DNA of 40,273 nt, taken from NCBI GenBank assembly GCA_016793095.1, contig JAEUJQ010000017.1, positions 1 through 40,273 on the forward strand, given 5' to 3'. How positions within the stretch are numbered: position 1 is the stretch's first letter; every line of letters starts with the position of its first letter. Below, piece after piece: positions 1-40,273 of this stretch. Position numbers and translations under genes: made by a program. Under the pieces are notes generated by a model, which saw only the letters and a program-made list of their open reading frames with translations, had not been told where the DNA came from and searched no databases. The DNA is from Myxococcaceae bacterium. Its GTDB lineage: Bacteria; Myxococcota; Myxococcia; Myxococcales; Myxococcaceae.

Positions 1-1
1 C

Positions 2-1255
2 ATTCACGATCTGCAGGAGAACCCCGACGTCGACACCGAGGGCATGACGCTCGAGACGCCCGAGGGGCAGTTCCTGATCGAGTTCACGATCGAGGGCGTC
101 GACGAACACGCGATGCGCCAGCTCACGAAAGACCTGATGGCCTCGAACCCGTTCGAGCTCACCCGGTTCCTCGAGGCGGTGCGCTGGGAGCAGGCCACCG
201 AGCTCGAAGAGGCCGCGTTTCAGTTTCGTCAGAGCCGCCTGCAGGACCTCGGGTTTCCGCCGCTCGACGAGGCCCTCAAGGTCTTCGCGTGGCTCGACCC
301 CGACAAGGCGAAGGTGTTCGGCGGCACGCCGGGGCTGTCGAAGCCGGGAGAGCGCGTCGACTACGTGCTGGCGATGTTCCGCGGGCTCGACGCGGTCGAG
401 CGCACGAACCTCGAAGGCGAAGTGCGCTACCTGGTGAACTGCATTCTGGTGGCCGAAGGCGCCGAGCCGGGCGACCCAGAAGCGTTGAAACGTCTGAGCG
501 AACACGCCCGCGACACCCTCGAGCTGGGCCTCGAGCACCTCACCGGCGGCGACGCCGAGCGCGCGGTCGACGTGGTTCGCGAGAAGACGCTGCGCGAGAT
601 CTTCCAGATCGGCTTCTCGCTGACGTTGAAGGTGAAGCGGCAGGTCGAGCGCCTCGGGCAGGAGCAGGGCAGCAAGTTCGCCGACACGTGGCTCGTGTTG
701 GACGAAGAGGCGCAGGCGCTCCAGGCGTTGCTGCGCCGCCGGCCGCTCAAGGCGCTCAAGGTGCCTGGCGCCGAGCCCGTCACGTTCCGTTCGAAGCGCG
801 AGCTGGCCGAGGTCGAGGCGCTGCTGGCTCGGGTGCGCAGCCAGCGGGCGGTGTTCAACGCGTTGCTGGGCGCGTCTCCGGCCGAGGTCATCGCGCGGTT
901 CGGCGTGAAGCTGGCCGAGCTGACGCCGCAGCGGCTGTTCCTCGCGGTGGTCGCGCACGCCGAGGTGGCGGGCACCATCGATGTCGCGCCCTTTCCCGAG
1001 CTGCGGGTGCAGGAGCTCGTCATGCGCATCTTCGACGAGCAGGGTCGTCAGCCGGTGCTGCGCCCGAGCGCCGGCAAACGCGCCGTCGAGGTGTTGACGA
1101 GCAAGCTCAGCGAAGGCGTCTCAGAGCTCGAGCCGATGGTGGCGCGCGTGCTCGGAGCGCTGCTGGCCGACGTCGGCAAACGGTGGATGGACGATGGCCG
1201 CGTCGACGCGAAGCGCATCGTCGTGTTGCCCGTCGCAGGCCAGGTGGTGGTCTGA
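2..1255 (+). CDS. DUF6178-like protein, 5' end outside window
   Basis: The reading frame is open from the first bases of the window, so the ATG at 44 is probably internal and the true start lies upstream. The visible part is about 417 residues, soluble, charged and mostly helical, with no signal peptide or membrane span. A segment around residues 70-90 (FRQSRLQDLGFPPLDEALKV) and the opening HDLQENPDVDTEGM resemble, from memory, the DUF6178 family, which is common in delta-proteobacteria and myxobacteria and has no assigned function. The stop at 1253-1255 is followed three bases later by the ATG of the next gene, so the two are probably co-transcribed. The family call is from recalled motifs only; that it is a real coding gene is certain from its length and codon use. 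Confidence 0.6.
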   Translation: MHDLQENPDVDTEGMTLETPEGQFLIEFTIEGVDEHAMRQLTKDLMASNPFELTRFLEAVRWEQATELEEAAFQFRQSRLQDLGFPPLDEALKVFAWLDPDKAKVFGGTPGLSKPGERVDYVLAMFRGLDAVERTNLEGEVRYLVNCILVAEGAEPGDPEALKRLSEHARDTLELGLEHLTGGDAERAVDVVREKTLREIFQIGFSLTLKVKRQVERLGQEQGSKFADTWLVLDEEAQALQALLRRRPLKALKVPGAEPVTFRSKRELAEVEALLARVRSQRAVFNALLGASPAEVIARFGVKLAELTPQRLFLAVVAHAEVAGTIDVAPFPELRVQELVMRIFDEQGRQPVLRPSAGKRAVEVLTSKLSEGVSELEPMVARVLGALLADVGKRWMDDGRVDAKRIVVLPVAGQVVV

Positions 1256-1258
1256 CCG

Positions 1259-2209
1259 ATGTCGGTGCGCGTGCTGAGTCTGCCGGGGTGGAACGGTTCG
1301 GGGCCCGAGCACTGGCAGTCGTTGTGGGAGCGCCTCGACGCGCGGGTCATTCGCGTGGAGCAGGCGTCGTGGGCCGAGCCCTCGCTCGAGGCGTGGCGAA
1401 CGACGGTGCTGACGGCGCTGGCGACGGCTGAGCCCACGGTGTTGGTCGGGCACTCGCTCGGCGCCGCGCTCATTCCCCACCTCGTCGAGGCGAAGAACAT
1501 CGCAGGCGCGCTGCTGGTGGCGCCGCCCGACCTGTCTCGTGGCGAGCTGCCCGGCTTCATTCGTGCGTTCGAGCGTGAGGCGGTGGCGCTGCCGTTCCCC
1601 GCGACGGTCGTCGCGAGCTCAGACGACCCCTACGCGTCGGTCGAGCACTCGGAGCGGTTCGCGAAGGGCCTCGGCGCGCGCTTCGAGAACCAGGGCCCGA
1701 AGGGGCACCTGAACGCGGAGTCGAAGCTGGGCACGTGGCCCGAGGGCTGGGAGCTGCTCCGCCGCCTGCGCGCCCAGGCCCCATTCGTGATGGACCCGCG
1801 GTTGGCAGTCGACGCGGTGCACATTGGGCGCAGCGAGCTGTCGGATCTGCTGTTGTTCGACGAGGTGCGCTGGCCGTGGTTCGTGCTCGTGCCCCGTCGC
1901 AGCGGCGCGGAGGATCAGGCCCACCTGACGGAAGGCGATCGCGCCCAGCTCAACGAGGAGTCGGCGGCCCTGTGCGCGGTGCTGCGCGATCGGTTTCAGA
2001 CCGACAAGGTGAACGTCGGCGCGCTGGGCAACGTGGTGCGGCAGCTGCACGTGCATCACATCGGCCGAACCCTGGCAGATCCCGCGTGGCCTGGGCCCGT
2101 GTGGGGGCACTCACAGCGGCAGGCCGCGACGCGCCCGGTGCACCTCGGTCGATCGTCGCTCGCGTTCTCAGATTCGCGGTTGTCGTCGCGGTTCGATCGC
2201 CTGCTCTAG
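1259..2209 (+). CDS. RBBP9/YdeN-like serine hydrolase fused to a HIT domain
   Basis: One uninterrupted 316-residue frame encodes two enzymes. Residues 1-172 are a small alpha/beta hydrolase of the RBBP9/YdeN type: nucleophile elbow GHSLG with Ser66, Asp at 122-123 (SSDDPY) and His150 (KGHLNAES). Residues about 176-285 are a HIT nucleotide-binding domain whose signature is QLHVHHIGR at 262-270, with Gln at the first position as in some bacterial HIT proteins, followed by WPGPVWG. HIT proteins hydrolyse or transfer nucleotidyl groups; RBBP9-type hydrolases act on small esters or peptides. Both are usually separate genes. The last 30 residues match neither domain. An internal ATG at about 1790 could start a free HIT protein. 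The stop overlaps the convergent pyrD stop within the palindrome CTAG. Confidence 0.85.
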   Translation: MSVRVLSLPGWNGSGPEHWQSLWERLDARVIRVEQASWAEPSLEAWRTTVLTALATAEPTVLVGHSLGAALIPHLVEAKNIAGALLVAPPDLSRGELPGFIRAFEREAVALPFPATVVASSDDPYASVEHSERFAKGLGARFENQGPKGHLNAESKLGTWPEGWELLRRLRAQAPFVMDPRLAVDAVHIGRSELSDLLLFDEVRWPWFVLVPRRSGAEDQAHLTEGDRAQLNEESAALCAVLRDRFQTDKVNVGALGNVVRQLHVHHIGRTLADPAWPGPVWGHSQRQAATRPVHLGRSSLAFSDSRLSSRFDRLL

Positions 2210-3252
2210 ACGTCGCGGCCGATCGCTTCGGAGAGGCTCGACAGCTTCAGCTCGGCCACCTTCTGCTCGAGGCGATCGAGAATGCGGCGCGGCAGGCCGG
2301 GCCCGCCGTAGATGAAGCCCGTGTAGATCTGCACGAGCGACGCCCCTGCGGCGATCTTCGCGAAGGCGTCGTCTCCATCGAACACGCCGCCCACGCCGAT
2401 GATCGGCAGCTTGCCCTCGGAGCGTTTGAACGCGCGCTTGAGCACCTCGGTCGATCGCTGAAAGACCGGCTTGCCCGACAGCCCGCCAGTCTCCTTCGCG
2501 GTCGGGTGCTCGAAGGGGCGGGTGATGGTCGTATTGGTGCAGATGAGCCCGGTGATGCCCGTGGAGCGAACGACATCGACCACCGCGTCGACCGCCTCGT
2601 CTCCAAGATCGGGAGCGATCTTCAAGAACAGCGGCTTCGCGCCGACCTTCGCCTTCACCGCCGAGAGAATCGCGGCGAGCGCCTCGGGCTCCTGCAGCTG
2701 CCGAAGGCCCGGCGTGTTCGGCGACGACAGGTTCACCACCACGTAGTCACCGAGCGGTCCCACCGTCTCGGCGCACGCGACGTAATCTTCGACGGCGCGT
2801 TCGTTTGGCGTGTCTTTGTTCTTGCCGATGTTCACGCCGACCGGCCCCGGCCGCCACGCGAGCTTCTCGAGCCGCGCCTTCATCTCGGTCATGCCTTCGT
2901 TGTTGAAGCCGAGGCGGTTGATGAGCGCGGTGTGCTCGGGAATTCTGAAGATGCGGGGCAGGGGGTTGCCGCTCTGCGGCCGTGGCGTGACGGTGCCGAC
3001 CTCGACGAAGCCGAAGCCCAGCCCGAACAGGCCGACGAGCGCCTCGGCGTTCTTGTCGAGCCCCGCGGCGAGCCCGACGGGGTTGGGAAACGTGAGGCCC
3101 GCGACGGTGGTGGTGAGCCGATCGGCCTTCGCGTTCGAGCGCCACGACTTCGCCATCGCGACCGGCATCGCCTTGAGGCCGGCCATGCCCAGGTGGTGCG
3201 CCTTCTCGGCGTCGAGCGTGAAGAGGACCGGCCGCAGCAGCGCTTCGTACAT
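2206..3252 (-). CDS. pyrD: Dihydroorotate dehydrogenase, class 2 (quinone-dependent)
   Basis: This 348-residue protein oxidises dihydroorotate to orotate in pyrimidine synthesis and passes the electrons to membrane quinone. Class 2 membership is shown by the N-terminal helical extension (MYEALLRPVLFTLDAEKAH), which docks on the membrane, and by the serine-containing active-site segment NLSSPNTPGLR near 174-184. FMN- and substrate-contact motifs are present: GLAAGLDKNAE (60-70), INRLGFNN (111-118), ICTNTTI and IGVGGVFDGDDA. Length is normal for the class. The ATG lies five bases after the stop of the upstream adenosine-deaminase-like gene, so the two form an operon that joins purine salvage and pyrimidine synthesis. 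The frame stays open far upstream, but that extension is only a shadow of the neighbour. Confidence 0.97.
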   Translation of the reverse strand: MYEALLRPVLFTLDAEKAHHLGMAGLKAMPVAMAKSWRSNAKADRLTTTVAGLTFPNPVGLAAGLDKNAEALVGLFGLGFGFVEVGTVTPRPQSGNPLPRIFRIPEHTALINRLGFNNEGMTEMKARLEKLAWRPGPVGVNIGKNKDTPNERAVEDYVACAETVGPLGDYVVVNLSSPNTPGLRQLQEPEALAAILSAVKAKVGAKPLFLKIAPDLGDEAVDAVVDVVRSTGITGLICTNTTITRPFEHPTAKETGGLSGKPVFQRSTEVLKRAFKRSEGKLPIIGVGGVFDGDDAFAKIAAGASLVQIYTGFIYGGPGLPRRILDRLEQKVAELKLSSLSEAIGRDV

Positions 3253-3257
3253 GGGCG

Positions 3258-4256
3258 TCAGCGCGGCTGAATGAACGAGTACTCGCGCGCCCAGGCGAGC
3301 GTCTGATCGATCTGCTCCGAGGTGAGAATGCGGTTGTTCTCGACGATCTCGATCTCGCGCCGCATGTCGGTGTTCAGCAGGTACGGGCCGTCGGTGTTGA
3401 TGGTGACCTTCACGCCGCGATCCCAGAAGGTGCGAATGATGTGCTCGAGCTCCTTGATGCCCTCGACCGCCTTCGTCTGCAGGTTCGAGGTGGGGCAGAT
3501 CTCGAGCACGACGTCGCGCTCCTTGAGCAGCTTCATGGCCGACTCGTCGTAGGCCGCGCGAATGCCATGGCCGATGCGGTTGGGCTTGAGCTTGTCGATG
3601 ACGGCGATGACGCCCTCGGCGCCGGTGCCGCGCGTCTCGCCCGTGTGCACGGTGGCCTTGAGGCCGGCCTTGCGGGCGCGCTCGAACAGGTCTTCGTACT
3701 GGGCGACGACGTCGGGCTTGAGCTCGAGCGCGTGAGACTCGGTGCCGGCGAGATCGATGCCGAGCACGCCGCGGTGCCGGTACTTGATCGCCTTGTCGAC
3801 GATGATGCTGTTCAGCTTGTGATCGAACTCGCGAGCCAGGCAGAAGATCAGGCACGCCTTCACGCCGTACTCGAGCGTCGCCTGGTCCATGCCGCGAATG
3901 GCCGCGTGAATGATGTGATCGAGATCGAGCTCTGAATGCAGGTTGCGCTTCATCGGGTTGAAGCGCAGCTCGATCTGCGTGACGCGCGAGGAGCGGTACT
4001 CCTTGCCGATGACCTCGTAGACCGAGCGCTCGATCGCCATCGGCGAGCTCTGAATCTTCTCGGTCCAGGTGTGCATGATCTTCAGGTAGTCGTCGAGACC
4101 GCCCACCTTGTCCGGCGTCGCGGTGATGAGCTCGACGAACTCGAAGTACGTCTTCACGGGGAGCTTGAACCCGTGCTGGTGCGCGATGGCCCAGAGGATG
4201 TGAGGGGCGACGGCGCCACCGACGTGAATGTGAAGATCGATGAGCTCTCTCGGCAT
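3258..4256 (-). CDS. add: Adenosine deaminase-family amidohydrolase
   Basis: A 332-residue TIM-barrel metal hydrolase of the adenosine/adenine deaminase family, which converts an aminopurine nucleoside to its 6-oxo form with release of ammonia. Metal and catalytic residues are visible: HIH at 9-11, HTGE with the general acid Glu207, GHG with His230, CPTSN at 254-258 and NTDG with Asp289. In classical adenosine deaminases the last motif is TDDP; here the second Asp is Gly290, so the exact substrate may differ. The start at 4256 is chosen because AGGAAAG sits about three bases upstream; in-frame ATG at 4271 and GTG at 4283 are alternatives. It is the first gene of an operon with pyrD. No signal peptide is seen, so it acts in the cytoplasm. 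Confidence 0.88.
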   Translation of the reverse strand: MPRELIDLHIHVGGAVAPHILWAIAHQHGFKLPVKTYFEFVELITATPDKVGGLDDYLKIMHTWTEKIQSSPMAIERSVYEVIGKEYRSSRVTQIELRFNPMKRNLHSELDLDHIIHAAIRGMDQATLEYGVKACLIFCLAREFDHKLNSIIVDKAIKYRHRGVLGIDLAGTESHALELKPDVVAQYEDLFERARKAGLKATVHTGETRGTGAEGVIAVIDKLKPNRIGHGIRAAYDESAMKLLKERDVVLEICPTSNLQTKAVEGIKELEHIIRTFWDRGVKVTINTDGPYLLNTDMRREIEIVENNRILTSEQIDQTLAWAREYSFIQPR

Positions 4257-4331
4257 GTCTTTCCTTGGCATATCGCCCGGCACGGTTGAAGCGTCCCGTG
4301 ACGCTCGTGAGCGCGAAGGGCAAGCCGGGCT

Positions 4332-4346
4332 GGTGGAAGTTCCACC
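4332..4346. promoter_or_regulatory. Perfect palindrome between divergent add and EF-hand genes
   Basis: The bases GGTGGAA-G-TTCCACC form a perfect 7-1-7 inverted repeat in the 148-bp space between the divergent starts at 4256 (-) and 4405 (+). Its size, symmetry and position suit a dimeric regulator that could control one or both directions. I do not recognise it as a known box, and no regulator gene adjoins it. Confidence 0.4.
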
Positions 4347-4404
4347 CTCCGCTGGGTTGCCGCGCTAGGACGTGTGGCGACGCACCAGCTGACGGAGGAA
4401 CTGC

Positions 4405-4809
4405 ATGGCCGCGAAGAAGCAACGGAAGAAGCCCGCCCCGGCGAAGCCCGCGAAGAAGGCGCGCGTGAGTGGGCGCTCCGTTTCGAAGAAGCCCGCCGCC
4501 GCGAAGGCAGCGGTCGCGCCTGCGCCCACGAAGCGCAAGGGCACGCCCCGCAACCCGCCGATGCACGCGCGCGTGTGGCACCCCGAGCTCGAGGACGAGG
4601 TCGAGCAGGACGAGGTGTTCGAGATCTTCAAGGTCTACGACACCGACGGCTCGGGCAGCATCGACCGCGCCGAGTTCAGCCGGTTGCTCGAGGCGCTCGG
4701 GCAGACGCCCGGCGAAGAGGAGCTGGCGATCGCGCTGGACGTGGTGGACGCGAACCACTCGGGCCGCATCTCCTGGGACGAGTTCAAGGCGTGGTGGGCG
4801 AACCGCTGA
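4405..4809 (+). CDS. EF-hand calcium-binding protein with Lys/Ala/Pro-rich tail
   Basis: This 134-residue protein has two parts. Residues 1-50 are rich in Lys, Ala and Pro (for example KKQRKKPAPAKPAKKAR), like the basic tails of histone-H1-like bacterial proteins. Residues 60-134 form a paired EF-hand: loop one is DTDGSGSIDRAE (79-90), with all canonical calcium ligands, and loop two is DANHSGRISWDE (115-126), also with good ligands. There is no signal peptide, so the protein is expected in the cytoplasm, where the tail could bind nucleic acid or another acidic partner and the EF pair could sense calcium. A clear ribosome site GGAGGA lies at 4394-4399. It converges with the DjlA-type gene, whose stop is adjacent. 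The calcium-binding call is firm; the DNA-binding idea is inference. Confidence 0.88.
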   Translation: MAAKKQRKKPAPAKPAKKARVSGRSVSKKPAAAKAAVAPAPTKRKGTPRNPPMHARVWHPELEDEVEQDEVFEIFKVYDTDGSGSIDRAEFSRLLEALGQTPGEEELAIALDVVDANHSGRISWDEFKAWWANR

Positions 4810-5652
4810 CTACAGGCCCCGCAGCTGCTTGAGCGCCTCCCACGAGTCCTTCACCTCGCGGAAACGTTCGGCGGCGGCCTCGGCTTCTTTCGGCCCGAGG
4901 CTCGCGACGCGATCGGGGTGGTTCTCGGCCGCGAGCCGTCGGAAGGCCGAGCGGATCTCCTCGTCGGTCGCCTGCTCGGTGAGCCCGAGGCGCTCGTAGT
5001 GCTCGCGGCCTGAGCCGAAGAAGTCTCTGGTCACCTGCTGCAGCTGCTCGTCTGACAGGTTGAAGTGCTGCACCACCCGCTTGAGCGTGTCCTGCTCGGC
5101 GCGCTTCATCGCGCCATCGGCCAGCACCACCTCGTACATCGCGCGCAGCACCTCGACGCGCAGGGCGGGCTTCACCGCGCCCCGGTGGGTCTTCACCAGC
5201 GCCTCGACGTCGACCGGCGGAGCGGCCAACGCGTCCTTCAGCGCGAGGCGGACGGCCTCGAGCCCGGGCTCGTCGAAGCCCAGCGTTCGCTCGAAGTACT
5301 CGCGCACGGTGCGCACCTCGTCGCTCACCACGTCGCCGTCCGCGCGCGCGAGCTCGATGAAGATCGGGCAGAGCGCCCGGGCGAGCGCGAGCTGCTCGGC
5401 GTTGGCCTGCTTCTTCACGACCGGGCGTGCGCGGGCGCGCTCCATGTCCTTCGCGCGGCGCTCGCGCCCCTCGGCGAGCAGCTCCTCGACGGACTTCGGC
5501 CGCTCGACCTTCGGCACCTCGGGCTCGCGGTCGAAGAGGAAGTGGCCCAGGCTCGCGCCCGTCACCACGCAGGCGAAGACGACGAGCGCGTCCCACCCCA
5601 GCAGCATCGCGACGCAGCCACCAATCCCCGCGCCGAGCACCTTCCCGTACAC
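4810..5652 (-). CDS. djlA: DjlA-type membrane co-chaperone (TerB plus J domain)
   Basis: A 280-residue protein with the domain order of DjlA: a glycine-rich N-terminal membrane segment (about 5-40), a charged linker, a TerB-like helical domain (about 85-195; LARADGDVVSDEV and VLADGAMKRAEQ are the typical acidic repeats) and a C-terminal J domain (about 216-276) with the HPD tripeptide at 245-247 that stimulates DnaK. It should sit in the inner membrane with its J domain in the cytoplasm, recruiting DnaK to envelope-related clients. The length suits the family. It lies alone, convergent with the EF-hand gene. The 245 bp upstream (5653-5897) holds no gene that I can support. Confidence 0.88.
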   Translation of the reverse strand: MYGKVLGAGIGGCVAMLLGWDALVVFACVVTGASLGHFLFDREPEVPKVERPKSVEELLAEGRERRAKDMERARARPVVKKQANAEQLALARALCPIFIELARADGDVVSDEVRTVREYFERTLGFDEPGLEAVRLALKDALAAPPVDVEALVKTHRGAVKPALRVEVLRAMYEVVLADGAMKRAEQDTLKRVVQHFNLSDEQLQQVTRDFFGSGREHYERLGLTEQATDEEIRSAFRRLAAENHPDRVASLGPKEAEAAAERFREVKDSWEALKQLRGL

Positions 5653-5897
5653 GCGTCTCAGCGTACTCTGCCCCAGACGAATCTCTGAGCCGCCAGCGGT
5701 GCGCCCATTGGATCGTTGAGCCCCGCCCGCCGGGCCTCTGCAACGGTTGGGGGCTCTGTCGGTTCACCATTGGCGGGGTGGCGGGTTTCGAAGCGCCAGA
5801 GGGTTGCATCGCTGAAGTCCCGGCCAAGGAGTGCTGCGATCGCGCGTCTCAGTTACCTGGCGTCACTGATGGCACGGCCCCTGCTTGGCCCCGGACG

Positions 5898-6482
5898 ATG
5901 CGGTCGCACCGTCTCCTCCTCGCCACGACCTCCATCGCGCTCGTCTGGGGCGGGGCGGCCGTGTGGGTCGATCGCGTGGGCGTGGGGCCGCATGCAGCCA
6001 GGCCCCCGTCCTGTGCCATCGTCGTGCCTGGTGCGCGGGTGGACGAGGGTGGGGTGCCGTCGGCGACGCTCGAGGCGCGCGTGCGGCAGGGCATCGCGCT
6101 GAAGCGCGCCGATCAGGCTGCCTGGCTCGTCTTCTCGGGGGGCGTCGGCGAGCACCCTCCAGCAGAGGCGGAGATCGGTCGTGCCCTCGCGCTCGAGGCG
6201 GGGGTGCCGGAGCGTGAAGTCCTCGTCGAGACCGCGAGCCACTCCACGCGCGAGAACGCTCGTGAGACAGCCCGGCTGCTCGCAGGCCGCGGCGTGGGCT
6301 GCGTGCAGGTGGTGTCCGACCCGTACCACCTCGCCCGGGCGCGCTGGGCCTTCGAGCGCGAGGGGCTCTCGGTGAGCCTGGCGCCCGTGCTCGACGCCCC
6401 GCGGCACCGCTCGTGGCCGCTGCGCCTGTGGTGGACGGCGCGCGAGGTGCCCGCCTTCGTGAAGATGATCCTCAGCGAGTGA
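5898..6482 (+). CDS. SanA/YdcF-like DUF218 membrane-anchored protein
   Basis: A 194-residue protein with an N-terminal hydrophobic anchor (about 5-25) followed by the DUF218 fold of the SanA/YdcF/ElyC group. Typical blocks are present: [18 protein letters not shown], a Glu-rich stretch before ASHSTRENA, and [13 protein letters not shown]. Proteins of this group act at the cell envelope and are linked to peptidoglycan precursor metabolism or vancomycin resistance, but their biochemical reaction is unsettled. The ATG at 5898 is chosen because the hydrophobic anchor starts right after it; the longer open frame upstream has no family similarity. It is followed 20 bases later by folD in the same direction. 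Confidence 0.82.
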
Positions 6483-6502
6483 GCGGTGGTACACCCCCGG
6501 TC

Positions 6503-7357
6503 ATGACGGCACAGCTCATCGACGGCAAGGCGCTCGCGGCGAAGGTGCGTGAGGAAGTGAAGGCAGCGGCGGCCGCGGTGACGCAGAAGTACGGGCGGCC
6601 GCCGGGCATCGCCGTGGTGCGCGTCGGCGAGGATCCCGCGTCGCTCGTCTACGTCAGCTCGAAAGAGAAGACCGCGCGCGAGCTGGGCTTCGGCTCGTGG
6701 CACCACCACTTCCCGGCGACGCTGTCCCAGGGAGAGCTGCTCGCCGTCGTGCAGCGGCTCAACGCCGATCCCCTGGTCGACGGCATCCTCGTGCAGTTGC
6801 CGTTGCCGAAGCACATCGACTCCAACGTGATCCTCGCGGCCATCGACCCCTCGAAGGACGTCGACGGCTTCCACGCGCTCAACGCCGGCCAGCTCTTCCA
6901 GGGGCGCCCGGGCCTCGTCCCGTGCACGCCCGCGGGCTGCATGCGCATGCTGAAGGAGATCGCCTTCGACGTGACCGGGAAGAACTGCGTCGTCATCGGG
7001 CGCTCCAACATCGTCGGCCGGCCCATGGCGATGCTGCTCCTCAACGCGAGCGCGACGGTGACGGTGTGCCACTCGAAGAGCGACGTGGCGGCCGAGGTGC
7101 GCCGCGCCGACGTGGTGGTGGCGGCGGTTGGCGTGTCGAAGCTCGTCAAGGGTGAGTGGGTGAAGCCGGGCGCGATCGTGATCGACGTCGGCATGAACCG
7201 CGGCGCCGACGGAAAGCTGTGCGGCGACGTCGAGTTCGAGACGGCGAAGGAGCGCGCCGCGTGGATCACCCCGGTGCCCGGCGGCGTCGGGCCGATGACG
7301 ATCGCGATGTTGATGCACAACACGGTCGTGGCCGCGCAGGCCCGGCTCGCGAAGTGA
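6503..7357 (+). CDS. folD: Methylene-THF dehydrogenase / methenyl-THF cyclohydrolase
   Basis: FolD interconverts 5,10-methylene-, 5,10-methenyl- and 10-formyl-tetrahydrofolate with NADP in the cytoplasm. The 284-residue protein has the standard length and all signature blocks: [14 protein letters not shown] with the catalytic lysine, [21 protein letters not shown], the dinucleotide-binding [11 protein letters not shown], and the C-terminal [11 protein letters not shown]. The start ATG lacks a clear Shine-Dalgarno; TACACC lies about eight bases before it, which fits a -10 element and a very short leader. Together with metF, gcvT and gcvH just downstream it forms a one-carbon cluster. It is convergent with the next gene, three bases away. 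Confidence 0.98.
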
Positions 7358-7360
7358 GCG

Positions 7361-7747
7361 TCAGGGGATCGTCGGCAGCCCGAGCTGGGTGAGCAGCCCG
7401 TTCACGGCCTTGTTCGCCATGCGCCGGGGGATCAGCATCACGAAGCCGTCGGTGCCGATGTTCGTCTCGGCGGGGATCAGGAAGAGCGCGAACAGCCGCG
7501 CCAGGAACGTGGGCTGCACCCACCCCTGCACCGTCAACGTCGTGCCCTCGAGCGCGGTGACGAGCATCATCGGCGCGACGAGCAGGCCGGTGCCCTTCTG
7601 CCAGGTGCGGGTGCCCGAGCCGGCGCCCGCCACCACCTTGTAGCCGTTCGCCTGCGCCCACGCCTCGATGGCCGGCCACGGGTCGCCGCTCACCGGCCCG
7701 CTGACGGTGGAGCGCTTCTTCGCGTCGCCCTGCACCAGGTTCGTCAC
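7361..7747 (-). CDS. Conserved-looking hypothetical protein downstream of metF
   Basis: A 128-residue protein that I do not recognise. The GTG start at 7747 is supported by a strong purine-rich ribosome site (GAGGGGGAAG) a few bases upstream. No signal peptide is seen. The first third is polar (residues 1-50, including GSGTRTWQKGTG), a hydrophobic stretch lies around 55-95 (LLVAPMMLVTALEG and FLARLFALFLIPAE), and the end is FVMLIPRRMANKAVNGLLTQ. It may be peripherally membrane-associated. It starts 27 bases after the metF stop on the same strand, so it is probably the second gene of a metF operon, but nothing in the protein shows a link to folate. Confidence 0.75.
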   Translation of the reverse strand: MTNLVQGDAKKRSTVSGPVSGDPWPAIEAWAQANGYKVVAGAGSGTRTWQKGTGLLVAPMMLVTALEGTTLTVQGWVQPTFLARLFALFLIPAETNIGTDGFVMLIPRRMANKAVNGLLTQLGLPTIP

Positions 7748-7774
7748 GTCTTCCCCCTCGTGAAACGTCGAACG

Positions 7775-8647
7775 TCAGCTGCGCGCCCGTAGCGCGGTCA
7801 CGATCATGCGCGACGCCGGGCTGCGGTTGAGCGTGTAGAAGTGAATGCCCGGCACGCCGCGGTTGAGCAGCTCGAGGCACTGCACCGTCGCGTGCGCCAC
7901 GCCGAGCTGCATCACTGCCGTCGGGTCGTCCTTCACCTTCTCGAGCTCGAGCTGCAGACGCATCGGCACCGTCGCGCCGCACATGCGCACGAAGCGGGTC
8001 ACCTGGTCGACGTTGGTGATCGGCATGATGCCCGGCACGATGGGCACGTTGATGCCCACCCGCCGGGCCCGCTCGACGAAGTCGAAGTAGAACGCGTTGT
8101 CGAAGAAGAGCTGGCTGATGAGGAAGTCGCAGCCCGCGTCCACCTTCGCCTTGAGGTGCTGCAGATCGGCCTCGCGCGAGGCCGTCTCCATGTGGCCCTC
8201 GGGGTACGCCGCGCCACCGACGCAGAAGCCCAGACCCTGGGCCTGCGCGAACTCCACCAGCTCGGCGGCGTAGCCGAAGCCGCCCTCGGTCTTCTGGAAC
8301 GACATCTCTCCCTTCGGCGGGTCGCCCCGCAGCGCCAGCACGTTCTCGATGCGGGCCTTCGCGAGCCGCGAGAGCACCTCGGCGATCTCCTCCTTCGTGT
8401 GGCCCACGCACGTGAGGTGCGCCATCGCCTCGATGCCGGTGCGCTCCTTGATGTGGGTGACGAGCTCGATCGTGCGATCGCGCGTCGAGCCGCCTGCGCC
8501 GTACGTCACCGAGACGAACCCGGGCTCCAGGGAGCGCAGGTCGTCGAGCGTCTCCCACAGCTGTTTCTCGCCCTCGGGGGTCTTTGGCGGAAAGAACTCG
8601 AAGCTGAAGCACGGCTTCGACGGGTTGAGGCGCGTTCGGATCTTCAC
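7775..8647 (-). CDS. metF: 5,10-methylenetetrahydrofolate reductase
   Basis: MetF reduces methylene-tetrahydrofolate to methyl-tetrahydrofolate for methionine synthesis, using FAD and NAD(P)H. The 290-residue protein has the usual bacterial length and blocks: FSFEFFPPKTPEGE near the N-terminus with the catalytic Glu, SVTYGAGGSTRDRT, NVLALRGDPP, DFLISQLFFDN, and PIVPGIMPI. The GTG start at 8647 is preceded by ACAGGAACG as ribosome site; an in-frame ATG near 8725 would add 26 residues that do not belong to the family. It is transcribed away from gcvT; the 134-bp space between them must hold promoters for both. It leads a likely operon with the small hypothetical gene. Confidence 0.97.
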   Translation of the reverse strand: MKIRTRLNPSKPCFSFEFFPPKTPEGEKQLWETLDDLRSLEPGFVSVTYGAGGSTRDRTIELVTHIKERTGIEAMAHLTCVGHTKEEIAEVLSRLAKARIENVLALRGDPPKGEMSFQKTEGGFGYAAELVEFAQAQGLGFCVGGAAYPEGHMETASREADLQHLKAKVDAGCDFLISQLFFDNAFYFDFVERARRVGINVPIVPGIMPITNVDQVTRFVRMCGATVPMRLQLELEKVKDDPTAVMQLGVAHATVQCLELLNRGVPGIHFYTLNRSPASRMIVTALRARS

Positions 8648-8672
8648 CGTTCCTGTCTGCCAGAAGGCGTCA

Positions 8673-8697
8673 GGCGATGCACCTGGCGCGCACCGCC
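8673..8697 (-). promoter_or_regulatory. Hairpin in the metF 5' region
   Basis: On the metF strand GGCGGTGC and GCATCGCC can pair over eight positions (one G-U) around a nine-base loop, ending about 25 bases before the GTG. Flanking GAG and CTTC could extend the pairing in an alternative form. It may be a transcript structure controlling metF or an operator. I cannot match it to a known riboswitch class, including the SAM, SAH and THF types. Confidence 0.35.
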
Positions 8698-8744
8698 TCG
8701 AATGGGTGCCGTCACCCGGGCGCATGAGCTGCGCGTCGTCGTCG

Positions 8745-8773
8745 TTGACAGCGCGGACCCGGGGCGCTCAAAC
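8745..8773 (+). promoter_or_regulatory. Candidate gcvT promoter giving a leaderless transcript
   Basis: A perfect -35 hexamer TTGACA (8745-8750) is followed after 17 bases by TCAAAC (8768-8773), a weak -10. Transcription would begin at about 8780-8782, on or next to the gcvT ATG at 8782. gcvT has no Shine-Dalgarno sequence, which agrees with a leaderless mRNA. There is no room for a glycine riboswitch. Confidence 0.4.
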
Positions 8774-8781
8774 CGCCCGTC

Positions 8782-9864
8782 ATGCCACGTGTCACGCCGC
8801 TGAACGCCGCGCACAAGAAGCTCAATGGCCGCCTCGTCGACTTCGCTGGCTGGGAGCTGCCGGTGCAGTACGCCGGCCTCATCCCCGAGCACGAGGCCGT
8901 GCGGACGAAGGCCGGGCTCTTCGACGTGAGCCACATGGGCGAAGTGGAGTTCCGGGGCAAGGGCGCCCTCGAGGCTGCCAACGCGCTCATCACCAACGAT
9001 CTCGCGCGCATCGCCGACGGCCAGGCCGTCTACTCGGGGCTGCTGAACCCGAACGGCGGGTTCGTCGACGACATCGTCGCGTACCGCTTCTCGCCCGAGC
9101 GCATCTTCATCTGCGTCAACGCCGCCAACCGCGAGAAGGACTTCGCGTGGATGAAGGAGAACGCGAAGGGGGTGACGCCGGTCGATCGCTCCGAAGAGTT
9201 CGCGCAGCTCGCCGTGCAGGGGCCGAAGGCGTTCGGCATCGTGCAGCGCCTCTGCCAGAAGCCCCTCGACGGCGTGGGCACCTACCGCTTCACCACCGGC
9301 GAGGTCGCGGGGGTCGAGTGCATCATCTCGCGCACCGGCTACACGGGTGAAGACGGCTTCGAGCTCTACTGCCCGCCGACGCAGGCCGAGCAGCTGTGGT
9401 TCGCGCTGCTCGAGGAGGGGAAGGGCGACGGCATCGTGCCCGCGGGCCTCGGCGCGCGCGACTCGCTGCGCACCGAGATGAAGTACGCCTTGTACGGTAA
9501 CGACATCGACGACGTGCACACGCCCCTCGAGGCGGGCCTCGGGTGGATCGTCAAGCTCGACAAGGCGCACTTCCTCGGGAAGGACGCGCTGGTGAAGCAG
9601 AAGGCCGCCGGGCTGGCGCGCAAGCTGGTCGGCTTCGAGCTCACCGAGCCCGGCGTGCCGCGCGCGCACTACCCGATCCTCAAGGACGGCCAGAAGGTGG
9701 GCGAGGTGACGAGCGGCACCATGGGCCCGTCAGTGAAGAAGGCCATCGGCATCGGCTACGTGCCGCCGGCGCTCGCAGCCGAGGGCAGCACCTTCCACGT
9801 CGAGATCCGCGGCCGGCCCGCTGCCGCGCGGGTCGTGAAGACGCCTTTCTACTCGCGCGGTTGA
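8782..9864 (+). CDS. gcvT: Glycine cleavage system T protein (aminomethyltransferase)
   Basis: GcvT takes the aminomethyl group from lipoyl-GcvH and releases ammonia and 5,10-methylene-tetrahydrofolate. The 360-residue length is standard. Family blocks are clear: DFAGWELPVQY, LFDVSHMGE, the folate-site RTGYTGEDGFE, GLGARDSLRTE, and the C-terminal barrel with VTSGTMGPSVKKAIGIGYV. The ATG at 8782 lacks an upstream ribosome site (see the promoter entry). gcvH follows after 36 bases, but gcvP is about 12.2 kb away at 22526, which is unusual because T, H and P commonly form one operon. The product feeds the same folate pool used by FolD and MetF beside it. Confidence 0.98.
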   Translation: MPRVTPLNAAHKKLNGRLVDFAGWELPVQYAGLIPEHEAVRTKAGLFDVSHMGEVEFRGKGALEAANALITNDLARIADGQAVYSGLLNPNGGFVDDIVAYRFSPERIFICVNAANREKDFAWMKENAKGVTPVDRSEEFAQLAVQGPKAFGIVQRLCQKPLDGVGTYRFTTGEVAGVECIISRTGYTGEDGFELYCPPTQAEQLWFALLEEGKGDGIVPAGLGARDSLRTEMKYALYGNDIDDVHTPLEAGLGWIVKLDKAHFLGKDALVKQKAAGLARKLVGFELTEPGVPRAHYPILKDGQKVGEVTSGTMGPSVKKAIGIGYVPPALAAEGSTFHVEIRGRPAAARVVKTPFYSRG

Positions 9865-9900
9865 ACCTCCTCCCCCACTCCCTGACTCAAGGAGCCCATC

Positions 9901-10287
9901 ATGGCGAACGGCGAATACCCGAAGGACCTCAAGTACACGAAGGACCACGAGTGGGCGAAGAAGGCCGGCGCCAGCGTGCAGGTCGGCGTCACCTTCCACG
10001 CGCAGGACGCGCTGGGCTCGGTCGTCTACGTCGAGCTGCCGAAGGTGGGCACGACGGTCGCGGCGGGCGGCCAGTTCGGCGTGATCGAGTCCACCAAGGC
10101 CGTCAGTGAGCTGTATGCGCCGATCTCCGGCAAGGTGACGAAGGTGAATGACGCGGTGGTGAACAACCCGTCGCTGGTGAACGAGGCGCCCTACGGCGGC
10201 GGCTGGCTCGTCGAGATCGAGCCGTCGAACGCAGCCGAGCTGGACGGCCTGATGGACGCCGACACGTACACGAAGTCGCTCGGCTGA
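9901..10287 (+). CDS. gcvH: Glycine cleavage system H protein (lipoyl carrier)
   Basis: GcvH carries the aminomethyl group on a lipoylated lysine between the P, T and L proteins. The 128-residue protein has the standard single hybrid-motif fold, with the lipoylation lysine Lys66 in GVIESTKAVSELYAP. Typical C-terminal features PSLVNEAPYGGGWLVEI are present. An AAGGAG ribosome site precedes the ATG, in contrast to gcvT. It is the second gene of a gcvTH unit; the downstream region contains a decayed gene on the other strand instead of gcvP. Confidence 0.98.
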   Translation: MANGEYPKDLKYTKDHEWAKKAGASVQVGVTFHAQDALGSVVYVELPKVGTTVAAGGQFGVIESTKAVSELYAPISGKVTKVNDAVVNNPSLVNEAPYGGGWLVEIEPSNAAELDGLMDADTYTKSLG

Positions 10288-10290
10288 CGG

Positions 10291-10440
10291 TGGGGTTCGC
10301 CCCGGGCCGCCGGGCGCGCGGACGAAGGCGAGCCCTTCGTCGAAGTGCTGGGCGCGGAAGTTCAGGCTGTCGGAGACGAACAGGTGCCGCGAGTCCACCG
10401 CGACGTGCGTCGCGAAGTTGAACTCACCGTTCGCTTCACC
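10291..10440 (-). pseudogene. Remnant of an NHL-repeat (beta-propeller) protein
   Basis: Read on the minus strand, this stretch gives about 50 residues including FNFATHVAVDSRHLFVSD and NFRAQHFD, which is one blade of an NHL-repeat propeller almost exactly (pattern G-x-FNFP-THVAVD...LFVSDS-N-RVQVFD...G-FVR). Upstream on the same strand a sequence like GERARGRG, in another frame, resembles the link to the previous blade, and no start codon, further blades or proper stop can be found. The fragment ends at the 3' end of gcvH. It is a truncated, frameshifted relic of a gene that once lay next to gcvH. Confidence 0.6.
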
Positions 10441-10933
10441 GTCGCGTTGCCCCGGCCGCGGGCGCGCTCGCCCAGGCCCGACGCGCCTGAGGCCGCCCGC
10501 GGGCCGCGCTGAGTCCGGGGCGAACCACGCCGGTCACGCCAGCCGGGCAGGACTCACCTTCCACCCCGATCAGCTCGTGCGCCGGTTCCGGAATCCGGAG
10601 TGCGGCCTCGACCGGGATGTCGGGCTGCACGCCGCAACGTCTCGCAGGAGCTTCGGCTCTCCGCAGCGCACACTGTCGGCACTCGCAGTGCGGCGTCGGC
10701 CTCGCCTGAGACCTCGCTGGCGACCGACGAGCGGCTGGAGCTGAGGTCGGCGACTCGCTGCAGCTGACCGTGGCCGCCTGGCTGCCGCAACGGGCACTGC
10801 ATCAACTACCGGCGCATCATCTGGAGCCTGCGTCGAGATCGGGTTGGCGCTCGCCGGCGACGTCGTGGGCGAGGCCGAGGCGGTTGCTGGTGCTTGCCGG
10901 GAGAGCCGGTGACGGCAGTCCTGAGCGGCCAGC
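10441..10933. other. Gene-free stretch, probably decayed coding sequence
   Basis: No open frame here has convincing protein character. The base composition is like coding DNA, and short runs on the minus strand (for example VQPDIPVEAAL near 10620, faintly like the end of an S41-type peptidase) suggest eroded genes. I see no terminator, tRNA or clear promoter. The stretch ends at the stop of hisC. Confidence 0.4.
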
Positions 10934-11992
10934 TCACAGGAGCGCGCTGACGACGGCGTGGTTCTCGTGCTCGAGGCCCACGCTGATCCGCAGCCCCTCG
11001 AGCGGAGGAATGGGCCGCACGATCACGCCCTTCGCCTTGAGCTTCGCGTCGGCCCGCTTCCATCCCTCACCGGGGAACCTCGCGAGCACGAAGTTGGCGC
11101 CCGACGGGAGCACCTCGACGCCCCGCGCCGAGAGCTCGGCCGCGAGCCAGGGCCGCCAACGCTGGTTGTGCTCGATGGAGCGCCGCACGTGCGCCTCGTC
11201 GGCGAGCGCGGCGATGGCGGCGGCCTGCGAGGGGGCCGTCACGGGGAAGATGAAGCGCGCGCGCCGCAGCAGGGTGATCGTCTCGGGGTCCGCGTGCAGC
11301 CACCCCACGCGCAGGCCGGCGAGCGCGTACAGCTTCGAGAACGTGCGCAGCACCACCACCCGGCCCGGGTGCTTCGTCACGTACTGCAGCCCGGCGTCGT
11401 AGGCGGGATCCTCGAGGTACTCCGCGTAGGCCGAGTCGAGCGCCAGCATCACGCGCTCGGGCAGGCCGGCGACGAGGCGCGCGACGGCGTGCCGATCGAT
11501 CCACGTGCCCGTCGGGTTGTTGGGGTTCGCGAGGAAGACGAGCTTCGTGCGATCGGTGACCGCGGCGAGCAGCGCGTCGACGTCAGCGGTGAAGGCCGGC
11601 GCCTCCGAGGTCACCACCGTCGCGCCCGCCGCGTTCGCGAAGATGGAGAACATCGGGAAGCTGAACTTCGGCATCAGCACCTCGTCGCCGGGACCCGCGT
11701 ACGTGCGACAGAGCACCTCGATGAGCGACTCCGAGCCGGTGCCGCACATGATCCACCGCGGATCGAGCCCGTGGCGCGTGGCGATCGCCTCGTTGAGCGC
11801 CGTCGTGTCGGCGTCGGGGTAGAGGTGCACGTTCGTCGCTGCCGCTCGCGCCGCCTCGATCGCCCGGAGGCTGGCGCCCAGCGGAGACTCGTTCGCGGCC
11901 AGCAGCGCCGGCTTCGCGACGCCGGGCAGCGTGAGGTCTCCCGCGACGTAGTTGGCGATCTGCAGAATGCCGGGCCGGGGCTGCGGTCTCAT
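10934..11992 (-). CDS. hisC: Histidinol-phosphate aminotransferase-like (class I/II, PLP)
   Basis: A 352-residue fold-type I aminotransferase of the HisC group, which makes histidinol phosphate from imidazole-acetol phosphate and glutamate. Seen: the substrate-arm segment LAANESPLGAS, the GTGSESLIEVL cofactor loop, NPNNPTG (156-162), Asp186 in LALDSAY, the PLP lysine Lys220 in RTFSKLYALAGLRVGW, and a C-terminal arginine motif GLRISVG. The length is right for HisC. The ATG at 11992 is chosen because the family alignment begins a few residues later; the open frame upstream belongs to a decayed gene. It stands alone, with no his genes nearby and pseudogene remnants on both sides, so an aromatic or other substrate cannot be ruled out. 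Confidence 0.85.
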   Translation of the reverse strand: MRPQPRPGILQIANYVAGDLTLPGVAKPALLAANESPLGASLRAIEAARAAATNVHLYPDADTTALNEAIATRHGLDPRWIMCGTGSESLIEVLCRTYAGPGDEVLMPKFSFPMFSIFANAAGATVVTSEAPAFTADVDALLAAVTDRTKLVFLANPNNPTGTWIDRHAVARLVAGLPERVMLALDSAYAEYLEDPAYDAGLQYVTKHPGRVVVLRTFSKLYALAGLRVGWLHADPETITLLRRARFIFPVTAPSQAAAIAALADEAHVRRSIEHNQRWRPWLAAELSARGVEVLPSGANFVLARFPGEGWKRADAKLKAKGVIVRPIPPLEGLRISVGLEHENHAVVSALL

Positions 11993-12042
11993 GGGGGCTG
12001 CGTACAATGGTCGCAGGCTCCGGGCCACGCGTCTTCGCCGGC

Positions 12043-12770
12043 TCAGGGCGGCCGACGGACGGGCGCGTCTTCGAGCACGAGCTCGACCTTCCGGAGCATG
12101 GCGAGCGTTGCCTGATCGTCGGCCCAGCGCGGTGGCCTGGCGCAGCAGGATCGACGCGTCCACGAGCCCGCGCCCCTGCTGCTTCTCCTCCTTCGGCTCC
12201 TCGAGGAGCTTGCGCCTTCGCGAGAGGTCACCGCTCGAGTCCCCGCGCGACCTCGACGAGCAGCTTGACGTCGTCGGGGCGCTGCTCGAGCGCCGCGAGC
12301 TTCACCGGCGGAGCTTCGGTCGGGTCGATCCGCAACTGGCAGCCACCGGCCGTCTCGGTGAACGCCGTCGCCCAGGCGCCCCTGAGCGAGTCGCTGGCGC
12401 GACCCCGGCGTCGGTCTCGAGCACGGGCGTCTTCACAGGAGCCTTCACCGGGAGCGGCGCAGGGCTCACTGCCGTTCCCGCGAGCAGCCCCGCTGGATCA
12501 GCCCGACCAGGCCGTTGCCGTGGCTCGTCACGTCTGCCCGGCCGGCTCGTCGCCACAGCCGCCGAGCGACACGCCAGGGGCAGCCGCCGAACCTCCAGAG
12601 GACCGCCCAGACCGGAGGGGACCGCGCGCCGCAGCGGGTGCCGCCGGACAGCAGCGAGGAAGAAGCCGGGGACGAGGCCGGGCATCGACTTCGACTCGAT
12701 GAGCTTCGCGCCCGGCGGCAGCTCCTTCGGCAGGGCGAGGGTGCTTCTCAGCCCTCGGCCCTGGTCTTCG
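12043..12770 (-). pseudogene. Frameshifted gene of unknown family
   Basis: Minus-strand translation gives coherent protein segments that jump between frames in the correct order: LPKELPPGAKLIESK near 12720-12680, then KLAALEQRPDDVKLLVEV (about 12285-12235, followed by an in-frame stop at 12228), then KLLEEPKEEKQQGRGLVD (about 12215-12160), then DDQATLAMLRKVELVLEDAP (about 12125-12060), with a stop at 12043. The joins need at least two or three frameshifts. The last half looks like a helical repeat protein of the TPR-linked kind found in myxobacteria. I cannot name the family. The region lies between the OmpA gene and hisC on the same strand. Clustered sequencing error is possible but less likely, since the neighbouring genes are clean. 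Confidence 0.55.
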
Positions 12771-12812
12771 CGCCGGTGGCGATGAGAGCCGGCTCCGCCA
12801 GCCGGACGCCGA

Positions 12813-14645
12813 TCACTCGGTGGGGTCGTCGTTGGAGGCGCCCGAGGCGCGGATCACGAACTCCACCCGCCGGTTGTTCGAGCGCCCGGCGTCCGTCTTG
12901 TTCGTGTCTGCCGGTCGATCGGGTCCGAAGCCCTTCGCCTGGAGCCGCGTGCCGTCGACGCCCTGGTGAATGAGGTAGTCCTTCACCGAGTTCGCGCGGC
13001 GCTGCGAGAGGCTGATGTTGTAGTCGCGCTTGCCCTGCGAATCGGTGTGGCCTTCGACGCGCACGAGCTGGATCTCGGGGTGATCGCGCAGCACCCGCGC
13101 CACGTTGTTCAGCAGCGGGAACGAGCGCGGCAGGATGGTGGCCTTCGCCGTCGCGAAGAAGACCTTCTCTTTGATGATCAGCTTCTCGCTCGTGATGATG
13201 ACGAGCTGACGCTCCTTCTCGGGGCAGCCCTGGTTCTCCTTCGGGCCCTTCACGTCGGGGCAGTTGTCGAACTTGTCTTCGACGCCGTCGCCGTCCTTGT
13301 CCTTGATCGGACAGCCCTTGTTCTCCTGCGGGCCCGCCTCGTCAGGGCACGCGTCGTCCTTGTCCTCGACGCCGTCGCCGTCCCTGTCCTTGATCGGGCA
13401 GCCGTTGCGCTCGACCGGCCCGGGCTCGGTGGGGCACTCGTCCTTCGTGTCCGGCAGGGTGTCTCCGTCGGTGTCGAGCTCGACGACCTTCACCACCGGG
13501 CAGCCCTGGTTCGCCAGCGGACCCTTCTTGAGCGGGCAGCGATCCTGCCCGTCCGGCACCCCGTCACCGTCGTTGTCGGGATCAGGGCAGCCGTCGGCGT
13601 CCTGGAAGCCGTCCTTGTCCTCTGGCTCGAGCGGGCAGGTGTCGTTGCGGTTGAGGATCTCGTCCTGGTCGTCGTCGAGATCGGGGCACTGCTGGGGCGT
13701 GTGTTTGCGATCGGGGCGGCAGGGGTCGTTGTCGTCGGGTCGAATGCCGACGCCGCCGAGCACCCGCACGGTCGGGGTGCCAGGCAGGCTGCCGAACCCG
13801 GGCCCCGCCAGCAGGAACAGCTCGATCGGGCCGATTGGCACGCGCGCCCCGCCGAGCAGCTCGAAGCCGGCCGGCGTCTCGCCCGCCCCGAGGGGAAGGA
13901 GCGTGTGGAACGAGCCCTCGAAGCGCGCTCCCTCGCCGGTGCTGCTCACCAGGGCGCGCAGGCCCAGCTGGCTCCCGATCTGATCACGCACCGCCGCCGA
14001 GCTGGACAGGTTGACCGAGGTGGGGCGCACGAGCCCGACGATCTCTCCTCCGACGCGCACCGGCCCGAAGTCCCGGCCCGCCGACAGCTGCGGGAAGATG
14101 TTCCAGCCGCTCTCGACGGCGAGCGCGTTGCCCACGCCGAACGGGAAGGCCGTGCCGAGCTGCAGCGCGAGATCGAGCGGCATGTCAGCGACGAGCCCGC
14201 CCTTCCGCTGCGAGAGAATGCCGAGGCGCACCGCCAGCCGCGGCGACGCGAGGCCCGCGCTGTCTGGCGAGAGCACCCGCGCGACCTGCGAGAGATCGTC
14301 ACCGCCCTGGTACAGGACGATCGGCACCTCGAGCGTCGCGGTCAGGAACGAGGTGATGCCGTAGCCCACGCCGAGGTGCAGGTTGAGCCGGTTGCCGACG
14401 AGCGAGCCCTGCCGCTGCGCGTCGCGGAACAGGACCAGCGGGTTGTTCTCGTAGTGGAAGGCGCCCCACGCGCGGAACTTGCGGTGTGGCAGCACGTCAC
14501 CGGTGGCCGCCCCCAGGCCGCCGAGCGGCGCGTCGTTCAGCGTGAAGCGGGTGAGCGAGAAGCCCGGCAACGGCGTCGCGTCCTGGGCGTACGCGGGCGC
14601 CGAGGCGAGGAGACCGACGAGGAGGACTCGAACGAGGCGGACCAT
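12813..14645 (-). CDS. Outer-membrane beta-barrel with TSP3 repeats and OmpA domain
   Basis: The 610-residue protein has a signal peptide (1-20, cut after AYA), a region of about 280 residues with alternating hydrophobic strands that should form a beta-barrel (25-300), a stretch of thrombospondin type-3 calcium-binding repeats (about 303-475; DNDGDGVPDGQDRCP, DRDGDGVEDKDDACP, DKDGDGVEDKFDNCP) and a C-terminal OmpA peptidoglycan-binding domain (about 480-600; VEGHTDSQGKRDYN and SNNRRVEF). It should span the outer membrane and hold the cell wall. Its ATG comes two bases after the stop of the giant Ig-repeat gene, so expression is very likely coupled. Such barrel-OmpA proteins can act as partners or anchors for large surface proteins; TraB of Myxococcus is the known comparison, but orthology is not shown. 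Confidence 0.9.
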   Translation of the reverse strand: MVRLVRVLLVGLLASAPAYAQDATPLPGFSLTRFTLNDAPLGGLGAATGDVLPHRKFRAWGAFHYENNPLVLFRDAQRQGSLVGNRLNLHLGVGYGITSFLTATLEVPIVLYQGGDDLSQVARVLSPDSAGLASPRLAVRLGILSQRKGGLVADMPLDLALQLGTAFPFGVGNALAVESGWNIFPQLSAGRDFGPVRVGGEIVGLVRPTSVNLSSSAAVRDQIGSQLGLRALVSSTGEGARFEGSFHTLLPLGAGETPAGFELLGGARVPIGPIELFLLAGPGFGSLPGTPTVRVLGGVGIRPDDNDPCRPDRKHTPQQCPDLDDDQDEILNRNDTCPLEPEDKDGFQDADGCPDPDNDGDGVPDGQDRCPLKKGPLANQGCPVVKVVELDTDGDTLPDTKDECPTEPGPVERNGCPIKDRDGDGVEDKDDACPDEAGPQENKGCPIKDKDGDGVEDKFDNCPDVKGPKENQGCPEKERQLVIITSEKLIIKEKVFFATAKATILPRSFPLLNNVARVLRDHPEIQLVRVEGHTDSQGKRDYNISLSQRRANSVKDYLIHQGVDGTRLQAKGFGPDRPADTNKTDAGRSNNRRVEFVIRASGASNDDPTE

Positions 14646-14647
14646 GG

Positions 14648-17600
14648 TTAGCGGGCTCGGCGGCGACGGGTGATGAGGGCCGCGAGGGCCAGCAGCAACG
14701 GGGGCGCTGCGTCAGGGGACACCTGGCTGCAGCTCAAGAGGCCCTGACCTGCGTAGCGCAGCGACGGAATGCGGATGAAGAACGGGACGTCTTGTGCGCG
14801 CAGGCCCTGGTTGCCGGCCGGATCGAGCGCCTCGGCCGAGACGGTGTGGTTGCCCTCCGCGAGCACGTTGGCGGGAACGGTTCCGCTCCAGCGGCCCTGG
14901 GCATCGGCGGTCGCGAAGAGCACGGGCCTTCCATCGAGGTAGATGGTGACGCGGGCGTTCGGCTCCGAGGTGCCGGTGATGTCGAACGGGCGGTCGATGT
15001 CGAGCGCCGCGTTGCGCGCGGGCGTGATGATCACCGGCGGGTTCGGCGCCGTCGAGTCGACGTCGAAGCCGACCTGCGTCGTCTCGGGTCCGGTGTTGCC
15101 AGCGACGTCCGTCGCGTGCGCCTTCACCTCGTAGCGGCCGTCGGCGAGCTGCGTCGGGGGCGTGAAGGTCCAGTCTCCGGCGGCGTCGGCGGTCGTGGTG
15201 CCGGCCTCCTGGCCGTTGATGAAGATCGTGACGGTGGCGTTGGGCTCCGCGGTGCCGGACATCATCGGTCGCCCCGTCGTCGCCACGCTGTTCGCAGTGG
15301 GCAGGACGATCACCGGCGCAGCGGGCGGCACGGTGTCCTTGGTGACGGGGCGCTGATCGGAGCCCGTGCCACCGGCCGTCATCTGCGAGGCGCGCACCTG
15401 CACCATTCCGTCCGCCAGGGAGGTGACGTCGAGGGTCGCCGAGAAGAGGCCGTTCATGCAGGCGGCGGTGCCGGTCACCGTTCCGACCGAGAGGCTGACG
15501 GCGCCCGCGCTCGACGTGCAGAAGCCGCTGACCTCGTACATCGGCGCGCGAGCCCGGTTGATGACGAGCAGGTTGCCGAGGATCACCGTCGGTACGTTCT
15601 CGACGAGGAACGTGCGGGGCATCGAGGCGGGGCCCTGGTTGCCGGCGCGGTCCGTCTGCCGGGCCGTGACCGTGTGGCTGCCCGCGCCCAGCGTGGTGGG
15701 ACAGCTCCAGGCGCCGGTCATCGTCGCGGTCGCCTGACAGACGATCGCGGTGCCCTCGTTCACCAGCACCACGGAGAAGGGCTCGGCGGTGCCCGAGATC
15801 ATCGGCGACAGGCCCACCCGGGCGCTCTCGAGCGGCGCCGAGATGACGGGGGCGGCCGGCGCCATCGTGTCGATGGTGAAGGTGCGCGGGGAGGAGGCGG
15901 GCGAGACGTTGCCGGAGGGGTCGGTCGCGGTGGCCGTCAGCACCACCTGGCCGTCGGAGAGCGTGGACGACACGCAGCTCCACAGGCCGTTCATCGGCGT
16001 GATGGTGGTGCACACGACGGTGCCGCCGTTCGACACCCGCACGGTGCTGCCCGGCTCCGCGGTGCCCGAGAGCGGAGGCGTGGTGTCGTTGGTGACGGCC
16101 TGGTCGGCTGGGCGCATGAAGGTGGGCGCAGTCGGGGCGACGGTGTCTTTCACGGTGCTGCGGGTGTCGTTGCCGGTGCCCGACGGGTTCGTCTGGGCGG
16201 CCACGATGGTGACCGAGGGGGCGTCGGGGACGGCGACGACGATGACGGTGGTGCTGAAGGTGCCCGCGGGGCAGGGCGCTGACGCGTTCACCGCGCCGAT
16301 GGACAGGGTGACGGCGCCGGCCGAGGCGGTGCAGGTGCCTGACACCGGGTACGCGGAGGCGTTGGAGCCGTTGATGGGCCCTGGCGTGTCCAGGGTGACG
16401 GTCGGCACCGCCGCCACGGTGAACTGACGTGGCGTCGAGGGCGCCGAGGTGTTGCCGCTCACGTCGCGCTGGGTCGCGGTGATCGTGCGAGTGCCTGGCT
16501 GGTACGAGGTGGGGCAGCTCCACTGGCCAGTCCCGTTGGCGGTGACGCTGCAGATGAGCACGCCGCCCTCGGACACGCTGACCGTCGCGTTGGGCTCTGC
16601 GGTGCCCGCGATCGTCGGGTTGATGCCCACCGTCGCGTTCTGCGCCGGGTTGGTGATGACGGGAGCGGCCGGCGCCGCCGTGTCGACGTTGAAGTTCCGC
16701 GCGGGAGACACCGGCGACGCGTTGCCGACCTCGTCGGTGGCGGTGGCGGTGATGGTGACGGCGCCGTCGGGGATGGCGGGGGCCACGCAGCTCCACACGC
16801 CGTTGGCCGGGACCGTGACGGTGCAGACCGTGACCGCGCCGCGGCGAACGACGAGGGTCGCGCCAGCCTCGCCGGTGCCCGTGATCGTCGGCGTCGAGGT
16901 GTTGAGCGTCGCGCCCTCCGTGGGCGTGGTGATCGAGGGGGCCGCGGGCGCGCTGGTGTCCTTCCGGGTGCTGCGGGCGTCGGTGCCGGTGCCCGTCATG
17001 TTCGTCTGCGACGCCGTCACGCTGATGCTCGGGCCATCGGCGAGGCCCGACGCGTTCACCGTCGTCCCGAACGTGCCCGAGTTGCACGCCGTCATCGCGG
17101 TCACGGTGCCGACCTGGACGGTGACGGTGCCGGCCGCCGTCGTGCACGCGCCCGAGACCGGGTAGGCGGCGGCGTTCATCGACGAGATCGCCGGCGGGGT
17201 GGTGAGCGTCACCGTGGGCACGTTGGCGATGGTGAAGGTGCGGTTCGGCGCCGCGGGGCTCGTGTTGTTCGCCCGATCGCGCTGGGTCGCTGACACCGTG
17301 CGCATCGACGGGCCGAAGGTGGTCGCGCAGGACCACTGACCGAGGTTGTTGGCGGACACCGTGCAGACCGTCCCGGCGCCTTCGGTCACGGTGACGGTCG
17401 CGAAGGGCTCCGCCGAGCCCGAGATGCTGGGGTTCGGGCCGACGGTGGAGCCCTGCGCGGGGCTGTTGATCACCGGCGCGGCGGGCGCGACCGTGTCGAT
17501 GGTGATCGAGCGCGGGGGCGAGACCACCGAGGTGTTCCCGGCTGGATCGGTCGCGGTCGTGGTGAAGGTGCGCACGCCGTCGGCGAGCGTCGAGGTGGTG

Positions 17601-19282
17601 CAGGTCCAGATCCCGTTGCCCTGGGTGAGCGCGGTACAGACGGTGACGCCTCCCACGATCACCCGCACGGTCGCGCCCGGCTCGGCGGTGCCCGAGATGG
17701 TCGGCGTCGAGGTGCCAGAGAACGAGCCGTCGGCGGGGCTAGTGAAGACGGGGCTCGACGGCGACGAGGTGTCCTTCGAGGTCTGCCGCGAGGTCGTGCC
17801 TGTGCCCGCGAAGTTGGTCTGAGAGGCGCTGACGTTGATGGTCGGGCCGTCAGCCAGCGAGGCGACGTTCAGCGAGGTCGAGAAGGTGCCGGCGGCGGTG
17901 CAGGCCGTCCCCACGACGACGGTTCCCACCGAGACCGTCACCTGGCCGGCGATCGTCTGACACGAGCCCGAGACCGGGTAGGCCGTCGCGTTGGAGAGGT
18001 TGATGATGCCCGGGGAGTTCAAGGTGACGATGGGCGCGCTCTGCACCACCGACAGGGTCTGATCGCTCACCTGGTTCTCGACGACCGACAGGTTCGAGAT
18101 GTTGGTGCGCCCGTTCACGTACGCGCCCGGCACACTGGCCGTCACGTTGACGGTCAGCGTGCACCGCTGGGTGAGGGGCGCCAGCGAACCGCTCTGCAGG
18201 CGAATGCTGTGCGGCGGCGTGGTCGAGTTGAGGGTGACGGTGCCGCTGCAGGTGTTGGTGAAGACGGTGTTCGCGAGCAGCAGGTTGGCGGGCAGCGTGT
18301 CCTGGAAGCCGAGGTTCCCCTGCGCCGGCGCGCCCGGCACGTTGTCGATCGTGAAGGTGAGCGTCGTCGTCGAGCCCGCCGACATCGCGGTGGTCCCGAA
18401 GGCCTTGGTGAGGGTCGGCTGGTACGAGAAGAACGTGAGATCGTTCGTCACCACCTGGGTGGAGGGCGCCGAGCCGAAGTTCCACATGATGGCGAAGCCG
18501 TTGTCCTGCACGGTGGAGTCCACCCAGTTGTTGAAGGTGTTCGCGCCGAAGACGTTGTTGCCGCCACCCGAGCCCATGGGGCACAGCGCGTCACGGAACA
18601 TGCACTCGTAGAAGCCGCCGTAGTAGCCGGTCCACGGCACGCCGCCGCGGTAACGCCACGCCAGCACGATGTTGGAGGCCTGCCTGAAGCCGCCCACCAC
18701 GGTAGGAGGGCCCTGCACGAAGAAGCTGGGGCCGAAGTCGTCGCCGCCGAGGTAGGCGTCGAGGGCGTGGTAGAGACGCACCGGCACCGTGTTGCCCGAG
18801 GGAATGGTGAGCGTGTGCGTCACCGACACGAAGTCGTTGGGGAAGACGTAGTCGTACCGGACCGACACGTCGTAGTTCCTCCCGCCCACCGTGGCGCGCA
18901 GCACCGTGGTGGCTGAGCCTGAGCCGTTCGGCTGCGGGGTGAGCGTGTTGCTGATCGGCGTGAACTCGGCGGCCGTGACGCCGGTCACCGGTGCTGCCGC
19001 GAAGTGGAGTGGCCCGAAGACGTTCGTCGTTCCGACCGCGAGGTACACGCCGTTCGACAACCCCGTGAGGACGCCGGGGTTGGTGGTCGCCCCCGGGGTC
19101 GCCGTCTGCGAGTAGAACTGCCCCGTCCCGTTGCGAATGACCTGCACCTGGCCTGTCGGGCCCACGTGAACGCGGACCCCTGTGCCAGGCCCGGTGCCTC
19201 CGCTCGGGTTGATGGTCACCTGCGCGAACGCGAGAGCAGGGGTGAGGGCCAACACCACCAGTGAGCTGGGCTGCACGCGCAT
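14648..19282 (-). CDS. Giant secreted Ig-like-repeat surface protein, MYXO-CTERM-like tail
   Basis: A 1544-residue exported protein. It has a signal peptide (1-20, LALTPALAFA), a unique N-terminal domain (about 21-290) rich in Gly and aromatics, with YYGGFYECMF, a DUF11/DUF7933-like domain (about 290-410; TFTIDNVPGAPAQG), then twelve Ig-like domains (416-1503) in a three-domain pattern that recurs every 271-272 residues. Most of these Ig domains carry two Cys, suggesting a disulfide each; the last two lack them. The C-terminus has one Cys (1518), a short hydrophobic run and RRRRAR, as in the MYXO-CTERM signal that anchors myxobacterial surface proteins after processing. It heads a two-gene unit with the OmpA barrel. 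Likely an adhesin or cell-cell contact protein; its ligand is unknown. Confidence 0.88.
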   Translation of the reverse strand: MRVQPSSLVVLALTPALAFAQVTINPSGGTGPGTGVRVHVGPTGQVQVIRNGTGQFYSQTATPGATTNPGVLTGLSNGVYLAVGTTNVFGPLHFAAAPVTGVTAAEFTPISNTLTPQPNGSGSATTVLRATVGGRNYDVSVRYDYVFPNDFVSVTHTLTIPSGNTVPVRLYHALDAYLGGDDFGPSFFVQGPPTVVGGFRQASNIVLAWRYRGGVPWTGYYGGFYECMFRDALCPMGSGGGNNVFGANTFNNWVDSTVQDNGFAIMWNFGSAPSTQVVTNDLTFFSYQPTLTKAFGTTAMSAGSTTTLTFTIDNVPGAPAQGNLGFQDTLPANLLLANTVFTNTCSGTVTLNSTTPPHSIRLQSGSLAPLTQRCTLTVNVTASVPGAYVNGRTNISNLSVVENQVSDQTLSVVQSAPIVTLNSPGIINLSNATAYPVSGSCQTIAGQVTVSVGTVVVGTACTAAGTFSTSLNVASLADGPTINVSASQTNFAGTGTTSRQTSKDTSSPSSPVFTSPADGSFSGTSTPTISGTAEPGATVRVIVGGVTVCTALTQGNGIWTCTTSTLADGVRTFTTTATDPAGNTSVVSPPRSITIDTVAPAAPVINSPAQGSTVGPNPSISGSAEPFATVTVTEGAGTVCTVSANNLGQWSCATTFGPSMRTVSATQRDRANNTSPAAPNRTFTIANVPTVTLTTPPAISSMNAAAYPVSGACTTAAGTVTVQVGTVTAMTACNSGTFGTTVNASGLADGPSISVTASQTNMTGTGTDARSTRKDTSAPAAPSITTPTEGATLNTSTPTITGTGEAGATLVVRRGAVTVCTVTVPANGVWSCVAPAIPDGAVTITATATDEVGNASPVSPARNFNVDTAAPAAPVITNPAQNATVGINPTIAGTAEPNATVSVSEGGVLICSVTANGTGQWSCPTSYQPGTRTITATQRDVSGNTSAPSTPRQFTVAAVPTVTLDTPGPINGSNASAYPVSGTCTASAGAVTLSIGAVNASAPCPAGTFSTTVIVVAVPDAPSVTIVAAQTNPSGTGNDTRSTVKDTVAPTAPTFMRPADQAVTNDTTPPLSGTAEPGSTVRVSNGGTVVCTTITPMNGLWSCVSSTLSDGQVVLTATATDPSGNVSPASSPRTFTIDTMAPAAPVISAPLESARVGLSPMISGTAEPFSVVLVNEGTAIVCQATATMTGAWSCPTTLGAGSHTVTARQTDRAGNQGPASMPRTFLVENVPTVILGNLLVINRARAPMYEVSGFCTSSAGAVSLSVGTVTGTAACMNGLFSATLDVTSLADGMVQVRASQMTAGGTGSDQRPVTKDTVPPAAPVIVLPTANSVATTGRPMMSGTAEPNATVTIFINGQEAGTTTADAAGDWTFTPPTQLADGRYEVKAHATDVAGNTGPETTQVGFDVDSTAPNPPVIITPARNAALDIDRPFDITGTSEPNARVTIYLDGRPVLFATADAQGRWSGTVPANVLAEGNHTVSAEALDPAGNQGLRAQDVPFFIRIPSLRYAGQGLLSCSQVSPDAAPPLLLALAALITRRRRAR
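14774..18037 (-). repeat. About 815-bp tandem super-repeat encoding three Ig domains
   Basis: Within the giant surface gene the units run 18037-17222, 17221-16409, 16408-15596 and a divergent fourth, 15595-14774. Each encodes domain A (AYPVSG...C...SQTN..GTG...KDT), domain B (GTAEPGATV...VCT...WSC...TATATD..GN) and domain C (PAAPVI..P...VG.NP.I.GTAEP...WSC...ATQ.D). The fixed order and nearly constant 271-272-residue period point to growth by duplication of the three-domain block. The units differ at many positions, so the duplication is not recent. Confidence 0.85.
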
Positions 19283-19312
19283 GGACGACTCCCGGGCTTC
19301 GACGCGCTGCGG

Positions 19313-19341
19313 CGCTACGTCAGCAGTGCCCTGAGCGTCAA
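19313..19341 (-). promoter_or_regulatory. Candidate promoter of the surface-protein operon
   Basis: On the minus strand TTGACG (19341-19336) is followed after 17 bases by GTAGCG, or after 18 by TAGCGC, a poor -10. Transcription would begin near 19305 and leave a leader of about 23 bases containing GGGAG six bases before the ATG at 19282. It lies in the 88-bp gap after the methyltransferase stop. Confidence 0.3.
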
Positions 19342-19370
19342 GCTCGCGATGCAGCTGTCACGTCATCGCG

Positions 19371-19985
19371 TCATCCGCGCAGCCGGCATTCGCAGTAGAG
19401 GAACGCCTGCGCCTTGCCTGAGGGCGTGAGGTGCTGCTCTGTCGCGCACGAGAGGGGCTCGAAGTCGGGACCGAAGACGGCATGCAGCTCGTGCTCGTCG
19501 TACCGGGCCACCGCGAGCCCGCTACACGACGTGGGGCCCTCGTGGCTGAAGGTGGCGATGAGCACGCGGCCGCCGGGCCTGAGGCAGCGGCGGACCTGCT
19601 CGACGTAGCGTCGGCGCTGCTCGCCGTCAGTGAGGAAGTGGAACACCGCCCGGTCGTGCCAGAAGTCGTACGCCTGGTGTGGGAGCCCGACCGAGGTGAC
19701 ATCGCCGACGACCCACTTCACCTGCCGCCCGCGATCCCCCAGCCGCGCCCGGGTGACCTCGAGCGCGCGCGGCGAGAGATCGAGCACGGTGAGGTCGCGA
19801 TAGCCGCGGCCGAGCAGATCGTCCACCAGCGTCGAGGCGCCCGCCCCGACGTCGATGATGGCCCCTTGCGCCGGCAGGCGCGCGTCCTCGATGAAGCGCA
19901 GCGACTGGTCGAGGTGGGGTCGATACCAGGAAACCCCGGTCGTTGGCTTTCGCTGGTAGACGGACTCCCAGTGGGTCTGATCCAT
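19371..19985 (-). CDS. Class I SAM-dependent methyltransferase
   Basis: A 204-residue Rossmann-fold methyltransferase. Motif I is IIDVGAGASTLVDDLL (about 43-58), the acidic ribose-binding residue lies in LTVLDLS, motif III is VVGDVT, and the motif IV region is YDFWHDRAVFHFL. Post-motif blocks CLRPGGRVLIATFS are typical. The opening HWESVYQRKPTTGVSWYRP matches the recurrent start of small-molecule or thiol-type methyltransferases of this group; the substrate cannot be told. It is cytoplasmic, with no signal. It lies upstream of the giant surface gene on the same strand and divergent from the cytochrome gene, with about 137 bp between their starts. Confidence 0.88.
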   Translation of the reverse strand: MDQTHWESVYQRKPTTGVSWYRPHLDQSLRFIEDARLPAQGAIIDVGAGASTLVDDLLGRGYRDLTVLDLSPRALEVTRARLGDRGRQVKWVVGDVTSVGLPHQAYDFWHDRAVFHFLTDGEQRRRYVEQVRRCLRPGGRVLIATFSHEGPTSCSGLAVARYDEHELHAVFGPDFEPLSCATEQHLTPSGKAQAFLYCECRLRG

Positions 19986-20122
19986 GGCCCTTCGAGCCTG
20001 TCAGCCTCAGGGGCGATTCGGGAAGGCCCCGATGAATGAGCGGGGGCCCGCGAAGTCTGTGTGGTCGCCGGCAGGCCCATTCCTGCTATGGAGGCGGTGT
20101 GATCGCCAGGACGAGGAACAGC

Positions 20123-20785
20123 ATGAAGCTGATGTGGCTGATGGTGGGGTCGTTGGTGGCAAGCGCTGCGGTGGCCAACCCGAGCCCCGAGCTCGCGTCC
20201 CAGAAAGAGCTCAAGAAGGTCATGGCCCTCAAGGGCGATCCGGTGAACGGGAAGGACCGCTACCAGGCCGCCTGCGCGTCGTGCCACCTCGACAACGGAG
20301 CCGGTCAGCCCGACGGCACGTTTCCTCAGCTCGCAGGGCAGCACCCTGTCGTCGTGCTCAAGCAGATGACGGACATCCGCGCCGGCGCCCGTGAGAACGC
20401 CGTGATGCTCGGCGCCGCGAAGGCGGTGTCGGAGCAGGACCTCGCCGACATCGCGCTCTACCTGAAGCTGCTCCCCATTCCGCACGACAACGGGCGGGGC
20501 GAGGGCGAGTTCCTCGACGACGGGCTGGTGCTCTACAAGCGCGACTGTCTCTCGTGCCACGGGCGCAGCGGCGAAGGTGATCCGAAGACGAACACGCCGG
20601 TGCTCGCCGGGCAGCACTACAAGTACCTCTTGCGTCAGGCGATGGACATTCGCGACGGCAAGCGCCTCAACTCGAACCCGAAGATGATGGAGGCGATCAA
20701 GGGCTACACGGACACCCAGGTCATCGCCGTCACCGACTTCATGTCACGCCTGGTGATGCCCGAGCTCCCGAAGAAGAAGAAGTAG
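20123..20785 (+). CDS. Periplasmic di-haem cytochrome c (c4-like)
   Basis: A 220-residue exported electron carrier with two class I cytochrome c domains. A signal peptide covers about residues 1-18 (MWLMVGSLVASAAVA). The haem-binding motifs are CASCH (51-55) and CLSCH (142-146); each domain has the matching FPQLAGQH or TPVLAGQH block and downstream Met residues (QMTDIRAGARENAVM and AMDIRDGKRLNSNPKMM) that can supply the sixth ligand. The internal duplication and length are those of cytochrome c4. A GAGGAA ribosome site lies four bases before the ATG. The C-terminus PELPKKKK is basic. Its last 47 bases overlap the 3' end of the convergent AbiEi-DUF559 gene. Its redox partner is not in the window. 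Confidence 0.92.
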   Translation: MKLMWLMVGSLVASAAVANPSPELASQKELKKVMALKGDPVNGKDRYQAACASCHLDNGAGQPDGTFPQLAGQHPVVVLKQMTDIRAGARENAVMLGAAKAVSEQDLADIALYLKLLPIPHDNGRGEGEFLDDGLVLYKRDCLSCHGRSGEGDPKTNTPVLAGQHYKYLLRQAMDIRDGKRLNSNPKMMEAIKGYTDTQVIAVTDFMSRLVMPELPKKKK

Positions 20786-21686
20786 AGCGAAGGACCGCGT
20801 GCAGCTCCTCGGCGAGCTGCTCGGGCCGGCTGTCGAGGGCGCTCCACGTCCACTGCAGGACCCGGTAGCCCCGCGTCGTCAGAGCGTTCAGGCGTCGCCG
20901 ATCGGCTTCGAACGCCTCGATGGTGGAGTGCCATGCGTAGCCGTCGGCCTCGATCACCACGGGGGCTTCCTGGAAGGCGAAGTCGAGCCGGAAGCGCCGC
21001 CCGCGAACCCGCACCCGCTGTTGCCTGAGCGGCGAGGGGAAGCCGTAGTCCTCGAGGAACGTGAGCACCTTTCGCTCGAGCTCGCTCTCGGTGATGCCCT
21101 GATCCGAGCGCCGGGCCACCAGCCTGCCGAGGATCCGCGTGCCCGGGCAGCCGGGCCGTCGATCGAGGAGCGACTGGAGACGTTCGGTCGTGGTGAGCTT
21201 GAGGCGCAGGGCGTCATCGAGGTTCGCCGCGAGATCGTCTTCGGTCAGCTCCGGCGCGAGATCGAGCAGCGTGCGCTCGATGGACGTCACCCGCAAGCCC
21301 TGCACACGAGCCGTCTCCCGGGGCAGCAGCGTGGTTCGACGCACGAACCGGATCCCAGCCGGGGCAGGGGCGTGCACCACCGCCGAGACGGTGATCGGCA
21401 TCGGCTCGTTTGCGAAGCGGGGCAGCCCCCACAGGGCAGCCGCCGTGTGGTGCGAAAGGAAGCCGCCATCGCCCGCCCAGAGCGCCGCTGCTCGTACGAG
21501 GCGCATCCACGAGTGGCGCGCGCCTTCGATGCCGTACACCCCCGGGTGCACTCTGCACCAGCGCCCGCTCTGCACCCGCCGCTTCACCTGGTCCCTCGAC
21601 ATCCCCCGCGCGCACGCCTGCTCGAGGCTGACGACTCCGTCCTGGCACGAGGCCAGCATCAACACCGCCTTCTCCGCCGCCCGCAT
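20739..21686 (-). CDS. AbiEi-type HTH domain fused to a DUF559/MTES_1575 nuclease-like domain
   Basis: A 315-residue protein. Residues 1-150 resemble the AbiEi antitoxin-type fold: a winged-helix start (SLEQACARGMSRDQVKRRVQ), then GRWCRVHPGVYGI, LSHHTAAALWGLP and VTSIERTLLDLA. Residues about 200-297 are a DUF559 / MTES_1575 restriction-endonuclease-like domain with the nuclease pattern RLDFAF (Asp235) and VIEADGY (Glu246, Asp248). Such fusions are known mainly from actinobacteria and are suspected of a defence or nucleic-acid role; no activity is proven. The ATG at 21686 is chosen for its GGAGG ribosome site; 20 more in-frame residues are possible. No partner toxin gene adjoins it. The 3' end overlaps the cytochrome gene by 47 bp. 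Confidence 0.78.
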   Translation of the reverse strand: MRAAEKAVLMLASCQDGVVSLEQACARGMSRDQVKRRVQSGRWCRVHPGVYGIEGARHSWMRLVRAAALWAGDGGFLSHHTAAALWGLPRFANEPMPITVSAVVHAPAPAGIRFVRRTTLLPRETARVQGLRVTSIERTLLDLAPELTEDDLAANLDDALRLKLTTTERLQSLLDRRPGCPGTRILGRLVARRSDQGITESELERKVLTFLEDYGFPSPLRQQRVRVRGRRFRLDFAFQEAPVVIEADGYAWHSTIEAFEADRRRLNALTTRGYRVLQWTWSALDSRPEQLAEELHAVLRSTSSSSGARASPGVT

Positions 21687-21809
21687 TCCGCCTCCGTCCC
21701 CCTGCCGCCTGCCGACCCGGGCCCTGATAGCAGCCGGGGCTGACATCGGAGCGCCGCTCCGTCCGCTCCGGGGGCGGAAATCGCCCCGGAAACGGATAGA
21801 CCTGCGCAG

Positions 21810-22460
21810 GTGGACGGCTGGAAGACCCCCGACGGTCGGAAGCTGGTGGCCTGGCGCCCCGAGACGGCCACTCGTCTGCCCGATGGCACCGAGCGCCCCA
21901 GCTTCAGCTTCCTGTTGCTGTCGCCAGAGCGCATCGAGTCCACCTGGGAGTGGCGCCAGGACAGCGTCGAAGACTGGCTGTACACGAGCGCCTACTTCGT
22001 CGAGGCGGGCGCCCTGCAGTGCTGCTTCTCCGGCGATCGCTTCGCCGGTGGAGAGAGCTGCTCAGTGTCCGTCGTGCTCTCGGGGCTGGAGCCGTTGCCG
22101 CAGGCCGAGGTGCCCCCGCGGGACCAGATCGAAGCGCTCGTGCGGGCGCGCGCGCGGGCCCTCGCGCTGCAGGCCGCCGAACGCCACGAGGCGGACGAGC
22201 GGCGCCGACGGTCCCTGCACGCTGCCCTCCGCGACGTGCCCGGCACCGGCCCCATCGTGCTCACCTTCGCCCTCGACGGCGCTGGCTGGGTGGTTCGCCA
22301 CGGCGACGAGACCTGGTGGCGGGCTACCGACTGGCCCTGGCTCGGCACCGGCCTGCGCGACCAGCTCGGCCCTGTGGTGAAGGCCCGCTACGCCCCGAGG
22401 CCGGCGCGCCTCGAGGTGGACGACGCGACGTGGCGTTCGCTGGACTACTCGAACGATTGA
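21810..22460 (+). CDS. Hypothetical protein upstream of gcvP
   Basis: I do not recognise this 216-residue protein. It starts with GTG at 21810, has no signal peptide and is acidic and Trp-rich ([27 protein letters not shown]). A charged helical section lies around 100-140 ([20 protein letters not shown]), which may form a coiled coil between two compact halves. The codon use is typical of the neighbourhood. The 123 bp before it, shared with the divergent AbiEi-DUF559 gene, contains GC-rich inverted repeats (about 21755-21793) that may be regulatory. It ends 65 bases before gcvP in the same direction, but gcvP appears to have its own promoter. Confidence 0.7.
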
Positions 22461-22489
22461 GCGCTGTTCGCGTCCCCGGCGACTCTCCG

Positions 22490-22518
22490 TTGCGGGGCTC
22501 CGTGGCGTTCTGTAAGCC
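22490..22518 (+). promoter_or_regulatory. Candidate gcvP promoter giving a leaderless transcript
   Basis: TTGCGG (22490-22495), a 17-base spacer and TAAGCC (22513-22518) precede the gcvP ATG by seven bases, and no Shine-Dalgarno is present. The arrangement copies that proposed for gcvT. Both hexamers are imperfect, so the call is tentative. Confidence 0.35.
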
Positions 22519-22525
22519 CACCGCC

Positions 22526-25375
<2,850 letters not shown>

Positions 25376-25400
25376 ACGGCCGCCCTCTGCTGGAGGCTCG

Positions 25401-25958
25401 TTGTCCCTGATCCAGCGACGCGCCGCGCTCGCCGGCGTTGCCGTGCTCGCCCTCCTGGGGGCCGTGTACGCGGGCAACTGCGTGAAGAACGTCGTCACCG
25501 CGCGCCGCGTCGACCTGATCTGCCCGGCCCTCACGATCTCTGCGCAGGAGAGGCTCCTCAACAGCCGTGAGCTCTTCGCCCGGCTCTTCGAGGCCGACGC
25601 CCCCCTCATGCAGCAGATGCCAGACGCGATCGTCGGCTCGACCTGCGGGCGGCTCCGCAGAGAGCTCGCGTGGTACCAGTGGAACCTGGGGCGCACCGTG
25701 CGCATGGACGAGACCCGGGCGACCCGGCAGCAGCTCGTCACGGTGATCGATCGCACGCTCCCGGTCTGCGTCGAGCGCGCGACCCGGGGGATCGAGGCTG
25801 ACGACGAGCTGCACCGGGAGCTCGCCACCGCCGCCTGTCAGATGCTGAAGACCCTGCGCAGCTCCCTCGACACCCCGGTGCAGGACGCCTCACCCTGGGC
25901 GCTGGCCGATCAGCTCGAGCGCCTCACCCCGACGCGCCCCCGCGGTCTGCACCAGTAA
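25401..25958 (+). CDS. Hypothetical membrane-anchored protein
   Basis: A 185-residue protein that I do not recognise. The start is probably the TTG at 25401, four bases after a clear GGAGG (25392-25396), since no ATG or GTG lies close to the start of the hydrophobic segment. Residues about 6-26 form one membrane anchor or uncleaved signal (ALAGVAVLALLGAVYAG). The rest is helical and charged, with five Cys that could form disulfides if it is periplasmic. It begins 25 bases after gcvP and ends about 40 bases before the kinase gene. Function unknown. Confidence 0.65.
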   Translation: MSLIQRRAALAGVAVLALLGAVYAGNCVKNVVTARRVDLICPALTISAQERLLNSRELFARLFEADAPLMQQMPDAIVGSTCGRLRRELAWYQWNLGRTVRMDETRATRQQLVTVIDRTLPVCVERATRGIEADDELHRELATAACQMLKTLRSSLDTPVQDASPWALADQLERLTPTRPRGLHQ

Positions 25959-26000
25959 GTGTCGAAGCGCGCCCCGACGCTGGTAAGGTGCCCGCGCGCG

Positions 26001-27203
26001 ATGGCTCAAGCAGACCCGAAGAAGAACATCCGGTTCGGCAAGTACACCCTGATCGATCGGATCGCGGTCGGCGGCATGGCCGAGATCTTTCTCGCCCGCC
26101 AGGCCGGCATCGAGAACTTCGAGAAGACCATCGTCATCAAGCGAATCCGGCCGCACCTGTCGAAGCAGCCGAACTTCGTGAAGATGTTCCTCAACGAAGC
26201 CAAGCTCGCGGCCCAGCTCAACCACCCGAACATCGTCCAGATCTACGACCTCGGTAAGATCGGCGAGTCGTACTTCATCGCCATGGAGTACGTCTTCGGG
26301 CGCGACATGCGTCGCATCATCCCGAAGGCCGACTCCCTCGGCATTCCCTTCCCGATGGTCTACGCCCTGAAGATCGCGTCGAGCGTCTGCGAGGGCCTCT
26401 ATTACGCGCACCAGAAGACGGACACGTACGGCACCGCGCTCAACATCGTGCACCGCGACGTCACCCCCGAGAACATCTTCGTGTCCTTCGACGGCACGGT
26501 GAAGGTGCTCGACTTCGGCATCGCGAAGGCCGCGAACCAGATTGAGCAGACGCGCGCCGGCGAGATCAAAGGCAAGCTCTCGTACATGTCGCCCGAGCAG
26601 TGCATGGGCAAGCAGCTCGACAACCGCTCGGACCTCTTCTCGCTCGGCACGGTGCTCTACGAGTGGCTCACCGGGTTCAAGCTGTTCACCGGAGACTCCG
26701 AGGTCGCGATCCTCAAGAGCATCACCGAAGGGAAGATCTACGCGCCCTCGTACTTCAAGGCCGACATCCCCGAGGCGGTCGAGGCGATCTTGATGAAGGG
26801 GCTCGAGAAGGACCGCGAGCGCCGGTACCAGACCGCCTGGGACATGCAGTACGACATCGATCAGTTCCTGTCCCAGTACGAGTTCACCCCCTCGAACATC
26901 CACCTCGCGAACTTCCTCAAGCAGCTCTTCAACGACGAGCTCGAGGAAGAGAAGCAGCGGCTGTCCAGCCTGCGGGCGCCGGGGCAGGGGCCCGAGGAGA
27001 TCATCGAGGAGGCCGAGGAGATCATCTCCACCATCGAGCCGATCTCCGATTCCCAGGCGCTCGACGAAGGCAACGCGAAGTCGCTCACGGTGGATCTCAA
27101 CGCCTCGGAGTTCGATCAGCTCGCGGTGATCGCCCGCCGCCACGGCATGTCCGTGAGCGCCCTCGTGCGCGATGTCGTCGGCGGCTTCCTCAAGTACCGA
27201 TGA
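26001..27203 (+). CDS. Soluble Ser/Thr protein kinase with a C-terminal ribbon-helix-helix-like motif
   Basis: A 400-residue Hanks-type kinase. Glycine-loop region IAVGGMAEIF (21-30), ATP lysine Lys47, helix-C Glu66, catalytic HRD at 151-153 followed by VTPEN, and DFG at 171-173 are all in place, so it should be active. The activation loop ends with GKLSYMSPEQ. There is no membrane span, unlike PknB-type receptors. After an acidic linker (about 330-357, EEIIEEAEEII) the last 40 residues (361-400) read as a strand plus two helices (SLTVDLNASEF then DQLAVIARRHGMSVSALVRD), the pattern of Arc/CopG-type ribbon-helix-helix DNA-binding domains. The start at ATG 26001 is chosen over a GTG at 25959. 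A TAAGGT (25984-25989) may be its -10 element. Confidence 0.9.
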   Translation: MAQADPKKNIRFGKYTLIDRIAVGGMAEIFLARQAGIENFEKTIVIKRIRPHLSKQPNFVKMFLNEAKLAAQLNHPNIVQIYDLGKIGESYFIAMEYVFGRDMRRIIPKADSLGIPFPMVYALKIASSVCEGLYYAHQKTDTYGTALNIVHRDVTPENIFVSFDGTVKVLDFGIAKAANQIEQTRAGEIKGKLSYMSPEQCMGKQLDNRSDLFSLGTVLYEWLTGFKLFTGDSEVAILKSITEGKIYAPSYFKADIPEAVEAILMKGLEKDRERRYQTAWDMQYDIDQFLSQYEFTPSNIHLANFLKQLFNDELEEEKQRLSSLRAPGQGPEEIIEEAEEIISTIEPISDSQALDEGNAKSLTVDLNASEFDQLAVIARRHGMSVSALVRDVVGGFLKYR

Positions 27204-27327
27204 GGGTCCTGCGTCGTCGCGCTGCGCCCATGGCCACCGTGAAGAGGCAGCGCCCGTCCGTCACCGGGCAGACCCGGTCCAGCGAGGAGCAGCGCTCTGG
27301 CACCAGCCCGCCATGGGAGCGCGCGGG

Positions 27328-28335
27328 ATGACCGCGAAGCTCGGGTCACTCGTCGTCCTGCTGCTGCTGCTCTCGAGCGGCGCATCAGCGCAGATCGTCA
27401 GGCCGATGGGCGAGACGCCGGGCGAGCTCGGTCCCGCAGCGCCCGACCGGACCGAGCCGCAGCCGCCCACTGCCGCGCAGGGGCCGCGCAGTCGTTTCTC
27501 GCTGCTCTCGGCGGGGCGCGGCGGCCCCCTGTTCGCGTTCTCGCAGATCGTCGATGGCCTGGTCGTCGGCGCGGCGATCGGAGCGTCGATCACCTCGTCG
27601 CCCTCGAGCCCGCTCGCCCTCTCGCTGGGCGCGTATCTGGGGGCGCTGGCCGGCGGGGTGGGCCTCGGTGGACTCGGGGTGTTGCTCCAGTACTTCCAGC
27701 CGATCGGTCTGGTGGCCGCAGGCGCCGCGACGCTCGGGCTGGGGGTGGGCGCGCTGTCCGGCCTCGGTGTGGCGCTGCTGCTCGAGGGCTTCGTCTCCGG
27801 GTTGCCCGCCGTGCTCCCTGGCGTCCTCGCGCTCGCAGGCTCCCAGATCGGCGCGCTGGTCCCGCTGGCGCTGCTGTGGACGGCGGAGGATCTCGATCCC
27901 TCCGAGCTCGCCATGATGGCCGCGGCCTCGCTCTGGCTGACGGCGGCCGTCGGGCTGGTGAACCTGTCCATCGGCAGGCCCCTCGTGGCGCCGGCGCTGC
28001 TGATCGCCCCCGCGGTCGGCATGGCGGCTGGCGGGTTGGTCGCCGCGTTGACGAGGGTCTCGAGCGGCGAGGTCTTCCGCTACACCGCGCTGCCCCTCGG
28101 CGTGGGCGCGGCGACCTTCTTCATCGGCGGGCTGCTCGGCGGGTCGCCGCAGATCGCAGCCATCGCGTCGCTGTCGATGATCGCCCTGACGGTGCTGACG
28201 ACGGGGCTGGTGTCGTTCGCCACCACCGCGCCTGCGCCTGCCGAGGTGACGCTGCTGCCCACCATCTCCGTGCTCCCGGCGGGGCGAGCTTCGGAAGGGG
28301 TCGCCGTCGGGCCTGCTGCCCTGGTGCGCTTCTGA
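27328..28335 (+). CDS. Hypothetical Gly/Ala/Leu-rich membrane protein
   Basis: A 335-residue protein with a signal peptide (about 1-22, LVVLLLLLSSGASA) and then a polar Pro-rich stretch to about residue 70. From there to about 300 it is very rich in Gly, Ala, Leu and Val, with roughly eight to ten hydrophobic segments of 15-20 residues (for example SLGAYLGALAGGVGLGGLGVLL), so it is probably an integral membrane protein. I recognise no family motif. The ATG at 27328 is preferred because GGGAG sits seven bases upstream; another in-frame ATG is at 27313. It converges with the outer-membrane barrel gene, whose stop is three bases away. Confidence 0.7.
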   Translation: MTAKLGSLVVLLLLLSSGASAQIVRPMGETPGELGPAAPDRTEPQPPTAAQGPRSRFSLLSAGRGGPLFAFSQIVDGLVVGAAIGASITSSPSSPLALSLGAYLGALAGGVGLGGLGVLLQYFQPIGLVAAGAATLGLGVGALSGLGVALLLEGFVSGLPAVLPGVLALAGSQIGALVPLALLWTAEDLDPSELAMMAAASLWLTAAVGLVNLSIGRPLVAPALLIAPAVGMAAGGLVAALTRVSSGEVFRYTALPLGVGAATFFIGGLLGGSPQIAAIASLSMIALTVLTTGLVSFATTAPAPAEVTLLPTISVLPAGRASEGVAVGPAALVRF

Positions 28336-28338
28336 ACG

Positions 28339-29001
28339 TCAGAAGAGCCGGTAGCCGACGCCCAGCCGAACGGCCCACGCGAGGCGCGGGACGGCCACCC
28401 CCAGAGGCTCCTTGATCACGTCCACCCCGAGCTGCCCGAGCCCGACGAGCGACAGCTTCTGGTTCAGCTGAAACTCCACCCCGCCCCCCACCGTCGGCGT
28501 CACCTGAAAGCCCGTCACGTTCAGCGCGATCGCCCAGGGGAGCTCCGCCGTCGCCAGGATCTGAACGACGTCTGAGACCGAGATCGACGCGACCAGCCCC
28601 AGCCGCGGCCTGAGGGCGACGTAGCCGAAGTTGAAGGGGTCGAACGCGCGGACGCCCGAGTTCACCTTGAGGCCGAGCGAGAACGTCGGCGCGAGCACCG
28701 CGCGGGCGCTCTTCCACGCGGCCAGGCGAACGCCCGCCTCGACGGTCCCTGAGAGCTCGAGGTAGTGGAAGCGCGCGATCGCCTCGATCTCCAACAGGCT
28801 GAAGCCCTGGCGGTAGCCCCCGGCCACCTCGGGCGCGCCGAGGGTGCCCCAGAAGCCGAGGGACCCGCCGGGGAGCGCGGCCGGAGCCATCGCCACGCCG
28901 TGCGCCTGGAGGTCACGGGACTCAGCCGGCGCGGGAGCAGGCGACGTCGTCGCAGGCTCGGCACCCAGGGGGAGCATCACCACCAGCGCGAGGGAGAGCA
29001 T
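28339..29001 (-). CDS. Small outer-membrane beta-barrel protein
   Basis: A 220-residue exported protein. A short signal sequence (MLSLALVVMLPLGAEP) is followed by a Pro/Ala-rich linker and about 170 residues with alternating hydrophobic and polar residues, typical of eight- to ten-strand barrels (for example LSGTVEAGVRLAAW, VALRPRLGLVASISV, SLVGLGQLGVDV). It ends in VGYRLF, the terminal aromatic residue that marks barrels for the BAM machinery. I cannot assign a substrate. It is divergent from the PilZ-like gene, with a 57-bp space between the starts. Confidence 0.72.
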   Translation of the reverse strand: MLSLALVVMLPLGAEPATTSPAPAPAESRDLQAHGVAMAPAALPGGSLGFWGTLGAPEVAGGYRQGFSLLEIEAIARFHYLELSGTVEAGVRLAAWKSARAVLAPTFSLGLKVNSGVRAFDPFNFGYVALRPRLGLVASISVSDVVQILATAELPWAIALNVTGFQVTPTVGGGVEFQLNQKLSLVGLGQLGVDVIKEPLGVAVPRLAWAVRLGVGYRLF

Positions 29002-29023
29002 GACCCGGAAATAGGCAGGTTTT

Positions 29024-29050
29024 TTGACCCCCGAAAGTTTCCGCTACAGC
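29024..29050 (+). promoter_or_regulatory. Candidate promoter of the PilZ-like gene
   Basis: TTGACC (29024-29029) preceded by a T-run and TACAGC (29045-29050) are 15 bases apart, shorter than ideal. The ATG at 29059 would be at or next to the transcript start, and no Shine-Dalgarno is seen. This AT-rich patch stands out from the GC-rich surroundings, which supports a promoter role. Confidence 0.35.
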
Positions 29051-29058
29051 CTTGCAGC

Positions 29059-29463
29059 ATGCGCACGACCTCGACGCAGTTGGCTGGCGGTGGGCGGCGG
29101 CGGTGGCCCCGGTTTCAACTCGACCTCGACTGGTTCGTCGAATCGCACGGCTGCTCGGCGATGGGGCGCGGCCTCGAGCTGACGGTGCGCGGAGCGGCGC
29201 TCCCGGTCTCCTGCCGTTCGCCCTTCACGGAGGAGGTGGTGCTCCACGTGTCCCTGCCCGCTCGCGAGCGCATGTTCCGGGCGAAGTGCTCCGCGCGCAT
29301 GAGCGAGAAGCGGGGCTGGGTGCTCACCTTCACTGAGGTGGCTCCCGAAGATCTGCAGCTCCTCGGGCACACGCTGATCGGTGAGTTTGGCGTGCTGGCC
29401 CTTCCGGAGAGAGCGGGCAAAGCGCGGTTGAACAGACTGCAGAACGTGATTTCAATGGGTTGA
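29059..29463 (+). CDS. PilZ-like domain protein
   Basis: A 134-residue soluble protein. RRRWPRF (13-19) fits the first PilZ motif, RxxxR, which grips cyclic di-GMP. The second motif, normally [DN]xSxxG, is altered: the matching place reads LELTVRGA, with Thr in place of Ser and Glu-Leu before it. The rest shows the beta-strand pattern of PilZ barrels (VVLHVSLPARERMFRAKCSARM, then RGWVLTFTEV). It may bind the nucleotide weakly or not at all and may instead act through protein contacts. It is 70 bases upstream of the pseudo-receiver gene in the same direction. Confidence 0.65.
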   Translation: MRTTSTQLAGGGRRRWPRFQLDLDWFVESHGCSAMGRGLELTVRGAALPVSCRSPFTEEVVLHVSLPARERMFRAKCSARMSEKRGWVLTFTEVAPEDLQLLGHTLIGEFGVLALPERAGKARLNRLQNVISMG

Positions 29464-29533
29464 GTCGTGTGGGGAGATTGCGGAGAGGGTAGGCCTCCGG
29501 GGTAGTGTGTCTGTGTTCGTCCCCGGAGGTGCC

Positions 29534-31849
29534 ATGCGGTCGTCCGTTGCCACTGCAGCAGCAGGTCAGTCCACCCGCCAGCCCGTCGCGGCTGAGCGAC
29601 CGCTGGTTCTGGTGGTCGATCCCGATCAGTCGGCGCGCGCCGTGCTCGAGGTGGCGCTGGCCCGAGACGGCTTCGACGTGTGGAGCGTCGCGACGGCCGA
29701 GCAGGGACTCGACGTGCTGCGACGAGGCCGGACTCCAGACGTCATCGTGCTCGAGTCCGATCTTGGCAACGACGATGGGTTCTCGTTCTGTGCCGAGCTG
29801 AAGGGCAACCCTCGCACGACGGGAGTGCCGGTGGTGCTGCTCGCTCGGCGTGACGACAAGAACGTGGGGAACCTCGCGGAGGTGGTGGGTGTGGACGAGG
29901 CGATCCAGAAGCCCGCGTTCGCGCGCGACGTCGCCTCCCTCGTCCGCTTCGAGCTGGTCCGGCACCGCTCCAGGGTCGGCCAGTCGCTCAGGTTCAGCGA
30001 GCGCAGCCTTCCGGCGGCTCACCTGCTGCGGGCGCTCCTCACCTCGACGCGCTCGGGGACCTTCAGCCTCGCCGACGGCCTGGCCACCATCTCCTTCCAG
30101 GAGGGCGTCATCGTTCAGGCGACCTTCGGTGAGCGGTGGGGCGTGGACGCCGTCGTGCGCGCGCTCGCGCTGACCTTCGGCGACTACTCGGTCCAGCTGG
30201 GCCCTGTGCGGCCGACCGGGTTCCACTGCTCGCTGCGAGACGTAGTGTCGCTGGTGTTGCCGCGCCTGGCCCACTGGTCGGCGCTCAGCATGCGGTCGCT
30301 CCCGCTCGACGCGGTCCTGGCCGTGGACTTCGCGAGGCTGGCCCAGTCGCTGCCGACGATGCCAGACGACGTCAACCGCCTCGTGCAGCTGTTCGACGGG
30401 CGGCGGTCCGTTCGGCAGGTCCTCTTCGATAGCCCCTTCGACGAGGTCCTCACCCTCGAGGTCAGCACCCGGCTGTACCTGATGGGCGTCGTCGGCCCTG
30501 TCGTCACTGCCGAGGCGCCGCAGCCACGCAGCGCCCCCCGGCTGTTCGAGCCGCGCTCCGCCGAGGCTGACGAGTTGATGCGGCAGCTCTTCGATGGCTC
30601 GACCGAGATCCGCTCCTCCGACGTCGAGCCCGCGCGGGTGGATGACGACTGGGTGATGGCGGTTCCCGGCGCCGATCTGCAGGTTGACGACCCCGCCGGC
30701 GGTTGGACGGCGGCCGCGCTCCCGGATGCCCACCTCGCCGAGGGGCTCGCGGAAGATGTCTCGCGCCGGCTGGTGGCGTTCAACGTGCCCACCGTCGTCG
30801 AGCGGCGTGAGCCCTCCGTTGCCCTCCAGCCCGTCGCCGACTTTGCCCACGGGGCGCAGGAGACGCTGAGCGGTGGGACGATGCAGAGCGCCCTGCGTGC
30901 GGCGACGGGAGACGAGGCCGCGGTCGTCGCCGAGTTCAGGCAGCCCCCGGCTGCGTTCGAAGACGACCCGACGCCCCCGTCTCCTGCCAGGCGGTTCACG
31001 GCGGAGGATCGGCAGGAGCGCATCGTCACGCCTGTCTTGACGCCTGCTGTGGCTGAGCCCGCCCCGCTCGCCGAGGCCACGCGGGCGCTGACCGTGGGCG
31101 GCGAGGTCGTTCGGACCGCCGCAGAGCAGGTGGTCGTGGTCGCTGCCCCCAGCCTCACCCCGGCAGTGGAAGGCGAGCTCGAAGACACGTTCTTCTCGTC
31201 CGGTGCGGTCGATGCCGCCGCCTTCGAAGACACGCTCCCATCAACAGCCCCGGCTCAGCCGCGCGCGTGGCAATCGAAGCGACGGGTGGGCTTGCTGGTG
31301 GGCCTCGCGGTCCTGGCGGCCCTGGTCGCGGTGGGCGTCGAGTGGCTCTTCGCCGCTGCGCGTCCGGCCCTCGTCAAGCCCGACGTCGCCGCCGCGCTCA
31401 CCAGCCCGGCGACTGCAGTCGAGCCGTCCGCCGAGGTCGTGCCCCCGCCCGCGCTCGCTCCTGTGCAGGAGGAGCCAGAGGGCGCGGTCGAGCCCACCCT
31501 CGTTGACGTGTCCGAGCCCCTCGCAGACGGCGTGCGCGCCTACCAGAACGGCGAGTATGCGAAGGCGGTCGCGATCCTCGAGCAGGTGGTCGCCGACGAT
31601 CCGAAGTCGCTGCAGGGGTGGCTGATGCTCGGCCAGGCTCAGTATGACGCTGGCCACGCCGAGGCTGCGAAGGGCGCTGCGCAGAAGGTGCTCGAGCTGG
31701 AGCCGAAGAACGCCAAGGTGCACCTGCTCCTCGCCACCATCGCGCACGACGCTGGAGACAAGGCCGCCATGCGACTCGAGGTGGAGCGGTACCTCGAGCT
31801 CGAGCCCGAGGGTGAACACGCGGCCGAGGCGCGGGCCCTGCTGCGCTGA
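29534..31849 (+). CDS. Pseudo-receiver / DUF4388 / transmembrane / TPR protein
   Basis: A 771-residue protein with four parts. Residues 22-140 are a response-regulator receiver fold (VVDPD acidic pocket at 28-31, Lys126 in QKPAF), but the phospho-acceptor position is Glu74 (VLESDL) and the switch Thr/Ser is Ala104. Residues about 155-250 form a DUF4388 (PATAN-like) domain, starting at LPAAHLLRALLTSTRSGTF. A long disordered Pro/Ala/Glu-rich stretch leads to one membrane helix (585-607), and about 662-771 carries TPR repeats (VAILEQVVADDPKSLQGW, LELEPKNAKVHLLL) on the far side. The ATG at 29534 has a GGAGG five bases upstream. It may link a cytoplasmic signal to periplasmic protein assembly; this is inference. 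Confidence 0.85.
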   Translation: MRSSVATAAAGQSTRQPVAAERPLVLVVDPDQSARAVLEVALARDGFDVWSVATAEQGLDVLRRGRTPDVIVLESDLGNDDGFSFCAELKGNPRTTGVPVVLLARRDDKNVGNLAEVVGVDEAIQKPAFARDVASLVRFELVRHRSRVGQSLRFSERSLPAAHLLRALLTSTRSGTFSLADGLATISFQEGVIVQATFGERWGVDAVVRALALTFGDYSVQLGPVRPTGFHCSLRDVVSLVLPRLAHWSALSMRSLPLDAVLAVDFARLAQSLPTMPDDVNRLVQLFDGRRSVRQVLFDSPFDEVLTLEVSTRLYLMGVVGPVVTAEAPQPRSAPRLFEPRSAEADELMRQLFDGSTEIRSSDVEPARVDDDWVMAVPGADLQVDDPAGGWTAAALPDAHLAEGLAEDVSRRLVAFNVPTVVERREPSVALQPVADFAHGAQETLSGGTMQSALRAATGDEAAVVAEFRQPPAAFEDDPTPPSPARRFTAEDRQERIVTPVLTPAVAEPAPLAEATRALTVGGEVVRTAAEQVVVVAAPSLTPAVEGELEDTFFSSGAVDAAAFEDTLPSTAPAQPRAWQSKRRVGLLVGLAVLAALVAVGVEWLFAAARPALVKPDVAAALTSPATAVEPSAEVVPPPALAPVQEEPEGAVEPTLVDVSEPLADGVRAYQNGEYAKAVAILEQVVADDPKSLQGWLMLGQAQYDAGHAEAAKGAAQKVLELEPKNAKVHLLLATIAHDAGDKAAMRLEVERYLELEPEGEHAAEARALLR

Positions 31850-31911
31850 CGATTCGGACGACGGCGATTTCGACAGCCAGGCCTCGCTGAGCTACACACC
31901 TGTTCCGTATC

Positions 31912-32484
31912 ATGCGCGTGCTCGGCGTCGATCCAGGCAGCCGCTTCCTCGGGTACGGCCTCGTCGAGGTCGCCAGGGGCGGTCGGGTCAGGTACGTGGC
32001 GCACGGGGTGGTTCGAGCAGGGAGGGCCGCTCCGCTCGAGCAGCGCCTCGAGGCGATCTTCATCGAGCTGGGCCGCGTCTTCGACGTGTTCGCTCCTGAT
32101 GCGGTCGCGGTGGAAGGGGTCTTCACGCACAAGAACGCTCGGAGCGCCCTCATCCTGGGGCATGCCCGCGGGGTCGTTCTGCTGATCGCCGCGAGGGCTC
32201 GGGTTCCCCTCTATGAATACGCGCCGGCCCGCGTGAAGCGCTCGATCGGGTCCGGCGGCAACGACAGCAAGGGGGCCGTTGCCCGCATGGTGACCCGATT
32301 GCTCGAGCTCGAGGCCCCGCTCGAGCGGGCCGATGCCTATGACGCACTCGCCGTGGCCTGCTGTCACGCGAACCAGGTGCGAGGCCTCAAGCTCCCAGCG
32401 ACTGGAAAACGACCGGGCCTCCCGTTCGCCGAGCGTCTGACGCCGAACGTCATTCGGCCACCTGAGAGCGGGGCTCCTTCATGA
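31912..32484 (+). CDS. ruvC: Holliday junction endonuclease RuvC
   Basis: RuvC cuts four-way DNA junctions after branch migration by RuvAB. The 190-residue protein has the catalytic acidic residues Asp7 (GVDPGS), Glu68 (VAVEGVF), Asp141 and Asp144 (ADAYDALAVA). The characteristic HKNARSALILGHARGV segment is present. The tail of about 30 residues beyond the usual end (VRGLKLPATGKRPGL onwards) is longer than in E. coli and probably flexible. The ATG lacks a Shine-Dalgarno. Its stop overlaps the ruvA start in ATGA, indicating translational coupling. Confidence 0.97.
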   Translation: MRVLGVDPGSRFLGYGLVEVARGGRVRYVAHGVVRAGRAAPLEQRLEAIFIELGRVFDVFAPDAVAVEGVFTHKNARSALILGHARGVVLLIAARARVPLYEYAPARVKRSIGSGGNDSKGAVARMVTRLLELEAPLERADAYDALAVACCHANQVRGLKLPATGKRPGLPFAERLTPNVIRPPESGAPS

Positions 32485-33083
32485 TCGCAGGTCTGAAGGG
32501 CGTGCTGGTCGAGAAGGGCCCTCTGGAGGCGATCATCGACGTGCAGGGGGTCGCCTACCGTGTGGCGGTATCGACGGTGGCCTCGGCCCGCTTGCCGCCG
32601 ATCGGCCAGCCCGTCTCGGTGCGGGTGCGCACGGTGGTGCGGGAAGACGCCCTCGATCTCTACGGCTTCCTCTCGAAGACCGATGAAGACCTCTTCCTGC
32701 TGCTCACGTCCGTGAGTCAGGTGGGACCGAAGATGGCGTTGACGGTGCTGTCGGGCCTCGACACCCCCGAGCTCATCGCCGCGTTGTCGAGGGGTGAGGT
32801 CGCCCGGTTGACGAAGATCCATGGCGTCGGGAAAAAGACCGCAGAACGGCTGGTGCTGGAGCTCAAGGACAAGGTGCGTCTGCTGGGCGGCGAGGTCGGC
32901 AGCCCAGCGGCCAGCAAGCCAGCGGGTCCCGGCCAGAACGACCTCGTCTCGGCGCTGGTGAACCTGGGCTATCGGCCAGCCCAGGCAGAGGCGGCGGCGG
33001 CGACGGCGATCGAGAGAGCGGGCGCTGACGTTGCGTTCGAGGCGCAGTTTCGCGAGGCCCTCAAGGTGCTGCGCTCCGCCTGA
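32481..33083 (+). CDS. ruvA: Holliday junction branch-migration subunit RuvA
   Basis: RuvA binds the four-way junction as a tetramer and loads the RuvB motor. The 200-residue protein shows the OB-fold start MIAGLKGVLVEKGP, the helix-hairpin-helix region with VGPKMALTVLSGL and IHGVGKKTAERLVLELKDK, an acidic/flexible linker and the C-terminal domain III (LVSALVNLGYRPAQAEAAAA) that contacts RuvB. ruvB itself does not follow; a regulatory region and a MerR-type gene come next, so RuvB must be encoded elsewhere. Confidence 0.97.
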   Translation: MIAGLKGVLVEKGPLEAIIDVQGVAYRVAVSTVASARLPPIGQPVSVRVRTVVREDALDLYGFLSKTDEDLFLLLTSVSQVGPKMALTVLSGLDTPELIAALSRGEVARLTKIHGVGKKTAERLVLELKDKVRLLGGEVGSPAASKPAGPGQNDLVSALVNLGYRPAQAEAAAATAIERAGADVAFEAQFREALKVLRSA

Positions 33084-33228
33084 GCGACGTGCCTCCAGGT
33101 CGGATCGAGCGTCGGGCTCGACCTCGCGCCTGGGGCGACTCCCGTCATCGCCTCTGATCGGTGGATCACGATCGAGTTGAGGTCCCTGATCGCCTGATCG
33201 CGGCGACGGCGGTCCTTTGCGGCTCGAA

Positions 33229-33279
33229 TCGTCCGATTCCAGGACGTTGCTGCCCTTCGATCGGACCGGAATCGGACGA
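33229..33279. promoter_or_regulatory. 12-bp perfect inverted repeat with nested repeat ATCGGAC
   Basis: TCGTCCGATTCC (33229-33240) and GGAATCGGACGA (33268-33279) are exact reverse complements separated by 27 bases. A further ATCGGAC at 33260-33266 can compete for the left arm, so three copies of a seven-base element are present, one inverted. It lies 150 bases after ruvA and 60 before the merR-type promoter, in a 324-bp gap that holds no gene. It could be a terminator without a T-run, an operator, or a switchable hairpin. Confidence 0.5.
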
Positions 33280-33338
33280 AGCGCAGGCGCTCGTCGCAGA
33301 CGGAGACAGGGGTGCGATCGAAAAGTCGCTGATCGGCC

Positions 33339-33368
33339 TTGACGTCTCTTTTGAATACCTGCTATTCA
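33339..33368 (+). promoter_or_regulatory. Promoter of the MerR-type gene
   Basis: TTGACG (33339-33344) and TATTCA (33363-33368) are spaced by 18 bases, in an AT-rich patch that contrasts with the rest of the window. Transcription would start near 33375, about 33 bases before the ATG at 33408. A palindrome covers the -10 and another covers the transcript start. Confidence 0.55.
33352..33368. promoter_or_regulatory. Operator-like palindrome 1 (TGAATA-N5-TATTCA)
   Basis: A perfect six-base inverted repeat around CCTGC (33358-33362) lies in the spacer and on the -10 element of the merR-type promoter. This is where MerR-family dimers classically bind. Its half-site TATTCA resembles CTACTCAATG of palindrome 2. 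Confidence 0.5.
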
Positions 33369-33375
33369 TGCGTCG

Positions 33376-33400
33376 CTACTCAATGGGGTGCATTGAGTAG
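33376..33400. promoter_or_regulatory. Operator-like palindrome 2 (CTACTCAATG-N5-CATTGAGTAG)
   Basis: A perfect ten-base inverted repeat around GGGTG (33386-33390), centred 28 bp downstream of palindrome 1 and ending seven bases before the start codon at 33408. It could be a second binding site for the same dimer or an mRNA hairpin that limits translation. Shared spacing of five bases and a TAYTCA core argue for one protein binding both. Confidence 0.6.
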
Positions 33401-33407
33401 AGACCTC

Positions 33408-33932
33408 ATGACGACCGAACTATTGCGTCCCGACGAGATCGATCGGATCGAGCGCGAGTACCCTCAAGGCGTGCCCGCGCGCCTCATCGTCGAGATCTTC
33501 AAGCCGCGCGGAGTGGCCCTGTCAGAGGCCACGTTCCGCAAGTACGTCCAGGCTGGTCTGTTGCCGCGAAGCCGCCGGGTCGGCCGCAAGGGGAAGCACC
33601 GGGGCAGTCAGGGCCTGTACCCCGTCGAGTCGGTGCGTCGCATCAACGCCATCAAGAAGATGATGGCTGAAGGCCACACGCTCGAAGACATCAGGCGCTC
33701 CTACGTCTTCGTGCGCAACCACATGGATGTCGTCGAGCGCGAGTTTGGCGCCGTGTTCGACGGGCTCTCGGTCGAGCTGACCGAGAAGCCAGGGCAACAG
33801 GCGCAGGCGCAGCTCACTGATCAGCTCGAGCTGCTCAGGGCTCGGGCCGCCGCGCTGGTTCGCGACGTCGCCCGCTTCGGGAGCGTCGTCACGTCGAGGC
33901 CAGCTCCGGAGGCAGCGAGAGACTTCTGGTAG
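33408..33932 (+). CDS. MerR-type transcriptional regulator
   Basis: A 174-residue protein with a MerR-like winged helix in its first 90 residues: LIVEIFKPRGVALSEATFRKYV for the recognition helix region, YVQAGLLPRSRRVGRKGKHRG for the wing and YPVESVRRINAIKKMM for the following helices. Unlike classical MerR proteins the helix-turn-helix starts about 20 residues in. The remaining part is helical (about 120-160) and may dimerise; no Cys-rich metal site or effector domain is visible. Two palindromes on its own promoter suggest autoregulation. A sigma-region-4-like gene follows 42 bases later with a strong ribosome site, so the two are likely co-expressed. Confidence 0.82.
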   Translation: MTTELLRPDEIDRIEREYPQGVPARLIVEIFKPRGVALSEATFRKYVQAGLLPRSRRVGRKGKHRGSQGLYPVESVRRINAIKKMMAEGHTLEDIRRSYVFVRNHMDVVEREFGAVFDGLSVELTEKPGQQAQAQLTDQLELLRARAAALVRDVARFGSVVTSRPAPEAARDFW

Positions 33933-33974
33933 TCCAGGACCGGCGAGCAGCACTCGCCATTCGAAGGAGGGGAC

Positions 33975-34454
<480 letters not shown>

Positions 34455-34482
34455 GCGAAGAGAAGCCCGCGCCGGCGTCGCG

Positions 34483-34520
34483 ACCGACTCGTTGACCCCT
34501 CATGAGTCGGTTGGTAGGTG
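34483..34520 (+). promoter_or_regulatory. Candidate purH promoter with overlapping inverted repeat
   Basis: TTGACC (34492-34497), a 17-base spacer and TAGGTG (34515-34520) precede the GTG at 34527 by six bases. The arms ACCGACTC (34483-34490) and GAGTCGGT (34504-34511) are a perfect eight-base inverted repeat that brackets the -35 element. If the transcript starts at the GTG, the repeat is a DNA operator and not an RNA hairpin. TAGGTG could alternatively be the ribosome site. Confidence 0.4.
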
Positions 34521-34526
34521 CCGGGC

Positions 34527-36068
34527 GTGCTCGCTCTCCTCAGCGTGTCTGACAAGCGCGGGCTGGTGCCCTTCGCGCAGGGCCTGGTCCGGCAAGGTTT
34601 CACTCTCCTCTCCACAGGCGGCACGCTCGCGGCGCTGGAGGCTGCCCACGTGCCGGCGAAGAAGGTCGGTGCCCATACCGGCTTTCCCGAGATCCTCGGC
34701 GGGCGCGTGAAGACCCTGCACCCGAAGATCCACGGTGGGCTGCTCGGGCGGCCGAGCCTGCCCGGCGATCGCGCCGAGATGGACGCGCATGGCATCGCGC
34801 CCATCGCCATCGTCGCCGTCAACCTCTACCCCTTCAGAGAGACGGTGGAGAAGGGCGCGACCCGCGAGGAAGTGATCGAGCAGATCGACATCGGCGGGCC
34901 GGCGATGGTGCGCGCGTCAGCGAAGAACGCTGATCACGTGACGGTCGTCGTAGACCCGAACGACTACGGCGGGGTGCTCGCCGAGCTCGAGCGCGATGGG
35001 CAGGTGTCGCTCGGTACGCGAAGAGCGCTCCAGCGCAAGGCCTTCGCGCACACCGCCAGCTACGACGCGGCCATCGCCGCCTGGCTGGGTGAGCAGGAGT
35101 CCGTGCCCTTTCCCGAAGCGCTCACGCTCGCGGGCGACAAGGTGCAGGAGCTCAGGTACGGCGAGAATCCCCACCAGCGCGGTGCGTTCTACCGGTCCCC
35201 CCGACGGCCGCCCGAGCCGACGGTCGCGTGGTCGGACGTTCTGCAGGGCAAGGAGCTGTCGTACAACAACCTGCTGGACCTCGACGCGGCGCTCGGGCTG
35301 GTGCTCGAGTTCCCCGAGCGTCCGACCGCGGTGATCATCAAGCACAACACCCCCTGCGGCGTCGCCAGTGACGACACCCTCGTCTCTGCATACCGCCGCG
35401 CGCGGGCGATCGACGAGGTCTCGGCGTTCGGAGGCATCGTCGCGCTCAACCGGGGCGTAGACGAAGCGACGGGGGCCGCGCTGGCCGAGACCTTCCTCGA
35501 GGCCGTCATCGCCCCTTCCTTCGAGCCGGGCGGCCGGGCGGCGCTGGCGGCCAGGAAGAACGTCCGGCTGCTCGAAGCAGGGCCGGCGCTGGCGAGCACC
35601 GCGGCCCGTCCCGGGGCCCAGCTCGACGCGCGGAGCATCTCTGGCGGTCTCCTGCTGATGGACCGCGACGCCGTCGAGCCCGCCACCGAGTGGAAGGTCG
35701 TCACCCGGCGGGCGCCCACTCCTGCCGAGGTCGAGTCGTTGAAGTTCGCGTGGCGGGTCTGCAAGCACGTCAAGAGCAATGCGATCGTCTTCTCCGATTC
35801 CAGTCGGGTCCTCGCCGTTGGAGGAGGGCAGACAAGTCGGGTCGATTCGGTGAGAATCGCTGCCGGTCGAGGGGGCGAGTTGAAAGGCAGCGCCGTGGCT
35901 TCAGACGCGTTCTTCCCTTTCAGAGACGGCGTGGACGCGGTGGCCGCGGCTGGAGCGAGCTGTGTGGTGCAGCCCGGCGGATCGGTGAGGGACGCCGAGG
36001 TGATCGCGGCGGCGGACGAGTTGGGGCTCGCGATGGTCTTCACGGGTGTACGGCACTTCCGCCACTGA
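34527..36068 (+). CDS. purH: Bifunctional AICAR transformylase / IMP cyclohydrolase
   Basis: PurH carries out the last two steps of IMP synthesis, using 10-formyl-tetrahydrofolate. The 513-residue protein has the cyclohydrolase half first ([57 protein letters not shown]) and the transformylase half after about residue 200 ([46 protein letters not shown], and the C-terminal FTGVRHFRH). The GTG at 34527 is chosen because family members begin at this point; a GTG at 34518 would add three residues. It consumes the folate product made by FolD. The zinc-ribbon/TPR gene begins 18 bases after the stop, then purD follows. Confidence 0.97.
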
Positions 36069-36086
36069 GGAGCCTCCGGCGACTCC

Positions 36087-38930
36087 ATGCGAATCGTCTG
36101 CCAGAAATGTTCAGCGGCCTACGCAATCGATGACAAGTTCGTCACCGAGAAGGGGGTTCGCGCGCAGTGCCCCCGCTGTCGTCACCTGCAGATGGTGAAG
36201 AAAGGGGACGACGCGCAGGCCGCTGCAGCGTCTGTCGCCCCTGCCGCCCCGGCCCCCGCGCCAGGTGCAGCATCGCCGTTCCTCTTCGACCTGCCAGGCG
36301 GTGCGCCCCCGGCGCCGAAGCCCGCGGCTGCCGGCTCGCCGTTCGATTTCGACTTCGGCGCTCCGCCCCCTCCCCGAGCTCCTGCAGCGCCTCCGCCCGC
36401 ACCGCCTCCGTTTGCACCGCCTCCGCCCGCGCCGGCCCCCGCCCCCCTGACGGCTCCCGCGACGCGGAGCCCCTTCGACTTCGATCTCGTCGCGCCTCCA
36501 GCCCCTCCGCCTGTGTCCGGAGCAGGAGCGCCCGCGTCACCAGCGCTCGCAGCCTTCCCCGGGCCGTCGCCCATGGCCGCGCTGCCTGATTTCCCCAGGG
36601 CCCCTCCCGCCTACGCCGAGCCTCCCGGCTTCGAGTTCGGTGCACCGCCGCCGGGAGCGCCCTCAGCCACTTCGGAGCTCGACGCACTCACGGGTGGTGC
36701 GACCCCAGCGGCCACCGGCACGAAGTGCAAGAGCTGCGGGAAGGCGATCTCGGATCCGTTCGACATCGCGCTCGGCACCTGTGACGACTGCCGCTCGAAG
36801 CAGCAGGAGCGGGTGGACGGGCCGACCCCGGACTCGAACGCCGGCAAGTCGGAGCGGATCGACGTCGCGCAGATCAACGCGAGCGTTGCGAAGAGCGCAC
36901 CGAACCTGCCGCCCGTTGCCTCCACGCAGCCACCCGCGCCACCGCCGATGACGGTCGCGCAGACGAACGCCGTGCGCACCGCGATGCGCGAGACGGCCGA
37001 CAGCAACCGCAGCCGCACCCTCATCGGGCTGCTGGCGGTGGTGCTGGTGGTCGGCGGCATCGTGGGCCTGCTGGTGTGGAAGAAGCCCTGGGTTCGTCGG
37101 CCCCCACGCGTCACCACGACGACCGGCCCCGCCTCGTCCAAGGCCATCGACGCGATCGTCCAGAAGTGGAAGCTGAACTACCCCGAGCTGGCAGACGAGG
37201 ACGGCGATCAGGCGAAGGCGCACGTCGAGACCGGCGAGTCACACCTCGCGAGGGACACGACCGCCGGCTACCGCGAAGCCGAGGAGGAGTTCGAGAAGGC
37301 CCTCGTGCTCGACAGCTCGAGCGATCGCGCGATCGCCGGCTGGGTGCTCGCCGTGGCCTTTGGTCGTGGCGGCAACGTCGACGAGCTGACGTCGAAGGCT
37401 GCGGACTCGATGCTGACGGCGGCGGAGCAGCGCAGCGGAGCGCCGATGCTGTACGTCGCGCACGCGCACCTCGACATCGCCCGCGGCGTCAACGTCAACG
37501 ACGTGCAGCACCGCGCCGAGATCGGCAAGAACAGCAAGGACCCGCGCGACAAGGCGCTGGCGATGTTGGCGCTCGGGCAGGCCCAGCTCCTCAAGAACGC
37601 GCAGGTGGCGGAGCAGAGCTTCAAAGAGGCCCTCGCGCTCGATCCCAAGCTCAAGCGCGCCTACCTGTTCCAGGCGAACCTCGCGATGTCGATCGGCAAG
37701 TACCGCGAGGCCTCCGACGCGCTCGAGAAGCGGCTCTCGCTGGATCCAGATCAGTGGGAGGCCTCCGAGACCCTCGCCCGCCTGGACGTCGAGGTCGGTG
37801 AGCTCACGAAGGCCAGGAAGGTGCTGGAGGACGCGAAGGCCGCGGCGCCGAAGAACGTGCGGCCCCGCATTCTGCTGGGCATGCTCGCGTACCAGCACCA
37901 GGCCGATCTCGCGCAGGCGACGGAGCTGCTCGCTGGCGTGGTCGCCGACCCTGACGTGAACAAGAAGGACCAGGCGGACGCGTTGACGCACCTGGCGATC
38001 GTTCAGCGGCTGCAGGGCGACCTCGACAAGGCGAAGGACACGCTCGACCAGGCCCTCGAGGCGCAGCCCGATCTGCTCTCGGCCCGGGTGCAGCAGGTGC
38101 TGGTGCTCACGGACAAGGGGGTCGCGTCGCAGGCGCGGCTCACCATGGACTCCCTGAAGGGGAAGCTGCCTGGGGCGCTCGAGACGGCCCTGGAGGGGCG
38201 GTTGTTGGTGCTCGAGAACCGCCTGCCCGAAGCGATCTCGAGCCTGGTCGCGCTCGCCGACAAAGATCCGTCGCAGACCGGCGCGCTGTTGCTGGCCGGC
38301 GCGGCCGCCGCGAAGTCCCGCAAGGACGGCAAGGCCTGGGAGCTGTGCCTGAAGCGTGGCCTCCGCTCGGATCCCTTGTCCAACCCCCTCCAGGGGTTGA
38401 GTCACCTCTACGTGCGGCAGGCCGACCTGCTGAAGCCAGCCGTCGGCGCGTGGGCGAACCTCGCGTCGGGAGGCGACGAGGATCCCAACCCGTTCCTGTG
38501 CGAGGGCCTCGTGGCCTGGTTCTCGGAGGACCTGCCGGGCGCGGACAAGAGCTTCGCCCGGGTCACCAGCATCGATCCGCGGAGCGCCGATGGCTTTGGG
38601 ATGCGGTCCTTCGTGGCGCTCAAGCGGAAGGACCTGGGCACGGCCGTGACCCAGGGGGGCAAGGCGGTGGGCGCGAACAAGACGCACGGGCTCGCGCGGG
38701 CGGCGCTGGCGGCTGCGCTGATGGCGGCGAACAAGGTCGATGCCGCGAAGATCGAGGCGGTCGAGGCGAACAAGCTCGCGCCGACGCTGCTGATGCCGCG
38801 CGTGGTGATGGGAGACGCCGAGGCGCGGCAGAAGAACCCCGAACAGGCGCGCCGGTTGCTGACGGGGGTCTTGCTGGCCGACCCGGCGTACCGCGAGGCC
38901 AAGCGGGCGCTCTTCAAGCAGGGCCTCTAG
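36087..38930 (+). CDS. Zinc-ribbon / proline-rich / transmembrane / TPR protein
   Basis: A 947-residue membrane protein. Residues 1-40 are an MJ0042-type zinc ribbon (Cys5, Cys8, Cys28, Cys31). Residues 45-205 are low-complexity Pro/Ala, interrupted by three copies of SPFxFD[LF] (63-69, 84-90, 128-134). A second four-Cys site lies at Cys214, 217, 232 and 235. One membrane helix (about 312-332) separates this cytoplasmic part from about 600 residues of TPR-like helical repeats (for example EEEFEKALVLDSSSDRAI, SFKEALALDPKLKRAYLFQ) in the periplasm. Similar layouts occur in myxobacterial proteins linked to motility or polarity, such as GltJ in its N-terminal zinc ribbon, but the C-terminal part differs. 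It lies between purH and purD with small gaps, so it is probably co-transcribed with them. Confidence 0.88.
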   Translation: MRIVCQKCSAAYAIDDKFVTEKGVRAQCPRCRHLQMVKKGDDAQAAAASVAPAAPAPAPGAASPFLFDLPGGAPPAPKPAAAGSPFDFDFGAPPPPRAPAAPPPAPPPFAPPPPAPAPAPLTAPATRSPFDFDLVAPPAPPPVSGAGAPASPALAAFPGPSPMAALPDFPRAPPAYAEPPGFEFGAPPPGAPSATSELDALTGGATPAATGTKCKSCGKAISDPFDIALGTCDDCRSKQQERVDGPTPDSNAGKSERIDVAQINASVAKSAPNLPPVASTQPPAPPPMTVAQTNAVRTAMRETADSNRSRTLIGLLAVVLVVGGIVGLLVWKKPWVRRPPRVTTTTGPASSKAIDAIVQKWKLNYPELADEDGDQAKAHVETGESHLARDTTAGYREAEEEFEKALVLDSSSDRAIAGWVLAVAFGRGGNVDELTSKAADSMLTAAEQRSGAPMLYVAHAHLDIARGVNVNDVQHRAEIGKNSKDPRDKALAMLALGQAQLLKNAQVAEQSFKEALALDPKLKRAYLFQANLAMSIGKYREASDALEKRLSLDPDQWEASETLARLDVEVGELTKARKVLEDAKAAAPKNVRPRILLGMLAYQHQADLAQATELLAGVVADPDVNKKDQADALTHLAIVQRLQGDLDKAKDTLDQALEAQPDLLSARVQQVLVLTDKGVASQARLTMDSLKGKLPGALETALEGRLLVLENRLPEAISSLVALADKDPSQTGALLLAGAAAAKSRKDGKAWELCLKRGLRSDPLSNPLQGLSHLYVRQADLLKPAVGAWANLASGGDEDPNPFLCEGLVAWFSEDLPGADKSFARVTSIDPRSADGFGMRSFVALKRKDLGTAVTQGGKAVGANKTHGLARAALAAALMAANKVDAAKIEAVEANKLAPTLLMPRVVMGDAEARQKNPEQARRLLTGVLLADPAYREAKRALFKQGL

Positions 38931-38947
38931 ATGCGCGGGAACGCGCC

Positions 38948-40198
38948 GTGAGAGTGCTGGTGCTCGGCAGCGGGGGACGGGAGCACGCGCTCGTCTGGAA
39001 GCTGGCCCAGAGCCCCTCGCTCTCGGCGCTCTTCGTCGCTCCCGGGAATCCCGGCATGGAGCGCCTCGCGACGCGGCTCGAGCAGAGCCCGACCGACGGC
39101 GCTGCGATCGTCGCCGTGGCGAAGCGCGAGCGCATTGACCTGGTGGTGGTGGGCCCCGAGGCGCCGCTCGTCGCGGGCGTCGCCGACGACCTGCGAGCCG
39201 CCGGAGTTCCCGTGTTTGGTCCGTCGGCGGCAGCGGCGCGGGTGGAGGGGTCGAAGGCGTTCGCGAAAGAGATCATGCAGGCCGCGCGCGTGCCGACGGC
39301 AGAGGCGCGCGTCTTCGACGATCTCGAGGCTGCGGCGCAGGCAGCGGCTGCGGCCGGGCCCATCGTCGTCAAGGCCGATGGCCTGGCTGCGGGCAAGGGC
39401 GTGGTGGTGGCCGACTCCGGCGCCGAAGCGGCCGAGGCGGTGCGCGCCCTGGGTCGACTGCCTGCGGGGAAGAAGGTGCTGCTCGAGGAGCGCCTGTCAG
39501 GTCCTGAGCTCTCCGTGATGGCGCTGTGCGACGGGGAGCGGGCGTTGCTGCTGCCTCCCTCGCAGGATCACAAGCGCCTGCTCGAGGACGACCGCGGCCC
39601 CAACACCGGGGGCATGGGCGCGTACGCGCCAGCGAACCTGCTCGACGCGGCACGGCTCGAAGCGGTGCGGCGAGACGTGATGCTGCCCACCCTGAAGGAG
39701 CTCGCGCGCCGGGGCACCCCCTTTCGCGGCGCGCTCTACGCGGGCCTCATGTTGACGCCCCAGGGCCCGCGGGTGCTCGAGTTCAATGCCCGGCTCGGCG
39801 ACCCCGAGACGCAGGTGCTGATGATGCAGCTCGCGGACGATCTGCTGCCGCTGCTCTTCGCCGCCGCGACCAGCAGCCTGCCCGAGCGCCCGGTCGAGGT
39901 GCGCGCGGGCTTCTCGGTGGGGGTGGTGCTCGCGGCGGGTGGGTACCCCGACGCGCCCCGGCTCGGCTCGCCGATCGCTGGCGTGGAGGACGACGGCAGC
40001 GCGCTCGTGTTCCACGCGGGCACGACGCGGGACGCCGCAGGACAGCTCGTGGTGGCCGGTGGGCGGGTGTTGACGGTCTGCGCGCGGGGGCCGTCGGTGG
40101 TCGAGGCGCGGCGCCTGGCGCTCGCGCGGGCTGAGTCCATCAGCTTCGAAGGCCGACAACTCCGCCGCGACATCGGCGCCGGCGCGCCGGACCGCTGA
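38948..40198 (+). CDS. purD: Phosphoribosylamine-glycine ligase
   Basis: PurD joins glycine to phosphoribosylamine with ATP, the second step of purine synthesis. The 416-residue ATP-grasp protein shows VLVLGSGGREHALVWKL at the start, APGNPGM, VVGPEAPLVAGVADDL, the ATP-grasp motifs VVKADGLAAGKGVVVA, LLPPSQDHKRLLEDD, GPNTGGMGAY and the metal-site LEFNARLGDPETQVLM. The start is GTG at 38948 (GTG AGA GTG CTG), 17 bases after the zinc-ribbon gene, with only a weak GGGA ribosome site. The next gene begins one base after its stop. Confidence 0.97.
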   Translation: MRVLVLGSGGREHALVWKLAQSPSLSALFVAPGNPGMERLATRLEQSPTDGAAIVAVAKRERIDLVVVGPEAPLVAGVADDLRAAGVPVFGPSAAAARVEGSKAFAKEIMQAARVPTAEARVFDDLEAAAQAAAAAGPIVVKADGLAAGKGVVVADSGAEAAEAVRALGRLPAGKKVLLEERLSGPELSVMALCDGERALLLPPSQDHKRLLEDDRGPNTGGMGAYAPANLLDAARLEAVRRDVMLPTLKELARRGTPFRGALYAGLMLTPQGPRVLEFNARLGDPETQVLMMQLADDLLPLLFAAATSSLPERPVEVRAGFSVGVVLAAGGYPDAPRLGSPIAGVEDDGSALVFHAGTTRDAAGQLVVAGGRVLTVCARGPSVVEARRLALARAESISFEGRQLRRDIGAGAPDR

Positions 40199-40199
40199 C

Positions 40200-40273
40200 A
40201 TGCTGCGGCGCTACCTCTTCAACGAGATCCTCGCGCCCTTCGGAGCGTGGACCGGCTTCTTGAGTGTCCTCTT
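40200..40273 (+). CDS. Start of an LptF/LptG-like permease gene, cut by window end
   Basis: An ATG one base after the purD stop opens a frame that runs to the end of the window. The 24 visible residues, MLRRYLFNEILAPFGAWTGF and onwards, match the usual beginning of LptF/LptG (YjgP/YjgQ) proteins: a basic start, an RYLxxE-like segment and then the first membrane helix. LptF and LptG are the inner-membrane subunits of the ABC transporter that extracts lipopolysaccharide for export. The call rests on this short stretch only. Confidence 0.5.
   Translation, partial: MLRRYLFNEILAPFGAWTGFLSVL

Follow-up and report, generated by a model that had tools for sequence, protein, structure and literature searches.

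A TraAB-like gene pair of Myxococcaceae encoding an Ig-stalk surface protein with a conserved head and a barrel/OmpA protein

Introduction

The specificity of the surface receptor TraA is set by its variable head. The genes traA and traB overlap by four nucleotides, as the consulted portion of PMC3325183 describes. TraB is built of a signal peptide, a barrel, thrombospondin type 3 (TSP3) repeats and an OmpA domain, and a predicted 1:1 complex places the base of TraA on the TraB barrel; both proteins are reported to reach the outer membrane without needing each other (PMC12045341, in excerpt). TraA itself is predicted to arrive at the surface by type II secretion, and its tail is cut by the myxosortase MrtX in dependence on a conserved cysteine (Guo et al. 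2025, PMC11980579, in excerpt). A TraA paralogue, MXAN_4924, is mentioned in the 2012 text, in whose consulted portion no role could be ascribed to it (PMC3325183). In the excerpts of this and other papers TraAB is treated as one system.

Here we report on a gene pair from the window, that is, the whole stretch of 40,273 nucleotides that was analysed. The preliminary description had read this pair as a TraAB-like contact module. This reading is partly supported. Neither the pair nor a family of TraB-like pairs was found among the matches listed in our literature search.

Results

Gene layout and genomic setting

The window genome comprises 8.8 Mb in 93 contigs. Both genes lie on the minus strand, which the preliminary description had left unsaid. 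The gene for P0001, an Ig-stalk surface protein of 1544 amino acids, was delineated from its open reading frame and translation (14648..19282) and has 13 full-length copies in three genera; the gene for P0002, a TraB-like barrel/TSP3/OmpA protein of 610 amino acids (12813..14645), follows from its open reading frame, domain matches and model. As the P0001 stop ends at 14648 and the P0002 ATG starts at 14645, a junction of two bases is left (14646..14647), and the coordinates confirm what had been described, namely a stop two bases before the ATG of a signal-peptide/barrel/TSP3/OmpA gene.

Downstream on the same strand are the remains of a third gene of the operon, which is broken in the window (12049..12775, recognized as tblastn pieces in several frames). 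In L008, L009 and L012 this gene is open, codes for 191-192 amino acids and shares 4 nt with the barrel gene, and L011 has a nearly full-length match. The product in the relatives has no Pfam family over cut-off. Since the window has only a broken copy and no match was found in L128, L010, L122-L124 and L126, the gene is not a core part, and an essential role was rejected. At L121 its position is taken by an unrelated third gene, whose TPR matches stay below cut-off. Directly upstream of the stalk gene we note a methyltransferase gene (19371-19985, minus strand), which has relatives in the same place in L008 and L012.

It had further been noted that the pair sits in a block which interrupts the gcv genes, and that this would suit an accessory trait. 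The position is indeed seen in the window's genus, but only in that one genus. The pair lies between gcvP and gcvH/gcvT in the window, L008 and L009; only the gcvH/gcvT side was seen at L012 and only the gcvP side at L010, L011 and L128. For L121, L122 and L126, which represent the other two genera, none of the window's gcv genes matched near the pair.

Domain structure of the stalk protein

P0001 begins with a signal peptide (residues 1-20, 19223..19282, minus strand as for all features of the pair), which was read by eye and ends in ALAFA; the orthologues keep such an N-terminus. The head follows (residues 21-288, 18419..19222) and is the most conserved part of the protein, with no homologue of weight in Pfam or the PDB; a structure model made from six rows has a pLDDT of 44. 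Next come a DUF7933 domain (residues 289-408, 18059..18418, PF25564, E 9.7e-21) and twelve Ig-like domains of the Big_13/Big_6 type (residues 416-1502, 14777..18037), which were delineated from Pfam (Big_13 E 2.9e-78, plus Big_6) and from the repeat register. The register consists of A-B-C triplets of about 271 amino acids each. Ten of the twelve domains carry a cysteine pair, which the last two are without. We also considered the last Ig domain as a conserved dock for the barrel, but rejected this as there is no clear positional signal.

Among the NCBIfam models, the Ca_tandemer adhesin repeat (NF033510) matches P0001 in ten stretches with 265.2 bits, well over its cut-off of 50, and Ig_like_BLP2 (NF040520) gives 197 bits against a cut-off of 750. 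The PHROGs matches for the pair are of the repeat type and the OmpA type only. AgmC, a name from the annotation of similar myxobacterial Ig proteins, is a possible lead, for which the literature that we searched had no paper together with Myxococcus.

Sorting-type tail

The C-terminal tail (14651..14755) consists of AGQGLLSC with the cysteine at position 1518, a hydrophobic stretch and RRRR, and was delineated with TIGR03901 and a tail alignment. The tail completes the description given before, an exported protein of 1544 residues with a unique N-terminal domain, twelve Ig-like domains and a Cys-hydrophobic-Arg tail, all of which we confirm. The MYXO-CTERM model TIGR03901 gives 15.8-16.1 bits with the tail alone, below the cut-off of 20. 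It is not listed in the NCBIfam scan of the whole protein, and when the genome was searched at E 0.001, with 150 of 285 candidates scored, at least seven other proteins were found and P0001 was not among them. Formally, this is the negative MYXO-CTERM score which the preliminary description had named as refuting. However, the signature of a cysteine, a transmembrane helix and an arginine cluster at the extreme C-terminus is present in P0001, as read by eye and from alignments; the cysteine is invariant in 25 aligned tails, two TraA tails among them, and at E <= 0.1 TIGR03901 matches 17 and TIGR03382 matches 15 of these 25 related tails. The MrtX model finds its protein in the window genome with 338 bits (cut-off 180). 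By analogy with TraA, P0001 would be cut by MrtX and lipid-anchored.

The barrel/OmpA protein

The signal peptide of P0002 was read by eye. It is followed by an outer-membrane beta-barrel (about residues 21-302, 13740..14585), which has 12 strands in the AlphaFold2 model (mean pLDDT 81.7), by thrombospondin type 3 repeats (residues 320-474, 13224..13688, PF02412 in five stretches) and by an OmpA peptidoglycan-binding domain (residues 496-592, 12870..13160, PF00691, E 7.7e-22). With Foldseek the OmpA part superimposes on an OmpA C-terminal domain with an rmsd of 0.7-1.0 Å, and P0002 probably grips the cell wall. The window genome holds 45 stretches that match P0002, itself counted, and thus a large set of OmpA/TSP3 proteins.

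Among solved barrels FapF, which serves the secretion of polypeptides, and a COG4313 channel match best. The barrel could act in the export or assembly of the Ig protein and take it through the outer membrane, the OmpA domain only fixing the pore; the 12 strands, these matches and the constant pairing of stalk and barrel genes (see below) would suit such a role. The barrel resembles FapF and COG4313 as a fold class only (rmsd 4.8-7.3 Å, 11-15% identity), and the export role is therefore a live rival. We nevertheless hold it to be unlikely, since type II secretion is the predicted route of TraA, whose tail is of this kind too, and since TraA is reported to need no TraB to reach the outer membrane (PMC11980579 and PMC12045341, both in excerpt).

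Conservation of the pair

Among 96 family genomes the head was found in 14, that is, in all seven of the window's genus, in all six of a second genus (g4) and in the only one of a third (g19), and it was absent from the remaining genera of this set, which spans 26. Five of the 14 genomes are less than 90% complete. In the phylum sample 16 of 195 genomes have the head, two of them weakly. Among named records, the nearest loci come from metagenome genomes labelled Archangium, Archangiaceae, Myxococcaceae, Myxococcus and Myxococcales.

We aligned 13 full-length copies of P0001, the window's included; they come from the three genera and keep the plan. The barrel gene follows the stalk gene at all 13 loci open to judgement (the window, L008-L012, L128, L121, L122, L123, L124, L126 and L127), while the contig of L125 goes no further than the stalk gene. 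Accordingly, the co-occurrence check turned out in favour of the pair: in three genera the two genes are not usually apart. Since the barrel follows everywhere and the genomic settings differ, the pair stays together and its place changes. The barrel start was placed at 12 loci; at the thirteenth, L127, the contig ends inside the barrel. Eight of these 12 have an overlap of four nucleotides (gap -4); the gap is 2 in the window and 9 in L010, and for L124 and L123 it is 44-47 or -4, depending on the start chosen. Eight copies of P0001 are 1543-1549 amino acids long and five g4 copies 1264-1269, and the latter therefore have one Ig triplet fewer.

Compared with the window protein, the other copies of the genus have 93-96% identity in the head (87-88% in L128, the most divergent member) and 60-90% in the Ig domains (56-79% in L128). 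In a comparison with five relatives the head has a dN/dS of 0.05-0.13, DUF7933 one of 0.10-0.30 and the Ig region one of 0.21-0.46; the head is under strong purifying selection. Because 13 full-length copies keep the plan and the dN/dS of the head is that low, the observation is confirmed as real and not a product of chance.

For TraA the gradient is the opposite in a like comparison. Five TraA proteins compared with the TraA of L179 gave identities of 0.38-0.74 in blocks 2-6 of 50 amino acids, and beyond block 6 mostly, not always, higher values, to 0.88; both gradients come from comparisons between species, not strains. This bears on the question whether the pair is a polymorphic kin-recognition receptor with different domains. 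The TraAB plan and the surface stalk would fit such a receptor. The head, however, is the most conserved part, the length is fixed and the gradient runs against that of TraA, and kin recognition, being very improbable for this reason, was rejected as the main reading. Variation of the repeat protein as a recognition trait was not supported either: between species its head is conserved most, and the length stays within a few residues in the eight longer copies. The same rates bear on the reading as a structural envelope pair, an OmpA wall tether with an Ig surface-layer component that has no specific ligand. One would then expect the OmpA/TSP3 plan, of which there are many such stretches in the genome, and Ig repeats of general type, as observed; as the strongest constraint is on the head and not on the stalk, we regard this as improbable.

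Outside the three genera the head profile found two weak matches in the 195 phylum genomes. One (G048, E 7e-4) was dropped, as its 7-kb contig has no barrel-like frame. The other (G157, from another family, E 3.4e-5) lies in a frame of 2162 amino acids which is cut by the contig end and has unread stretches. Eight stretches of Big_3_5 Ig type lie in this frame together with Cys-rich repeats and a tail of cysteine, transmembrane stretch and RRRRR, and 119 nt further on a barrel/TSP3/OmpA gene for 602 amino acids follows; the order of head, Ig, tail and barrel is that of the window. By eye the likeness between RLYHGGDAYFGGQD and RLYHALDAYLGGDD is suggestive. G157 is a lead only, because its head match did not come up again when hmmsearch was run locally.

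Relation to TraA and TraB

The best NCBIfam match of P0002 is TraB (NF033763) with 247.7 bits, far below the cut-off of 700. The TraA model (NF033759, cut-off 750) has no match in the window genome at E <= 1e-20 and is absent from the NCBIfam matches of P0001 to E 10. The Cys-rich repeat TIGR04201 is not among the nine NCBIfam families listed for P0001, whose stalk is of Big_13/Big_6 Ig type; as a marker for TraA this model is useless, because 96 of 96 genomes match it.

The barrel tree is a quick tree of 51 proteins, midpoint-rooted and made without bootstrap, in which some rows are long. The seven rows of the P0002 group form one clade (support 100) inside a group of 24 rows (SH-aLRT 97), and the six TraB rows form another clade (100). 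Holding the P0002 group and TraB together was rejected (p-AU 0.006). Thus, by score and by tree, P0002 is not an orthologue of TraB.

TraB is over cut-off in 61 of the 96 genomes, from eight genera, and in none of the 14 with the head; the TraA search was likewise negative in all 14 and positive in both controls. With no overlap between the two sets, and with the same plan and often the same 4-nt overlap as traAB, the pair might be a functional stand-in which mediates outer-membrane fusion and exchange in lineages without TraAB. We note, however, that the chance of 3 and 8 of 26 genera missing each other is about 0.31 by hand calculation, that the mutual exclusion is weak evidence because the genomes are related, and that five of the 14 genomes are incomplete. 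Furthermore, the barrel is not sister to TraB, the head is conserved where TraA has its specificity in a variable head, and related pairs coexist with TraAB in other genomes. Cao et al. (2019, PMC6372800, in excerpt) saw no lipid-dye transfer in one TraAB-less myxobacterium. A stand-in for TraAB is thus quite unlikely. In G060 (C1:3724034-3724972) there is a partial TraA-like match of 405 bits apart from traAB, perhaps a paralogue of the MXAN_4924 type.

The wider set of barrel-OmpA genes

For a survey of the neighbours of such barrels we used 53 loci, that is, the window, 12 stretches of its own genome that match P0002 and 40 from six genomes of one or two contigs; except for two of G002, the 40 take in every match listed for the TraB model in those genomes at E <= 1e-40. 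Eleven loci without a suitable gene were dropped (L132, L135, L137-L140, L183, L189, L197, L202 and L211). There remained 43 genes which match both the barrel and the OmpA parts of the P0002-relative profile, L203 giving two. Six of the 43 are TraB, and as a control all six adjoin a tail-bearing TraA.

Among the other 37 genes, 17 adjoin a tail-bearing surface protein and 20 do not. A neighbour was counted when it lies on the same strand within about 200 nt, has at least 250 amino acids and ends in a Cys-hydrophobic-basic tail; sixteen were found in this way, and L134 was added since its tail is visible once the partner is read to the end. The barrel gene comes first in fourteen, and the tail protein comes first, as in traAB, in three (the window, L181 and L217). 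L180, L181 and L217 have gaps of 100-194 nt. The background is 6 of the 304 genes called in these loci, with two of the six belonging to barrel loci, and Fisher's test of 16/53 adjacent frames against it gives 2.4e-10, a value which ignores relatedness. The tail-bearing neighbours are not independent events because they are clustered on the barrel tree, where the label 'taildown' needs only four changes. A cruder survey (79 loci, the twelve own ones and the window; 86 rows, ten with a tail) found the tail in 8 of the 45 rows with both a barrel and an OmpA part. It used a crude gene caller and missed at least L013, L019, L131 and L134, which a plain ORF search brings out; the rate in its sample is still lower.

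Sixteen partners were scanned for domains, fifteen of the 37-set (without those of the window and L181) and that of L020; for L134 the first 1888 residues were used. Big_13 is present in eleven of them and DUF4215 in four, three of these with Big_13. Of the others, one has a legume-lectin domain and another DUF7933; a third gave only a sub-threshold DUF11, and the last had no match. The Ig domains of P0001 match most of the scanned partners and its head none of them. In M. xanthus AM003 (L019) the barrel gene is followed after 20 nt by the gene for a tail-bearing protein of 1365 amino acids with Ig matches.

Some of these loci deserve mention on their own. L131 (10463-17458 on C57 of the window genome) codes for an Ig-repeat protein of 2331 amino acids with a FAGGGC tail, whose gene shares 4 nt with the end of a TraB-like barrel gene; the window genome has here a second pair of this kind, with the gene order reversed. 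L217 (5999-8314, G002) encodes a protein that combines a legume-type lectin domain with a Cys-TM-Arg tail, 100 nt before a TraB-like barrel/OmpA gene, the barrel of which has the longest branch of the tree; the partner is likely a carbohydrate-binding head on the same plan. Smaller proteins with GCQC/GCGC tails lie beside barrel/OmpA genes at L130 (11138-12406) and L137 (7678-8823), both in the window genome and outside the 17 of 37.

Discussion

We suggest, with slightly more confidence than doubt, that P0001 and P0002 form a wall- and lipid-anchored adhesin pair which is built like TraA/TraB and binds a conserved ligand. P0001 would be exported through Sec and held by its tail. Lipidation at Cys1518, cleavage by MrtX and transport to the cell surface would probably follow, and there the twelve Ig domains could serve as a long stalk that shows the conserved head. 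P0002 would sit in the outer membrane and dock to the stalk base of P0001, and its calcium-type TSP3 spacer and OmpA domain would hold the peptidoglycan, so that the lipid-anchored stalk would become a load-bearing, wall-anchored adhesin. The head might bind a conserved ligand such as a polysaccharide, a prey or kin surface or the substratum, and not a strain-specific partner.

More tentatively, and a little short of an even chance in our judgement, the pair could belong to a broad and so far unrecognized myxobacterial family in which TraB-like barrel/TSP3/OmpA anchors are combined with tail-anchored stalks and exchangeable heads. The head of the window pair, DUF4215 arrays, a legume-type lectin and others would be the heads, TraAB would be one specialized branch and the window pair a leading module of lineages without TraAB. 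If such barrels are general wall anchors, myxobacteria would have a repertoire of wall-anchored contact proteins whose heads can be assayed singly, and the origin of TraAB would become testable. The window pair is a clean case here, since the genomes that carry it gave neither TraA nor TraB, which could mask its role.

Compared with the known systems, P0001 shares an Ig repeat stalk with the Ca_tandemer and Ig_like_BLP2 proteins and differs from them by its Sec signal peptide, its sorting-type tail and its barrel partner. P0002 belongs to the same 12-strand barrel class as the FapF and COG4313 channels and is remote from them in sequence; these channels are not known to have an OmpA domain. 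Big_13 partners beside TraB-like barrels are found at L131, L180, L184, L188, L194, L195, L201, L203, L208, L215 and L216, to which L019 of M. xanthus AM003 is added by its Ig match. These have the barrel in the same 24-row clade, Ig domains with a Cys-TM-Arg tail and adjacent genes, but the barrel gene comes first and the heads are others, for example DUF4215 arrays; a head of the P0001 type was not found among them.

With TraA/TraB the pair has in common the two-gene unit with the head-stalk-tail protein first and the signal-peptide/barrel/TSP3/OmpA protein second, the Cys-TM-Arg tail, the presence of the MrtX gene and, at 8 of the 12 placed orthologous pairs, the overlap of four nucleotides. 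The same architecture had been proposed at the outset, and the plan matches for the exported stalk protein with its tail as well as for the barrel protein. Unlike TraA, P0001 has an Ig stalk instead of Cys-rich repeats and a conserved head without a TraA match; unlike TraB, P0002 falls far below the TraB cut-off and is not sister to TraB. The proposal of a separate system with different domains is supported for the stalk protein, and by its tree the barrel is a separate lineage.
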